A stretch of DNA of 39,319 nt, taken from NCBI GenBank assembly GCA_016650365.1, contig JAENVV010000103.1:1-39319 (forward strand), written 5' to 3'. Numbering within the stretch: position 1 is the stretch's first letter; each line of letters opens with the position of its first letter. A model generated the notes under the pieces. It had not been told where the DNA came from. It did not search any database and saw only the letters and a list, made by a program, of their open reading frames with translations. A program made the position numbers and the translations under genes. The DNA comes from Acidimicrobiia bacterium. Its GTDB lineage: Bacteria > Actinomycetota > Acidimicrobiia > Spongiisociales > JAENVV01. Of the stretch, positions 1 through 39,319 are shown piece after piece.

Positions 1-136
1 AGATGACTGATCCAGGGTTGGCAGTGAGGCGGTGGGCCGGCCCACCACCGGCGTCAACCGACCAGAGATCGTCTTCTGAGACGAAGACAATCGTGTTTCC
101 GGCGATGGTCGGATGTCGGTAGTAACCAGAAATCAC
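1..136 (-). CDS. Tricorn-type protease, N-terminal fragment (runs off the window)
   Basis: The minus strand opens at a GTG (134-136) preceded by AGAGGGG about six bases upstream, and stays open to the window edge (45 codons). The translated start contains YYRHPTI and VFVSEDDLW followed by a Gly-rich turn and HRLTAN. This is the usual opening of the first beta-propeller blade of tricorn protease and related S41 proteases with a TolB-like propeller. Such proteins trim peptides released by the proteasome or similar machines in the cytoplasm. The catalytic PDZ and S41 domains lie outside the window, so only the family of the N-terminal propeller can be judged. Confidence 0.7.
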   Translation of the reverse strand, partial: MISGYYRHPTIAGNTIVFVSEDDLWSVDAGGGPAHRLTANPGSVI

Positions 137-233
137 TGATACCCCTCTCTACAACGAAGGATTCAGGCTAGTTGCCTGTGCCGGAAAGATCAGTCAGCGG
201 CAGGTCCCGACCCGACCGTGGCCGACCGGCCCG

Positions 234-431
234 ATGTCACGGTACGCGGCTGACGTGATTGACCTCCTATTGCCAACCACCGGTGCGGGCGTGATCGCCC
301 AGGGCGTGGTGGCCGCCGGACTGATCGGATTGGGAATCTGGCACACCGGGGCTCATCGAGACCGAAGAATCCTCGTCGTGGGCCTCGCACTGCTGATCAC
401 CGCTGGTCTCGGGCTACGCGCCCTGCACTAG
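234..431 (+). CDS. Small hydrophobic protein, possible two-helix membrane protein
   Basis: A 65-residue reading frame with two hydrophobic stretches (about residues 18-35 and 45-60) separated by a short basic loop HRDRR, as in a hairpin membrane protein. It lies between the divergent tricorn-like gene and the convergent HAD hydrolase, overlapping the latter's stop by four bases. There is no clear ribosome-binding site before the ATG and no better start in frame. A short minus-strand frame also covers the region. No family is recognised; it may be a real small membrane protein or a chance ORF. Confidence 0.4.
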   Translation: MSRYAADVIDLLLPTTGAGVIAQGVVAAGLIGLGIWHTGAHRDRRILVVGLALLITAGLGLRALH

Positions 432-1111
432 GTAGTCTGAGCCATCAGCGCAGGTAGCTCGGTCAACGAACCGATGACCCAGTCTGCCGCCGAACCAACC
501 GCCCGGTCATGCCGGTCGAGGAGAACGGACCGGATACCTGCCGCCTTTGCTGCCTCGACGTCTGCCTCCTCGGAATCTCCAACCAACACCGCCTCATCAG
601 GAGTTACCCCGAAACGTTCAAGGGCATATTCGATGATGGCCGGATCAGGTTTACCGACCCCAACGTCAACCGCCCGCACCACGGTCTCGAAGCGGTCGGC
701 GATTCCCAGCCGAACCACATCGGCATTTCCGTTTGAAACGACTCCTAATCGCCATCCCGCCAGAGCGTCAAGGGCCGGCAAGGTGTCGTCGAACAGTCGG
801 AGAGAGTGAGCTTGGTGTGAGAAGTACGAGGCACCGAGTTCGGCGGCCAAACCGGCCTCAACGATTCCGACCTCTTCGAGGGCACGTTCGAACGAAGCCA
901 GACGGATCACCGCCAGGTCCAATACGCGCCCTTCCAGCTCAGCTGCGACCCGATCCCGGATGGCAATCATGCGGTCAACGGTGAGACCGGCACTCTCTCG
1001 CCCCGGAAAGGCGGTCCAGAGTTCCTCGAGCATGGCGTGTAGCGCCGCCCGCATCGCCCACTGAAAATCCCAGAGTGTGTCATCGGCGTCGAACAGCACA
1101 ACGGAAACCAA
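428..1111 (-). CDS. HAD-superfamily hydrolase (HAD-IA type phosphatase)
   Basis: A 227-residue haloacid-dehalogenase-fold phosphohydrolase. Motif I is DADDTLWD, with nucleophile Asp8 and acid/base Asp10. Motif II is SNG at about 126. The Lys of motif III is in GVGKPDP (Lys154) and the magnesium-binding acidic motif is GDSEEADVEAA (Asp179). The helical cap between motifs I and II (about 15-100) makes it class C1. The family removes phosphate from small metabolites such as sugar phosphates or nucleotides, and the substrate cannot be read from the sequence. It follows the USP/CBS gene by 12 bases on the same strand, so the two are probably co-transcribed. Confidence 0.85.
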   Translation of the reverse strand: MVSVVLFDADDTLWDFQWAMRAALHAMLEELWTAFPGRESAGLTVDRMIAIRDRVAAELEGRVLDLAVIRLASFERALEEVGIVEAGLAAELGASYFSHQAHSLRLFDDTLPALDALAGWRLGVVSNGNADVVRLGIADRFETVVRAVDVGVGKPDPAIIEYALERFGVTPDEAVLVGDSEEADVEAAKAAGIRSVLLDRHDRAVGSAADWVIGSLTELPALMAQTT

Positions 1112-1123
1112 GCCGATCCCCCC

Positions 1124-2035
1124 TCATCCCGTCTCGAACGGCGTCGTTTGGAGCGACGCCACCGTGGCGGTTCCAAGCAGATTCATGTTGTCATCCACCA
1201 CCGGCAGGCTCGGTACACCAAGCGTGCGGAGCCGATCGATGCCATCATCGACGGTGTCCAACCGACCCAACGAAACCGGTTCTTTCATGCAGTCGACCAC
1301 CCGGGGTCCGTCGCCTGCCATGAGTAACGAAGTCCCTGTCACGCTGCCAATCAGGACTCCGTCCTCAACCACCGCAATCAACCCTCCTGGCATGAGGCGA
1401 GCCGCGTCTCCTGCCCCCATGTGCGGCGACACATACGCGGGTTCGTCCATGCCGTGGAATACCCGCCGGGGGGCCTCTCGAACCGCCACAGCACCGATTG
1501 ACGACTTGGCAATCAGTCGGGCTCCCTTTCCGAAGAACTGCCGCTGCAGGAAGGACCCACCCGGAGCTCCGACCACGAGAAGGGTCCCGTCCCCCGTTTT
1601 CTCGATGACCTCCGAGGCGCTGCCCGCCTGCAAAATCCCGGCTTCCACACCCGGGACCAGCGCCACCAATCTCTCCACCACGTTCAGCGCCTCAACCTGG
1701 CCCCCATCCGTCTCATACGCACATTCCAGTCTGGTTGGAACGGCGAGAGTCACACCGAGACGATGCGCCACGCGGGCTGCCAACTCCGAATGGGGTCCGC
1801 CGGCGACCAGAGCCGCGACGGAATCGACCCGATCGAAGGAAACATCAAATGGCACAAGCGTCGGGATGACGTCGAACGACGCAGAAAATCGTTTGGACAC
1901 AAGGACGTCTGCCCGGTGACCGACAATGAATTCGGTGAGGTCACCTTCAATGCGCTGAGCGTCTGGATCGATGAGCGTGGCCAGCTCGACGCAGCCATTC
2001 CCCCGACTCCAAACCGCTCGCAATCCCTGTGACAC
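1124..2035 (-). CDS. Universal-stress-protein-like domain fused to a CBS-like pair
   Basis: A 303-residue protein. The first ~190 residues resemble a USP/nucleotide-binding fold, ending in a VVGAPGGSFLQRQFFGKGA segment and an AVAVREAPRR strand typical of USP C-termini. Residues about 200-300 form two CBS-like repeats (SPHMGAGDAARLM and VDCMKEPVSLGRLDTVDDGIDRLRTLG, each followed by a VVDD/VVED-GxLxG strand). Such proteins usually sense adenine nucleotides and regulate a partner; none is evident here. The start is GTG, with AGGAG eight bases upstream. It is divergent from the transhydrogenase genes, which share the 60-bp spacer. Confidence 0.65.
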   Translation of the reverse strand: MSQGLRAVWSRGNGCVELATLIDPDAQRIEGDLTEFIVGHRADVLVSKRFSASFDVIPTLVPFDVSFDRVDSVAALVAGGPHSELAARVAHRLGVTLAVPTRLECAYETDGGQVEALNVVERLVALVPGVEAGILQAGSASEVIEKTGDGTLLVVGAPGGSFLQRQFFGKGARLIAKSSIGAVAVREAPRRVFHGMDEPAYVSPHMGAGDAARLMPGGLIAVVEDGVLIGSVTGTSLLMAGDGPRVVDCMKEPVSLGRLDTVDDGIDRLRTLGVPSLPVVDDNMNLLGTATVASLQTTPFETG

Positions 2036-2095
2036 CTAACCAACTCCTGAAAAGATTTGTCCAATCGCACCTAAACTGCGCTCGAAGTCATTAAC

Positions 2096-3226
2096 GTGGC
2101 TGAGCACATGATCATTTCCGCACCAAACCAAACGCGCCAAAACGAACACAGGGTCGCGCTCACCCCCGACGCCGTTCGGTCCCTCATCGGGGACGGACAC
2201 ACCGTACACATCGAACTATCTGCCGGTACAGCTGCAGGATACCCCGACGAAGCCTACGTTGAAGCCGGAGCCACCATGGTCGACAATCCATGGACCGCCG
2301 ACGTCGTGGCGGTGGTGAATCCCCCCACTTCCGAGGCCCGAGCCAGCCTTCGCAATGGCGCCATCGTGGTCGGACTCCTCCGGCCGCTCGACGAACCAGG
2401 CGGCATCGCTCAGCTGGCCAAGACAGGTGTTACGAGCCTGGCGTTTGAAACACTCCCCCGAATCACCCGCGCACAATCGATGGATGCTCTTTCGTCCCAG
2501 GCCACCGCGGTGGGATACCAGGCCGTCCTGGAAGCAGCCGACCGCCTCCCTCGATTCCTTCCCATGCTTACGACGGCCGCCGGGACAATTCGACCCGCCA
2601 AAGCCCTGGTACTCGGGGCCGGAGTCGCCGGCCTGCAGGCCATTGCGACCGCCAGGCGGCTGGGGGCAGTGGTTAGCGCGTTCGACGTGCGAAGTGCCGC
2701 TGCCGAGCAGGTTGAGAGCCTCGGTGCCAAATTCATCGAGGCAGTCACCGCACCACAGGACGCCTCGACGTCCGGGGGCTACGCCAAAGAGCTGGCCACC
2801 GATGATCAGGCCATCATCGTGGCCAATCTGGCCCCCCACATCACCGACTCGGACATGGTCATATCAACAGCCCAGATTCCGGGACGACAAGCGCCGATTC
2901 TGATCACCGCCGAAACCGTCAGAGCGATGCGACCCGGGTCGGTCATCGTCGATACGGCCGCGGCGACCGGCGGCAACTGTGCCCTCACCAAGCCCGGGGA
3001 GACGGTAGTTACCCACGGCGTAACCATCATCGGCGACCTGGACCTCGCCTCCCGGGTGGCCGGTGATGCCTCACAGATGTACGCCAGGAACGTCACCACG
3101 CTGCTGAAACTGGCCCTGGAAAACGACCCGATCGATCTCAGCGATGAGGTCCTGGCCGGCTGTGCGGTCACCCATCAGGGGAAGATCACCAACGAGCGCG
3201 TTCGAGCCATGCTCGAGGAGGCTTAA
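2096..3226 (+). CDS. pntA: NAD(P) transhydrogenase alpha subunit, NAD(H)-binding part (dI)
   Basis: A 376-residue soluble domain I of the proton-translocating transhydrogenase, which binds NAD(H) and passes hydride to NADP on PntB. It shows the alanine-dehydrogenase-like N-terminus (RVALTPDAV), the Rossmann loop LGAGVAGLQAIATARRLGA near 170-190 and the conserved VDTAAATGGN segment near 280. It starts at GTG 2096; an ATG 12 bases downstream is the alternative, and neither has a strong ribosome-binding site. The membrane part is a separate small gene just downstream, the three-gene arrangement seen in Rhodospirillum and many actinobacteria. The complex couples the proton gradient to NADPH supply. 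Confidence 0.93.
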   Translation: MAEHMIISAPNQTRQNEHRVALTPDAVRSLIGDGHTVHIELSAGTAAGYPDEAYVEAGATMVDNPWTADVVAVVNPPTSEARASLRNGAIVVGLLRPLDEPGGIAQLAKTGVTSLAFETLPRITRAQSMDALSSQATAVGYQAVLEAADRLPRFLPMLTTAAGTIRPAKALVLGAGVAGLQAIATARRLGAVVSAFDVRSAAAEQVESLGAKFIEAVTAPQDASTSGGYAKELATDDQAIIVANLAPHITDSDMVISTAQIPGRQAPILITAETVRAMRPGSVIVDTAAATGGNCALTKPGETVVTHGVTIIGDLDLASRVAGDASQMYARNVTTLLKLALENDPIDLSDEVLAGCAVTHQGKITNERVRAMLEEA

Positions 3227-3232
3227 GAAGAT

Positions 3233-3511
3233 ATGTTGATGGTGTCGATCACCGTGTTCGTTCTCGCCGCATTTGTCGGCTTTGAGGTCATCACCAAGGT
3301 GCCTCCCACGCTTCATACTCCCTTGATGTCCGGATCGAACGCCATTTCCGGGATCACCATCGTCGCGGCCATCATCGTCTCGGGCCGGGCCGAAGGTGCA
3401 CTGGCAACCACCCTCGGCGTGGTTGCGGTGATTCTCGCCACGATCAACGTCGTCGGAGGGTTCCTCGTGACGGACCGTATGCTCGAAATGTTCAAGCGGG
3501 ATCCAAGATGA
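3233..3511 (+). CDS. pntAB: NAD(P) transhydrogenase alpha subunit 2, membrane part
   Basis: A 92-residue, very hydrophobic protein with three to four helices: about residues 2-20, then after the conserved VPPTLHTPLMSGSNAISG segment (30-47), 48-62 and 65-85. That segment is diagnostic of the transhydrogenase alpha-chain membrane domain. It lies six bases after pntA, with an AGGAGG near 3217, and overlaps pntB by four bases (ATGA). It forms part of the proton channel together with the PntB helices. Confidence 0.92.
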   Translation: MLMVSITVFVLAAFVGFEVITKVPPTLHTPLMSGSNAISGITIVAAIIVSGRAEGALATTLGVVAVILATINVVGGFLVTDRMLEMFKRDPR

Positions 3512-4872
3512 ACCAAACTCTCGAATCGTTCCTCTATCTGGTCGCCGCCGTGGCGTTCATCGTCGGACTCAAGCGATTGACGTCACCGGCGACGGCCCGA
3601 AACGGCAATCGTTTGGCCGCCCTCGGCATGCTGCTTGCCGTGATCACGACGTTGTTGGACTCGGGAGTTGTCTCACTCACCGGCATCATCGCCGGAATCA
3701 TCGTCGGTTCGGCGATTGGGGTCGTCGCCGCCAAGCAGATCGCCATGACAGACATGCCTCAGCTCGTGGCCGCCTTCAACGGGTTCGGCGGAGGTGCCTC
3801 GGCATTCGTCGCCGCCACCGAGTTCATCCGCCATCCGGACGCGATCGATACCCGGATTTCGATCGCGCTGTCTGTCTTGATCGGCTCCATCACGATGACC
3901 GGCAGCTTCGTGGCCTTCGCCAAGCTTCAGGGCCTCGTTTCTGGAAACCCGATCAGCTTTAAGGGCCAGAAGTGGTTTGACAGTCTCATTGCCCTGGCCA
4001 TCCTGGTGCTGGGCGTATTGTTGGTGACCAGCCCGACCAGTTTGGTTTTCTGGGTACTGACCTTGTTGTCGCTGGTGATCGGCGTAACCCGCATCCTGCC
4101 GATCGGCGGGGCGGACATGCCGGTGGTCATCGCCTTCCTCAATGCTGCTTCGGGATTGGCAGCTGCGGCGGCAGGCTTCGTCATCGGGTCGAACGTGCTC
4201 ATCATCTCGGGTGCCCTGGTTGGCGCCTCCGGGCTCATCTTGACCTCGATCATGGTCAAAGCCATGAACCGCACGCTGATCGGGGTACTCGCCGGCGGGT
4301 TCGGTGGAACGTCCGGTCCCCAGGCCGAGATCGGCCAGAAACCCGTCAAACGAGCGACTTCCGACGACGTGGCCATCACCTTGGCCTATGCCCGGAGCGT
4401 CATCGTCGTCCCTGGCTATGGTCTGGCCGTCGCTCAGGCGCAGCACGTTATGAAAGACCTCGTCAACGCCCTCCAGGAGAGAAATGTCGAAGTGCGGTTC
4501 GCCATTCATCCCGTGGCAGGCCGCATGCCCGGCCATATGAACGTGCTACTCGCCGAAGCCGACGTACCCTACGACCAGCTGTACGATCTCGAAACCATCA
4601 ACCGCGACTTCGGCCGGACCGACGTTGCTCTGGTCGTCGGGGCCAATGACGTCGTGAATCCGGCCGCTCGTACCGACGCCAACAGCCCCATCTATGGCAT
4701 GCCGATCCTCGATGTTGATGCGGCAACCACCTGCGTTGTCATCAAACGCTCGTTGTCCCCTGGCTTCGCCGGAATCGACAATCCCCTGTTCTATCTGGAC
4801 GGGACCCTCATGCTGTTCGACGATGCCCGAAAGGCGTTGAGCGACCTGGTCACTGCCGTCAACAACGTCTGA
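3508..4872 (+). CDS. pntB: NAD(P) transhydrogenase beta subunit
   Basis: A 454-residue protein with about eight or nine N-terminal membrane helices (to about residue 265) and a C-terminal NADP(H)-binding domain III. The latter carries VIVVPGYGLAVAQAQH, a GRMPGHMNVLLAEADVPY stretch and the VVGANDVVNPAAR motif. Length and motif order are normal for PntB. Its ATG overlaps the pntAB stop (ATGA), so the three genes are translationally coupled. It completes a full, apparently intact transhydrogenase. Confidence 0.94.
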   Translation: MNQTLESFLYLVAAVAFIVGLKRLTSPATARNGNRLAALGMLLAVITTLLDSGVVSLTGIIAGIIVGSAIGVVAAKQIAMTDMPQLVAAFNGFGGGASAFVAATEFIRHPDAIDTRISIALSVLIGSITMTGSFVAFAKLQGLVSGNPISFKGQKWFDSLIALAILVLGVLLVTSPTSLVFWVLTLLSLVIGVTRILPIGGADMPVVIAFLNAASGLAAAAAGFVIGSNVLIISGALVGASGLILTSIMVKAMNRTLIGVLAGGFGGTSGPQAEIGQKPVKRATSDDVAITLAYARSVIVVPGYGLAVAQAQHVMKDLVNALQERNVEVRFAIHPVAGRMPGHMNVLLAEADVPYDQLYDLETINRDFGRTDVALVVGANDVVNPAARTDANSPIYGMPILDVDAATTCVVIKRSLSPGFAGIDNPLFYLDGTLMLFDDARKALSDLVTAVNNV

Positions 4873-4893
4873 CACTGCGTCGGGGACGTCGGG

Positions 4894-5256
4894 CTATTCG
4901 GTCGGCGGCGCGCCCGGATGCCACAACACCCGCAGCAATCCTGTAACCAAACTGCCTGCCAACAACACCAAGCTTACGGTCAAGAGCAGCCGGCTTCCGG
5001 TGATCTCTGTTAAGAATCGAATCACCGACAAGTGCGCTCCAATCCCGACCAGCATCAGCCCGAACAACAAGGGTCGCGGAACGCCATTCGGAAGTGATAA
5101 ACGGTCCACGGGACACGTCGATACCCAGTAGAAGACTCCTCCTGCCAAACCGGTCACCGCCGCTTCGATCACCCACCCCGGGGCGACGACCGACAACAAG
5201 ATTCCCAGTACTGAAAGGCCGGCGATGGCGAACTCGCGGAGTCGTCTCGAAAGCAT
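4894..5256 (-). CDS. Unknown small integral membrane protein
   Basis: A 120-residue protein with four likely membrane helices (about 9-28, 31-46, 62-80 and 88-108), a basic N-terminus (LSRRLREF) and a Pro-rich tail. No family is recognised. It is convergent with pntB across a 21-bp spacer and stands about 100 bp from the next minus-strand gene. The start follows directly from the first Met of the frame. Its function is not inferable. Confidence 0.6.
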   Translation of the reverse strand: MLSRRLREFAIAGLSVLGILLSVVAPGWVIEAAVTGLAGGVFYWVSTCPVDRLSLPNGVPRPLLFGLMLVGIGAHLSVIRFLTEITGSRLLLTVSLVLLAGSLVTGLLRVLWHPGAPPTE

Positions 5257-5357
5257 CTCGCAAGCCTAGATGGCCACCTGTCGACGATCTCTGCCTCGCA
5301 ACGCCTGACGTCACAATGCCCCTGCCTCATACACAGTCCGGGCCAAGCTAAGCCGGG

Positions 5358-5942
5358 TCAGCTGGGCCAGATCACTTCGGCGGCTTCCGCGCAGCGGCGA
5401 AGTTCCGCTCCGTCGATTATCGCGGTGCTTTCGGGCACCTCGTAGGCGGGCCATGATGCAACGAAGGTGAGCGGCCTGTCGGTGGGGAGCGGCCACATCC
5501 AGAAGTCCGTACGCCAGGAGTGGTCGCCGCCACCACCTCCTTGTCCCATCACATATGGATGATGTGGCTCCTGCCTCGGGTCCGGGATTTGCCCGCCGAG
5601 GTTGGTCCACTTCGATCCGTCGGCAAACAGGATCCCGAAACGGAGAAGATCGTCCGGGAGCGGATCGGGCACCCGACGACGACGCCAATGGACGTCCCAC
5701 GGCATATAGGCAAGGTCCTCGTTGCGATTCCTAAGCACCAGGTTGAGGGAGAACATCAGGCCAATCGGGTACACCCGGAAATCGTCCACGAAAAGAATGC
5801 TCTGATCGGTTCTGAAAATCGTGGCTCTTTGTGAAGAGTATCCGGGCAGGACACCTCGTGGTGGACCGTCCCAGGGCGACCTGGATGGCTCGGCGTCGGA
5901 TTCGGGATCGGGAGGCTGGGCCGGGACGTCAAAAAAGCTCAT
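5358..5942 (-). CDS. Conserved-looking hypothetical protein, soluble
   Basis: A 194-residue protein with a Pro/Ser/Asp-rich disordered start (about 1-35). A beta-rich body follows with many Trp residues (YMPWDVHWRRRR, FWMWPLPTDRPLTFVASWPAY) and a Gly-run loop GQGGGGGDHSW near 130. There is no signal peptide or membrane helix. I do not recognise the family; the pattern of alternating strands and a WP-containing end looks like a small beta-sandwich. It lies 100 bp downstream of the purine operon, same strand, with no obvious terminator between, so it could be read through from it. Confidence 0.65.
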   Translation of the reverse strand: MSFFDVPAQPPDPESDAEPSRSPWDGPPRGVLPGYSSQRATIFRTDQSILFVDDFRVYPIGLMFSLNLVLRNRNEDLAYMPWDVHWRRRRVPDPLPDDLLRFGILFADGSKWTNLGGQIPDPRQEPHHPYVMGQGGGGGDHSWRTDFWMWPLPTDRPLTFVASWPAYEVPESTAIIDGAELRRCAEAAEVIWPS

Positions 5943-6042
5943 CGGGTTGAAACGCTACCAACGGAAGCAGCGCCGAACCTCGCGGGCGGGCGGCATTCCG
6001 AAAAGCACACTCGGATCGTGGCGCGTGATCGGGCGGTCGCTT

Positions 6043-7410
6043 CTACGCCAGCAGTTGCCTGGCCCAAGAGGTGTGACGGTTCCGGAGTTCGTCGCTGTCA
6101 AGACCGACCACCTGTCCCCGTTCAACGACTACCCGACCATGGACAACCGACCAATCCACCCCGGAACGGCTTCCAAACACCAAACCGGCAACCGGATCGG
6201 CGAATCCGGAATCCCCCAGCCGGCTTGTCACGTCGATGGCGATGAGATCGCACGCTTTGCCGACCTCAAGAGATCCGATGTCGCTTCTGCCGAGGACTTC
6301 GGCACTCCCCCGCGTCGCCATCCGCAGGGCATCCCGGGCTGACATGAGTGAGCCGGCCATCCCTACCCCAGGCGAGACCGCTAGTCGGGCAACCAGCATC
6401 GCCTGACGGACCTCCGCCAGCAGATTCGAGCTGTCATTCGAGGCACTCCCATCAACTCCCAGTCCCACCGGTACGCCTTGTTGGCGGTACCGGGCAATCG
6501 GAGCGATCCCCGACGCCAGCCGCATATTCGACGTCGGGCAATGGGCGACTCCGGTCTTCGTCCTGGCCATCCGTTCCGACTCGTCGGCCGCGATGTGCAC
6601 GCCGTGGGCGAACCACACATCGTCGCCGAGCCAATCGAGCCGTTCTGCATACTCAACAGGGCGCGCCCCGAATCGTTCGAGGCAGAATTCTTCCTCGTCG
6701 ATCGTCTCGGCGATATGCGTATGAAGTCTCACCCCTAGTTCCCTGGCGAGCGCGGCCGATTCCTTCATGAGTTCACCAGTTACCGAGAACGGGGAGGCCG
6801 GTGCCAGAACCACCTGGCGCATCGACCCGGGATCCGGGTCGTGCCACCGGGTCACGGCATCCTGGCTCGCTCGAAGAATGGATTCGTGAGATTCGATGAT
6901 CGAATCGGGTGGGAGGCCTCCCGATGACTGACCGAGGCTCATCGATCCGCGCGATGCCATGAACCGGATCGGGACCTGTTCGGCTCCCTCGAACTGATCG
7001 TCGATGGACGAACCATTCGGCCAGAGGTACTGGTGATCAAAGGCCGTCGTGCAGCCAGAGAGCGCCAACTCCGCCAGCCCGAGGGTGGTTGCGTCCCGTA
7101 CACTGCCAGGAGTCAGCCGGGACCACAGAGGATAAAGAGCCACCAACCAGGTGAACAGGTCGGCGTCCTGCGCCTCTGGCACTGCCCTCGTGAGTGTTTG
7201 ATACAGGTGGTGGTGCGTGTTGATCAGCCCGGGCATCACCACCATGCCATCGGCGTCAATAACCACATCTGCCGTGTCAGGCAGATCCGACGACGTGCCC
7301 ACCTGGGTGATCCAGCCGTTCTCGGCCAGCAAGCCGCCCCCGGCGGTCTCGGTTCCACCGTCGTCCATTGTCACCAGGACGAGGGCATTACGGACCAGCA
7401 GACTGCTCAC
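6043..7410 (-). CDS. Amidohydrolase, 8-oxoguanine deaminase-like
   Basis: A 455-residue amidohydrolase-superfamily deaminase of the AtzA/TrzN/guanine deaminase branch. It has the N-terminal composite beta domain (1-60) and the metal-binding HxH at His66/His68 in NTHHHLYQ. Further ligands are HTHIAET near 230, FAHGVH near 267 and LGVDGSASND near 322. The block LTRAVPEAQDADLFTW after the HxH is typical of 8-oxoguanine deaminases, which make urate and ammonia. It starts at GTG, overlapping the xanthine dehydrogenase stop (GTGA), and is the last gene of the purine operon. A related substrate such as another oxidised purine cannot be ruled out. Confidence 0.85.
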   Translation of the reverse strand: MSSLLVRNALVLVTMDDGGTETAGGGLLAENGWITQVGTSSDLPDTADVVIDADGMVVMPGLINTHHHLYQTLTRAVPEAQDADLFTWLVALYPLWSRLTPGSVRDATTLGLAELALSGCTTAFDHQYLWPNGSSIDDQFEGAEQVPIRFMASRGSMSLGQSSGGLPPDSIIESHESILRASQDAVTRWHDPDPGSMRQVVLAPASPFSVTGELMKESAALARELGVRLHTHIAETIDEEEFCLERFGARPVEYAERLDWLGDDVWFAHGVHIAADESERMARTKTGVAHCPTSNMRLASGIAPIARYRQQGVPVGLGVDGSASNDSSNLLAEVRQAMLVARLAVSPGVGMAGSLMSARDALRMATRGSAEVLGRSDIGSLEVGKACDLIAIDVTSRLGDSGFADPVAGLVFGSRSGVDWSVVHGRVVVERGQVVGLDSDELRNRHTSWARQLLA

Positions 7411-9635
7411 TGCGAAAGTCCCTCCAGGACCCGCGACGGCGTGAGGGGGAAGCTGTCGAACCAGACCCCGGTGGCGTCGTGCAGCGCCGCGATGACCGCC
7501 GGCGCATAGGGAAGATACGGCATTTCGGCCATGCCCCGAGCGGCAAATGGGCCGAGCGGATCGCCGTACTCGCCAATGACCGTATCAACCTGGCGAGGGA
7601 TGTCACCGATGCCCGGGATCAGATACTGCGACAGTCGGGGGTTGGTGATCCTCCCGTCGGCGCTCACCAACGCCTCGGACAGCGTGTACCCGTGGGCTTG
7701 CACGATGGCACCTTCAGATTGGGTAATCACCAGCATCGGATTGATCGCCTTGCCGACGTCAACCGCACTCACGACCCGGTCGATCCGGATGTGCCCGGTC
7801 TCGACATCGACCGACAGCTCAACCGCCTGGGCGACGTACCCGTAGGAAAAGTTCGGGACGGTAGGGCCACCCTCCGGGTCGAGCATCTCGGTGGGCGGTG
7901 GCACGTATCGGAATTCCCCGATCGCCGGACGGTCACCATCGAGCCAGGATTTCTGGGCTTCTTCGGCGGCGCCGAGAATGGAATTGCCTGCCATAAAGGT
8001 CATGCGCGACGCCGAGACAGAGCCCGAATCGCCGGTGGTGGCCGTATCTGAAAACACGGCGTCCACTGCTGAAACGTCCATGCCTAATGCTTCGGCCGCC
8101 ATCTGGATGAGGGCGGTATGGGTTCCCTGACCCACCTCGGCTGCGGAGTGAAATAGGGTGGCGGACTTGGGAGCCTCGCCATCTCCGTGCAGCTCGATTC
8201 TTGCTTCACACCGTTCGGGGAACCCGAAGCTGAATCCGACGTTCTTGAATGCACAGGCGAACCCGCGACCGTGCCGGGTCGCCTCCGCCGAACCAGGCAG
8301 GGAGCGGAACGACCGCACCGGTTCGTACGACGGGAGTGCTCCGTCCCATCCGGCCTCGGTCGCACAATCCTCAACCACTTCACGGATCGAGACGCCGACT
8401 GGTAGCGGAGTGTGGGTGGCTCCCAGGTCGCCTTCGCCGATGAGATTGAGACGGCGAAATTCGACCGGGTCCATCCCGAGAGCCTCGGCCAGCTTGTTGA
8501 TCTGCGACTCGGAGACAAACGTGCCTTGGGGTCCACCGAACCCACGAAAGGCGCCACCGGGGACCGACGTTGTGTAGACCGCGTGGCTGTCAACCCGGAT
8601 ATTGGGCAGCAGGTACGGACCGGCCAACGTCATGTGAAGGTTCCCGAGCACTTTGTTCGACGTGTAGTTGTACGAGCCCGCATCGAGGTAGGCGTCGGCT
8701 TCGACGGCGACGATCCTCCCATCGGCGCTGGCCCCCCACCGGGTGGTCACCTGGGCCCGATGGCGTTTGTGATGGCCAACAATCGACTCTTCCCGCGACC
8801 ACTGCGTTCTGATCGGCCGTCGCTCGCCCAGCGCGGCACACTTGCGCGCCGCGATCGCCAAAACGATCTGCAAACTCATATCTTCCCGACCACCGAAGGC
8901 CCCGCCGATCGACGGATAGATAACTCGTATCTCGTCGGCGGGAAGATCGAGAGCATGGGCAATCTGCTCCTGATCCTCATGAGTCCACTGGCCGGCAACC
9001 TCAACGGTGACTCGCCCCTCCTCATCGACGTACGAGACCCCGGCCTCTGGTTGCAAGTAGGCATGTTCCTGATGTGGCAGTTGATAGGTGCCTTCGACGA
9101 TCACCGCTGCCTCCGCCCAACCGGCTTCCATGTCTCCCTTGCGGAACACGAATTGGTAATAGGCGTTGGTCGGTTTGCCGTTCTCCGGGTGCACCAGTGG
9201 TGCTCCGGGTGCCAGGGCGGCGTCGACGGTTTCCGCCAATGGAAGCTGCTCCCATTCCACATCGATCAGACCGGCCGCCCGACGGGCGATGGCATCGGTT
9301 TCGGCAACTACTACCGCTATATGATCGGCTTCCCACCGACTCACATCGGACGGCACGTCACTGCGGTCGGTGCCATCGATCCCGACGAGAACCGGCTGGT
9401 CGTCCATCGTGAGTCCGTACTCGTTGACCGGGACATCCGCCGCGGTGACGACAGTGATCACCCCGGCAAGATGGCGGGCTGCCGAGACATCCATACGGAT
9501 CATCCGGGCATGGGGCTGGTCCGAAAAAACCACAACCGCCGACAGCATTTTCTGACCCCGAATGTCACCCGGATATACGGCCGATCCGGTTACCTTGGCT
9601 TCCGCGTCGGTTCGTTTGACTGATTCACCAATCAT
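7407..9635 (-). CDS. Xanthine dehydrogenase, molybdenum-binding subunit
   Basis: A 742-residue molybdopterin-binding chain of the xanthine oxidase family, which hydroxylates xanthine or hypoxanthine to urate. Visible motifs are the entry PGDIRG, GGAFGGREDMS, GAFRGFGGPQG, AEVGQGTHTALIQMAAEALG and the C-terminal GMAEMPYLPYAPA, whose Glu should be the catalytic base. The frame is open further upstream, but the start chosen is ATG 9633-9635: it overlaps the preceding stop as ATGA and has GGAGG seven bases before it. Its partner is the FAD/2Fe-2S subunit directly upstream. Exact substrate preference is not visible. Confidence 0.9.
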   Translation of the reverse strand: MIGESVKRTDAEAKVTGSAVYPGDIRGQKMLSAVVVFSDQPHARMIRMDVSAARHLAGVITVVTAADVPVNEYGLTMDDQPVLVGIDGTDRSDVPSDVSRWEADHIAVVVAETDAIARRAAGLIDVEWEQLPLAETVDAALAPGAPLVHPENGKPTNAYYQFVFRKGDMEAGWAEAAVIVEGTYQLPHQEHAYLQPEAGVSYVDEEGRVTVEVAGQWTHEDQEQIAHALDLPADEIRVIYPSIGGAFGGREDMSLQIVLAIAARKCAALGERRPIRTQWSREESIVGHHKRHRAQVTTRWGASADGRIVAVEADAYLDAGSYNYTSNKVLGNLHMTLAGPYLLPNIRVDSHAVYTTSVPGGAFRGFGGPQGTFVSESQINKLAEALGMDPVEFRRLNLIGEGDLGATHTPLPVGVSIREVVEDCATEAGWDGALPSYEPVRSFRSLPGSAEATRHGRGFACAFKNVGFSFGFPERCEARIELHGDGEAPKSATLFHSAAEVGQGTHTALIQMAAEALGMDVSAVDAVFSDTATTGDSGSVSASRMTFMAGNSILGAAEEAQKSWLDGDRPAIGEFRYVPPPTEMLDPEGGPTVPNFSYGYVAQAVELSVDVETGHIRIDRVVSAVDVGKAINPMLVITQSEGAIVQAHGYTLSEALVSADGRITNPRLSQYLIPGIGDIPRQVDTVIGEYGDPLGPFAARGMAEMPYLPYAPAVIAALHDATGVWFDSFPLTPSRVLEGLSQ

Positions 9636-11029
9636 GATCCAGCCTCCACCACGGCATCGATAATCTTGTAGTAGCCAGTACATCGGCACAGGTTGCCGGC
9701 CAGACCGGCGATCACCGCGTCGGCGTCGGGACTCGGAATCTCGTCGAGTAGCGAGGCGCCGGCCACGATAAATCCCGGAATGCAATAGCCGCACTGGACG
9801 GCGAAATTGTCAATGAACGCCTGCTGAACAGGATGTAGTTCGGTACCGCCGATGCCTTCAACGGTTGTGACCGACGCACCTCCGACCGACGCGGCCGGAA
9901 CCAGACATGACATGACGGCCGCACCATTGAGTTGCACCGTGCAGGCGCCGCACTCACCTTCGGCGCAGCCCTCCTTGGTACCCGTCAACGAGACCCCCAG
10001 TTCGGGGCCGGCCACATCTCGGAGCCAATCGAGCAACGTCAATCCGGCTACCCCGCTCGTCCCGACGGCGTGACCGTTGACGGTCGCCTGGTCGCCGGAT
10101 GGACCGTGCGCCGAGCCCCCCTCACTCAAGAGGACCGGCCGGGGAGGAATCGACGGCGCCGACCGTAACGAGGCGAGACCCCGCTCGACGATCACTCGAA
10201 CCGCCTCGGTCCGATATTTGGCAGTTGATCGCACATCATCGATTGGAGTTACCGACGACGATGCGGCCGCCGCTACCAGAGCAATGGCAGTTTCGTCGAA
10301 GCTGGCTCCGATAAGCCCCTCGACGGGTGCTTCCACGATGGTCGTCGCCACCGAACCGAGAGCAATCTTGGCCGATCGAACCACCTCACCATCCAATTCC
10401 ACCACCATGGCAGCATGAACGACGGAGATGGCCTGGGCGGCTCGCAGGCCCGCCTTGACAAAGACCCCGCGTTCATTTGAACGGAGCGTACGAAAACTCA
10501 GCGAGGTGATGAGCTCATCGGGCATACGGACAGACCTGCGCACGCCGGTGTGAAACTCGACGAGCGGTACCGTCCTCTCGCCCCGTATCGACCGCAAGGT
10601 CACGTCGGCATCGAGCACCCGCAACGCCGAGATGGTGTCATTGGCAGGACTGGCAGTCGCCACATTGCCAACCACGGTTGCTCGATTTCGAAGTTGCGGA
10701 GATCCAATCTCCGCACAGGCTTCAGCCAATGGTCGAGCTACCTCCCACAAGATCGGCGAAGCCACGATCTGATTGTGGGTGACGAGCATGCCGATCTCGA
10801 TCCTGGTATCACCAAAGATGATCTGATCGGCCTGGGCGACAGCCGAAACATCAATGAGCAGTCCGACGCCTTCGTGCTGGTGATGGGCAAACTCGAGAAT
10901 GAGATCGGTACCGCCGGCTATGAGACGGGCGTCTGCTCCGTACTCCGCCAGCAAGTCGACCACCTCGTCGATGGTCGACGGGCGCAGGACCTGTTTCGGG
11001 AGTGGGCCACGCCGTTGAACCTCATGCAT
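9632..11029 (-). CDS. Xanthine dehydrogenase, fused FAD and 2Fe-2S subunit
   Basis: A 465-residue electron-transfer chain. Residues about 10-280 form the FAD-binding domain of the CO-dehydrogenase flavoprotein type (LIAGGTDLI, then GSPQLRNRATVVGNVATASPANDT). After a linker, residues about 310-460 carry both 2Fe-2S clusters (EGCAEGECGACTV, QCGYCIPGF, NLCRCTGYYKI). The order FAD then Fe-S is the reverse of the usual XdhA-type fusion. The start is ATG 11027-11029, overlapping the guanine deaminase stop by eight bases; the open frame upstream of it is only the overlap. It feeds electrons from the Mo subunit to NAD or another acceptor. Confidence 0.9.
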   Translation of the reverse strand: MHEVQRRGPLPKQVLRPSTIDEVVDLLAEYGADARLIAGGTDLILEFAHHQHEGVGLLIDVSAVAQADQIIFGDTRIEIGMLVTHNQIVASPILWEVARPLAEACAEIGSPQLRNRATVVGNVATASPANDTISALRVLDADVTLRSIRGERTVPLVEFHTGVRRSVRMPDELITSLSFRTLRSNERGVFVKAGLRAAQAISVVHAAMVVELDGEVVRSAKIALGSVATTIVEAPVEGLIGASFDETAIALVAAAASSSVTPIDDVRSTAKYRTEAVRVIVERGLASLRSAPSIPPRPVLLSEGGSAHGPSGDQATVNGHAVGTSGVAGLTLLDWLRDVAGPELGVSLTGTKEGCAEGECGACTVQLNGAAVMSCLVPAASVGGASVTTVEGIGGTELHPVQQAFIDNFAVQCGYCIPGFIVAGASLLDEIPSPDADAVIAGLAGNLCRCTGYYKIIDAVVEAGS

Positions 11030-11603
11030 CGCTGCGTCCGTTGTAGATGGGTGCCCCGACAGCCACATAGAGGTCGAGCACGGCGGCCGCTTCAGCTCGC
11101 ATGACGTCGACCACTACCTCGATTCCCCGTGAAGTAAGCGCTCCTTGCCAGTCGGCGACCTTGGGGCCTTCGTCAAACCCGATCGCTCTGGCATCCTCGT
11201 CGCGAGCCCCGGTCACCAGCTTGCGTACGCCAGACCAGACCGTTGCGCCAAGGCACAAGGCGCACGGTTCGGTCGACGCCACCAATTCCATGAGCGGCAA
11301 CCCTTCGCCACCCAGATCGAAAACTCCTAGCTGCTGGTTCGCCAGGCCTATTGCAGTGATCTCGGCGTGAGCGAAAGAAATCGCGATCGGAACGACCCGG
11401 TTAACGCCAGGAGCGATCAGCCGCCCGGAATCCGTCTCAAAGATGGCCGCCCCGAATGGGCCACCCGCTTGTTCGACGACGTTGCGTCTGGCCAGCTCGA
11501 TCACGAACGGCATCCGCTCTTCCTCAGAGAAGACGGCCCCGGGAACGGCTAGCTCGTCAACCCAATCCGGCGCGTCAATGATGACTTTTCCCCAAGAACT
11601 CAT
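11022..11603 (-). CDS. guaD: Guanine deaminase (cytidine-deaminase fold)
   Basis: A 193-residue nucleoside/base deaminase converting guanine to xanthine, the substrate of the next gene. Zinc-site residues are His79 and catalytic Glu81 in HAE, and Cys114/Cys117 in PCALC followed by LGATVWSG. This is the layout of Bacillus GuaD rather than the amidohydrolase-type guanine deaminase. It is slightly longer at the N-terminus than usual (about 155 residues). The true start is ATG 11601-11603, which overlaps the permease stop (ATGA); the long frame upstream is the permease read in another frame. TadA-like tRNA deaminases share the motif, but operon context favours guanine. Confidence 0.85.
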   Translation of the reverse strand: MSSWGKVIIDAPDWVDELAVPGAVFSEEERMPFVIELARRNVVEQAGGPFGAAIFETDSGRLIAPGVNRVVPIAISFAHAEITAIGLANQQLGVFDLGGEGLPLMELVASTEPCALCLGATVWSGVRKLVTGARDEDARAIGFDEGPKVADWQGALTSRGIEVVVDVMRAEAAAVLDLYVAVGAPIYNGRSDA

Positions 11604-12556
11604 GTACGTTCCTCCCTGGAATATGGAACCCCGAGGGCAGCCGGAGCACCCAGTCGACTTCGTAGCGACGAGGCAGAGGAAACCAGTACCAGCACGAGAA
11701 TCGTCATGATGTATGGCGCCATGTTCAACAGGTTCGCCGAAATGGTGGTACCGGATGCCTGCAGCCGAAACTGGACGGCGTTGACTCCCCCGAAGAGTAA
11801 CGCTCCTGCGAATGCTCTGGCCGGTCTCCAACTGGCAAAAATCACGAGTGCCACGGCGATCCAGCCACGGCCCCCGGTGAGGTTCTCGGACCAGCCCGGC
11901 GTGTACGCCAGCGACAAGTGTGCTCCGCCGAGCCCGGCAAGGGCGCCACCAACCATCGTGTAGATGTACCGGTACCGCAACACAGGAATCCCCATCGCCT
12001 CGACGGTGGCCGGGCTCTCGCCCATGGCGCGCAGTTGTTGGCCTGGCGAGGTCCGGTAGATGTAGAACCAAACCAGCGGGATGAACAGGTACATTGAGTA
12101 GACGACCAGGTCCTGGGCGAACAAGGCTTCGCCGACGACCGGCAACGAACTAAGACCGGGAATGACCGCATCGCGAAACCGTGGGCCCTGCAAACCAACC
12201 AGGGCGCCGTGATCCGGACCCAGTCGCTCGCCGAGGAAACTTGCCAGCCCGGTTCCGACGAGCGTGATGGCCAGTCCGGATACGATCTGATCGGCTCGCA
12301 ATGTGATCGTGACAAACGCATGGAGTAGGGCCAGTAGCGCTCCGATTCCCATGGCGGCCAAAACCCCGATCATAAGAGAACCCGTATGAAAGGCCGCGGC
12401 AAAGCCGGTCACGGCCCCCATGATCATCATGCCCTCGACCCCGAGATTAAGGATCCCGGACCGTTCCGTGATGGCTTCCCCGATCGTGGCATACGTCAGA
12501 GAGGTTCCGGCAAACACTGCAATCCCCAAAATGGAGGAGATGAGGTCAAGACTCAT
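11600..12556 (-). CDS. ABC transporter permease for purines/nucleosides (second permease)
   Basis: A 318-residue membrane protein of the BmpA-associated branch of the branched-chain-type permeases (NupQ/YufQ family), with eight to ten helices. The conserved GVEGMMIMGAVTGFAAAF near 38-55 and the EAA-like loop GESPATVEAMGI near 178-190 fit this family. It overlaps both neighbours by four bases (ATGA), so stoichiometric translation with the other permease is likely. It forms the import channel together with the 12553-13665 product. Confidence 0.9.
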   Translation of the reverse strand: MSLDLISSILGIAVFAGTSLTYATIGEAITERSGILNLGVEGMMIMGAVTGFAAAFHTGSLMIGVLAAMGIGALLALLHAFVTITLRADQIVSGLAITLVGTGLASFLGERLGPDHGALVGLQGPRFRDAVIPGLSSLPVVGEALFAQDLVVYSMYLFIPLVWFYIYRTSPGQQLRAMGESPATVEAMGIPVLRYRYIYTMVGGALAGLGGAHLSLAYTPGWSENLTGGRGWIAVALVIFASWRPARAFAGALLFGGVNAVQFRLQASGTTISANLLNMAPYIMTILVLVLVSSASSLRSRLGAPAALGVPYSREERT

Positions 12557-13665
12557 GCCACAACCCCCACCCGCTCACGGCTGACCCGAATCCGGTATTG
12601 ACTAAAGATGTCCCCACCGAGCACGAAGAACAGCATGACCCCCTGCACCACCTGGGCGACCGACGCCGGGAGCCCCATCGTCATCTGAATTTGGTCCCCG
12701 CCGACGAAGACCGCCGCCAACAGGATGGACACGAGCACGATGGCCCCGGGTTGAAGCTTGGCGACCCAGGCCACGATGATCGCCGTGAACCCATTGTTCG
12801 CCGACAGTCCTTGCTGAAGCTTGTGCGAAATACCTGCCACCTCGCCCATCCCGGCCAGGCCGGCCAGGCCGCCGGAGATGAGCATCACCAAGAGGATGTT
12901 ACGAAACACCGAAACGCCCGCGAATCGGGCGGCTTCCGGGTTGTCTCCCAAAAGGCGAATCTCGTAACCGGCCCTGGTCTTGGCGAAGAGCACCCAAACC
13001 CCCACTGCGGCGACCAGGCCGATCAGCAACGCCACATTGACCCGGGTATTGGAAAACCTGGGCAGCCACGTAAATTCAGGAAACAGCGCTGAACCAGGGA
13101 ACCCGAGTCCCTCCGGGTCCTTCCAGGAAGTCGTAAAAAGCTGCGAGTACCAGAGAATGGCGATGTAGTTGAGCATCAAGGTGACGATGATTTCGCTGAC
13201 ATTGAGATACGCCTTCAGGAGGGCCGGAATCAGCGCCCACAAAGCGCCAGCCAGGATGGCTGCCCCGCCCATGATCAGGCCATACACCACCAGGGTCTGT
13301 GGAACCCAGGGGGCGGCATCCGGAAGGAACAGAGCGACCGCCGAGGCGGCGATCCCTCCCATTACCAGTTGCCCTTCGGCACCGATATTCCAGAACTTCA
13401 TCTTGAAAGCCACTGCCACGGCCAGGCCGGTGAGCATCAGGGGGGTAGCCCGAACCAACGTCTCGGATGCGCTGTACACCTCACCACCGAAGATATCGCC
13501 AAACGCCCCATCCCACATGGCGGCAAACGTGTCGATGGGATTCGCCCCGAACGCCAGCAAGAGAAGCCCGCTGGCGACCAGTGCCAAAACCACCGATGCC
13601 ACCGGAACCGCCCAGCTCAAGTAGCGAGGAGGGTCGATGCGGCGCTCGAGCCTGAACCGGATCAT
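12553..13665 (-). CDS. ABC transporter permease for purines/nucleosides (first permease)
   Basis: A 370-residue membrane protein of the NupP/YufP type. After a short cytoplasmic N-terminus (RFRLERRIDPP) it has about ten helices. Recognisable are FWNIGAEGQLVMGGIAASA near 110-128, LNVSEIIVTLMLNYIAI near 175-190 and the cytoplasmic coupling loop LGDNPEAARFAGV near 238-250. It overlaps the ATPase stop and the second permease start by four bases each. It pairs with the second permease in the membrane. Confidence 0.9.
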   Translation of the reverse strand: MIRFRLERRIDPPRYLSWAVPVASVVLALVASGLLLLAFGANPIDTFAAMWDGAFGDIFGGEVYSASETLVRATPLMLTGLAVAVAFKMKFWNIGAEGQLVMGGIAASAVALFLPDAAPWVPQTLVVYGLIMGGAAILAGALWALIPALLKAYLNVSEIIVTLMLNYIAILWYSQLFTTSWKDPEGLGFPGSALFPEFTWLPRFSNTRVNVALLIGLVAAVGVWVLFAKTRAGYEIRLLGDNPEAARFAGVSVFRNILLVMLISGGLAGLAGMGEVAGISHKLQQGLSANNGFTAIIVAWVAKLQPGAIVLVSILLAAVFVGGDQIQMTMGLPASVAQVVQGVMLFFVLGGDIFSQYRIRVSRERVGVVA

Positions 13666-15224
13666 TTGGCCGCCAGTTCGCCGGCCATCATCAAGCCAAT
13701 CTTTTCCTTGGTGACGCCCGCCGCGTCAACGATGCCCATATTCACGCCGCCATGCAAGACCATGACCCGGTCGGACAAGACGAACAACTCGTCGAGGTCT
13801 TCGGAGATCAGCATTATGGCCGCTCCCCTCCGGCGCTCGGCAAGTAACGCCTCCCGGACCGCCTCGATGGCGCCCACATCGAGGCCGCGCGTTGGATAGG
13901 CCGCGACAATGAGCGGGGTCACACCACTCTTGGTACCAGCGTCAATCTCGCGCGCCAGAATTGCCTTCTGTTGGTTGCCTCCAGATAGGTTCCGAGCCGG
14001 AGTCGCTGCCGACGGAGTCGACACGGAGAACTTCTCGATGTATTCGGTTGACAATTCGGCGATCGCCCGCTTGCGCAGAAACCGCCCGGAGGCGATCGGG
14101 GCGGAGGTATATCGTTTCATGATGAAGTTGTCAGACAACGGAAGGCCACCCGCCAGTCCCATGCCCAAACGATCCGCCGGGACGTGGGAAACACCGTGCC
14201 GAATGAACCCGCGCGGAGAAAAGCCGTCCATGTCGTCGCCGTGGAGCATGATCCGACCGCCTGTGAGAGACCGGAGCCCGGTAACGCACTCGGCCAGTTC
14301 GAATTGGCCATTGCCCGCCACGCCCGCCACCCCAAGGATCTCCCCTGACCGAACCACAAACGAGAGATCCCGGATGGCTGGAAGACCCCGGCCGTCGTTG
14401 GAAGAGATCGCCACGCACTCCAGCACAACCGGTCCCGGCTCCTGGTCCTCACGGTCCGAAGTAAACAGCACCTCGCGCCCGACCATCAGCTTGGCGAGTC
14501 CTGCCTTGGTGGCATCCTTCGTGTCGATCGTGGCGACGTTCTTTCCCGCCCGCAGCACGGTGACGCGATCCGAGAAAGCAAGTACCTCGTCGAGTTTGTG
14601 GGAAATGAAGACAACCGCTCGTTCGTCGTTGGCGAGGTGACGGAGGGTGACCCCCAATTCGGCGCTTTCCTGGGGGGTGAGGACCGCAGTGGGTTCGTCA
14701 AGGATGAGGATCTCGGCACCGCGGTACAGAAGCTTGAGAATCTCAACCCGTTGTCGGAGTCCGACGGAGAGTTGCCAGATTTCCGCAGTCGGATCCACTC
14801 TCAGCCCGAAACGTTCGCCAAGCGCCGCAACCTCGGTCTCGACGGCTTTCATGTTGGGAATGAACCCAACCCCTTCCACTCCGAGAATTACGTTTTCGGC
14901 AACGGTCTGGTTCGGTACCAGCTTGAAGTGCTGATAAACCATCCCGATTCCCAAGCGGATGGCGGCGCGCGGAGAATGGATATCCACCTTCTGGAGAGGC
15001 TTGCCGCCGGTGGCCAACTCGATATGACCCTCGGTCGGACGGTACAAGCCGACCAGACAACTCATCAGCGTCGACTTGCCGGCACCGTTCTCCCCCAACA
15101 ATGCGTGGATCTCACCGCGTCGAACGGTGAGATCCACGTTTTCGTTGGCGATGACACCGGGGAACCGTTTGGTGAGGCCGCGAATCGCGACCGCGACCTC
15201 ACCTCCTTCCGGTTCCGATGTCAT
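13662..15224 (-). CDS. ABC transporter ATPase, two nucleotide-binding domains
   Basis: A 520-residue double ATPase like those energising BMP-family nucleoside and sugar importers. The N-terminal domain has Walker A GENGAGKST (Lys50), signature LSVGLRQRVEILKLLYRGA and Walker B ILILDEPTAVL. The C-terminal domain has a degenerate Walker A (GVAGNGQ) with signature LSGGNQQKAILAREI. One intact and one degenerate site is normal for this family. The frame is open 65 codons further upstream, but that part is the binding-protein gene in another frame. ATG 15222-15224, 13 bases after that gene's stop and with AGGGAA upstream, is the credible start. Confidence 0.9.
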   Translation of the reverse strand: MTSEPEGGEVAVAIRGLTKRFPGVIANENVDLTVRRGEIHALLGENGAGKSTLMSCLVGLYRPTEGHIELATGGKPLQKVDIHSPRAAIRLGIGMVYQHFKLVPNQTVAENVILGVEGVGFIPNMKAVETEVAALGERFGLRVDPTAEIWQLSVGLRQRVEILKLLYRGAEILILDEPTAVLTPQESAELGVTLRHLANDERAVVFISHKLDEVLAFSDRVTVLRAGKNVATIDTKDATKAGLAKLMVGREVLFTSDREDQEPGPVVLECVAISSNDGRGLPAIRDLSFVVRSGEILGVAGVAGNGQFELAECVTGLRSLTGGRIMLHGDDMDGFSPRGFIRHGVSHVPADRLGMGLAGGLPLSDNFIMKRYTSAPIASGRFLRKRAIAELSTEYIEKFSVSTPSAATPARNLSGGNQQKAILAREIDAGTKSGVTPLIVAAYPTRGLDVGAIEAVREALLAERRRGAAIMLISEDLDELFVLSDRVMVLHGGVNMGIVDAAGVTKEKIGLMMAGELAAK

Positions 15225-15237
15225 CCGTGTTTGTTCC

Positions 15238-16371
15238 CTATCCCGCCGGGATTTCCCCGACGACACCCTCGACGAAGAAGGACATCCCGAGCATGTCTCC
15301 GTCTTCCATACAGGTGCCTTCGGCGACCTGCTCGGTGCCGGCCTGGTCGACGATGGGTCCACAAAAGACGTCAAAGTCGCCTGAGATGATCTCGGCCTTC
15401 TTGGCTTCGACGAGATCAATGGTTTCCTGAGTGACCGAAGGACCGTACGAGGCCAGGTCGACTACGCCGGTATCAAGGCCACCCCACCATGACTCGTCAC
15501 CCTGATAGGTGCCGGCCCGCACCTCTTCGACCAACGGCACATACTTGTTGGCCCAATTCCAAATCGGGGCGCTCAACAGGGAATCTCCGACGAAGGACCG
15601 ACTGTCCGTGTTGTACCCGATCGAGTAGGCGCCCCGATCGGCGGCGGCCTTCTGCGGTTCGGTGGTGTCCTGGTGCTGGGCGATGACATCGGCGCCTGCA
15701 TCCAACAATGCTTCAGCGGCTTCCTTTTCTTCTGGAGGGCCGAACCACGTGTTGGTCCACACCACCCGAACCTCGGCATCAGGATTGACCGATTGCACGC
15801 CGAGCGTAAAGGCATTGATACCCCGGATCACTTCCGGGATCGGGAATGCTGCAACGTAGCCGATGATGTTCGACTCCGTCTGGGCTCCGGCGATCATCCC
15901 GGTGAGGTACCGCGGTTGGTACATGCGGCCGAAGATATTCGACAGGTTGGCTGCATTCTTGTATCCGGAAACATGCACGAACTGCACGTCAGGGAACTCG
16001 GCCGCCACTGTCGCCGTCGGGTCCATGAACCCGAAGGACGTTGTAATGATGATGTCATTCCCGGCCTGCGCGAACTCACGAATGACTCGCTCAGCATCAG
16101 GCCCTTCCGGGACATTCTCGATGTAGCTCGTTTCCACGCCGTCCATGGCTTCAACCGCCAGACGGCCCTGTTCGTGGGAATACGTCCAACCGAGGTCACC
16201 GATCGGTGCCACGTACACGAAAGCCACCTTCGTGACCTCGCCGCTCGCAGTGCCATTGGTGGTGTCGATTGCTGCCCCGGTCGTCGTGGTGGCGTCGTCG
16301 CCCCCACAGGCCGCCAGGGCGAGCAGTAGCGCTATCAGTAGGGCGCTCAGTCGTCCAAATTTCACGTTCAT
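15238..16371 (-). CDS. BMP-family substrate-binding lipoprotein (purine/nucleoside)
   Basis: A 377-residue extracytoplasmic binding protein. Its signal peptide ends in a lipobox, LALAAC (Cys22), followed by an acidic and Thr-rich linker. The body has the Bmp/PnrA layout: VAFVYVAPIGDLGWTYSHEQG, then VQFVHVSGYKNAANLSNIFGRMYQPRYLTGMIAG. It captures purines or nucleosides for the importer encoded downstream and heads the operon. The ribosome-binding site GGAGGA abuts the ATG, so translation probably starts at the in-frame GTG two codons in (16363-16365, seven-base spacing). Xanthine, guanine, hypoxanthine or a nucleoside would suit the operon. Confidence 0.9.
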   Translation of the reverse strand: MNVKFGRLSALLIALLLALAACGGDDATTTTGAAIDTTNGTASGEVTKVAFVYVAPIGDLGWTYSHEQGRLAVEAMDGVETSYIENVPEGPDAERVIREFAQAGNDIIITTSFGFMDPTATVAAEFPDVQFVHVSGYKNAANLSNIFGRMYQPRYLTGMIAGAQTESNIIGYVAAFPIPEVIRGINAFTLGVQSVNPDAEVRVVWTNTWFGPPEEKEAAEALLDAGADVIAQHQDTTEPQKAAADRGAYSIGYNTDSRSFVGDSLLSAPIWNWANKYVPLVEEVRAGTYQGDESWWGGLDTGVVDLASYGPSVTQETIDLVEAKKAEIISGDFDVFCGPIVDQAGTEQVAEGTCMEDGDMLGMSFFVEGVVGEIPAG

Positions 16372-16476
16372 TCCTCCGTTGTCAATGTCAGATCATTTTT
16401 CGCTGCAGACGTCTGTTCCGAGACGCGCAAGCCAGACTGCCACACTGGCCTCGCACATAACGATTCAACGTCGAAT

Positions 16477-18252
16477 TCATTTATCGAGCGGGATCGGCCA
16501 CCCTTCGTCCGCGTGGAATATTTCGGCTAGTCGAGCCACATCCGCTTCGAAGCCCTCGGCGGCGGTGATGGTGAATCCACTGGGCGATCCCGCCACCAGA
16601 AATCCCTGGCCAACACTCGCGGCGAATCTGGCCGGATCAACATAGATCTTGGGCTTGATCTGTGCCGGGTCACCCACCTCGGGGCAAAAGACCATGCAAT
16701 TACCGCATTCATTGCATGCTTCGGCGAGCACGAAATATTGCTGCCGACCGGGAAGGTCCATCGACGCGGGGGTTGGCAGTCGGAAGAACGCATCGTTGGG
16801 GCAGACGGTCACGCAAAAGTTGCACGCGACACATCCCCACATCTCGAGATTGTGATCGACATGGCGGGGCAACTTCTCATTCCCTGCGAGGTGATACGTC
16901 GAGTTGAGGTCGCCCGTCAAGATGGCGCTCATGTGGGCGTGGACGGCCCCTCGGAATCCGGCCGCTCTTGCCGCACTCCATTCGTGGCGGCGCCAGGTGG
17001 CGAGCGAATGACAACCGGCCGACCGCATGTCGTCGGCCAATCGGGTCAACATCGGCGCCAACCGGCCATACCCGCCGGGTTTGAGGAGATCGGAACAGAC
17101 CGTCGCCGGCCGCACCCCCATGCCAATCGCCTGGGAAAGGTTTTCTTTGTTGATTCCCGCCGAAAAGCTCACCTGGACGTCTCCTCGATGACCTTCGACC
17201 ATGAACGTGTCGGGGAGCGCCGAGATGAGTTCGTCGAGAAGTGCCGTGGCCAGAACATGCAACGGTGGACCGGACAAATACATGGGATCATCGGGAAGGA
17301 AATCCTTGTGATTCTCCACGACCAGGGTATTCGTCAGTTTGATGCCGAACTTGCGTCCCCGTTCGGCGGCATACGATCGCAACTCTTCGATGAGCGTCAC
17401 CCCACGATCAAATTGCAGGTCATCGGTGAAGGACTGGCGGTTGAGCCGGATATGTTCGTAGCCAAGCTGCTGTTGAACGATCTCACAAACCCTCCCGAAG
17501 CCAAGCAAGGTCGGGTTGAGCTTCACGATGACATCAAGACCGTGATGATCCATCAGATATTTGGTAATCGACTCGATCTCATTGGGAGGACAGCCATGGA
17601 AGGTCGACAACGTCACCGTATCGGCAATACGCGTCGGAAAAGCGATATCCCGTAGGTCGCCGAACGGCTCGGGAATCAGCGGCCGAAGCCGCTCGATCTC
17701 GACGGAGGCGTCCATCATGGACGTGATGAACGCTTCAACCTTCGGACTCGAGATCCCTGCCAGGTCGTAACCAACCGACATGTCGAAGACCAGGGGTCCG
17801 GGGTCACGCCCCACATGGGGGCGGAGCGGGTCCCACTGTTTGAGGATATGGATCATCATCCACGCCTTGACATACTCTTCGAGCGACTCGTGGACCTGTA
17901 GTTCCTGGCTCCACTCGATGTTGAAGCCAATCGTCTCCATATCGATGCACGGTCGGGCGATGTCCAGGTCGTCCATGACCTGGATCGTCTTGAGCTCGAA
18001 AAGGCGGGCACCGCCCAACCACGACAAAACAATGTTCTGGGCCAATTGGCTGTGCGGGCCGGCGGCCGGGCCGATCGGGGTGGCGGCCGGCCTGCCAAGG
18101 AACTCGAACGTGAGATCGACGTCGGGGTCAGGTTTCCAGTACCGAGCAGTCGGCAAATCAAAGATCCGGTTCCGGCTGGCAAATTCGTGAGCGACCCGTC
18201 GCAACAGCACATCCAGCGGGAACGGGGTAAGCGGTGGAACCTTGGGGGCCAT
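16477..18252 (-). CDS. ygfK: YgfK-like Fe-S oxidoreductase, short form
   Basis: A 591-residue protein matching the first half to two thirds of YgfK, the so-called putative selenate reductase subunit. It has a dihydroorotate-dehydrogenase-like barrel (PIGPAAGPHSQLAQN near 58, STFHGCPPNEIESI near 230, IKLTNTLVVEN near 320) and then two 4Fe-4S motifs near 479 (CVACNFCVTVCP) and 512 (CNECGNCMVFCP). E. coli YgfK is about 1030 residues because of a C-terminal GltD-like NAD(P)H/FAD domain; that part is absent here. It is the last gene of the operon, 11 bases after the SsnA-like gene, with GAGAGG before the ATG. Genetic work on gut bacteria links this gene to oxygen-independent urate use; reduction of urate is inferred. 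Confidence 0.85.
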   Translation of the reverse strand: MAPKVPPLTPFPLDVLLRRVAHEFASRNRIFDLPTARYWKPDPDVDLTFEFLGRPAATPIGPAAGPHSQLAQNIVLSWLGGARLFELKTIQVMDDLDIARPCIDMETIGFNIEWSQELQVHESLEEYVKAWMMIHILKQWDPLRPHVGRDPGPLVFDMSVGYDLAGISSPKVEAFITSMMDASVEIERLRPLIPEPFGDLRDIAFPTRIADTVTLSTFHGCPPNEIESITKYLMDHHGLDVIVKLNPTLLGFGRVCEIVQQQLGYEHIRLNRQSFTDDLQFDRGVTLIEELRSYAAERGRKFGIKLTNTLVVENHKDFLPDDPMYLSGPPLHVLATALLDELISALPDTFMVEGHRGDVQVSFSAGINKENLSQAIGMGVRPATVCSDLLKPGGYGRLAPMLTRLADDMRSAGCHSLATWRRHEWSAARAAGFRGAVHAHMSAILTGDLNSTYHLAGNEKLPRHVDHNLEMWGCVACNFCVTVCPNDAFFRLPTPASMDLPGRQQYFVLAEACNECGNCMVFCPEVGDPAQIKPKIYVDPARFAASVGQGFLVAGSPSGFTITAAEGFEADVARLAEIFHADEGWPIPLDK

Positions 18253-18263
18253 GATTTCCTCTC

Positions 18264-19283
18264 CTAAAGCCGGGCGTGGAGGCGGGCAGCCTGTTCGGAT
18301 GCTTTGGCGCGAATCTCGACGGGATCGACCATGGTTGGAACCCCATCTTCGAGAACCACCTGGCCGTCGACTTCGACCCGGATAGGTCTGACCCCCGACG
18401 TAAACGCCAGATGCCAGGGATCCATCGGCTGATATGACCAGGTAACCAAATCCTCTTTGGCTTCTGGCATGAGATCCCAGCCAGTCTCAAGCCACGACCA
18501 GGCCGAGTCGGGAGAGGCGGTAACGTCGACCGACCGCTGCATGACGTAGGCGAGCCGGAACGATTCAATGACGTTGCCCCCGATGCCATCCGTCCCGAGA
18601 GCGACCGGGTTCGCAAACCGAGCGGGGTTGGCATACCCGACCGCGTTGTTCAGATTGGACATGGGGTTATGGAGGATCGTGCCTTTCAATTCATGGTCGG
18701 TAGGCAGGTGCACGCAATGCGCCAGCAGCCACGTGTCATTCGTGAGACCTTCGAGTTTGGCGGGGGCAGCACGATCTTCGGGACCCTCACAGACATGTAT
18801 GTGGACGCCCACCCCCAACTCGTCGGCAAGGTCGGCAGCCGCGGTCAAGGTCTCCTGAGAACACGTGAACGAGGCGTGAATACCGACCAACCCGTTGCCA
18901 CCCTCGGAAATGAAGCGACGATTCTCTTCGAGACCCCGTCGCGCCCCATCGGGTCCGTGACGATCTGTCACTCCGTACGCAGCAAGGACCCGGACTCCCA
19001 CCTCGGCGCAGGCCCGGGCAACCACCGACAAGCTACCTTCGATGGCGTTGGGAGATTCATGATGATCGATGATGCCGGTGGTTCCGGATTCAAGGGCCTC
19101 GAGGGCGGCCAGCTTGGCAGACCACTCGATCATGTCAAGATCCAGGGCGGTGTCGAGACGCCACCAGATCTGCTCCAGAATTCCTTGAAACGTCGTGGCT
19201 GTCTCGGGAGGGGCAGGCATCCCGCGCGCCAGCGCCGAGTACAGGTGGTGATGGGCGCAGACGAGACCGGGTGTCGTATCCAC
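18264..19283 (-). CDS. ssnA: SsnA-like amidohydrolase, N-terminally minimal
   Basis: A 339-residue amidohydrolase; SsnA proteins are normally about 440. It begins directly at DTTPGLVCAHHHLYS, so the usual 50-60-residue N-terminal beta domain is missing, and the region after the TDGIGG metal motif is also compact. The metal ligands look intact: HHH near 11-13, HIHVCEG, LLAHCVH and GTDGIGG. The start is GTG 19281-19283, with no ribosome-binding site and a TAA in the same frame immediately before it. In yge/ygf-type clusters SsnA is thought to hydrolyse a purine ring derivative. Re-initiation, a damaged gene or a genuinely short enzyme are all possible. Confidence 0.8.
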   Translation of the reverse strand: MDTTPGLVCAHHHLYSALARGMPAPPETATTFQGILEQIWWRLDTALDLDMIEWSAKLAALEALESGTTGIIDHHESPNAIEGSLSVVARACAEVGVRVLAAYGVTDRHGPDGARRGLEENRRFISEGGNGLVGIHASFTCSQETLTAAADLADELGVGVHIHVCEGPEDRAAPAKLEGLTNDTWLLAHCVHLPTDHELKGTILHNPMSNLNNAVGYANPARFANPVALGTDGIGGNVIESFRLAYVMQRSVDVTASPDSAWSWLETGWDLMPEAKEDLVTWSYQPMDPWHLAFTSGVRPIRVEVDGQVVLEDGVPTMVDPVEIRAKASEQAARLHARL

Positions 19284-19322
19284 TTAGCCGACTTTCAGGC
19301 CAGTGATCGCCGGCTCGGTCAT
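19284..19322 (-). other. 12-codon ATGA-coupled leader ORF ending in TAA, in frame with ssnA
   Basis: ATG 19320-19322 overlaps the upstream xanthine dehydrogenase stop as ATGA, exactly where the next operon gene should start. It reads MTEPAITGLKVG and stops at TAA 19284-19286. The following GTG begins the SsnA-like frame, which is in the same frame. It is either the original start of ssnA interrupted by a nonsense codon, or a leader for TAAGTG re-initiation. Confidence 0.6.
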
Positions 19323-21916
19323 GACAAATCGACCGGTGAGTGCGTGTTGATCGGAAGCCGGCTCCGGCGGATCCCGTCGACTTCGTAGAGGGCCTGGGCG
19401 ACCGCGCCGGCGGTCGGTACGAGTCCGATCTCTCCGACCCCTTTGATCCCGAATGGTGCTCTGGGCTGAGGTGCCTCCACGAGGATGACTTCGATTTCGG
19501 GGACGTCCTTGGGACGAAGGATCCCGAGGCTGCGCAACGTCATGTTGGTCGGTCGACCATCGGCGTCGGTTGGGAAGTCTTCGGTGAGGGCATATCCGAG
19601 GCCCATATGAACCGCGCCTTCCACTTGTCCTTTACACAGCAGCGGGTTAACAGCCCGGCCGACATCGTGGGCGGCCACCACCTTCTCGATCTTTCCGGTC
19701 GACTTATCGGCGATCACGATTTGAGCCGCGTAGCCAAAGGCTGAGTGAAGAATCGGATTCTCGAGTCCATCGGAAAGCTTGTTCGTCCAATCGACCCGGT
19801 ACTCGCCCTCGTAATCGATGCCCACCTGGCAGCCATCGGCGAGCGCCGCCTGGCAGGCAGCTTGCACCGACCCGGCCCCCATGAGCGTGCCCCGTGAGCC
19901 GGTCGTCTGACCTGCCCCGAGTTCCCGGGTGGTGTCAACCACCACCCTGATGCGGTTGGCTTCGATTCCGAGCTCCTCGGCGGCTACCTGCATGGCGACG
20001 GTGTGTACTCCCTGGCCCATTTCGGTCCAGCAATGCCGCACTTCGACGGTGCCGTCTTCTTCGAAGCGGACAACCGCCCGAGCCACCTCGAGGAAGCCGT
20101 TGCCGAGACCGGAGTTCTTGAGTGCCAAACCAAGCCCGACCGCTTTGCCGGCCGCCCTTGCTTCGTCATAGGGACCCTTGATCGCTTCCAAACAGAGTCG
20201 GACGCCGGTCGAACCATCATCCATGATCTGGCCGGGGCCCCACACCACTCCGGGTTCGATGGCATTGCGGCTCCGAATTTCCCATCCGCTGATGCCGACC
20301 TGCTCGGCCAGCCGATCCATCACCCCTTCCATGGCGAATTGCGCCTGGTTGGCTCCAAACCCGCGGAATGCGCCGCACACCGAGTTGTTGGTCCGAACCG
20401 CGGTCGCTTTTACGTCGATGTTTGGCACAACGTATGGTCCGCTGGCGTGACCGGCCGCCCGTTCCAGAACCTTCATGCCGACCGAGGCGTATGGTCCAGA
20501 ATCGCCGATCATGCGGACCTTGAGTCCGACCAGTTTGCCGTTCTCGTCGCATCCCGCGCGGGTTTCGATCCGAATGGGATGCCGCTTGGCGTGCATGAAA
20601 AAACTCTGTTCGCGAGTGAGGGTGCACTTGACCGGCCGACCAGACAAGTGGGCTGCCAGGGCCGTCTGCGCCTGGTTCGACATGTCTTCCTTGCCACCGA
20701 ACGCTCCCCCGTTCGATACCAACTCGACGGTTATCGACGCCCGGTCGACCCCGAGGACGGCGGCGATCTGGTCCCGGTCGTCCCAGACTCCTTGTCCGCC
20801 GGAATACACGTGGAGTCCGGACCCGGCTGGCACTGCCAGGGTCGACTCTGGTTCCAGAAACGCCTGCTCGACACGCTGGGTCACAAAGAGTTCGTCAACG
20901 GTGAATGCCGCCCCGGCCAGGGCCTGATCCACATCGCCGCGGACATACTCCGAGACCGAAAGCTGGTTTCCGTCCAAGCCCCACACGGCGTCTTCGTCGT
21001 TGAGCGCCGTGATCGGATCGGTGATCGGTATGAGCACGTTATAGGACACGTCAATGAGGTCGGCAGCTTGGCGGGCGGTCTGCTGATCCTCGGCGACGAC
21101 AATCGCGAGAACGTCCCCCAGATACGAGGTTCGACCTCCCACCGGGATGAACACCGGCCAGTCCTTTTGGATGATTCCCACCCGCAGGTCACCAGGGACA
21201 TCTGCCCCGGTGTAAATGGCGATCACGCCAGGCAACGCCAGAGCGACACCGGCATCGATTGAAAGGACATCGGCGCGCGCGTGGTCGGTTAGCCGGAGGG
21301 CCCCGTGTGCCATAGCGGGCACCCGCAAATCATCGACGTAGCCACGATCGCCGAGAGCCAACGCTTCCGCCTCATATTTGACACTTGAGGCGCCGATACC
21401 ACCCTCGACGGCGACCGCCGGAATTTCTACACCAGATGCCAATAGTTCTATCGCTTCGACGATCCCCACATACCCGGTGCAGCGACACAGGTGGGCGCCC
21501 AGCCGTCCCTCGATGGTGGCGCGGTCAAGATCCTGGCCTTTTTGATCGATGAGCGCCTTGGCACGAACCAAAATGCCGGGAGTACAAAACCCGCATTGAA
21601 GAGCACCCTTGGCGGCAAACCCGCGCGCCAGGCGGTCACGTTCGTCCTCGTCGAATCCTTCGAGCGTGAGCACTTCTTTTCCGGCGGCCTTCTCCATCGA
21701 AACAAGGCAGGCCTGAATTGCCTTGCCGTCGAGGAGGATCGTGCAGCAGCCACACTGGCCTTGTGGCGCACATCCGTCCTTGGCCGAGGTGATACCGACC
21801 TCTTCACGGAGGGCGGCCAGCAGATGGGGATGATGCATGCCGACCTCGATCGGCTGGCCATTCACAATCAGGCTGGCCTTTTCGGTGGTACGAACATAAA
21901 CCGGGGTGGCAGTCAT
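19319..21916 (-). CDS. xdhD: Xanthine dehydrogenase of the XdhD / selenium-dependent type (2Fe-2S + Mo fusion)
   Basis: An 865-residue protein with an N-terminal 2Fe-2S domain (Cys49, Cys55, Cys58, Cys70; then QCGFCTPG and HLCRCTGY, to about 160) fused to the molybdopterin chain. The latter shows EPESTLAVP, GGAFGGKEDMSNQ, GAFRGFGANQAQF, TEMGQGVHTVAMQVAAEELG and FGIKGVGEIGLVP with the catalytic Glu. This fusion and length match XdhD and the selenium-dependent xanthine dehydrogenases of clostridia and enterococci, where selenium is a Mo-bound cofactor, not selenocysteine. No FAD subunit (YgfM) is in this operon. It overlaps the upstream nitrilase by ATGA. It is assumed to act on xanthine, urate or a related purine. 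Confidence 0.88.
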   Translation of the reverse strand: MTATPVYVRTTEKASLIVNGQPIEVGMHHPHLLAALREEVGITSAKDGCAPQGQCGCCTILLDGKAIQACLVSMEKAAGKEVLTLEGFDEDERDRLARGFAAKGALQCGFCTPGILVRAKALIDQKGQDLDRATIEGRLGAHLCRCTGYVGIVEAIELLASGVEIPAVAVEGGIGASSVKYEAEALALGDRGYVDDLRVPAMAHGALRLTDHARADVLSIDAGVALALPGVIAIYTGADVPGDLRVGIIQKDWPVFIPVGGRTSYLGDVLAIVVAEDQQTARQAADLIDVSYNVLIPITDPITALNDEDAVWGLDGNQLSVSEYVRGDVDQALAGAAFTVDELFVTQRVEQAFLEPESTLAVPAGSGLHVYSGGQGVWDDRDQIAAVLGVDRASITVELVSNGGAFGGKEDMSNQAQTALAAHLSGRPVKCTLTREQSFFMHAKRHPIRIETRAGCDENGKLVGLKVRMIGDSGPYASVGMKVLERAAGHASGPYVVPNIDVKATAVRTNNSVCGAFRGFGANQAQFAMEGVMDRLAEQVGISGWEIRSRNAIEPGVVWGPGQIMDDGSTGVRLCLEAIKGPYDEARAAGKAVGLGLALKNSGLGNGFLEVARAVVRFEEDGTVEVRHCWTEMGQGVHTVAMQVAAEELGIEANRIRVVVDTTRELGAGQTTGSRGTLMGAGSVQAACQAALADGCQVGIDYEGEYRVDWTNKLSDGLENPILHSAFGYAAQIVIADKSTGKIEKVVAAHDVGRAVNPLLCKGQVEGAVHMGLGYALTEDFPTDADGRPTNMTLRSLGILRPKDVPEIEVILVEAPQPRAPFGIKGVGEIGLVPTAGAVAQALYEVDGIRRSRLPINTHSPVDLS

Positions 21917-22842
21917 ACCCCATCCCCGGTCTGGGCCACGCCGCGTTGTTCGGTGATCCGTTTGTAGGCGGCTGGCACCCGGTAGCGCTCGAAATCGAAC
22001 AAGGTGGTCTTGTAGAATCGGGTGTGGTCAAGGTCGATTCTGGCGACGATCACTTCGTCGCCGGTGGTGATCGCCTGAGCGATGATTTGTCCGGATGGGG
22101 CAATGATGACCGATTGGGCGAGAGACTCGACCCCTTCTTCAAACCCACCTTTGGCAACCCCGACGACATACGTCCCGTTCTGATAGGCACCAGCTTGCAT
22201 GACGAGATGATTATGGAATGCCTGTAGCGGGTTCTGAGTGGGATCCGGGGCATACGCCAATGGCGTGTTGTACCCGATGAGGATGAGTTCGACTCCCTGC
22301 AGTCCCATCACCCGATAGGTTTCCGACCAGCGCCGATCGTTGCAGAGCGCCATACCAACGATTCCGCCGAAGGCCTCCGAAACGGGAAAGTCGTCACCCG
22401 GACTGAAGTAATGCCGTTCGGCATGCTGAAACTGGCGCCACGGTTCATGCTCGGCATGTCCCGGAATGTGCACTTTTTCGAACACATTGACCGTTTCACC
22501 ATGCTGGTCGACCAGGTGATACACGTTGTGTCTCTGGCCATGTTCACCCAGCCGCGCATAGCCAAGCGCAAACCCGATCTCGAGCCGGCGAGCCTCATCC
22601 CATAAAGGCTTGGTGTAACGATTGGGCATCTCGCGCTCGTAGAAGTGATCGGCCTCCTCAAGCGGCATGTGCCACCGCGGGAAGAACGTGGTCAGGGCCA
22701 GCTCGGGAAACGCCACCAGTTCAGCCCCGAGTTCTGACGCATCCTGAAGCATGGCAATCAAGCGATCAACTACCTCATCGCGAGAGGTGTCACGCTGAAC
22801 CGGTCCCATCTGGGCTGCGGCGAGGGTCAGTGAACGAGACAT
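21913..22842 (-). CDS. N-carbamoyl-D-amino-acid hydrolase-like nitrilase
   Basis: A 309-residue carbon-nitrogen hydrolase with the catalytic triad Glu47 (FPELALTTFFPRWH), Lys123 (FEKVHIPGH) and Cys167 (ALCNDRRW). The stretches ELALTTFFPRWH, the HF/FY acidic helix, CNDRRW and VMGLQGVELILIGYNTP are close to Agrobacterium D-carbamoylase, which is almost the same length. The family releases ammonia and CO2 from N-carbamoyl-D-amino acids. Placed between carbamate kinase and XdhD, it probably acts on a ureido acid from purine ring opening (inference). A 77-bp gap separates it from carbamate kinase; it overlaps xdhD. Confidence 0.88.
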   Translation of the reverse strand: MSRSLTLAAAQMGPVQRDTSRDEVVDRLIAMLQDASELGAELVAFPELALTTFFPRWHMPLEEADHFYEREMPNRYTKPLWDEARRLEIGFALGYARLGEHGQRHNVYHLVDQHGETVNVFEKVHIPGHAEHEPWRQFQHAERHYFSPGDDFPVSEAFGGIVGMALCNDRRWSETYRVMGLQGVELILIGYNTPLAYAPDPTQNPLQAFHNHLVMQAGAYQNGTYVVGVAKGGFEEGVESLAQSVIIAPSGQIIAQAITTGDEVIVARIDLDHTRFYKTTLFDFERYRVPAAYKRITEQRGVAQTGDGV

Positions 22843-22919
22843 GCCTGGACTATACCGGACCGGCCAGGACAGCCTTATACAAAAGGTAAAGGTTTGGTGG
22901 ACCCATGATCAGGTTTCCA

Positions 22920-23861
22920 TCAACGAGTAAAACGGGTGCCTGCCTCTCCTGCAATGGCGGCTTCAATTCGCGACGGCGACGTGACGATGGCCTCCTTACC
23001 GCCCGCATCGAGAAAAGCGAGGATGGCCCGGATCTTCGGCTCCATACTCCCCGCCCGAAAATGAGTGCCTTCGCCGAGGTAGCGACGGGCATCCTCCCGC
23101 GATAGATGATCAACCCATCGCTGATCGGGTTGGCCGAAATTCAGAGCTACCTGGTCGACCGAAGTCGATATGAGGAGGAGATCGGCCCGAAGCTCACTGG
23201 CGAGCAACGCCGAGACGTGATCTTTGTCAATCACCGCCGGCACCCCGACCAACGTCCCGTCCGGGCCCGCTACCACCGGGATACCTCCACCGCCTGCGGC
23301 GATCACCACATACCCCACCTCGACCAGCCGAGCCACCGCGTCCAACTCTACGATTCGAAGCGGATGAGGTGATGCGACCACTCGGCGCCAGCCCCGACCG
23401 GCGTCTTCCATCACATCCCAGCCGTCAACGCGGCGCCGCTCAACGGCCTCCGCCTCTGTCATGAACGCTCCGATTGGTTTGGCCGGATGTTCAAATGCCG
23501 GGTCGTCGGCACTGACTTCGACCTGCGTCACAATCGTGACGACCCGCTCGGGTAAACCCATCCGTTTGAAGTCGTTCAGAAGGTTTTGCTGGAGTAGATA
23601 CCCGATCGCCCCCTGAGTGTCCGCTCCGCACACCTCAAGCGGAACCTCATGTAGTTCACCCCGCGCCAATTCGGAACGCCGCAGGATAAACCCGATCTGG
23701 GGACCATTGCCGTGGGTGACGACGACATTCCAGCCGGATGCCACCATAGTGGCGATGTGATGATCGGTTTCGGCCGCAGCCAAATATTGGTCCTCCACCG
23801 ACTGGTGGGCGGGGTCTGTGATGAGACTATTGCCTCCGATTGCCACTACTGCGATAGGCAT
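22920..23861 (-). CDS. arcC: Carbamate kinase (YqeA/ArcC type)
   Basis: A 313-residue amino-acid-kinase-fold enzyme making ATP and carbamate from carbamoyl phosphate and ADP. Visible motifs are AIGGNSL at the start, VVTHGNGPQIGFILRRSE, the ADTQGAIGYLLQQ helix, IAAGGGGIPVV, VIDKDHVSALLASELRADLL and GSMEPKIRA near the end. Length is normal. It lies seven bases after the YgeW-like gene, as carbamate kinase does near transcarbamylases in catabolic operons. The coupling implies that a ureido group is phosphorolysed to carbamoyl phosphate for ATP. Confidence 0.95.
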   Translation of the reverse strand: MPIAVVAIGGNSLITDPAHQSVEDQYLAAAETDHHIATMVASGWNVVVTHGNGPQIGFILRRSELARGELHEVPLEVCGADTQGAIGYLLQQNLLNDFKRMGLPERVVTIVTQVEVSADDPAFEHPAKPIGAFMTEAEAVERRRVDGWDVMEDAGRGWRRVVASPHPLRIVELDAVARLVEVGYVVIAAGGGGIPVVAGPDGTLVGVPAVIDKDHVSALLASELRADLLLISTSVDQVALNFGQPDQRWVDHLSREDARRYLGEGTHFRAGSMEPKIRAILAFLDAGGKEAIVTSPSRIEAAIAGEAGTRFTR

Positions 23862-23868
23862 GGTCCGC

Positions 23869-24840
23869 TCACATCGTCAAGGCCATGGCGGCCTTCTGAA
23901 CATGTAGACGATTTTCGGCCTGGTCGTATACGACGCTGTGCGACCCATCAATGACCTCGTCGGACACCTCCAGGTTCCTGTCGGCCGGGAGCGGATGCAT
24001 GTAGATGGCCTTCGGGTCGGCCATGGCGAGCCGTTCGGCATCAACCATCCAGTTCGTATACTGCCCGCTGATATCGGCGGATTCCTCTTCGCTGGCGGTG
24101 GTCAAAGCTCCCCAAGACTTGGCATATACGACGTCTGCTCCCCCGAGACCATCCTCGAATGACTCGACCACGTCGAGGGTGCCTCCCGACGCCCTGGCAT
24201 TGGCCGCAGCCTGGGCCATGATGTCTTCTTCGAGTGCGAACTCGGGCGGGCGAGCGAGGCGGACCTTCATCCCAAATCGAGTGGCCAAAAGCAGAAGGCT
24301 CTGCGCTACGGAAATCGGCTTCTGATAGCTCGCCGCGTGGGCATAACTCACGTCGAGTGTCAGCTGACGGGGATCTCCCTTCTTCTCCATGATCGTCATC
24401 AAATCGGCCAGAGCCTGGAACGGGTGGTAGCGGTCACACTGCATGTTGAGAACTGGCACCCGCGAGGCTTTCGCTACTTCGCGTATGTAGTTGTTGCCCA
24501 CCCCCCAATCGACGTTGCGAATCGCCAGCCCGGAGGTGTATCGCCCCAGAATGTCTCCGATTTCCTTGGCAGTATCACCATGCGCGATCTGGGTGGATTT
24601 GGCTTCCATGAACATGGCGTGGCCACCCAATTGGGCCATGCCGGCTTCGAAACTCGCCCTGGTCCTGGTCGACGAGAAGAAGAACAGCATCGTCAGGACT
24701 TTGTCCCGCAACAACGGGTGCGGCTCACCCAGCGCCTGCTGGACCTTCAGATGTTTGGCGACTGCGAACAACGTTTCGAGCTCTTCAACCGACCAGTCCT
24801 GGGTGGTAATCAAGTCACGGCCACGGACGTCGGTGATCAT
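23869..24840 (-). CDS. ygeW: YgeW-like carbamoyltransferase
   Basis: A 323-residue transcarbamylase. The carbamoyl-phosphate motif is SSTRTR (57-61). AKSTQIAHG (80-88), VGNNYIREV, NMQCDRYHPFQALADL and MHPLPAD (281-287) resemble E. coli YgeW (KSQIAHG, NLQCDxxHPTQSMADL, MHCLPAD) more than ornithine transcarbamylase. YgeW is a knotted transcarbamylase from a purine-linked cluster with a long uncertain substrate. Recent proposals involve ureido derivatives of diaminopropionate. The frame extends 23 codons upstream into the previous gene; the start chosen is ATG 24838-24840, overlapping that stop as ATGA. It is probably used catabolically with carbamate kinase. Confidence 0.88.
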   Translation of the reverse strand: MITDVRGRDLITTQDWSVEELETLFAVAKHLKVQQALGEPHPLLRDKVLTMLFFFSSTRTRASFEAGMAQLGGHAMFMEAKSTQIAHGDTAKEIGDILGRYTSGLAIRNVDWGVGNNYIREVAKASRVPVLNMQCDRYHPFQALADLMTIMEKKGDPRQLTLDVSYAHAASYQKPISVAQSLLLLATRFGMKVRLARPPEFALEEDIMAQAAANARASGGTLDVVESFEDGLGGADVVYAKSWGALTTASEEESADISGQYTNWMVDAERLAMADPKAIYMHPLPADRNLEVSDEVIDGSHSVVYDQAENRLHVQKAAMALTM

Positions 24841-25790
24841 GGCGTCGCTCCCAACACCAGCGCCAGCAGCGCCATACGGATCACCAGTCCGTTGTAGGCC
24901 TCTTGCCAATACCGGGCATGATGCGTGTCGTCCACGTCGGTCGACAACTCGTCCATCCTTGGCAGGGAATGCAGGACGATCGACGATCGTTTCGCTTTGG
25001 TGGCCAGCAATTCGGCGGTGACCTGGTATCGAGAATCTGTCGTGCCCAACGAATCACCACGCTCGTCCCGGCTCTTGCCATAGTCGGCCTGGACAACCGG
25101 TTCGATGAAGATCACGTCAGCCTCGTTGACAACCTCCCCCACGTCTTCGGCTTTCCGGAAGCTGAGGCCACGGTCTCGAACCGTCTTGAGCAGCACCTCG
25201 TCGGGTTCCTCATCGGCTGGGCACACGTAGATGAGTTCTGCGTCAAACTGGGTCAACGCATAGGCGAGAGAGTGCATCGTGCGCATCCGCCAGTCCCCGA
25301 CCGCCACAAAGGTCAGGCCATCGACACGCCCCAACTCGTTACGCACGGTGAAAAGGTCGGTCAGGACCTGAGTGGGATGCTCCCCCCAGCCGTCACCACC
25401 GTTGATAACCGGAATCGAAGCCCAGCGAGCCATCTCGTGCGGTGCCCCGATCTGCGGGTGTCTCATGACAATGACGTCACCGTAATACTCCAACATGTGG
25501 GCGGTGTCTTTGATCGACTCCTGATAGAAGTCCCCCGCTCTGGTCATCTTCGCGTCGGCGAACCCGGTCACGTGGCCCCCCAACCGCAACATCGCAGACT
25601 CATGTGCGAGGCGGGTTCTGGTCGAGGCCTGAAAGAAGGCGCTGACGAGGATCTTGCCTGCCAGAAGATCAATGGTTCGCCGGCTTTTGGCGACCGGGTC
25701 GAACCGGTCGCCGGCTTCAAACACGGATTCGAAATCTGCCCGGCTGAAGTCGTCCAATGACAAAATGTCACGTCCTGCAAATTCGCGCAT
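24837..25790 (-). CDS. Aspartate-carbamoyltransferase-like enzyme, probably catabolic
   Basis: A 317-residue transcarbamylase of the PyrB branch: ASTRTR (55-60), MRHPQIGAPHEMA (109-121), INGGDGWGEHPTQVLTDLFTV (from 129), VGDWRMRTMHSL and LHSLPRMDEL near 275, ending in AYNGLVIRMALLALVLG. Biosynthetic PyrB would sit with pyr genes. This one heads a purine-degradation operon beside a second transcarbamylase and carbamate kinase, so a different ureido substrate or the reverse reaction is likely. ATG 25788-25790 has AGGAG about seven bases upstream. True aspartate specificity cannot be excluded. Confidence 0.85.
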   Translation of the reverse strand: MREFAGRDILSLDDFSRADFESVFEAGDRFDPVAKSRRTIDLLAGKILVSAFFQASTRTRLAHESAMLRLGGHVTGFADAKMTRAGDFYQESIKDTAHMLEYYGDVIVMRHPQIGAPHEMARWASIPVINGGDGWGEHPTQVLTDLFTVRNELGRVDGLTFVAVGDWRMRTMHSLAYALTQFDAELIYVCPADEEPDEVLLKTVRDRGLSFRKAEDVGEVVNEADVIFIEPVVQADYGKSRDERGDSLGTTDSRYQVTAELLATKAKRSSIVLHSLPRMDELSTDVDDTHHARYWQEAYNGLVIRMALLALVLGATP

Positions 25791-25913
25791 GACTAACTCC
25801 TGGTCGTAGTCGCCCTACTGTGCAACCGTCGACCGACCAGCGCTAGTGGCATTTGTCATAATCAGCCGGAGGCCTTTCACGGGGTACAATGCCTCTCTGA
25901 TCAAGGAGCAACT
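25791..25913 (+). promoter_or_regulatory. Divergent promoter region with a TACAAT -10 element for the plus-strand gene
   Basis: This 123-bp spacer separates the start codons of the minus-strand transcarbamylase operon and the plus-strand nitrilase. TACAAT at 25885-25890 is a good -10 box, 24 bases before the ATG. AAGGAG (25903-25908) is the ribosome-binding site. No convincing -35 is seen at 16-18 bases, and no clear -10 for the minus direction, so activator-dependent expression is possible. Confidence 0.45.
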
Positions 25914-26753
25914 ATGTCGATGAACGTGAGGGCCGCCCTCGTACAGTCCGAATGGACCGGTGACACGGAGTCGATGATCGAAAAGAACATCGGGTACGCC
26001 CGGGAGGCAGCCAACGATGGCGCTCAAGTTCTCTGTTTCCAGGAGATCTTCTCGGCTCCCTACTTCTGCACGGTGCAAGATCGCAGCTTCTTCTCCTACG
26101 CCGAGGAGATGCCGGGACCCACCACCGACCGCATGGTGGATCTCGCCAAAGAAACCGGGATGGTGCTTGTCGTCCCGATGTTCGAGAAAGTCGATGACGG
26201 GACCTACTACAACACGGCTGCCGTCATCGACGCCGACGGCAGCTTCCTTGGCAAATATCGCAAGAACCACATCCCCCAGGTGCAGGGGTTCTGGGAGAAG
26301 TTCTACTTCCGGCCCGGCAACCTCGGATATCCAGTTTTCGACACTGCTGTCGGAAAGGTCGGCGTGTATATCTGTTACGACCGCCACTTCCCGGAGGGTT
26401 GGCGGGAGCTCGGTCTCAACGGTGCCAAGATCGTGTTCAACCCATCGGCCACGACCCGGGGGCATTCCAAATATCTCTGGCAGCTCGAACAGCCGGCCGC
26501 CGCCGTCGCCAACGAGTACTTCGTCGGGGCCATCAATCGGGTGGGCCCTGAACCTGCCGAAAACACCGACTACTACGGCTCGTCATACTTCGTGGATCCC
26601 CGCGCCCGGCTGGTCGGGGAAGTGGCATCTGACCAGAAAGACGAAGTCATCGTCCGCGATCTCGATATGTCGATGATCGAAGAAACTCGCAACTACTGGC
26701 AATTCTTTCGTGATCGCCGCCCCGATACCTACACCCAGACCGGGGCGATCTGA
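25914..26753 (+). CDS. Beta-ureidopropionase-like nitrilase (N-carbamoyl amidohydrolase)
   Basis: A 279-residue carbon-nitrogen hydrolase with Glu44 (CFQEIFSAPYF), Lys117 (GKYRKNHIPQV) and Cys154 (YICYDRHFPEGWR). The RKNHIP stretch and FYFRPGN that follows are characteristic of beta-ureidopropionases and N-carbamoylputrescine amidases, which split ureido groups from amines or beta-amino acids. It is the first plus-strand gene opposite the transcarbamylase operon, with its own promoter and AAGGAG site. Together with the D-carbamoylase-like enzyme it gives the locus two different decarbamoylating nitrilases. The substrate is inferred from neighbours. Confidence 0.87.
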   Translation: MSMNVRAALVQSEWTGDTESMIEKNIGYAREAANDGAQVLCFQEIFSAPYFCTVQDRSFFSYAEEMPGPTTDRMVDLAKETGMVLVVPMFEKVDDGTYYNTAAVIDADGSFLGKYRKNHIPQVQGFWEKFYFRPGNLGYPVFDTAVGKVGVYICYDRHFPEGWRELGLNGAKIVFNPSATTRGHSKYLWQLEQPAAAVANEYFVGAINRVGPEPAENTDYYGSSYFVDPRARLVGEVASDQKDEVIVRDLDMSMIEETRNYWQFFRDRRPDTYTQTGAI

Positions 26754-26784
26754 ACCTCGATCAACCGCCGATGGATCTCTGGCA

Positions 26785-27603
26785 CTAGGGCGCGGCCGCC
26801 GCCAGTCCGGCTGTCAGCACCACAAAAAGGCCGAGTATCACCTGTTGGGCACCGACGACGCCAATCGCCGGCGGAGGTCGACGAACCAGCCACATCTGGA
26901 CGCCTGCCATGACCACAATGGCCGACCATCCACCCCAGGGGACAAACCCGGCCACGGCGCCCAAAGCAACGACCAGCACTGCCAGGATCTGCCCGAAGTC
27001 GCTGACAGTCCGCTTATGAGGCTGCTTCTTGGACCTGAGCAATTGAACCCGTACAAAGATGACCGCCGCCATCGATCTCGCCGCGATCACCAGCCACAAA
27101 CCGCCTGCTACCGACGGCGAAACGCCGCCGAGCAGGCCGACGGCCGCCGCCACCGATCCGATCCCGATGGTCCCGGCCAACTCGGGTACCAGCCTACGAC
27201 TGCGAGACCGGATGTCGTACCACCACTCGACGGCCACCAGCGGAGCAGCCACTCCGAGCGGAGCCAGAAATCGCAGGCTCCGGCCCAGAGTCAGACCGAC
27301 CAATAAGACCGTTAGGAGGCCCGCTTCTGCGGCTGCCACCTTCCGGGCCAGAACCGTGCGGGGAAGTTCTCGCCGACGCCGATGGTCCACCATGACCATC
27401 TTGAGCGGTGTCCGCAGCATGAACCCGAGCAAGGTGACGAGCCCGAGCACAACGCCGGACCATGAGAACGCCACCAGAAGTCCAAGCAAAACTGGTTCGA
27501 TCGTAAAGGCCCAACCACCGTGCTCAGAGGGGATGGCAACCATCGCCAGCGTTGGCCGCGGGACTGCGGACATCTCGGGGCCAGGGACGGGGTCAAGAGT
27601 CAT
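26785..27603 (-). CDS. YwiC-like integral membrane protein
   Basis: A 272-residue protein with eight or nine predicted helices. After a short soluble start it has PSEHGGWAFTIEPVLLGLL (26-44), the counterpart of the QHGAW motif that opens YwiC-like proteins, then a basic loop MVDHRRRRELPRTVLARK near 71-88. The family's role is unknown; in Bacillus it lies near nitrate-respiration genes. It is convergent with the nitrilase (31-bp spacer) and only 57 bp separate its start from the divergent adenosine deaminase. Met11 is an alternative start. Confidence 0.75.
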   Translation of the reverse strand: MTLDPVPGPEMSAVPRPTLAMVAIPSEHGGWAFTIEPVLLGLLVAFSWSGVVLGLVTLLGFMLRTPLKMVMVDHRRRRELPRTVLARKVAAAEAGLLTVLLVGLTLGRSLRFLAPLGVAAPLVAVEWWYDIRSRSRRLVPELAGTIGIGSVAAAVGLLGGVSPSVAGGLWLVIAARSMAAVIFVRVQLLRSKKQPHKRTVSDFGQILAVLVVALGAVAGFVPWGGWSAIVVMAGVQMWLVRRPPPAIGVVGAQQVILGLFVVLTAGLAAAAP

Positions 27604-27619
27604 CCGCCAAGTCTACAAA

Positions 27620-27656
27620 TACAATAGGATGTGGAGCCTGGACCGCGAGGAGGTGA
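27620..27656 (+). promoter_or_regulatory. -10 element and perfect Shine-Dalgarno for the adenosine deaminase gene
   Basis: TACAAT at 27620-27625 is a likely -10 box. AGGAGGTGA at 27648-27656 matches the 16S anti-Shine-Dalgarno end over its full length. Measured from its AGGAGG core, the best-spaced codon in the deaminase frame is ATC 27660-27662 (six bases). The TGA inside this element closes the frame upstream, so no ATG, GTG or TTG is available before the catalytic residues. Confidence 0.55.
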
Positions 27657-27659
27657 ATC

Positions 27660-28667
27660 ATCGACGCCGCCCTGAGAGGCCTTCCCAAGGCCGAGCTTCA
27701 CTGTCACATTGAGGGAACGCTCGAACCCGAAATGCAGTTTGCTCTGGCGAGCCGCAACGGCCAAACCGGTCGCTATTCATCCGTCGAAGAACTCAGAGCC
27801 GCATACGATTTCACCGATCTTCAGTCCTTCCTCGATATCTACTACGAAGGGGCCGCGGCCTTAAGGACCGAGGAAGATTTTTACGACCTCACCTGGGCGT
27901 ACCTGGAACGGGCAGCTGCCGACGGCGTGCGCCGAGCGGAGGTTTTCTTTGATCCCCAAACCCATACCGAACGGGGCGTCAGCCTCGAGACGGTCATCAA
28001 TGGGATCGGGGCGGCCCTTGATCGCAGCACCGAGTTTGGGATTTCGACCGGACTGATTCTGTGCTTTCTACGCCATCTGGGCGCTACCGAAGCGCTCGCT
28101 ACCCTCGAACAAGCCCTCCCCTATCGCAATCGCCTCCTCGGAGTGGGCCTCGATTCATCCGAGAGTGGTCTTCCACCCGAGCTATTCGCGGCGACCTACG
28201 ACCTGGCCAGACAGGAGGGCCTTCGACTGGTTGCCCACGCCGGCGAAGAAGGACCACCTGAGTACATCTGGCAGGCGCTGGACGTGTTGGGTGTCGAACG
28301 TATCGACCACGGTGTGAGCGCTATCGAAGACCCGGCCCTCGTCGATCGACTGGCTGCCGATCAAATTGCCTTGACAATGTGTCCCCTATCGAATCTAAAA
28401 CTCCACGTTGTCGCTGACCTCGCCGAGCATCCGCTCGGGCGATTGCTCGACGCAGGCGTACAGGTGACCGTCAATTCCGACGACCCCGCCTATTTCGGTG
28501 GGTACCTCGGCGCCAACTACGACGCCGTCGGCCGGGCACTTGGTCTTGAACCATCCGCACTGATTCAGCTGGCTCGTAACAGCCTTGAAGCGTCGTTCCT
28601 CCCCGAAACCGACCCGATTTTCGCTGAGTTCGAGCGGGGCGTCGCAGCCTTGGAGTTGGTCGAATAG
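27660..28667 (+). CDS. add: Adenosine deaminase family protein with a non-standard ATC start
   Basis: A 335-residue TIM-barrel deaminase converting adenosine (or adenine) to inosine (hypoxanthine). The metal-binding HCH is residues 14-16 in LPKAELHCHIEG; further motifs are AHAGEEGPP, IDHGVSAI, CPLSNLKL and NSDDPAYFGG. The first ATG (27732) lies nine codons after the HCH, so it cannot be the start of a working enzyme. Between the upstream stop and that ATG the frame offers only ATC, ATC and a CTG; ATC 27660 sits six bases after the AGGAGG core of a perfect ribosome-binding site. A one-base sequence error is the alternative. It fits the purine salvage and degradation theme. Confidence 0.85.
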   Translation: MDAALRGLPKAELHCHIEGTLEPEMQFALASRNGQTGRYSSVEELRAAYDFTDLQSFLDIYYEGAAALRTEEDFYDLTWAYLERAAADGVRRAEVFFDPQTHTERGVSLETVINGIGAALDRSTEFGISTGLILCFLRHLGATEALATLEQALPYRNRLLGVGLDSSESGLPPELFAATYDLARQEGLRLVAHAGEEGPPEYIWQALDVLGVERIDHGVSAIEDPALVDRLAADQIALTMCPLSNLKLHVVADLAEHPLGRLLDAGVQVTVNSDDPAYFGGYLGANYDAVGRALGLEPSALIQLARNSLEASFLPETDPIFAEFERGVAALELVE

Positions 28668-28714
28668 CCAGTTGAACCGGCCGACCGTCCCGTGGTCGTT
28701 GATGCGAACGATTG

Positions 28715-28745
28715 ACGCCCACCCCACTCGTCGAGTGGTGGGCGT
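28715..28745 (+). terminator. Hairpin after the adenosine deaminase gene
   Basis: ACGCCCACC-CC-ACTC pairs with GAGTGGTGGGCGT: 13 base pairs with a two-base bulge and a tight loop. It lies about 50 bases after the deaminase stop and before the selenoprotein gene. No U-tract follows, as is common for terminators in high-GC actinobacteria. Confidence 0.5.
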
Positions 28746-28809
28746 ACCGAACCGACCGATCTGGCGATTCACGGGGATAGTCTGAAGTTCCCCTATCGTG
28801 GGTACACCT

Positions 28810-29103
28810 ATGCAGCTTGACATCACCCCCGAAGCCATAGCCCTGGTCCGCCGGAAGGGCGGGGTCATGGCCATCGACTTCATCCCCCCGATCAGTTGAG
28901 GCGGAACGCTTCAGGTGTCGGTCGACACCTACCTCAAAGGCAAGGATCTGGCCCCGTACCAACGGCTGGAGGTCGACGATGTCGAACTGCATGTATCGCC
29001 GGCACTATCGACCTGGGCAGATCGAGCCACGGTGACGGTCAGGTCGGGAGCGCTTGGTAAGAGGTTTGAGATTCTCGCCGACCACAAACACCAACCGACG
29101 TGA
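28810..29103 (+). CDS. Small selenoprotein with Sec30 encoded by in-frame TGA (HesB-like / CC-Se type)
   Basis: From ATG 28810 the frame reads MQLDITPEAIALVRRKGG, then DFIPPIS, TGA (28897-28899), GGTLQVSVDTYLKGKD and on to TGA 29101-29103, 97 residues in all. Coding character (hydrophobic strands, EVDDVELHVSP) continues unbroken across the TGA, and a SECIS-like hairpin starts at that TGA. Small HesB-like proteins with one Cys or Sec in a G-rich turn after an N-terminal strand look similar; the function of such proteins is unknown, probably redox or metal/selenium handling. The ribosome-binding site is weak, and GTG 28798 in frame is an alternative start. Gene callers would report only the 62-residue remainder from 28915. 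The selenium link agrees with the XdhD and YgfK neighbours. Confidence 0.78.
28897..28936 (+). promoter_or_regulatory. Bacterial SECIS element
   Basis: The in-frame TGA with two following bases (TGAGG, 28897-28901) pairs with CCTCA (28932-28936). Above an internal loop, AGGTGTC (28913-28919) pairs perfectly with GACACCT (28924-28930), closing a GGTC loop (28920-28923). The loop begins 20 bases after the TGA. UGA at the foot of a ~40-nt hairpin with a G-U containing apical loop is the bacterial SECIS design read by SelB; the GGUC loop core also occurs in E. coli fdhF. Confidence 0.78.
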
Positions 29104-29114
29104 AGTCATTGAAG

Positions 29115-29132
29115 GAGCACCGGTCGGTGCTC
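29115..29132 (+). terminator. Hairpin just after the selenoprotein gene, GGTC loop
   Basis: GAGCACC (29115-29121) pairs with GGTGCTC (29126-29132) around a GGTC loop, 11 bases after the TGA 29101-29103. The simplest reading is a terminator without U-tract. Its loop is identical to that of the SECIS element and begins 18 bases after a TGA, so a second SECIS-like role is conceivable. Confidence 0.5.
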
Positions 29133-29178
29133 TCCAGTGGCTGGTCAGACGGATGACTCGCAGATGAATGGCGTACGT

Positions 29179-29193
29179 TTTACAATCCGTAAA
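29179..29193 (+). promoter_or_regulatory. Palindrome TTTAC-N5-GTAAA over a TACAAT -10 box (candidate operator)
   Basis: TTTAC (29179-29183) and GTAAA (29189-29193) form a perfect inverted repeat with five-base spacer. The likely -10 box TACAAT (29181-29186) lies inside it. The element is 20 bases before the YkoF-like gene, whose operon includes a HTH protein, so repression by that protein or another dimeric regulator would be plausible. Confidence 0.4.
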
Positions 29194-29212
29194 GTGATTG
29201 CGAGAGGATGAC

Positions 29213-29461
29213 ATGGATCTAGCTGCCGAGTTTCTGGTGGAGCCTTTCTCAGAGGGTTCGCCTGGGCCCCACGTGCAGGCGGCAGTTCGGGCCGTCGAGT
29301 CGACTGGACTGGTTGTAGACGTCGGCCCGTTCGGCAACACCACCACCGGCGAAGCAACCATGGTCCTGGCGGCGGTTAGCTCGGCCATGGCTGCGGCTAT
29401 CAATGCCGGAGCTACCCGGGTGAGCCTCAGCCTCATCCGTGGCGAAACCCCTACCCCATGA
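29213..29461 (+). CDS. YkoF/MTH1187-like thiamine-binding-fold protein
   Basis: An 82-residue protein of the small ferredoxin-like family once called DUF77. It begins with a strand followed by EPFSEGSPGPHVQAAVRAVES, then GLVVDVGPFGNTTTGE and a helix VLAAVSSAMAAAINAGATRVSLSL. Family members bind thiamine or related cations and often lie near transport or regulatory genes. ATG 29213 is preceded by AGAGG; an in-frame TTG five codons upstream is less likely. It overlaps the following HTH gene by four bases (ATGA), so both are expressed together. Confidence 0.8.
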   Translation: MDLAAEFLVEPFSEGSPGPHVQAAVRAVESTGLVVDVGPFGNTTTGEATMVLAAVSSAMAAAINAGATRVSLSLIRGETPTP

Positions 29462-29820
29462 GCGTTCATACAACGTTCGCCGCGGCCCTCGAACCACTAT
29501 TACGGGTTATCGGCGCCACCGCTATCGACGTTGCAGAAGCTACTGACTCGGACGTCGTGCTGGAATGGGCCGGTCGGCCGGCCGTGGCGATTCGCCTCGA
29601 CTTCGCCGAAACGACCGCCGCTCAGGTGCGCGGCGTGGAAACCGAATTCGGGGCTCCCCTGTCAGACCTGACCCGCGAACAGAAACAGATCGCAGTGCGG
29701 ATTCTCGACGAACGAGGAGCCTTTGCGCTACGAAAAGCCATTGAAGACGTCGCTGACGCGATGGGCGTCAGTCGCATCACGATCTACAACTATCTCAATG
29801 CGATCAGACAGGCTGACTGA
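29458..29820 (+). CDS. Short DauR/YheO-type helix-turn-helix regulator
   Basis: A 120-residue protein. Its last ~50 residues (LTREQKQIAVRILDERGAF, then ALRKAIEDVADAMGVSRITIYNYLN) match the HTH domain of YheO/DauR regulators, the latter controlling D-arginine catabolism. The normal N-terminal PAS-like domain of about 110 residues is replaced by a ~65-residue segment rich in acidic and Ala/Val residues that I do not recognise. It is translationally coupled to the YkoF-like gene and precedes two PLP enzymes, so it probably controls this amino-acid branch. The TTTAC-N5-GTAAA palindrome upstream is a candidate site. Confidence 0.78.
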   Translation: MSVHTTFAAALEPLLRVIGATAIDVAEATDSDVVLEWAGRPAVAIRLDFAETTAAQVRGVETEFGAPLSDLTREQKQIAVRILDERGAFALRKAIEDVADAMGVSRITIYNYLNAIRQAD

Positions 29821-29875
29821 TGCCCGCTGATTCTGCAACCGAAACCAATCAATCAAGCGTCCCCGAAGGAGCATC

Positions 29876-31363
29876 GTGACAACTTCCATCATGGGTCTTT
29901 TCGACACCATCGTCGACGAGAGGGCCCTGACCAACACCGTCGAGCGTTTTCGGGAACGTGAGATCGCGCTTCCGACGTTTGCCCAACTCGCCGATCCGTC
30001 GACGATGCCAGAAGGCGTGAGAGACGCTCTTGCCAATGTGGGCCCGGATGATCCAGACCCTCGCAATCTGTGGCGGGTCAACTGGTATAACGATGAGCAC
30101 CGGACCGGCCGAACGGATGTCCCGGAGTACGTCGAAATTCCAAGCGAATTGAGCGGCATCGATGTCCGGATCCTCATGGCACTTGGGGACAAGTTCCCGA
30201 TGATCCGCGCCCACAAGGTATTGGCGGCCTACGCCTGCCTGGCGCCCCGCATCGTCACCGGGGCGTTTGATCCAACCCGCCATCGGGCCATTTGGCCGTC
30301 GACCGGCAACTATGCCAGGGGCGGCGTCGCCATCAGCCGGATCATGGGCTGCCGCGCGATGGCCGTCTTGCCCGAAGGCATGAGCCAGGAACGGTTCGAC
30401 TGGCTTAACGAATGGACTGCGGGTCCTGAGGACATCCTGCGGACGACCGGAACCGAATCCAATGTCAAAGAGATCTATGACGCCTGCAACGAGCTGGCCA
30501 AAGACCCGGCCAATGTGGTCTTGAATCAGTTCTCGGAGTTCGCCAACCACCTCGGGCACTACTACGTAACCGGGCGGGCCCTCGAACACATCTACGAAGC
30601 GGCCGGTGGAGGAAACCTCGTGGCCTTTGTCTCGGCCTCCGGATCGGGGGGAACGATCGCGGCGGGCGACTACCTCAAGGAACGCCATGGATCCCGGATC
30701 GTGGCGGTCGAGGCCCTGGAGTGTCCCACGATGCTCTACAACGGATATGGCGAGCACAACATTCAGGGCATCGGCGACAAACACATTCCGCTCATCCAGA
30801 ATGTCATGAACACAGACGATGTCGTGGCCATCACCGACCATGCCACCGACACGTTATTGCTGCTATTCAACACTCCGGCCGGAAAAGACTATCTCGTCGG
30901 TCAGGGACTCGACCCGGCCCTGGTCGATCAGCTCAAACATCTCGGGTTCTCGTCAATCGCCAACCTGCTGGCTGCCATCAAAGTCGCCAAATTGCACGGC
31001 TACGGAGCAGGCGACGTCATTGTCACCGTGGCGACCGACGGGTTCGAACTGTACAAGTCGGAAGTGGACAAGATCATCTCCCGGGACCATCCAGGTGGCT
31101 TCGGCGAAACGGCTGCCGCGGCGGCCCATGCCCGGTTCCTCACCGGCATCGATACCGATCACACGGTCGACATCGGGGCGATCGGGAGGAAACGGATATT
31201 CAACCTCGGTTACTACACGTGGGTCGAGCAGCAAGGCGTCGATTTCGAGTCATTCGAAGCCAGACGATCCCAGAAATTCTGGAAGGACCTCCATGGACAC
31301 GTCGAACGTTGGGACGCCCAGATCAACGAATTCAACGCCCGGACCGGAGTGACGGTTGACTGA
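29876..31363 (+). CDS. Fold-type-II PLP-dependent enzyme (ammonia-lyase/cysteine-synthase-like)
   Basis: A 495-residue PLP enzyme. The Schiff-base lysine is probably Lys114 in MIRAHKVLAAYACLAP, reminiscent of the xFKMLGG motif of diaminopropionate ammonia-lyase. STGNYARGGVAISRIMG (about 142-158) is the substrate/Asn loop, and SASGSGGTIAAGDYLKE near 258 is the phosphate-binding glycine loop. A long N-terminal extension and a C-terminal ~90-residue helical part are unusual for cysteine synthase. GTG 29876 has AAGGAG five bases upstream. It overlaps the second PLP gene by eight bases. In yge/ygf clusters a PLP lyase (YgeX) finishes the pathway; this pair may do the same, but the reaction is unproved. 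Confidence 0.8.
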   Translation: MTTSIMGLFDTIVDERALTNTVERFREREIALPTFAQLADPSTMPEGVRDALANVGPDDPDPRNLWRVNWYNDEHRTGRTDVPEYVEIPSELSGIDVRILMALGDKFPMIRAHKVLAAYACLAPRIVTGAFDPTRHRAIWPSTGNYARGGVAISRIMGCRAMAVLPEGMSQERFDWLNEWTAGPEDILRTTGTESNVKEIYDACNELAKDPANVVLNQFSEFANHLGHYYVTGRALEHIYEAAGGGNLVAFVSASGSGGTIAAGDYLKERHGSRIVAVEALECPTMLYNGYGEHNIQGIGDKHIPLIQNVMNTDDVVAITDHATDTLLLLFNTPAGKDYLVGQGLDPALVDQLKHLGFSSIANLLAAIKVAKLHGYGAGDVIVTVATDGFELYKSEVDKIISRDHPGGFGETAAAAAHARFLTGIDTDHTVDIGAIGRKRIFNLGYYTWVEQQGVDFESFEARRSQKFWKDLHGHVERWDAQINEFNARTGVTVD

Positions 31364-32477
31364 CAATCCGTTTCTCCGATACCGCCAACGCCTCGATTCA
31401 TACCGGCACGCCATCGAAAACGGCTGGAGCGACCAGCGCTTCACCGAGCTTGTGAACCGAATCGATGAGGCGATCGCATCGGTTGACGGCCATGGTTTCG
31501 AGACAACCCCGCTCACGGCCTACGGTCAGCTCCACCCGGGCGGCGACGAGGTCTGGGTGAAAGACGACACAAACAACGTCGGAGGATCCCACAAGGCCCG
31601 CCACCTCTTTGGAGTCGCACTTGCTGAGGCTGTCGATGGGGCGGGCACCGGAGAACTGGCGATCGCGTCGTGTGGGAACGCAGCCATCGCAGCGTCTGTC
31701 ATCGCCAGGGCCATCAGCCGGCCCCTGCGCGTCTTTATCCCGACCTGGGCAGACCAGGCGATCGTCGACATTCTCCGAAGCAATCAGGCGCAGATTGAGA
31801 TCTGTCGGCGCCATCCGGACGAAACGGGTGACCCGACCTACTTGCGATTCATGGAAGCGGTCGCCACGGGATCAACGCCTTTCTCCGTACAGAGCACGGC
31901 TACGCCATCGACGCTCGACGGTGGACGGACGATGGGATGGGAACTCGCCGACCAGCTGGTCGGGGTGGACGTCACGGGCGGACTCGGGCTCTTCATCCAG
32001 GTGGGCGGAGGGGCGCTCGCCGCGGCCACCTGGCAAGGGATTACGGAAGGTCTCGGCCAACAGTCAGAGATCAAACCGGTCTTGTTTGCCGTCCAAACGC
32101 AAGCCTGCGCTCCCCTGGCGAGAGCCTGGGATCAACTGATCGACGAAGTCGGACCTGACCCGGCCGCCCGTCTGGCCGCCGCCTCTGCCGATCCCGACAG
32201 GTTCATGAGGCCCTGGGAGCCGATTGGACCGTCGGAGGCGACCGGCATCCTCGACGATGTGACATATGATTGGCTCCCGATCGTGGCCGGCATGCTCGAA
32301 TCGGGCGGAGAGCCGATCGTTGTTGACGAAACGACTGTCGTTGCCGCCAACCAGCGGGGCCGGGCGATCACTCACATTGATGTTGAACCAACCGGCACTG
32401 CCGGCTATGCCGGCTTATTGGCAACCCGCCGCCCCGGCCAGGCAGTCGTCCTTTTCACTGGCGTCACCCGCTTCTGA
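31356..32477 (+). CDS. Second fold-type-II PLP-dependent enzyme (threonine-synthase-like)
   Basis: A 373-residue PLP enzyme with Lys80 in KDDTNNVGGSHKARHLFG, the substrate loop SCGNAAIAASVIAR near 105-118, and the glycine loop QVGGGALAAATWQG near 208. The layout resembles threonine synthase or diaminopropionate ammonia-lyase, but no ordinary threonine-pathway genes are nearby. The start is TTG 31356 with GGAGTGA just upstream, overlapping the first PLP gene by eight bases. The two were presumably selected as a pair, either as partners or as consecutive enzymes. Confidence 0.8.
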   Translation: MTDNPFLRYRQRLDSYRHAIENGWSDQRFTELVNRIDEAIASVDGHGFETTPLTAYGQLHPGGDEVWVKDDTNNVGGSHKARHLFGVALAEAVDGAGTGELAIASCGNAAIAASVIARAISRPLRVFIPTWADQAIVDILRSNQAQIEICRRHPDETGDPTYLRFMEAVATGSTPFSVQSTATPSTLDGGRTMGWELADQLVGVDVTGGLGLFIQVGGGALAAATWQGITEGLGQQSEIKPVLFAVQTQACAPLARAWDQLIDEVGPDPAARLAAASADPDRFMRPWEPIGPSEATGILDDVTYDWLPIVAGMLESGGEPIVVDETTVVAANQRGRAITHIDVEPTGTAGYAGLLATRRPGQAVVLFTGVTRF

Positions 32478-32498
32478 TCCACGAGGTAACGTCTCGGG

Positions 32499-33089
32499 AT
32501 GGAATTTTCTGAGGTCCTTGCCAAACGCCGAATGGTTCGCAATTACACGGACGAGCCTGTCAGTCAAGAACAGCTAGAGCGGATCGTGCATGCCGGCGCC
32601 AGGGCTCCAAGCGCCGGTAATACCCGCGGTCAGTCCTTTGTCGTCGTGACCGATCAAGCGACCCGGCGGGCCATCGCCCAACTAGCCGGCGAAGCACAAT
32701 ACGTGGACATGGGCTTCGACCCCTGGGTCTCCAAAGCTCCCGCTCACATCATCATCGGCGTTTCCGAAGATGCCTATCACAGCCGATATCAGGAGGCCGA
32801 CAAACTGGGCGCCGACGGTGAGATCGAGTGGCCGGTTCCCTACTGGTGGGTCGACGCCGGGGCATCAATGATGGCGATACTCCTGGCTGCGGTTGACGAA
32901 GGTTTGGCGGCCGGTTTCCTCGGGGTGCATGCGTTCGACGAACTCGAGGCGCTCGTTGGCATGCCTTCTGAAGTATCGGCGATCGGCATCGCCACCATCG
33001 GTCACCCGGCCACCGACCGCCGATCAGGGTCGCTCGACCGACCGAGTCAGGTCGGCGTGCATTGGAATCATTGGACCGCCGATGAATAG
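32499..33089 (+). CDS. Nitroreductase-family FMN enzyme
   Basis: A 196-residue protein starting EVLAKRRMVRNYTDEPV, the Arg-containing FMN-binding opening of the nitroreductase fold. It continues with GARAPSAGNTRGQSFVVV and the DAGASMMAILLAAVDEGLAAGFLG helix near 116-140, and ends in AIGIATIGHPA. The members use NAD(P)H and FMN to reduce nitro groups, quinones or enones; the substrate is not visible. It follows the second PLP gene by 21 bases on the same strand and may belong to that operon. Confidence 0.85.
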   Translation: MEFSEVLAKRRMVRNYTDEPVSQEQLERIVHAGARAPSAGNTRGQSFVVVTDQATRRAIAQLAGEAQYVDMGFDPWVSKAPAHIIIGVSEDAYHSRYQEADKLGADGEIEWPVPYWWVDAGASMMAILLAAVDEGLAAGFLGVHAFDELEALVGMPSEVSAIGIATIGHPATDRRSGSLDRPSQVGVHWNHWTADE

Positions 33090-33100
33090 GCACTAGTCCG

Positions 33101-34174
33101 ATGTTCATCGATTCGATCAGCCTGTACACGGTTGAAATGACGCTGAGGGATCCATTCACCACGGCGACCAGCAGCCAAACCAGTCGGACCTTGCTGATCC
33201 TGTCTGTCACCAGTGGTGACCTGGTCGGATGGGGTGAATGCAGCGCCGATGGATCTGCCTACTGTCGCGGTGAGGATGCCGCGACGGCTCGGATGGCGCT
33301 CGACGGAGTCGCCAGATCCCATATCGGCGACCTCGTCGAGGAACCCGCACCATCGACCGAACTGGTGGCTTCCCCGATGGCCGCGGCGGCGCTGGACGCC
33401 GCTCGCTGGGACCTCTACGCCAAGTCCATTGGTGCCCCACTGGCCAACGCCCTGGGCGGTTCGCTCAGACGGGTCCCCTCTCGAGCCGTCCTCGCCCAAT
33501 CAACCGACCGGCTCGCCCGCGCCGACCAGGCAGTCACCGAGGGGTACCGATCGGTCAAGATCAAACTTTCGCCGGCCGACGATTTGGCCGATCTCCACAC
33601 CATCCGTTCGACACATCCCGCCATCGGAATCGCCGTCGACTTCAACGGATCGGCCAGCCGGCATCGCCCCCCGCCGTCGTATTGGGAACAACTCGACGAT
33701 CTCAACCTCGACTTTGTTGAGCAACCATTCGATCCATCCGATCAGAATGCCAGCCTCAGGTTGGTAGATACCTCCCCGACACCGATCTGCCTTGACGAAA
33801 GCGTGCGAAACCCCCAACAAGCGTCCTGGGCGATCGATCACGGCTTTCTCGTCAACCTGAAAGCGGCCAAGTTCGGAGGCCCAAGCCAGGCCCGCCTCAT
33901 CGCCAGGACCTGTCCTGATGGGCAATCCTGGTGGGGCGGGATGTTGGAGAGCGGGATTGGACGAGCCCACACGCTCGCACTGGCGACCATGTCTGGCCCG
34001 ACACTCGCTTCAGATCTCGGCGCGTCCAGTCGGTATTACATGACCGATCTCACGGATCCATTCGAATTGGCCGAGGGCGGGATCCAACCATCGAACTCGC
34101 CGGGGATTGGTGTTACGGTCGATACCGAAATACTCGAGGCACTAAGCACCAGTTCTCCCGATCGTTATTCCTAG
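33101..34174 (+). CDS. menC: Enolase-superfamily enzyme, o-succinylbenzoate synthase-like
   Basis: A 357-residue muconate-lactonizing-subgroup enzyme. The catalytic Lys pair is KIK (153-155) and the metal ligands are Asp180 (AVDFNGS), Glu207 (FVEQPF) and Asp232 (CLDES). The second Lys is Lys254 in NLKAAKFGG, and the C-terminal WWGGMLESGIGRAHTLALA is typical of the OSBS / N-succinylamino-acid racemase family. OSBS acts in menaquinone synthesis; this branch is often promiscuous and also racemises N-acyl amino acids. No other men genes are in the window, so the amino-acid racemase function is a real alternative beside the PLP enzymes. Confidence 0.75.
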   Translation: MFIDSISLYTVEMTLRDPFTTATSSQTSRTLLILSVTSGDLVGWGECSADGSAYCRGEDAATARMALDGVARSHIGDLVEEPAPSTELVASPMAAAALDAARWDLYAKSIGAPLANALGGSLRRVPSRAVLAQSTDRLARADQAVTEGYRSVKIKLSPADDLADLHTIRSTHPAIGIAVDFNGSASRHRPPPSYWEQLDDLNLDFVEQPFDPSDQNASLRLVDTSPTPICLDESVRNPQQASWAIDHGFLVNLKAAKFGGPSQARLIARTCPDGQSWWGGMLESGIGRAHTLALATMSGPTLASDLGASSRYYMTDLTDPFELAEGGIQPSNSPGIGVTVDTEILEALSTSSPDRYS

Positions 34175-34233
34175 AATTTCGTGTAACACTCGCCCGCGAC
34201 GACGCACTTTCTGGTTGGAGGCTGAGATACACC

Positions 34234-34944
34234 ATGAGTACATCCCCGATGGATGACCTGAAAGCATATGCCGCATCATTGACGGATTCCGTCTCTATTG
34301 CAGAGACTGACGCCGTGGTTGCTGGCGTCCTTCGCGCCCCCCGCGAAGGACGCCAGCCGGTCAAACAGCGGGTAACCGCCGTTGGCGTCGTCATAGCAAC
34401 ATTTCTTTCAGCGAACGTGGGGTTGGCGGCTGCTTCGCAGAACGCCGCCCCCGGGGATGCTCTGTACGGGGTTGACCGTGCCTACGAACGGATTGCTGAG
34501 TTTGTGGGAATTAGCAATCCACGTACCGAGGAACGCCTCCAGGAGGCGAACGATCTAGCCAATCGAGGCGACGCATCTGCTGCGTTAGCTGCGGCGTCAG
34601 CCGCGCTTGAAGCTGTGAGTTCGTCCCTGGAGGACCCCGGTTCGGACGGCTACCGCGAAGCGGCGAACTCAGTCCGCGAGGCGTCAGAAGAGATCACCCA
34701 CGCCATTCCGGCGTCAGGGAATTCCCGTCCCGAATTCGTCAGTGACATGATGGCCGAAACCCGCATGATCGTTGAGTTGGCTCACCAGCTTCGCGATGCC
34801 GCCAAGACCGCCGACAACGCCTCTGAGGCTGCCAAGGAACTCAACAACCGGGCCAAGGGGCTTTCCGAGAGAGCCAAGAACGAAAAGGCCAACAATTCGG
34901 ACAAGGAAAAGCCGAAGGACTCGAACGACAACAACCGGCCATAG
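34234..34944 (+). CDS. Single-pass membrane protein of the DUF5667-like type, paired with an ECF sigma factor
   Basis: A 236-residue protein with a ~45-residue cytoplasmic start, one membrane helix (47-68) and an outer helical domain opening APGDALYGVDRAYERIAEFVG (from 71). This resembles the DUF5667 proteins seen next to ECF sigma genes. Residues 150-236 form long Ala/Glu/Lys helices ending in an Asn/Lys-rich tail. It probably acts as an anti-sigma or sensor for the factor encoded 57 bp downstream, although no zinc anti-sigma motif is seen. The start ATG 34234 was preferred over the longer open frame, whose upstream part is the MenC-like gene read out of frame. The coding sequence contains a perfect 16-bp hairpin. 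Confidence 0.72.
   Translation: MSTSPMDDLKAYAASLTDSVSIAETDAVVAGVLRAPREGRQPVKQRVTAVGVVIATFLSANVGLAAASQNAAPGDALYGVDRAYERIAEFVGISNPRTEERLQEANDLANRGDASAALAAASAALEAVSSSLEDPGSDGYREAANSVREASEEITHAIPASGNSRPEFVSDMMAETRMIVELAHQLRDAAKTADNASEAAKELNNRAKGLSERAKNEKANNSDKEKPKDSNDNNRP
34321..34357 (+). repeat. Perfect 16-bp inverted repeat with C5 loop inside a coding region
   Basis: GCTGGCGTCCTTCGCG (34321-34336) is followed by five C and its exact reverse complement (34342-34357). It covers codons 30-42 of the membrane protein gene, just before the membrane helix. Such a stable hairpin in a coding sequence could slow ribosomes or act as an attenuator. Confidence 0.8.
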
Positions 34945-35001
34945 GCCGGCAGCCGGGCCAATCGCCCGTTCTATGCGCAAGGCCTGTAGAGTTTCGAGGC
35001 C

Positions 35002-35568
35002 GTGAGAGAATCCGCCGGTGACACATCAGCTACTTGGCCCCCGTCGGTGCAGGCAATCGAACGAGCCCAAGCAGGTGACTCGGAGGCGCTTGCTGATATC
35101 CTCCGATCTGGCCACCCCCGGCTCGTCGCATACTTCGCCGGCTCTGGACCTCAACGAGCCGACGCCGAAGATCTGGCAGCGCACACACTTGAAGCCGTCG
35201 TCACGTCGATTCACAAGCTCAAGAACCCCCTGGCGTTCGAGGGATGGTTCTGGCAAATTGCCCGCTATTCGTTTCGGGGGTGGATTCGCCGCACCCGGCG
35301 GCCCGCCCGCTTCGAGCCCAGCTACACACCGGGCGCGGACCCCGAAGACGCGGTTCATCTTTCGGACGAACACGCCCAGATCCGGACGGCCCTCGAGGCA
35401 TTGAGCCCCAAAGATCGAAGCCTGCTGTGGTTGCGCGACGTCGAAGAACTGTCCTACGAAGAGATTGGCGGACGGGTCGGCTCAACGGTCGGCACGGTGC
35501 GGGTCGCCTATCACCGCGCCCGCAAACGGCTCGAAGAGACCTACGGAGCTCTGGAACAAGATGACTGA
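35002..35568 (+). CDS. ECF-type RNA polymerase sigma factor
   Basis: A 188-residue sigma-70 family protein with regions 2 and 4 only. Region 2 spans about 20-100 (RAQAGDSEALADIL, then DAEDLAAHTLEAVVTSIHKL and FEGWFWQIARYSFRGWIRR). Region 4 spans about 130-180 (ALSPKDRSLLWLRDVEELSYEEIGGRVGSTVGTVRVAYHRARKRL), containing the -35-binding HTH. The start GTG 35002 follows a GAGG. The membrane protein upstream is its likely regulator. The stop overlaps the following methyltransferase start by eight bases. Confidence 0.88.
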   Translation: MRESAGDTSATWPPSVQAIERAQAGDSEALADILRSGHPRLVAYFAGSGPQRADAEDLAAHTLEAVVTSIHKLKNPLAFEGWFWQIARYSFRGWIRRTRRPARFEPSYTPGADPEDAVHLSDEHAQIRTALEALSPKDRSLLWLRDVEELSYEEIGGRVGSTVGTVRVAYHRARKRLEETYGALEQDD

Positions 35569-36328
35569 CATCACGTCCCTCACCAATCCAACGGTCAAGT
35601 CAATGGTTCGACTCCGGGAGCGACGAACCAGAGACGCGTCGGGGACCTTCCTGATCGAGGGGGCGACCGAATTGGGCAGGGCTCAAACCCGTTCGGATCT
35701 GAACATCGAGACGGTCCTGATTCGCCAGAACAGCTCCTATGTCGCCCGGGACAACGAACGAGTAATCACCGTATCGGACGAAGTTCTCGACAAAGTTGCC
35801 ATGCGCGGTGCCGGGGCGCAGATGGTCGCCGTTGCTCACCAATTCGACATTGCGCTCAGTTCGCTGGCGCAGACAACGGATCTAGTACTCATCGCTGAAG
35901 CCATCGAGAAACCCGGCAATCTCGGCACAATGCTCCGCTCCGCCGATGCCACCGGAGCGGCGGTCATCATCTGTGACCCACTCGTAGACGTCTTCAGCCC
36001 CCAGGTGGTCCGGGCCTCCCTCGGATGTCTGTTCACCGTCCCGATCGGCAGGGCAACCAGGCAGCAGGCCATCGCCTGGGCATCGGGCCATACCACCGTC
36101 GTCGGCACCCCGGAGGCTGATCGCTCCTTCTACGAGACCGACCTGACTGGCCCGGTGGCGTTCGTCGTCGGATCCGAACACGACGGAGTGTCCGACGAGT
36201 GGAAAGCTGCCGCCACCGTCCAATGCTCGATCCCGATGGCCGGTTATGCAGACAGCCTGAATGCCGCCACTTCAGCGGCTCTAATGCTGTATGAGGCCGT
36301 CCGCCAGCGTCACCAGGGTGATCGTTGA
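35561..36328 (+). CDS. TrmH/SpoU-family RNA 2'-O-methyltransferase
   Basis: A 255-residue SPOUT methyltransferase with an N-terminal substrate-binding part (NPTVKSMVRLRERRTRDASGTFLIEG) and the three knot motifs. These are EAIEKPGNLGTMLRSADATGA near 110, VGSEHDGVSDEW near 203 and IPMAGYADSLNAATSAALMLYE near 225-245. It uses S-adenosylmethionine to methylate ribose in rRNA or tRNA. The open frame starts 32 codons earlier inside the sigma gene; ATG 35561, overlapping that stop, is the sensible start. The specific target is not visible. Confidence 0.9.
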   Translation: MTDITSLTNPTVKSMVRLRERRTRDASGTFLIEGATELGRAQTRSDLNIETVLIRQNSSYVARDNERVITVSDEVLDKVAMRGAGAQMVAVAHQFDIALSSLAQTTDLVLIAEAIEKPGNLGTMLRSADATGAAVIICDPLVDVFSPQVVRASLGCLFTVPIGRATRQQAIAWASGHTTVVGTPEADRSFYETDLTGPVAFVVGSEHDGVSDEWKAAATVQCSIPMAGYADSLNAATSAALMLYEAVRQRHQGDR

Positions 36329-36386
36329 ATCGAACAGGTGTTCGGAGTAGGCTCTCTCCCCTACCGACCCGGGGTTGCCGAGAGCC

Positions 36387-38006
36387 ATGGATCTACTACA
36401 GCGAAGCTTCGATGATCTGGGGGCTCCGCTGTCAACTGTTCCGTTCTGCGTCTTCGATGTGGAGACCACCGGCGGTTCTCCTGCCACCGAATCGCTGACC
36501 GAAATCGGAGCGGTCAAGTATCTCGGCGGCGAAGTGATCGGGGAATTCCAGACCCTCATCAACCCGGGCCGTGAGATCCCGCCCTTCATCACGATCTTGA
36601 CCGGTATTACCCACGCCATGGTTGTCGAGGCACCTCGCATCGAAACCGTGTTGCCGTCGTTCCTCGAATTTATCGGCGAATCGGTCCTCGTCGGGCACAA
36701 CGTCCGATTCGACCTCGGCTTCCTCAACGCCGCCGCCCTCCAGTGCGGCTACAGCCGGGTCTCCAACCGGTCCGTCGATACGCTGGCGCTGGCCAGACGG
36801 CTGGTTCGTAACGAGATCCGGAATCTAAAACTCGAGTCGCTGGCCGCCCACTTCCGATCGCCGGTGAAGCCGAACCACCGGGCACTCGAAGATGCGAGAG
36901 CCACCGGGCACGTTCTCCATGCGCTGCTCGAGCGCGCCGGAACCCTCGGTGTTACTGCCCTCGAAGATCTGCTGGAACTGCCCACCGCCCGGGGGTCGAC
37001 GAATTACTCGAAGATGTCGCTGGCTGACGAATTGCCGCGGCGGCCGGGTGTCTACCTGTTCAAAGACCGGCAAGACAATGTGATCTACGTCGGAAAAGCG
37101 AAAAACCTCCGGACCAGGGTCCGGTCCTATTTCTATGGTGACACACGGCGTTCAATCACCAATCTGCTCAACGAACTCCACTCGATCGAGGGCCGGGTGT
37201 GTGAGACCGAACTCGAAGCATCCATCACCGAGTTGCGCCTTATCCATACCTTTCGTCCCCGCCACAATCGGCGCTCCAAGCCGCCCAAGTCGGGCCACTG
37301 GGTCAAGCTCACGAAAGAAGAGTTCCCGCGGCTTTCGCTGGTCCGGACACTCCGCGATGATGGACTGGCCTACCTCGGTCCGTTCCGAAGCAGGGCCTCG
37401 GCCGAACAGGTCATGACAGCCATCTGGGATGCTCTGCCGATCAGACGCTGCCTGACAAAGCCAGGGAGCCGCAATGCCGTTTGTGCGTTCGCTCAGCTCG
37501 GGGTGGCCCGGTGTCCGTGCGACGGGAGCCTGACGACCAACGAATACACGCACATAGTCAGCCAGCTCGTCAACGGGCTTGACCGCGATCCGGGTGTCTT
37601 GCTATCTCCGATCCGACACAAGATGATCGACCTGGCTGCCGCTCAGCGCTATGAGGAGGCCGGCTGGATGCGCGACCGCTACCGTGCTCTGGCGAAGGCG
37701 TTGGAGCGACGGGCCGCCTGGCAGTCGATGCTGTCAGCCGGAACGATCCGGGCCGAACAAAACGCCGATGGTGCGTTCATCGAGGACGGCCGCTTCGTCA
37801 TCGCCTGGATGGTCCCCAACCAACCGCTGCTGCCGGTCGACACTCCGCAGCCTGACCGGACGGTCGCCGACAGCGTGCCACCGTCGGTTCTCGCCGCCGA
37901 GGAAGCCCACCTGATATGGACCTGGCTCGCGGACTCCGGAACCTCAATTATCGAGACCTCCGAGCCGCTGCGTCGGCCGAGCGCAATGCCCGATCTGGCC
38001 GCCTGA
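36387..38006 (+). CDS. DEDD exonuclease fused to a UvrC-like GIY-YIG endonuclease
   Basis: A 539-residue protein. Residues about 18-185 form a DnaQ-like 3'-5' exonuclease (DVETTG with Asp24/Glu26, GHNVRFDLGFL, HRALEDARAT). Residues about 225-305 carry the GIY-YIG nuclease (RRPGVYLFKDRQDNVIYVGKAKNLRTRV), followed by a UvrC/Cho-like region with CxxxQLGVARCPC near 360-375. The HhH DNA-binding end of full UvrC is absent. Such polymerase-exonuclease/Cho fusions are common in actinobacteria and presumably act in DNA repair. ATG 36387 was chosen; an in-frame TTG four codons upstream is an alternative. Confidence 0.88.
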   Translation: MDLLQRSFDDLGAPLSTVPFCVFDVETTGGSPATESLTEIGAVKYLGGEVIGEFQTLINPGREIPPFITILTGITHAMVVEAPRIETVLPSFLEFIGESVLVGHNVRFDLGFLNAAALQCGYSRVSNRSVDTLALARRLVRNEIRNLKLESLAAHFRSPVKPNHRALEDARATGHVLHALLERAGTLGVTALEDLLELPTARGSTNYSKMSLADELPRRPGVYLFKDRQDNVIYVGKAKNLRTRVRSYFYGDTRRSITNLLNELHSIEGRVCETELEASITELRLIHTFRPRHNRRSKPPKSGHWVKLTKEEFPRLSLVRTLRDDGLAYLGPFRSRASAEQVMTAIWDALPIRRCLTKPGSRNAVCAFAQLGVARCPCDGSLTTNEYTHIVSQLVNGLDRDPGVLLSPIRHKMIDLAAAQRYEEAGWMRDRYRALAKALERRAAWQSMLSAGTIRAEQNADGAFIEDGRFVIAWMVPNQPLLPVDTPQPDRTVADSVPPSVLAAEEAHLIWTWLADSGTSIIETSEPLRRPSAMPDLAA

Positions 38007-38080
38007 CCCTAGCACCCGACCTAAGAGCGGCCGGCGAACGGTTGGGAGTGATTCAAATGTATCTGCCACTCCGAAAGTCG

Positions 38081-38112
38081 ATGAGCGCCGGATCTTGCGG
38101 TCCGGCGCTCAT
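38081..38112 (+). terminator. Bidirectional terminator between convergent genes
   Basis: ATGAGCGCCGGA (38081-38092) pairs perfectly over 12 bp with TCCGGCGCTCAT (38101-38112) around an eight-base loop. It lies between the ends of the exonuclease-UvrC-like gene and the cupredoxin gene and can serve both strands. Confidence 0.8.
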
Positions 38113-38140
38113 TGACCGTCATCCTGTCAGGGCTAGTCGC

Positions 38141-38635
38141 TCATGCGCTGACGGTGAACGCCATCTTCATGCCGTTTTCATAATGGCCCTCAAGATGGCA
38201 GGCGAACTCCCACGTCTGACCAACATCGTCTGGCGAGAAAGTTACGTCCACACACGAAGTTGTGCCGGCGGCGAGGTCCTCTTCGTCGACCATGGCCTTG
38301 CTAACGGTATGCATCGCCTCCATATCCATCACACCAGTTTCGATCGGGGGCATCAACAGCATCTCGTGTTCCTTGACACCTTCGTTGACCACCACAATGT
38401 GGTATTGGACTCCCGCCTGAAATTCCGTGATATCCGATTCAAAGCTGGACTCATCGGCCACCACATTGACGGTCACCGAATCGGCAGGCGGGTTATCTAT
38501 CGAGCAGGCGCTCTCAACCTCGGGCATGGCTCCAGCTTCTGCCGTCGTTGCAGGCAAGGTGGAAGTGGCCGACCCACCACATGCCGCGACTGCGAACGGT
38601 ACGGCGGCGAGAGCGATCAGAAATCTCTTGGACAT
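38141..38635 (-). CDS. Cupredoxin-like lipoprotein
   Basis: A 164-residue exported protein with a signal peptide and lipobox FAVAAC (Cys19), so lipid-anchored outside the membrane, followed by a Ser/Thr/Ala linker. The copper site of a type-1 (blue) copper fold is visible: His90 (VKEHEM), Cys146, His151 and Met156 in FACHLEGHYENGM. Such proteins carry electrons between membrane complexes or bind copper. The start ATG 38633-38635 has GGAGAG five bases upstream; an earlier in-frame Met has no site. The gene appears monocistronic. Confidence 0.85.
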   Translation of the reverse strand: MSKRFLIALAAVPFAVAACGGSATSTLPATTAEAGAMPEVESACSIDNPPADSVTVNVVADESSFESDITEFQAGVQYHIVVVNEGVKEHEMLLMPPIETGVMDMEAMHTVSKAMVDEEDLAAGTTSCVDVTFSPDDVGQTWEFACHLEGHYENGMKMAFTVSA

Positions 38636-38738
38636 GTCTCTCCTCGTTATTTCGTTGAACACGGCAAATACGATGCCGCGCATTTAAACGTAAGACGCAC
38701 GCCGATCGCCCGCTAGGGGACAAGTGACCCTGTATAGG

Positions 38739-38773
38739 GGCGGAAGTCCTGTTTTCGGTCCGCCAAGCAGGAC
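38739..38773 (+). other. Possible H-type RNA pseudoknot in a 267-bp intergenic region
   Basis: GGCGGA (38739-38744) can pair with TCCGCC (38759-38764). GTCCTG (38746-38751), inside that loop, can pair with CAGGAC (38768-38773). The two six-base stems interlock. The region 38636-38902, between the divergent cupredoxin and CDC48-like genes, shows nothing else that I recognise. Confidence 0.2.
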
Positions 38774-38902
38774 CAGGTGCATCCTCCGGACATTCGATAC
38801 TCGATGTGACTTCTCGAAAAACCCAGAAGACCGAAGCAATACACAAGGTGTCGGCCCAGCGTCGATCATCGGCGAACGGCGAGCCGGCGATAACATGGCC
38901 CG

Positions 38903-39319
38903 ATGCGCTTCATCGTTCGTGACGGTACCGATCCAATCGCCATAGCCGATTCAACAATGCTGGCTGCCATGGGAATGCCCGGCGGAGGTGTCTTTGCTGT
39001 CGGTAACAGCCACGTGCGGGTCAAGGCGGGCCGGGTCGGCGAATCATCAGCTCTGGCCGTTGGCGCCCTCGGCAGGGCCAACGGCGGTTTGACCCTCGGA
39101 TCGACCGTCGACGCCACGAGGGCGATCCTGGCGAGCGCCCAGGAAGTCTGGCTGTCTGAGCCGGTAGAGGCCGACCTGGTGCGTTCATTGCTGACCCATC
39201 CGGTGACGGTCGGCGACCAGCTGGACATCGACGGCCAGATGATCACGGTCGAAAAGGTCATCCCGCTGGATGCCGGGTTGATCAGCTCCAGTACCCGTTT
39301 CCAGGCCGGCGATGTCCAG
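38903..39319 (+). CDS. CDC48/VCP-like AAA ATPase, N-terminal part (runs off the window)
   Basis: An open frame of 139 codons from ATG 38903 to the window end, without a stop. The sequence starts MRFIVRDGTDPIAIADS and continues with short beta strands rich in Gly/Val. At about 70-125 it has LGSTVDATRAILASAQEVWLSEPV, then HPVTVGDQLDIDGQMITVEKV. This resembles the double-psi barrel and second subdomain of CDC48-type N-domains, in which a strand ending VTVGDxLxI precedes the AAA modules. The ATPase modules lie outside the window, so the assignment rests on a weak fold-level resemblance. The ribosome-binding site is not obvious. Confidence 0.55.
   Translation, partial: MRFIVRDGTDPIAIADSTMLAAMGMPGGGVFAVGNSHVRVKAGRVGESSALAVGALGRANGGLTLGSTVDATRAILASAQEVWLSEPVEADLVRSLLTHPVTVGDQLDIDGQMITVEKVIPLDAGLISSSTRFQAGDVQ

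Follow-up and report, generated by a model that had tools for sequence, protein, structure and literature searches.

In IscA, the ligands are a central Cys and two further Cys close together at the C terminus. Among the described small bacterial selenoproteins, the HesB-like group (TIGR01911) has a single Sec in a UxGP motif, and the NF041239 family (CC/Se motif, Moorella thermoacetica type) has one Sec and a CxxU motif according to a 2026 review, which places bacterial SECIS elements inside coding regions (PMC13188914). The DNA analyzed here, which we call the window, is a stretch of 39,319 nucleotides from an Acidimicrobiia bacterium (contig JAENVV010000103.1). One gene on its forward strand is very likely to be decoded with two Sec residues, Sec30 and Sec98. 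This reading is based on two UGA codons that are both conserved, aligned with Cys in relatives and accompanied by a constrained hairpin, in a genome that encodes the Sec machinery.

An earlier note, made from the letters of the window, had proposed a selenoprotein gene with a single Sec codon, and that proposal is supported. The note had named three findings that would count against it: a genome lacking sel genes, no homologues spanning the TGA at codon 30, and homologues in which the upstream 29 codons are not conserved. All three were looked for and none was found. The genome contains the sel genes, homologues spanning codon 30 exist with TGA or Cys at that codon, and the 29 upstream codons are conserved in them. 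The probable second Sec codon, the later gene end and a candidate SECIS hairpin past the stop are new beyond the note. The features of the locus are as follows.

28810..29112, + strand: putative two-Sec selenoprotein gene, 100 codons plus stop, ATG start at 28810, Sec at codons 30 and 98
28897..28899, + strand: TGA codon 30, putative Sec30, in the column of the family's first conserved Cys
28913..28930, + strand: SECIS1 hairpin, 7-bp stem AGGTGTC/GACACCT, loop GGTC at 28920-28923, inside the coding sequence
29101..29103, + strand: TGA codon 98, probable Sec98, resembling a stop codon and aligned with the C-terminal Cys
29104..29109, + strand: codons 99 and 100 (Ser-His), the end of the HxHxxx[U/C]xH tail
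29110..29112, + strand: putative true stop TGA, variable among double-TGA genes
29114..29133, + strand: candidate SECIS2 hairpin, 8-bp stem GGAGCACC/GGTGCTCT, loop GGTC at 29122-29125, in the 3′ UTR

Fold and family of the predicted protein

AlphaFold2 modeled the protein confidently (mean pLDDT 86), except for the C-terminal tail, where confidence was low (57). Its closest structures in the PDB were E. coli SufA (2d2a; E = 3.5e-5, TM 0.70) and, also close, IscA with a [2Fe-2S] cluster (1x0g; E = 2.2e-4), both with a Foldseek probability of 1.00. A HesB/IscA/SufA fold is thus predicted for the selenoprotein from the model. At the level of sequence, the window had no Pfam match to PF01521 at E ≤ 1, while two relatives matched it (best E = 0.02), and a PDB search with the family profile matched no chain. 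Sec30 and Sec98 presumably lie in the regions where IscA has its first Cys and its C-terminal pair of Cys, a correspondence by region and not by coordinates. Compared with IscA and SufA, the window would have Sec in place of the ligand Cys and HxHxxxUxH in place of the C-terminal Cys pair.

The nearest family model was NF041239, which the window's protein matched with 28.4 bits (E = 1.3e-6) and which all 15 members of A1 matched (best E = 7.7e-10). Its cut-off of 40 bits was reached by no individually scored protein, with relatives ranging from 12.9 to 39.3 bits. The earlier description of the protein as HesB-like and of CC-Se type was therefore right in kind, given the IscA/SufA fold and NF041239 as the nearest model, but the match itself falls below the cut-off. 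By sequence similarity, the family is related to NF041239 but divergent from it. Like that family, it consists of small proteins with a Sec/Cys position, and the two are similar over most of their length. Unlike it, the window has PPIS-U-GG with no Cys near Sec30, the CxxU/CC motif is absent, and the window's order appears to have a second, C-terminal Sec. Because no individually scored protein of the group reaches the cut-off, standard annotation probably misses or truncates these genes. A distant relative in genome G192 (L045:1501-1785) has Cys-Cys (ACCGG) at the Sec30 position and scores 39.3 bits to NF041239; on this sequence evidence, it is a bridge to the CC/Se family. The likeness to the HesB-like selenoproteins of TIGR01911, as a small IscA/HesB-type selenoprotein, is one of name, and the window had no match to that model at E ≤ 1.

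Codon 30 and its hairpin

The 97-codon frame described in the note, running from 28810 with TGA at codon 30 as its only internal stop, is present in the window. Standard annotation would give a fragment of 62 residues, as had been stated; it is the longest piece after codon 30, starts with GTG at 28915 and runs up to the TGA at 29101. Coding character does continue on both sides of codon 30, where the third-position bias of substitutions between close gene pairs is equal: counts at codon positions 1, 2 and 3 were 39, 24 and 145 upstream and 50, 37 and 183 downstream.

Full-length homologues of the product were found in searches of genome contigs, of the window's order and of its class. In a scan with one genome per species, 14 encoded relatives were recovered, with TGA at codon 30 in 12 and TGC in 2; further relatives came from whole-genome searches of the phylum, order and class. 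In three pairs of loci, an identical or almost identical gene was found twice (L009/L047, L010/L046 and L011/L048; the window is close to L047), and duplicate loci were excluded from counts called distinct. Codon 30 is TGA in 28 distinct related genes and TGC or TGT in six relatives (L019, L020, L037, L038, L039 and L044).

The perfect 7-bp stem with a GGTC loop that the note had placed 20 nt past the codon 30 TGA is there, at a spacing of exactly 20 nt. Published limits for bacterial SECIS elements are a loop of 3 to 9 nt with G within its first two positions, a stem of 4 to 16 bp, a spacing of 16 to 37 nt and a minimum free energy of −7.5 kcal/mol or lower. SECIS1 satisfies this model (−9.7 kcal/mol, 7 bp, 20 nt). 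In a codon-level comparison of the 28 distinct TGA genes, SECIS1 codons 36 to 40 had zero synonymous variation, against a mean heterozygosity of 0.45 at the 46 other degenerate codons. The hairpin was absent from both Cys forms put through the identical hairpin test. By sequence comparison, the combination of a codon 30 TGA with this hairpin is beyond chance. The outer TGAGG/CCTCA stem that the note had included is complementary, but it lies outside the minimum-energy fold of the window, and relatives do not keep its CCTCA side. It was rejected as a part of SECIS1, and the element conserved among the aligned genes is the upper stem and loop only.

Codon 98, the gene end and the second hairpin

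The note had ended the frame at 29103, but the TGA there very probably encodes another Sec, which would place the gene end at 29112. Alignment A4 includes 17 relatives from outside the window's genus, and 16 of them have Cys in the column of codon 98; in the 17th (L042), the entry in this column is its stop codon, and a Cys pair lies just upstream of the column. All 16 carriers in the window's order have TGA at both codon 30 and codon 98, while the other 14 carriers found in the class belong to different orders and have a single TGA each. In double-TGA genes, codon 98 is followed by [S/T/R/Q]-His and then by a variable stop. Among the 15 distinct double-TGA genes, 7 use TGA as this stop, 4 use TAA and 4 use TAG, and codon 98 is always TGA. 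Of 48 sequences, 31 have the resulting HxHxxx[U/C]xH tail; every one of the 16 double-TGA genes is among them, and single-Sec relatives share it. From these comparisons, the apparent stop at 29101-29103 is probably Sec98. Five single-Sec relatives in another order of the class (L081, L083, L084, L085 and L089) have Cys-rich tails (CNVC, CEVC, CCT, DCC) in place of the HxHxxxCxH tail.

SECIS2 begins beyond the true stop, with its loop 18 nt past the codon 98 TGA, and it satisfies the published limits (−13.0 kcal/mol, 8 bp, 18 nt). Double-TGA genes have a GGTC or GGT loop 17 to 22 nt past this TGA; the loop deviates in L052, L056 and L059 (GTC or GTT), and the hairpin of L048 forms only with one mismatch. 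Across nine aligned genes, the stem sequences diverge widely while complementarity is kept: 95.4% of cells are paired versus 60.2% in shuffles. Both sides of the stem have changed in 8 of 8 pairs, and the covariation score was 0.878 versus 0.269, with none of 500 shuffles as high. A strict form of the pattern was found in 11 of 15 genes (0.027 expected) and in 0 of 14 relatives that have Cys at position 98 and an ordinary stop behind it. An Rfam search of the region returned no match. SECIS2 has no T-run and no terminator-like site, and its interpretation as a terminator was rejected on these grounds.

Both hairpins thus resemble bacterial SelB-dependent SECIS elements in loop size, stem length, G position, spacing and energy. 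Unlike the described elements, SECIS2 sits past a stop codon, just beyond the true stop, and for this reason UGA98 looks like a stop. A C-terminal Sec would require a SECIS beyond the coding end, and a Cys-Cys-COOH selenoprotein whose motif is CU appears in the review (PMC13188914), so precedents for a SECIS past the stop may exist. In the proposed mechanism, each UGA would have a GGUC-loop hairpin of its own, through which SelB and tRNA-Sec decode it, SECIS1 acting inside the coding sequence and SECIS2 from just past the true stop, and the product would be a 100-residue selenoprotein of the IscA/HesB fold with Sec30 and Sec98.

Two other readings of the codons were weighed against two-Sec decoding. 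Only UGA30 might be recoded, with UGA98 an ordinary stop and the hairpin behind it a terminator or an mRNA-stabilizing element. TGA is indeed common as a stop in these genomes (7 of the 15 true stops), and gene-end hairpins are common too, such as a 15-bp hairpin past the stop in L041. Against this, codon 98 falls in the Cys column of the family, and it is TGA in 15 of 15 distinct members of the order, an outcome with a probability of about 1e-5 if genes are taken as independent and use stops as they do at the next stop downstream. The His two codons further on is conserved across codon 98. The hairpin has a GGT(C) loop, nearly fixed spacing and full covariation, is missing after the stops of the 14 Cys98 relatives and lacks a T-run. 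We consider recoding of UGA30 only to be very unlikely. Less probable still, to the point of being negligible, is chance read-through or a decayed gene in which both TGA codons are genuine stops. Longer antisense ORFs do overlap the gene (28395-28883 and 28471-28992, both on the − strand), but the forward frame keeps its third-position bias on either side of codon 30, Sec or Cys is kept across classes of Actinomycetota, and the genome encodes the Sec machinery; sequence comparison already refutes this reading.

Sec machinery, distribution and possible function

The sel genes that the note had suggested seeking are present in the window's genome, an assembly 97.8% complete: tRNA-Sec(UCA), selA, selB and selD were all detected above cut-offs. 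ARAGORN gave the anticodon of tRNA-Sec as tca, and selA adjoins selB. The SelD gene (L032, contig C5:22455-23384, −) has an in-frame TGA of its own at the usual Sec position (HGAGUACK), which brings the genome to at least three selenoprotein genes. The other is a formate dehydrogenase alpha fragment (L095, C302:6-1838, −) with an in-frame TGA (NRTUHAPS) and a SECIS-like hairpin whose GGTCT loop lies 18 nt past the UGA. Together with SECIS1 and SECIS2, this hairpin indicates that one genome has the same type of SECIS in three places.

All 16 carriers in the window's order had a selA match, one of them by a fragment only, in a genome 72% complete. Since selA was found in 117 of 138 genomes of the order, its presence in all carriers is consistent with the proposal but not discriminating. 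In the phylum sample, selA and tRNA-Sec were both found in seven of eight TGA carriers; neither was detected in G378, a genome 80% complete that carries the TGA form. One selA match in the window's order (G445:C24:10358-11668) itself contains one in-frame TGA, which may reflect a sequencing error, decay or recoding. A tree of 44 proteins neither recovered the double-Sec group as one clade nor excluded it, and the change from Cys98 to Sec may have occurred in one or several events. A plasmid search gave no match. In the literature covered, with few subscription journals, one paper mentions both Acidimicrobiia and selenoprotein, on another subject; such an absence is weak evidence.

The aligned sequences indicate that selenium is probably present at both positions where relatives have conserved Cys. 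Given the IscA-like Sec regions and the conserved His, a site that binds a metal or an Fe-S cluster is preferred. That the two selenolates and the tail His (HxHxxxUxH) form such a site, as in A-type carriers, is an evenly balanced proposition. The fuller proposal, an IscA-like carrier with both Cys ligands changed to Sec, a bis-selenolate and His metal or Fe-S site and a second SECIS past the stop, is tentative and a little less probable. Its main rival is a metal-free redox enzyme in which Sec30 and Sec98 form a diselenide or a thiol-selenol pair that reduces peroxides or disulfides. Uncharacterized bacterial selenoproteins are mostly thought to be redox proteins (PMC13188914), and among members read to the end, almost all have a Cys or Sec residue at both positions or beside them. 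However, the predicted fold is that of IscA/SufA and not thioredoxin-like, the three conserved tail His around the second Sec suggest metal binding, and no CxxU or UxxC motif is present. We regard the redox enzyme as unlikely, though a serious competitor to the metal or Fe-S site.

If the two-Sec decoding is correct, this would be a small protein family with selenium in place of both conserved family Cys, opening selenolate ligation in an IscA-like site to direct test. It would also provide a selenoprotein whose apparent stop is a second Sec codon, with a SECIS past the true stop. Such genes would be truncated by gene finders, and also by selenoprotein searches in which the following TGA is taken as the end. 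A rule for searches elsewhere would be to look for a TGA "stop" in the column of a conserved C-terminal Cys and, downstream of it, a GGTC hairpin that covaries.

The note had also implied a link to a purine and selenium gene cluster, but this neighborhood is common only to four loci of the window's genus. A general operon link was rejected, as other families show unrelated neighbors when read from sequence, and an arrangement found beside the selenoprotein only in one genus says little about function. The window encodes a single-chain xanthine dehydrogenase (19319-21916, −) that scores 824.6 bits to the selenium-dependent model TIGR03311 (cut-off, 830.45). It also encodes a shortened YgfK-like protein of 591 residues (16477-18252, −) that matches mainly the first 400 of 1,012 model positions, as well as SsnA-like and carbamate kinase genes and two carbamoyltransferases. 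YqeB is a maturation factor tied to selenium-dependent hydroxylases; the window's genome has only a weak match to yqeB (28 bits versus a cut-off of 220). Directly after the selenoprotein gene lie two small ORFs (29198-29461 and 29458-29820, both +), the first of which matches no NCBIfam model and is retained across the window's genus. They are followed by a gene for a 495-residue protein (29876-31363, +) with partial similarity to cysteine synthase, far under cut-offs, which is also kept in the genus.
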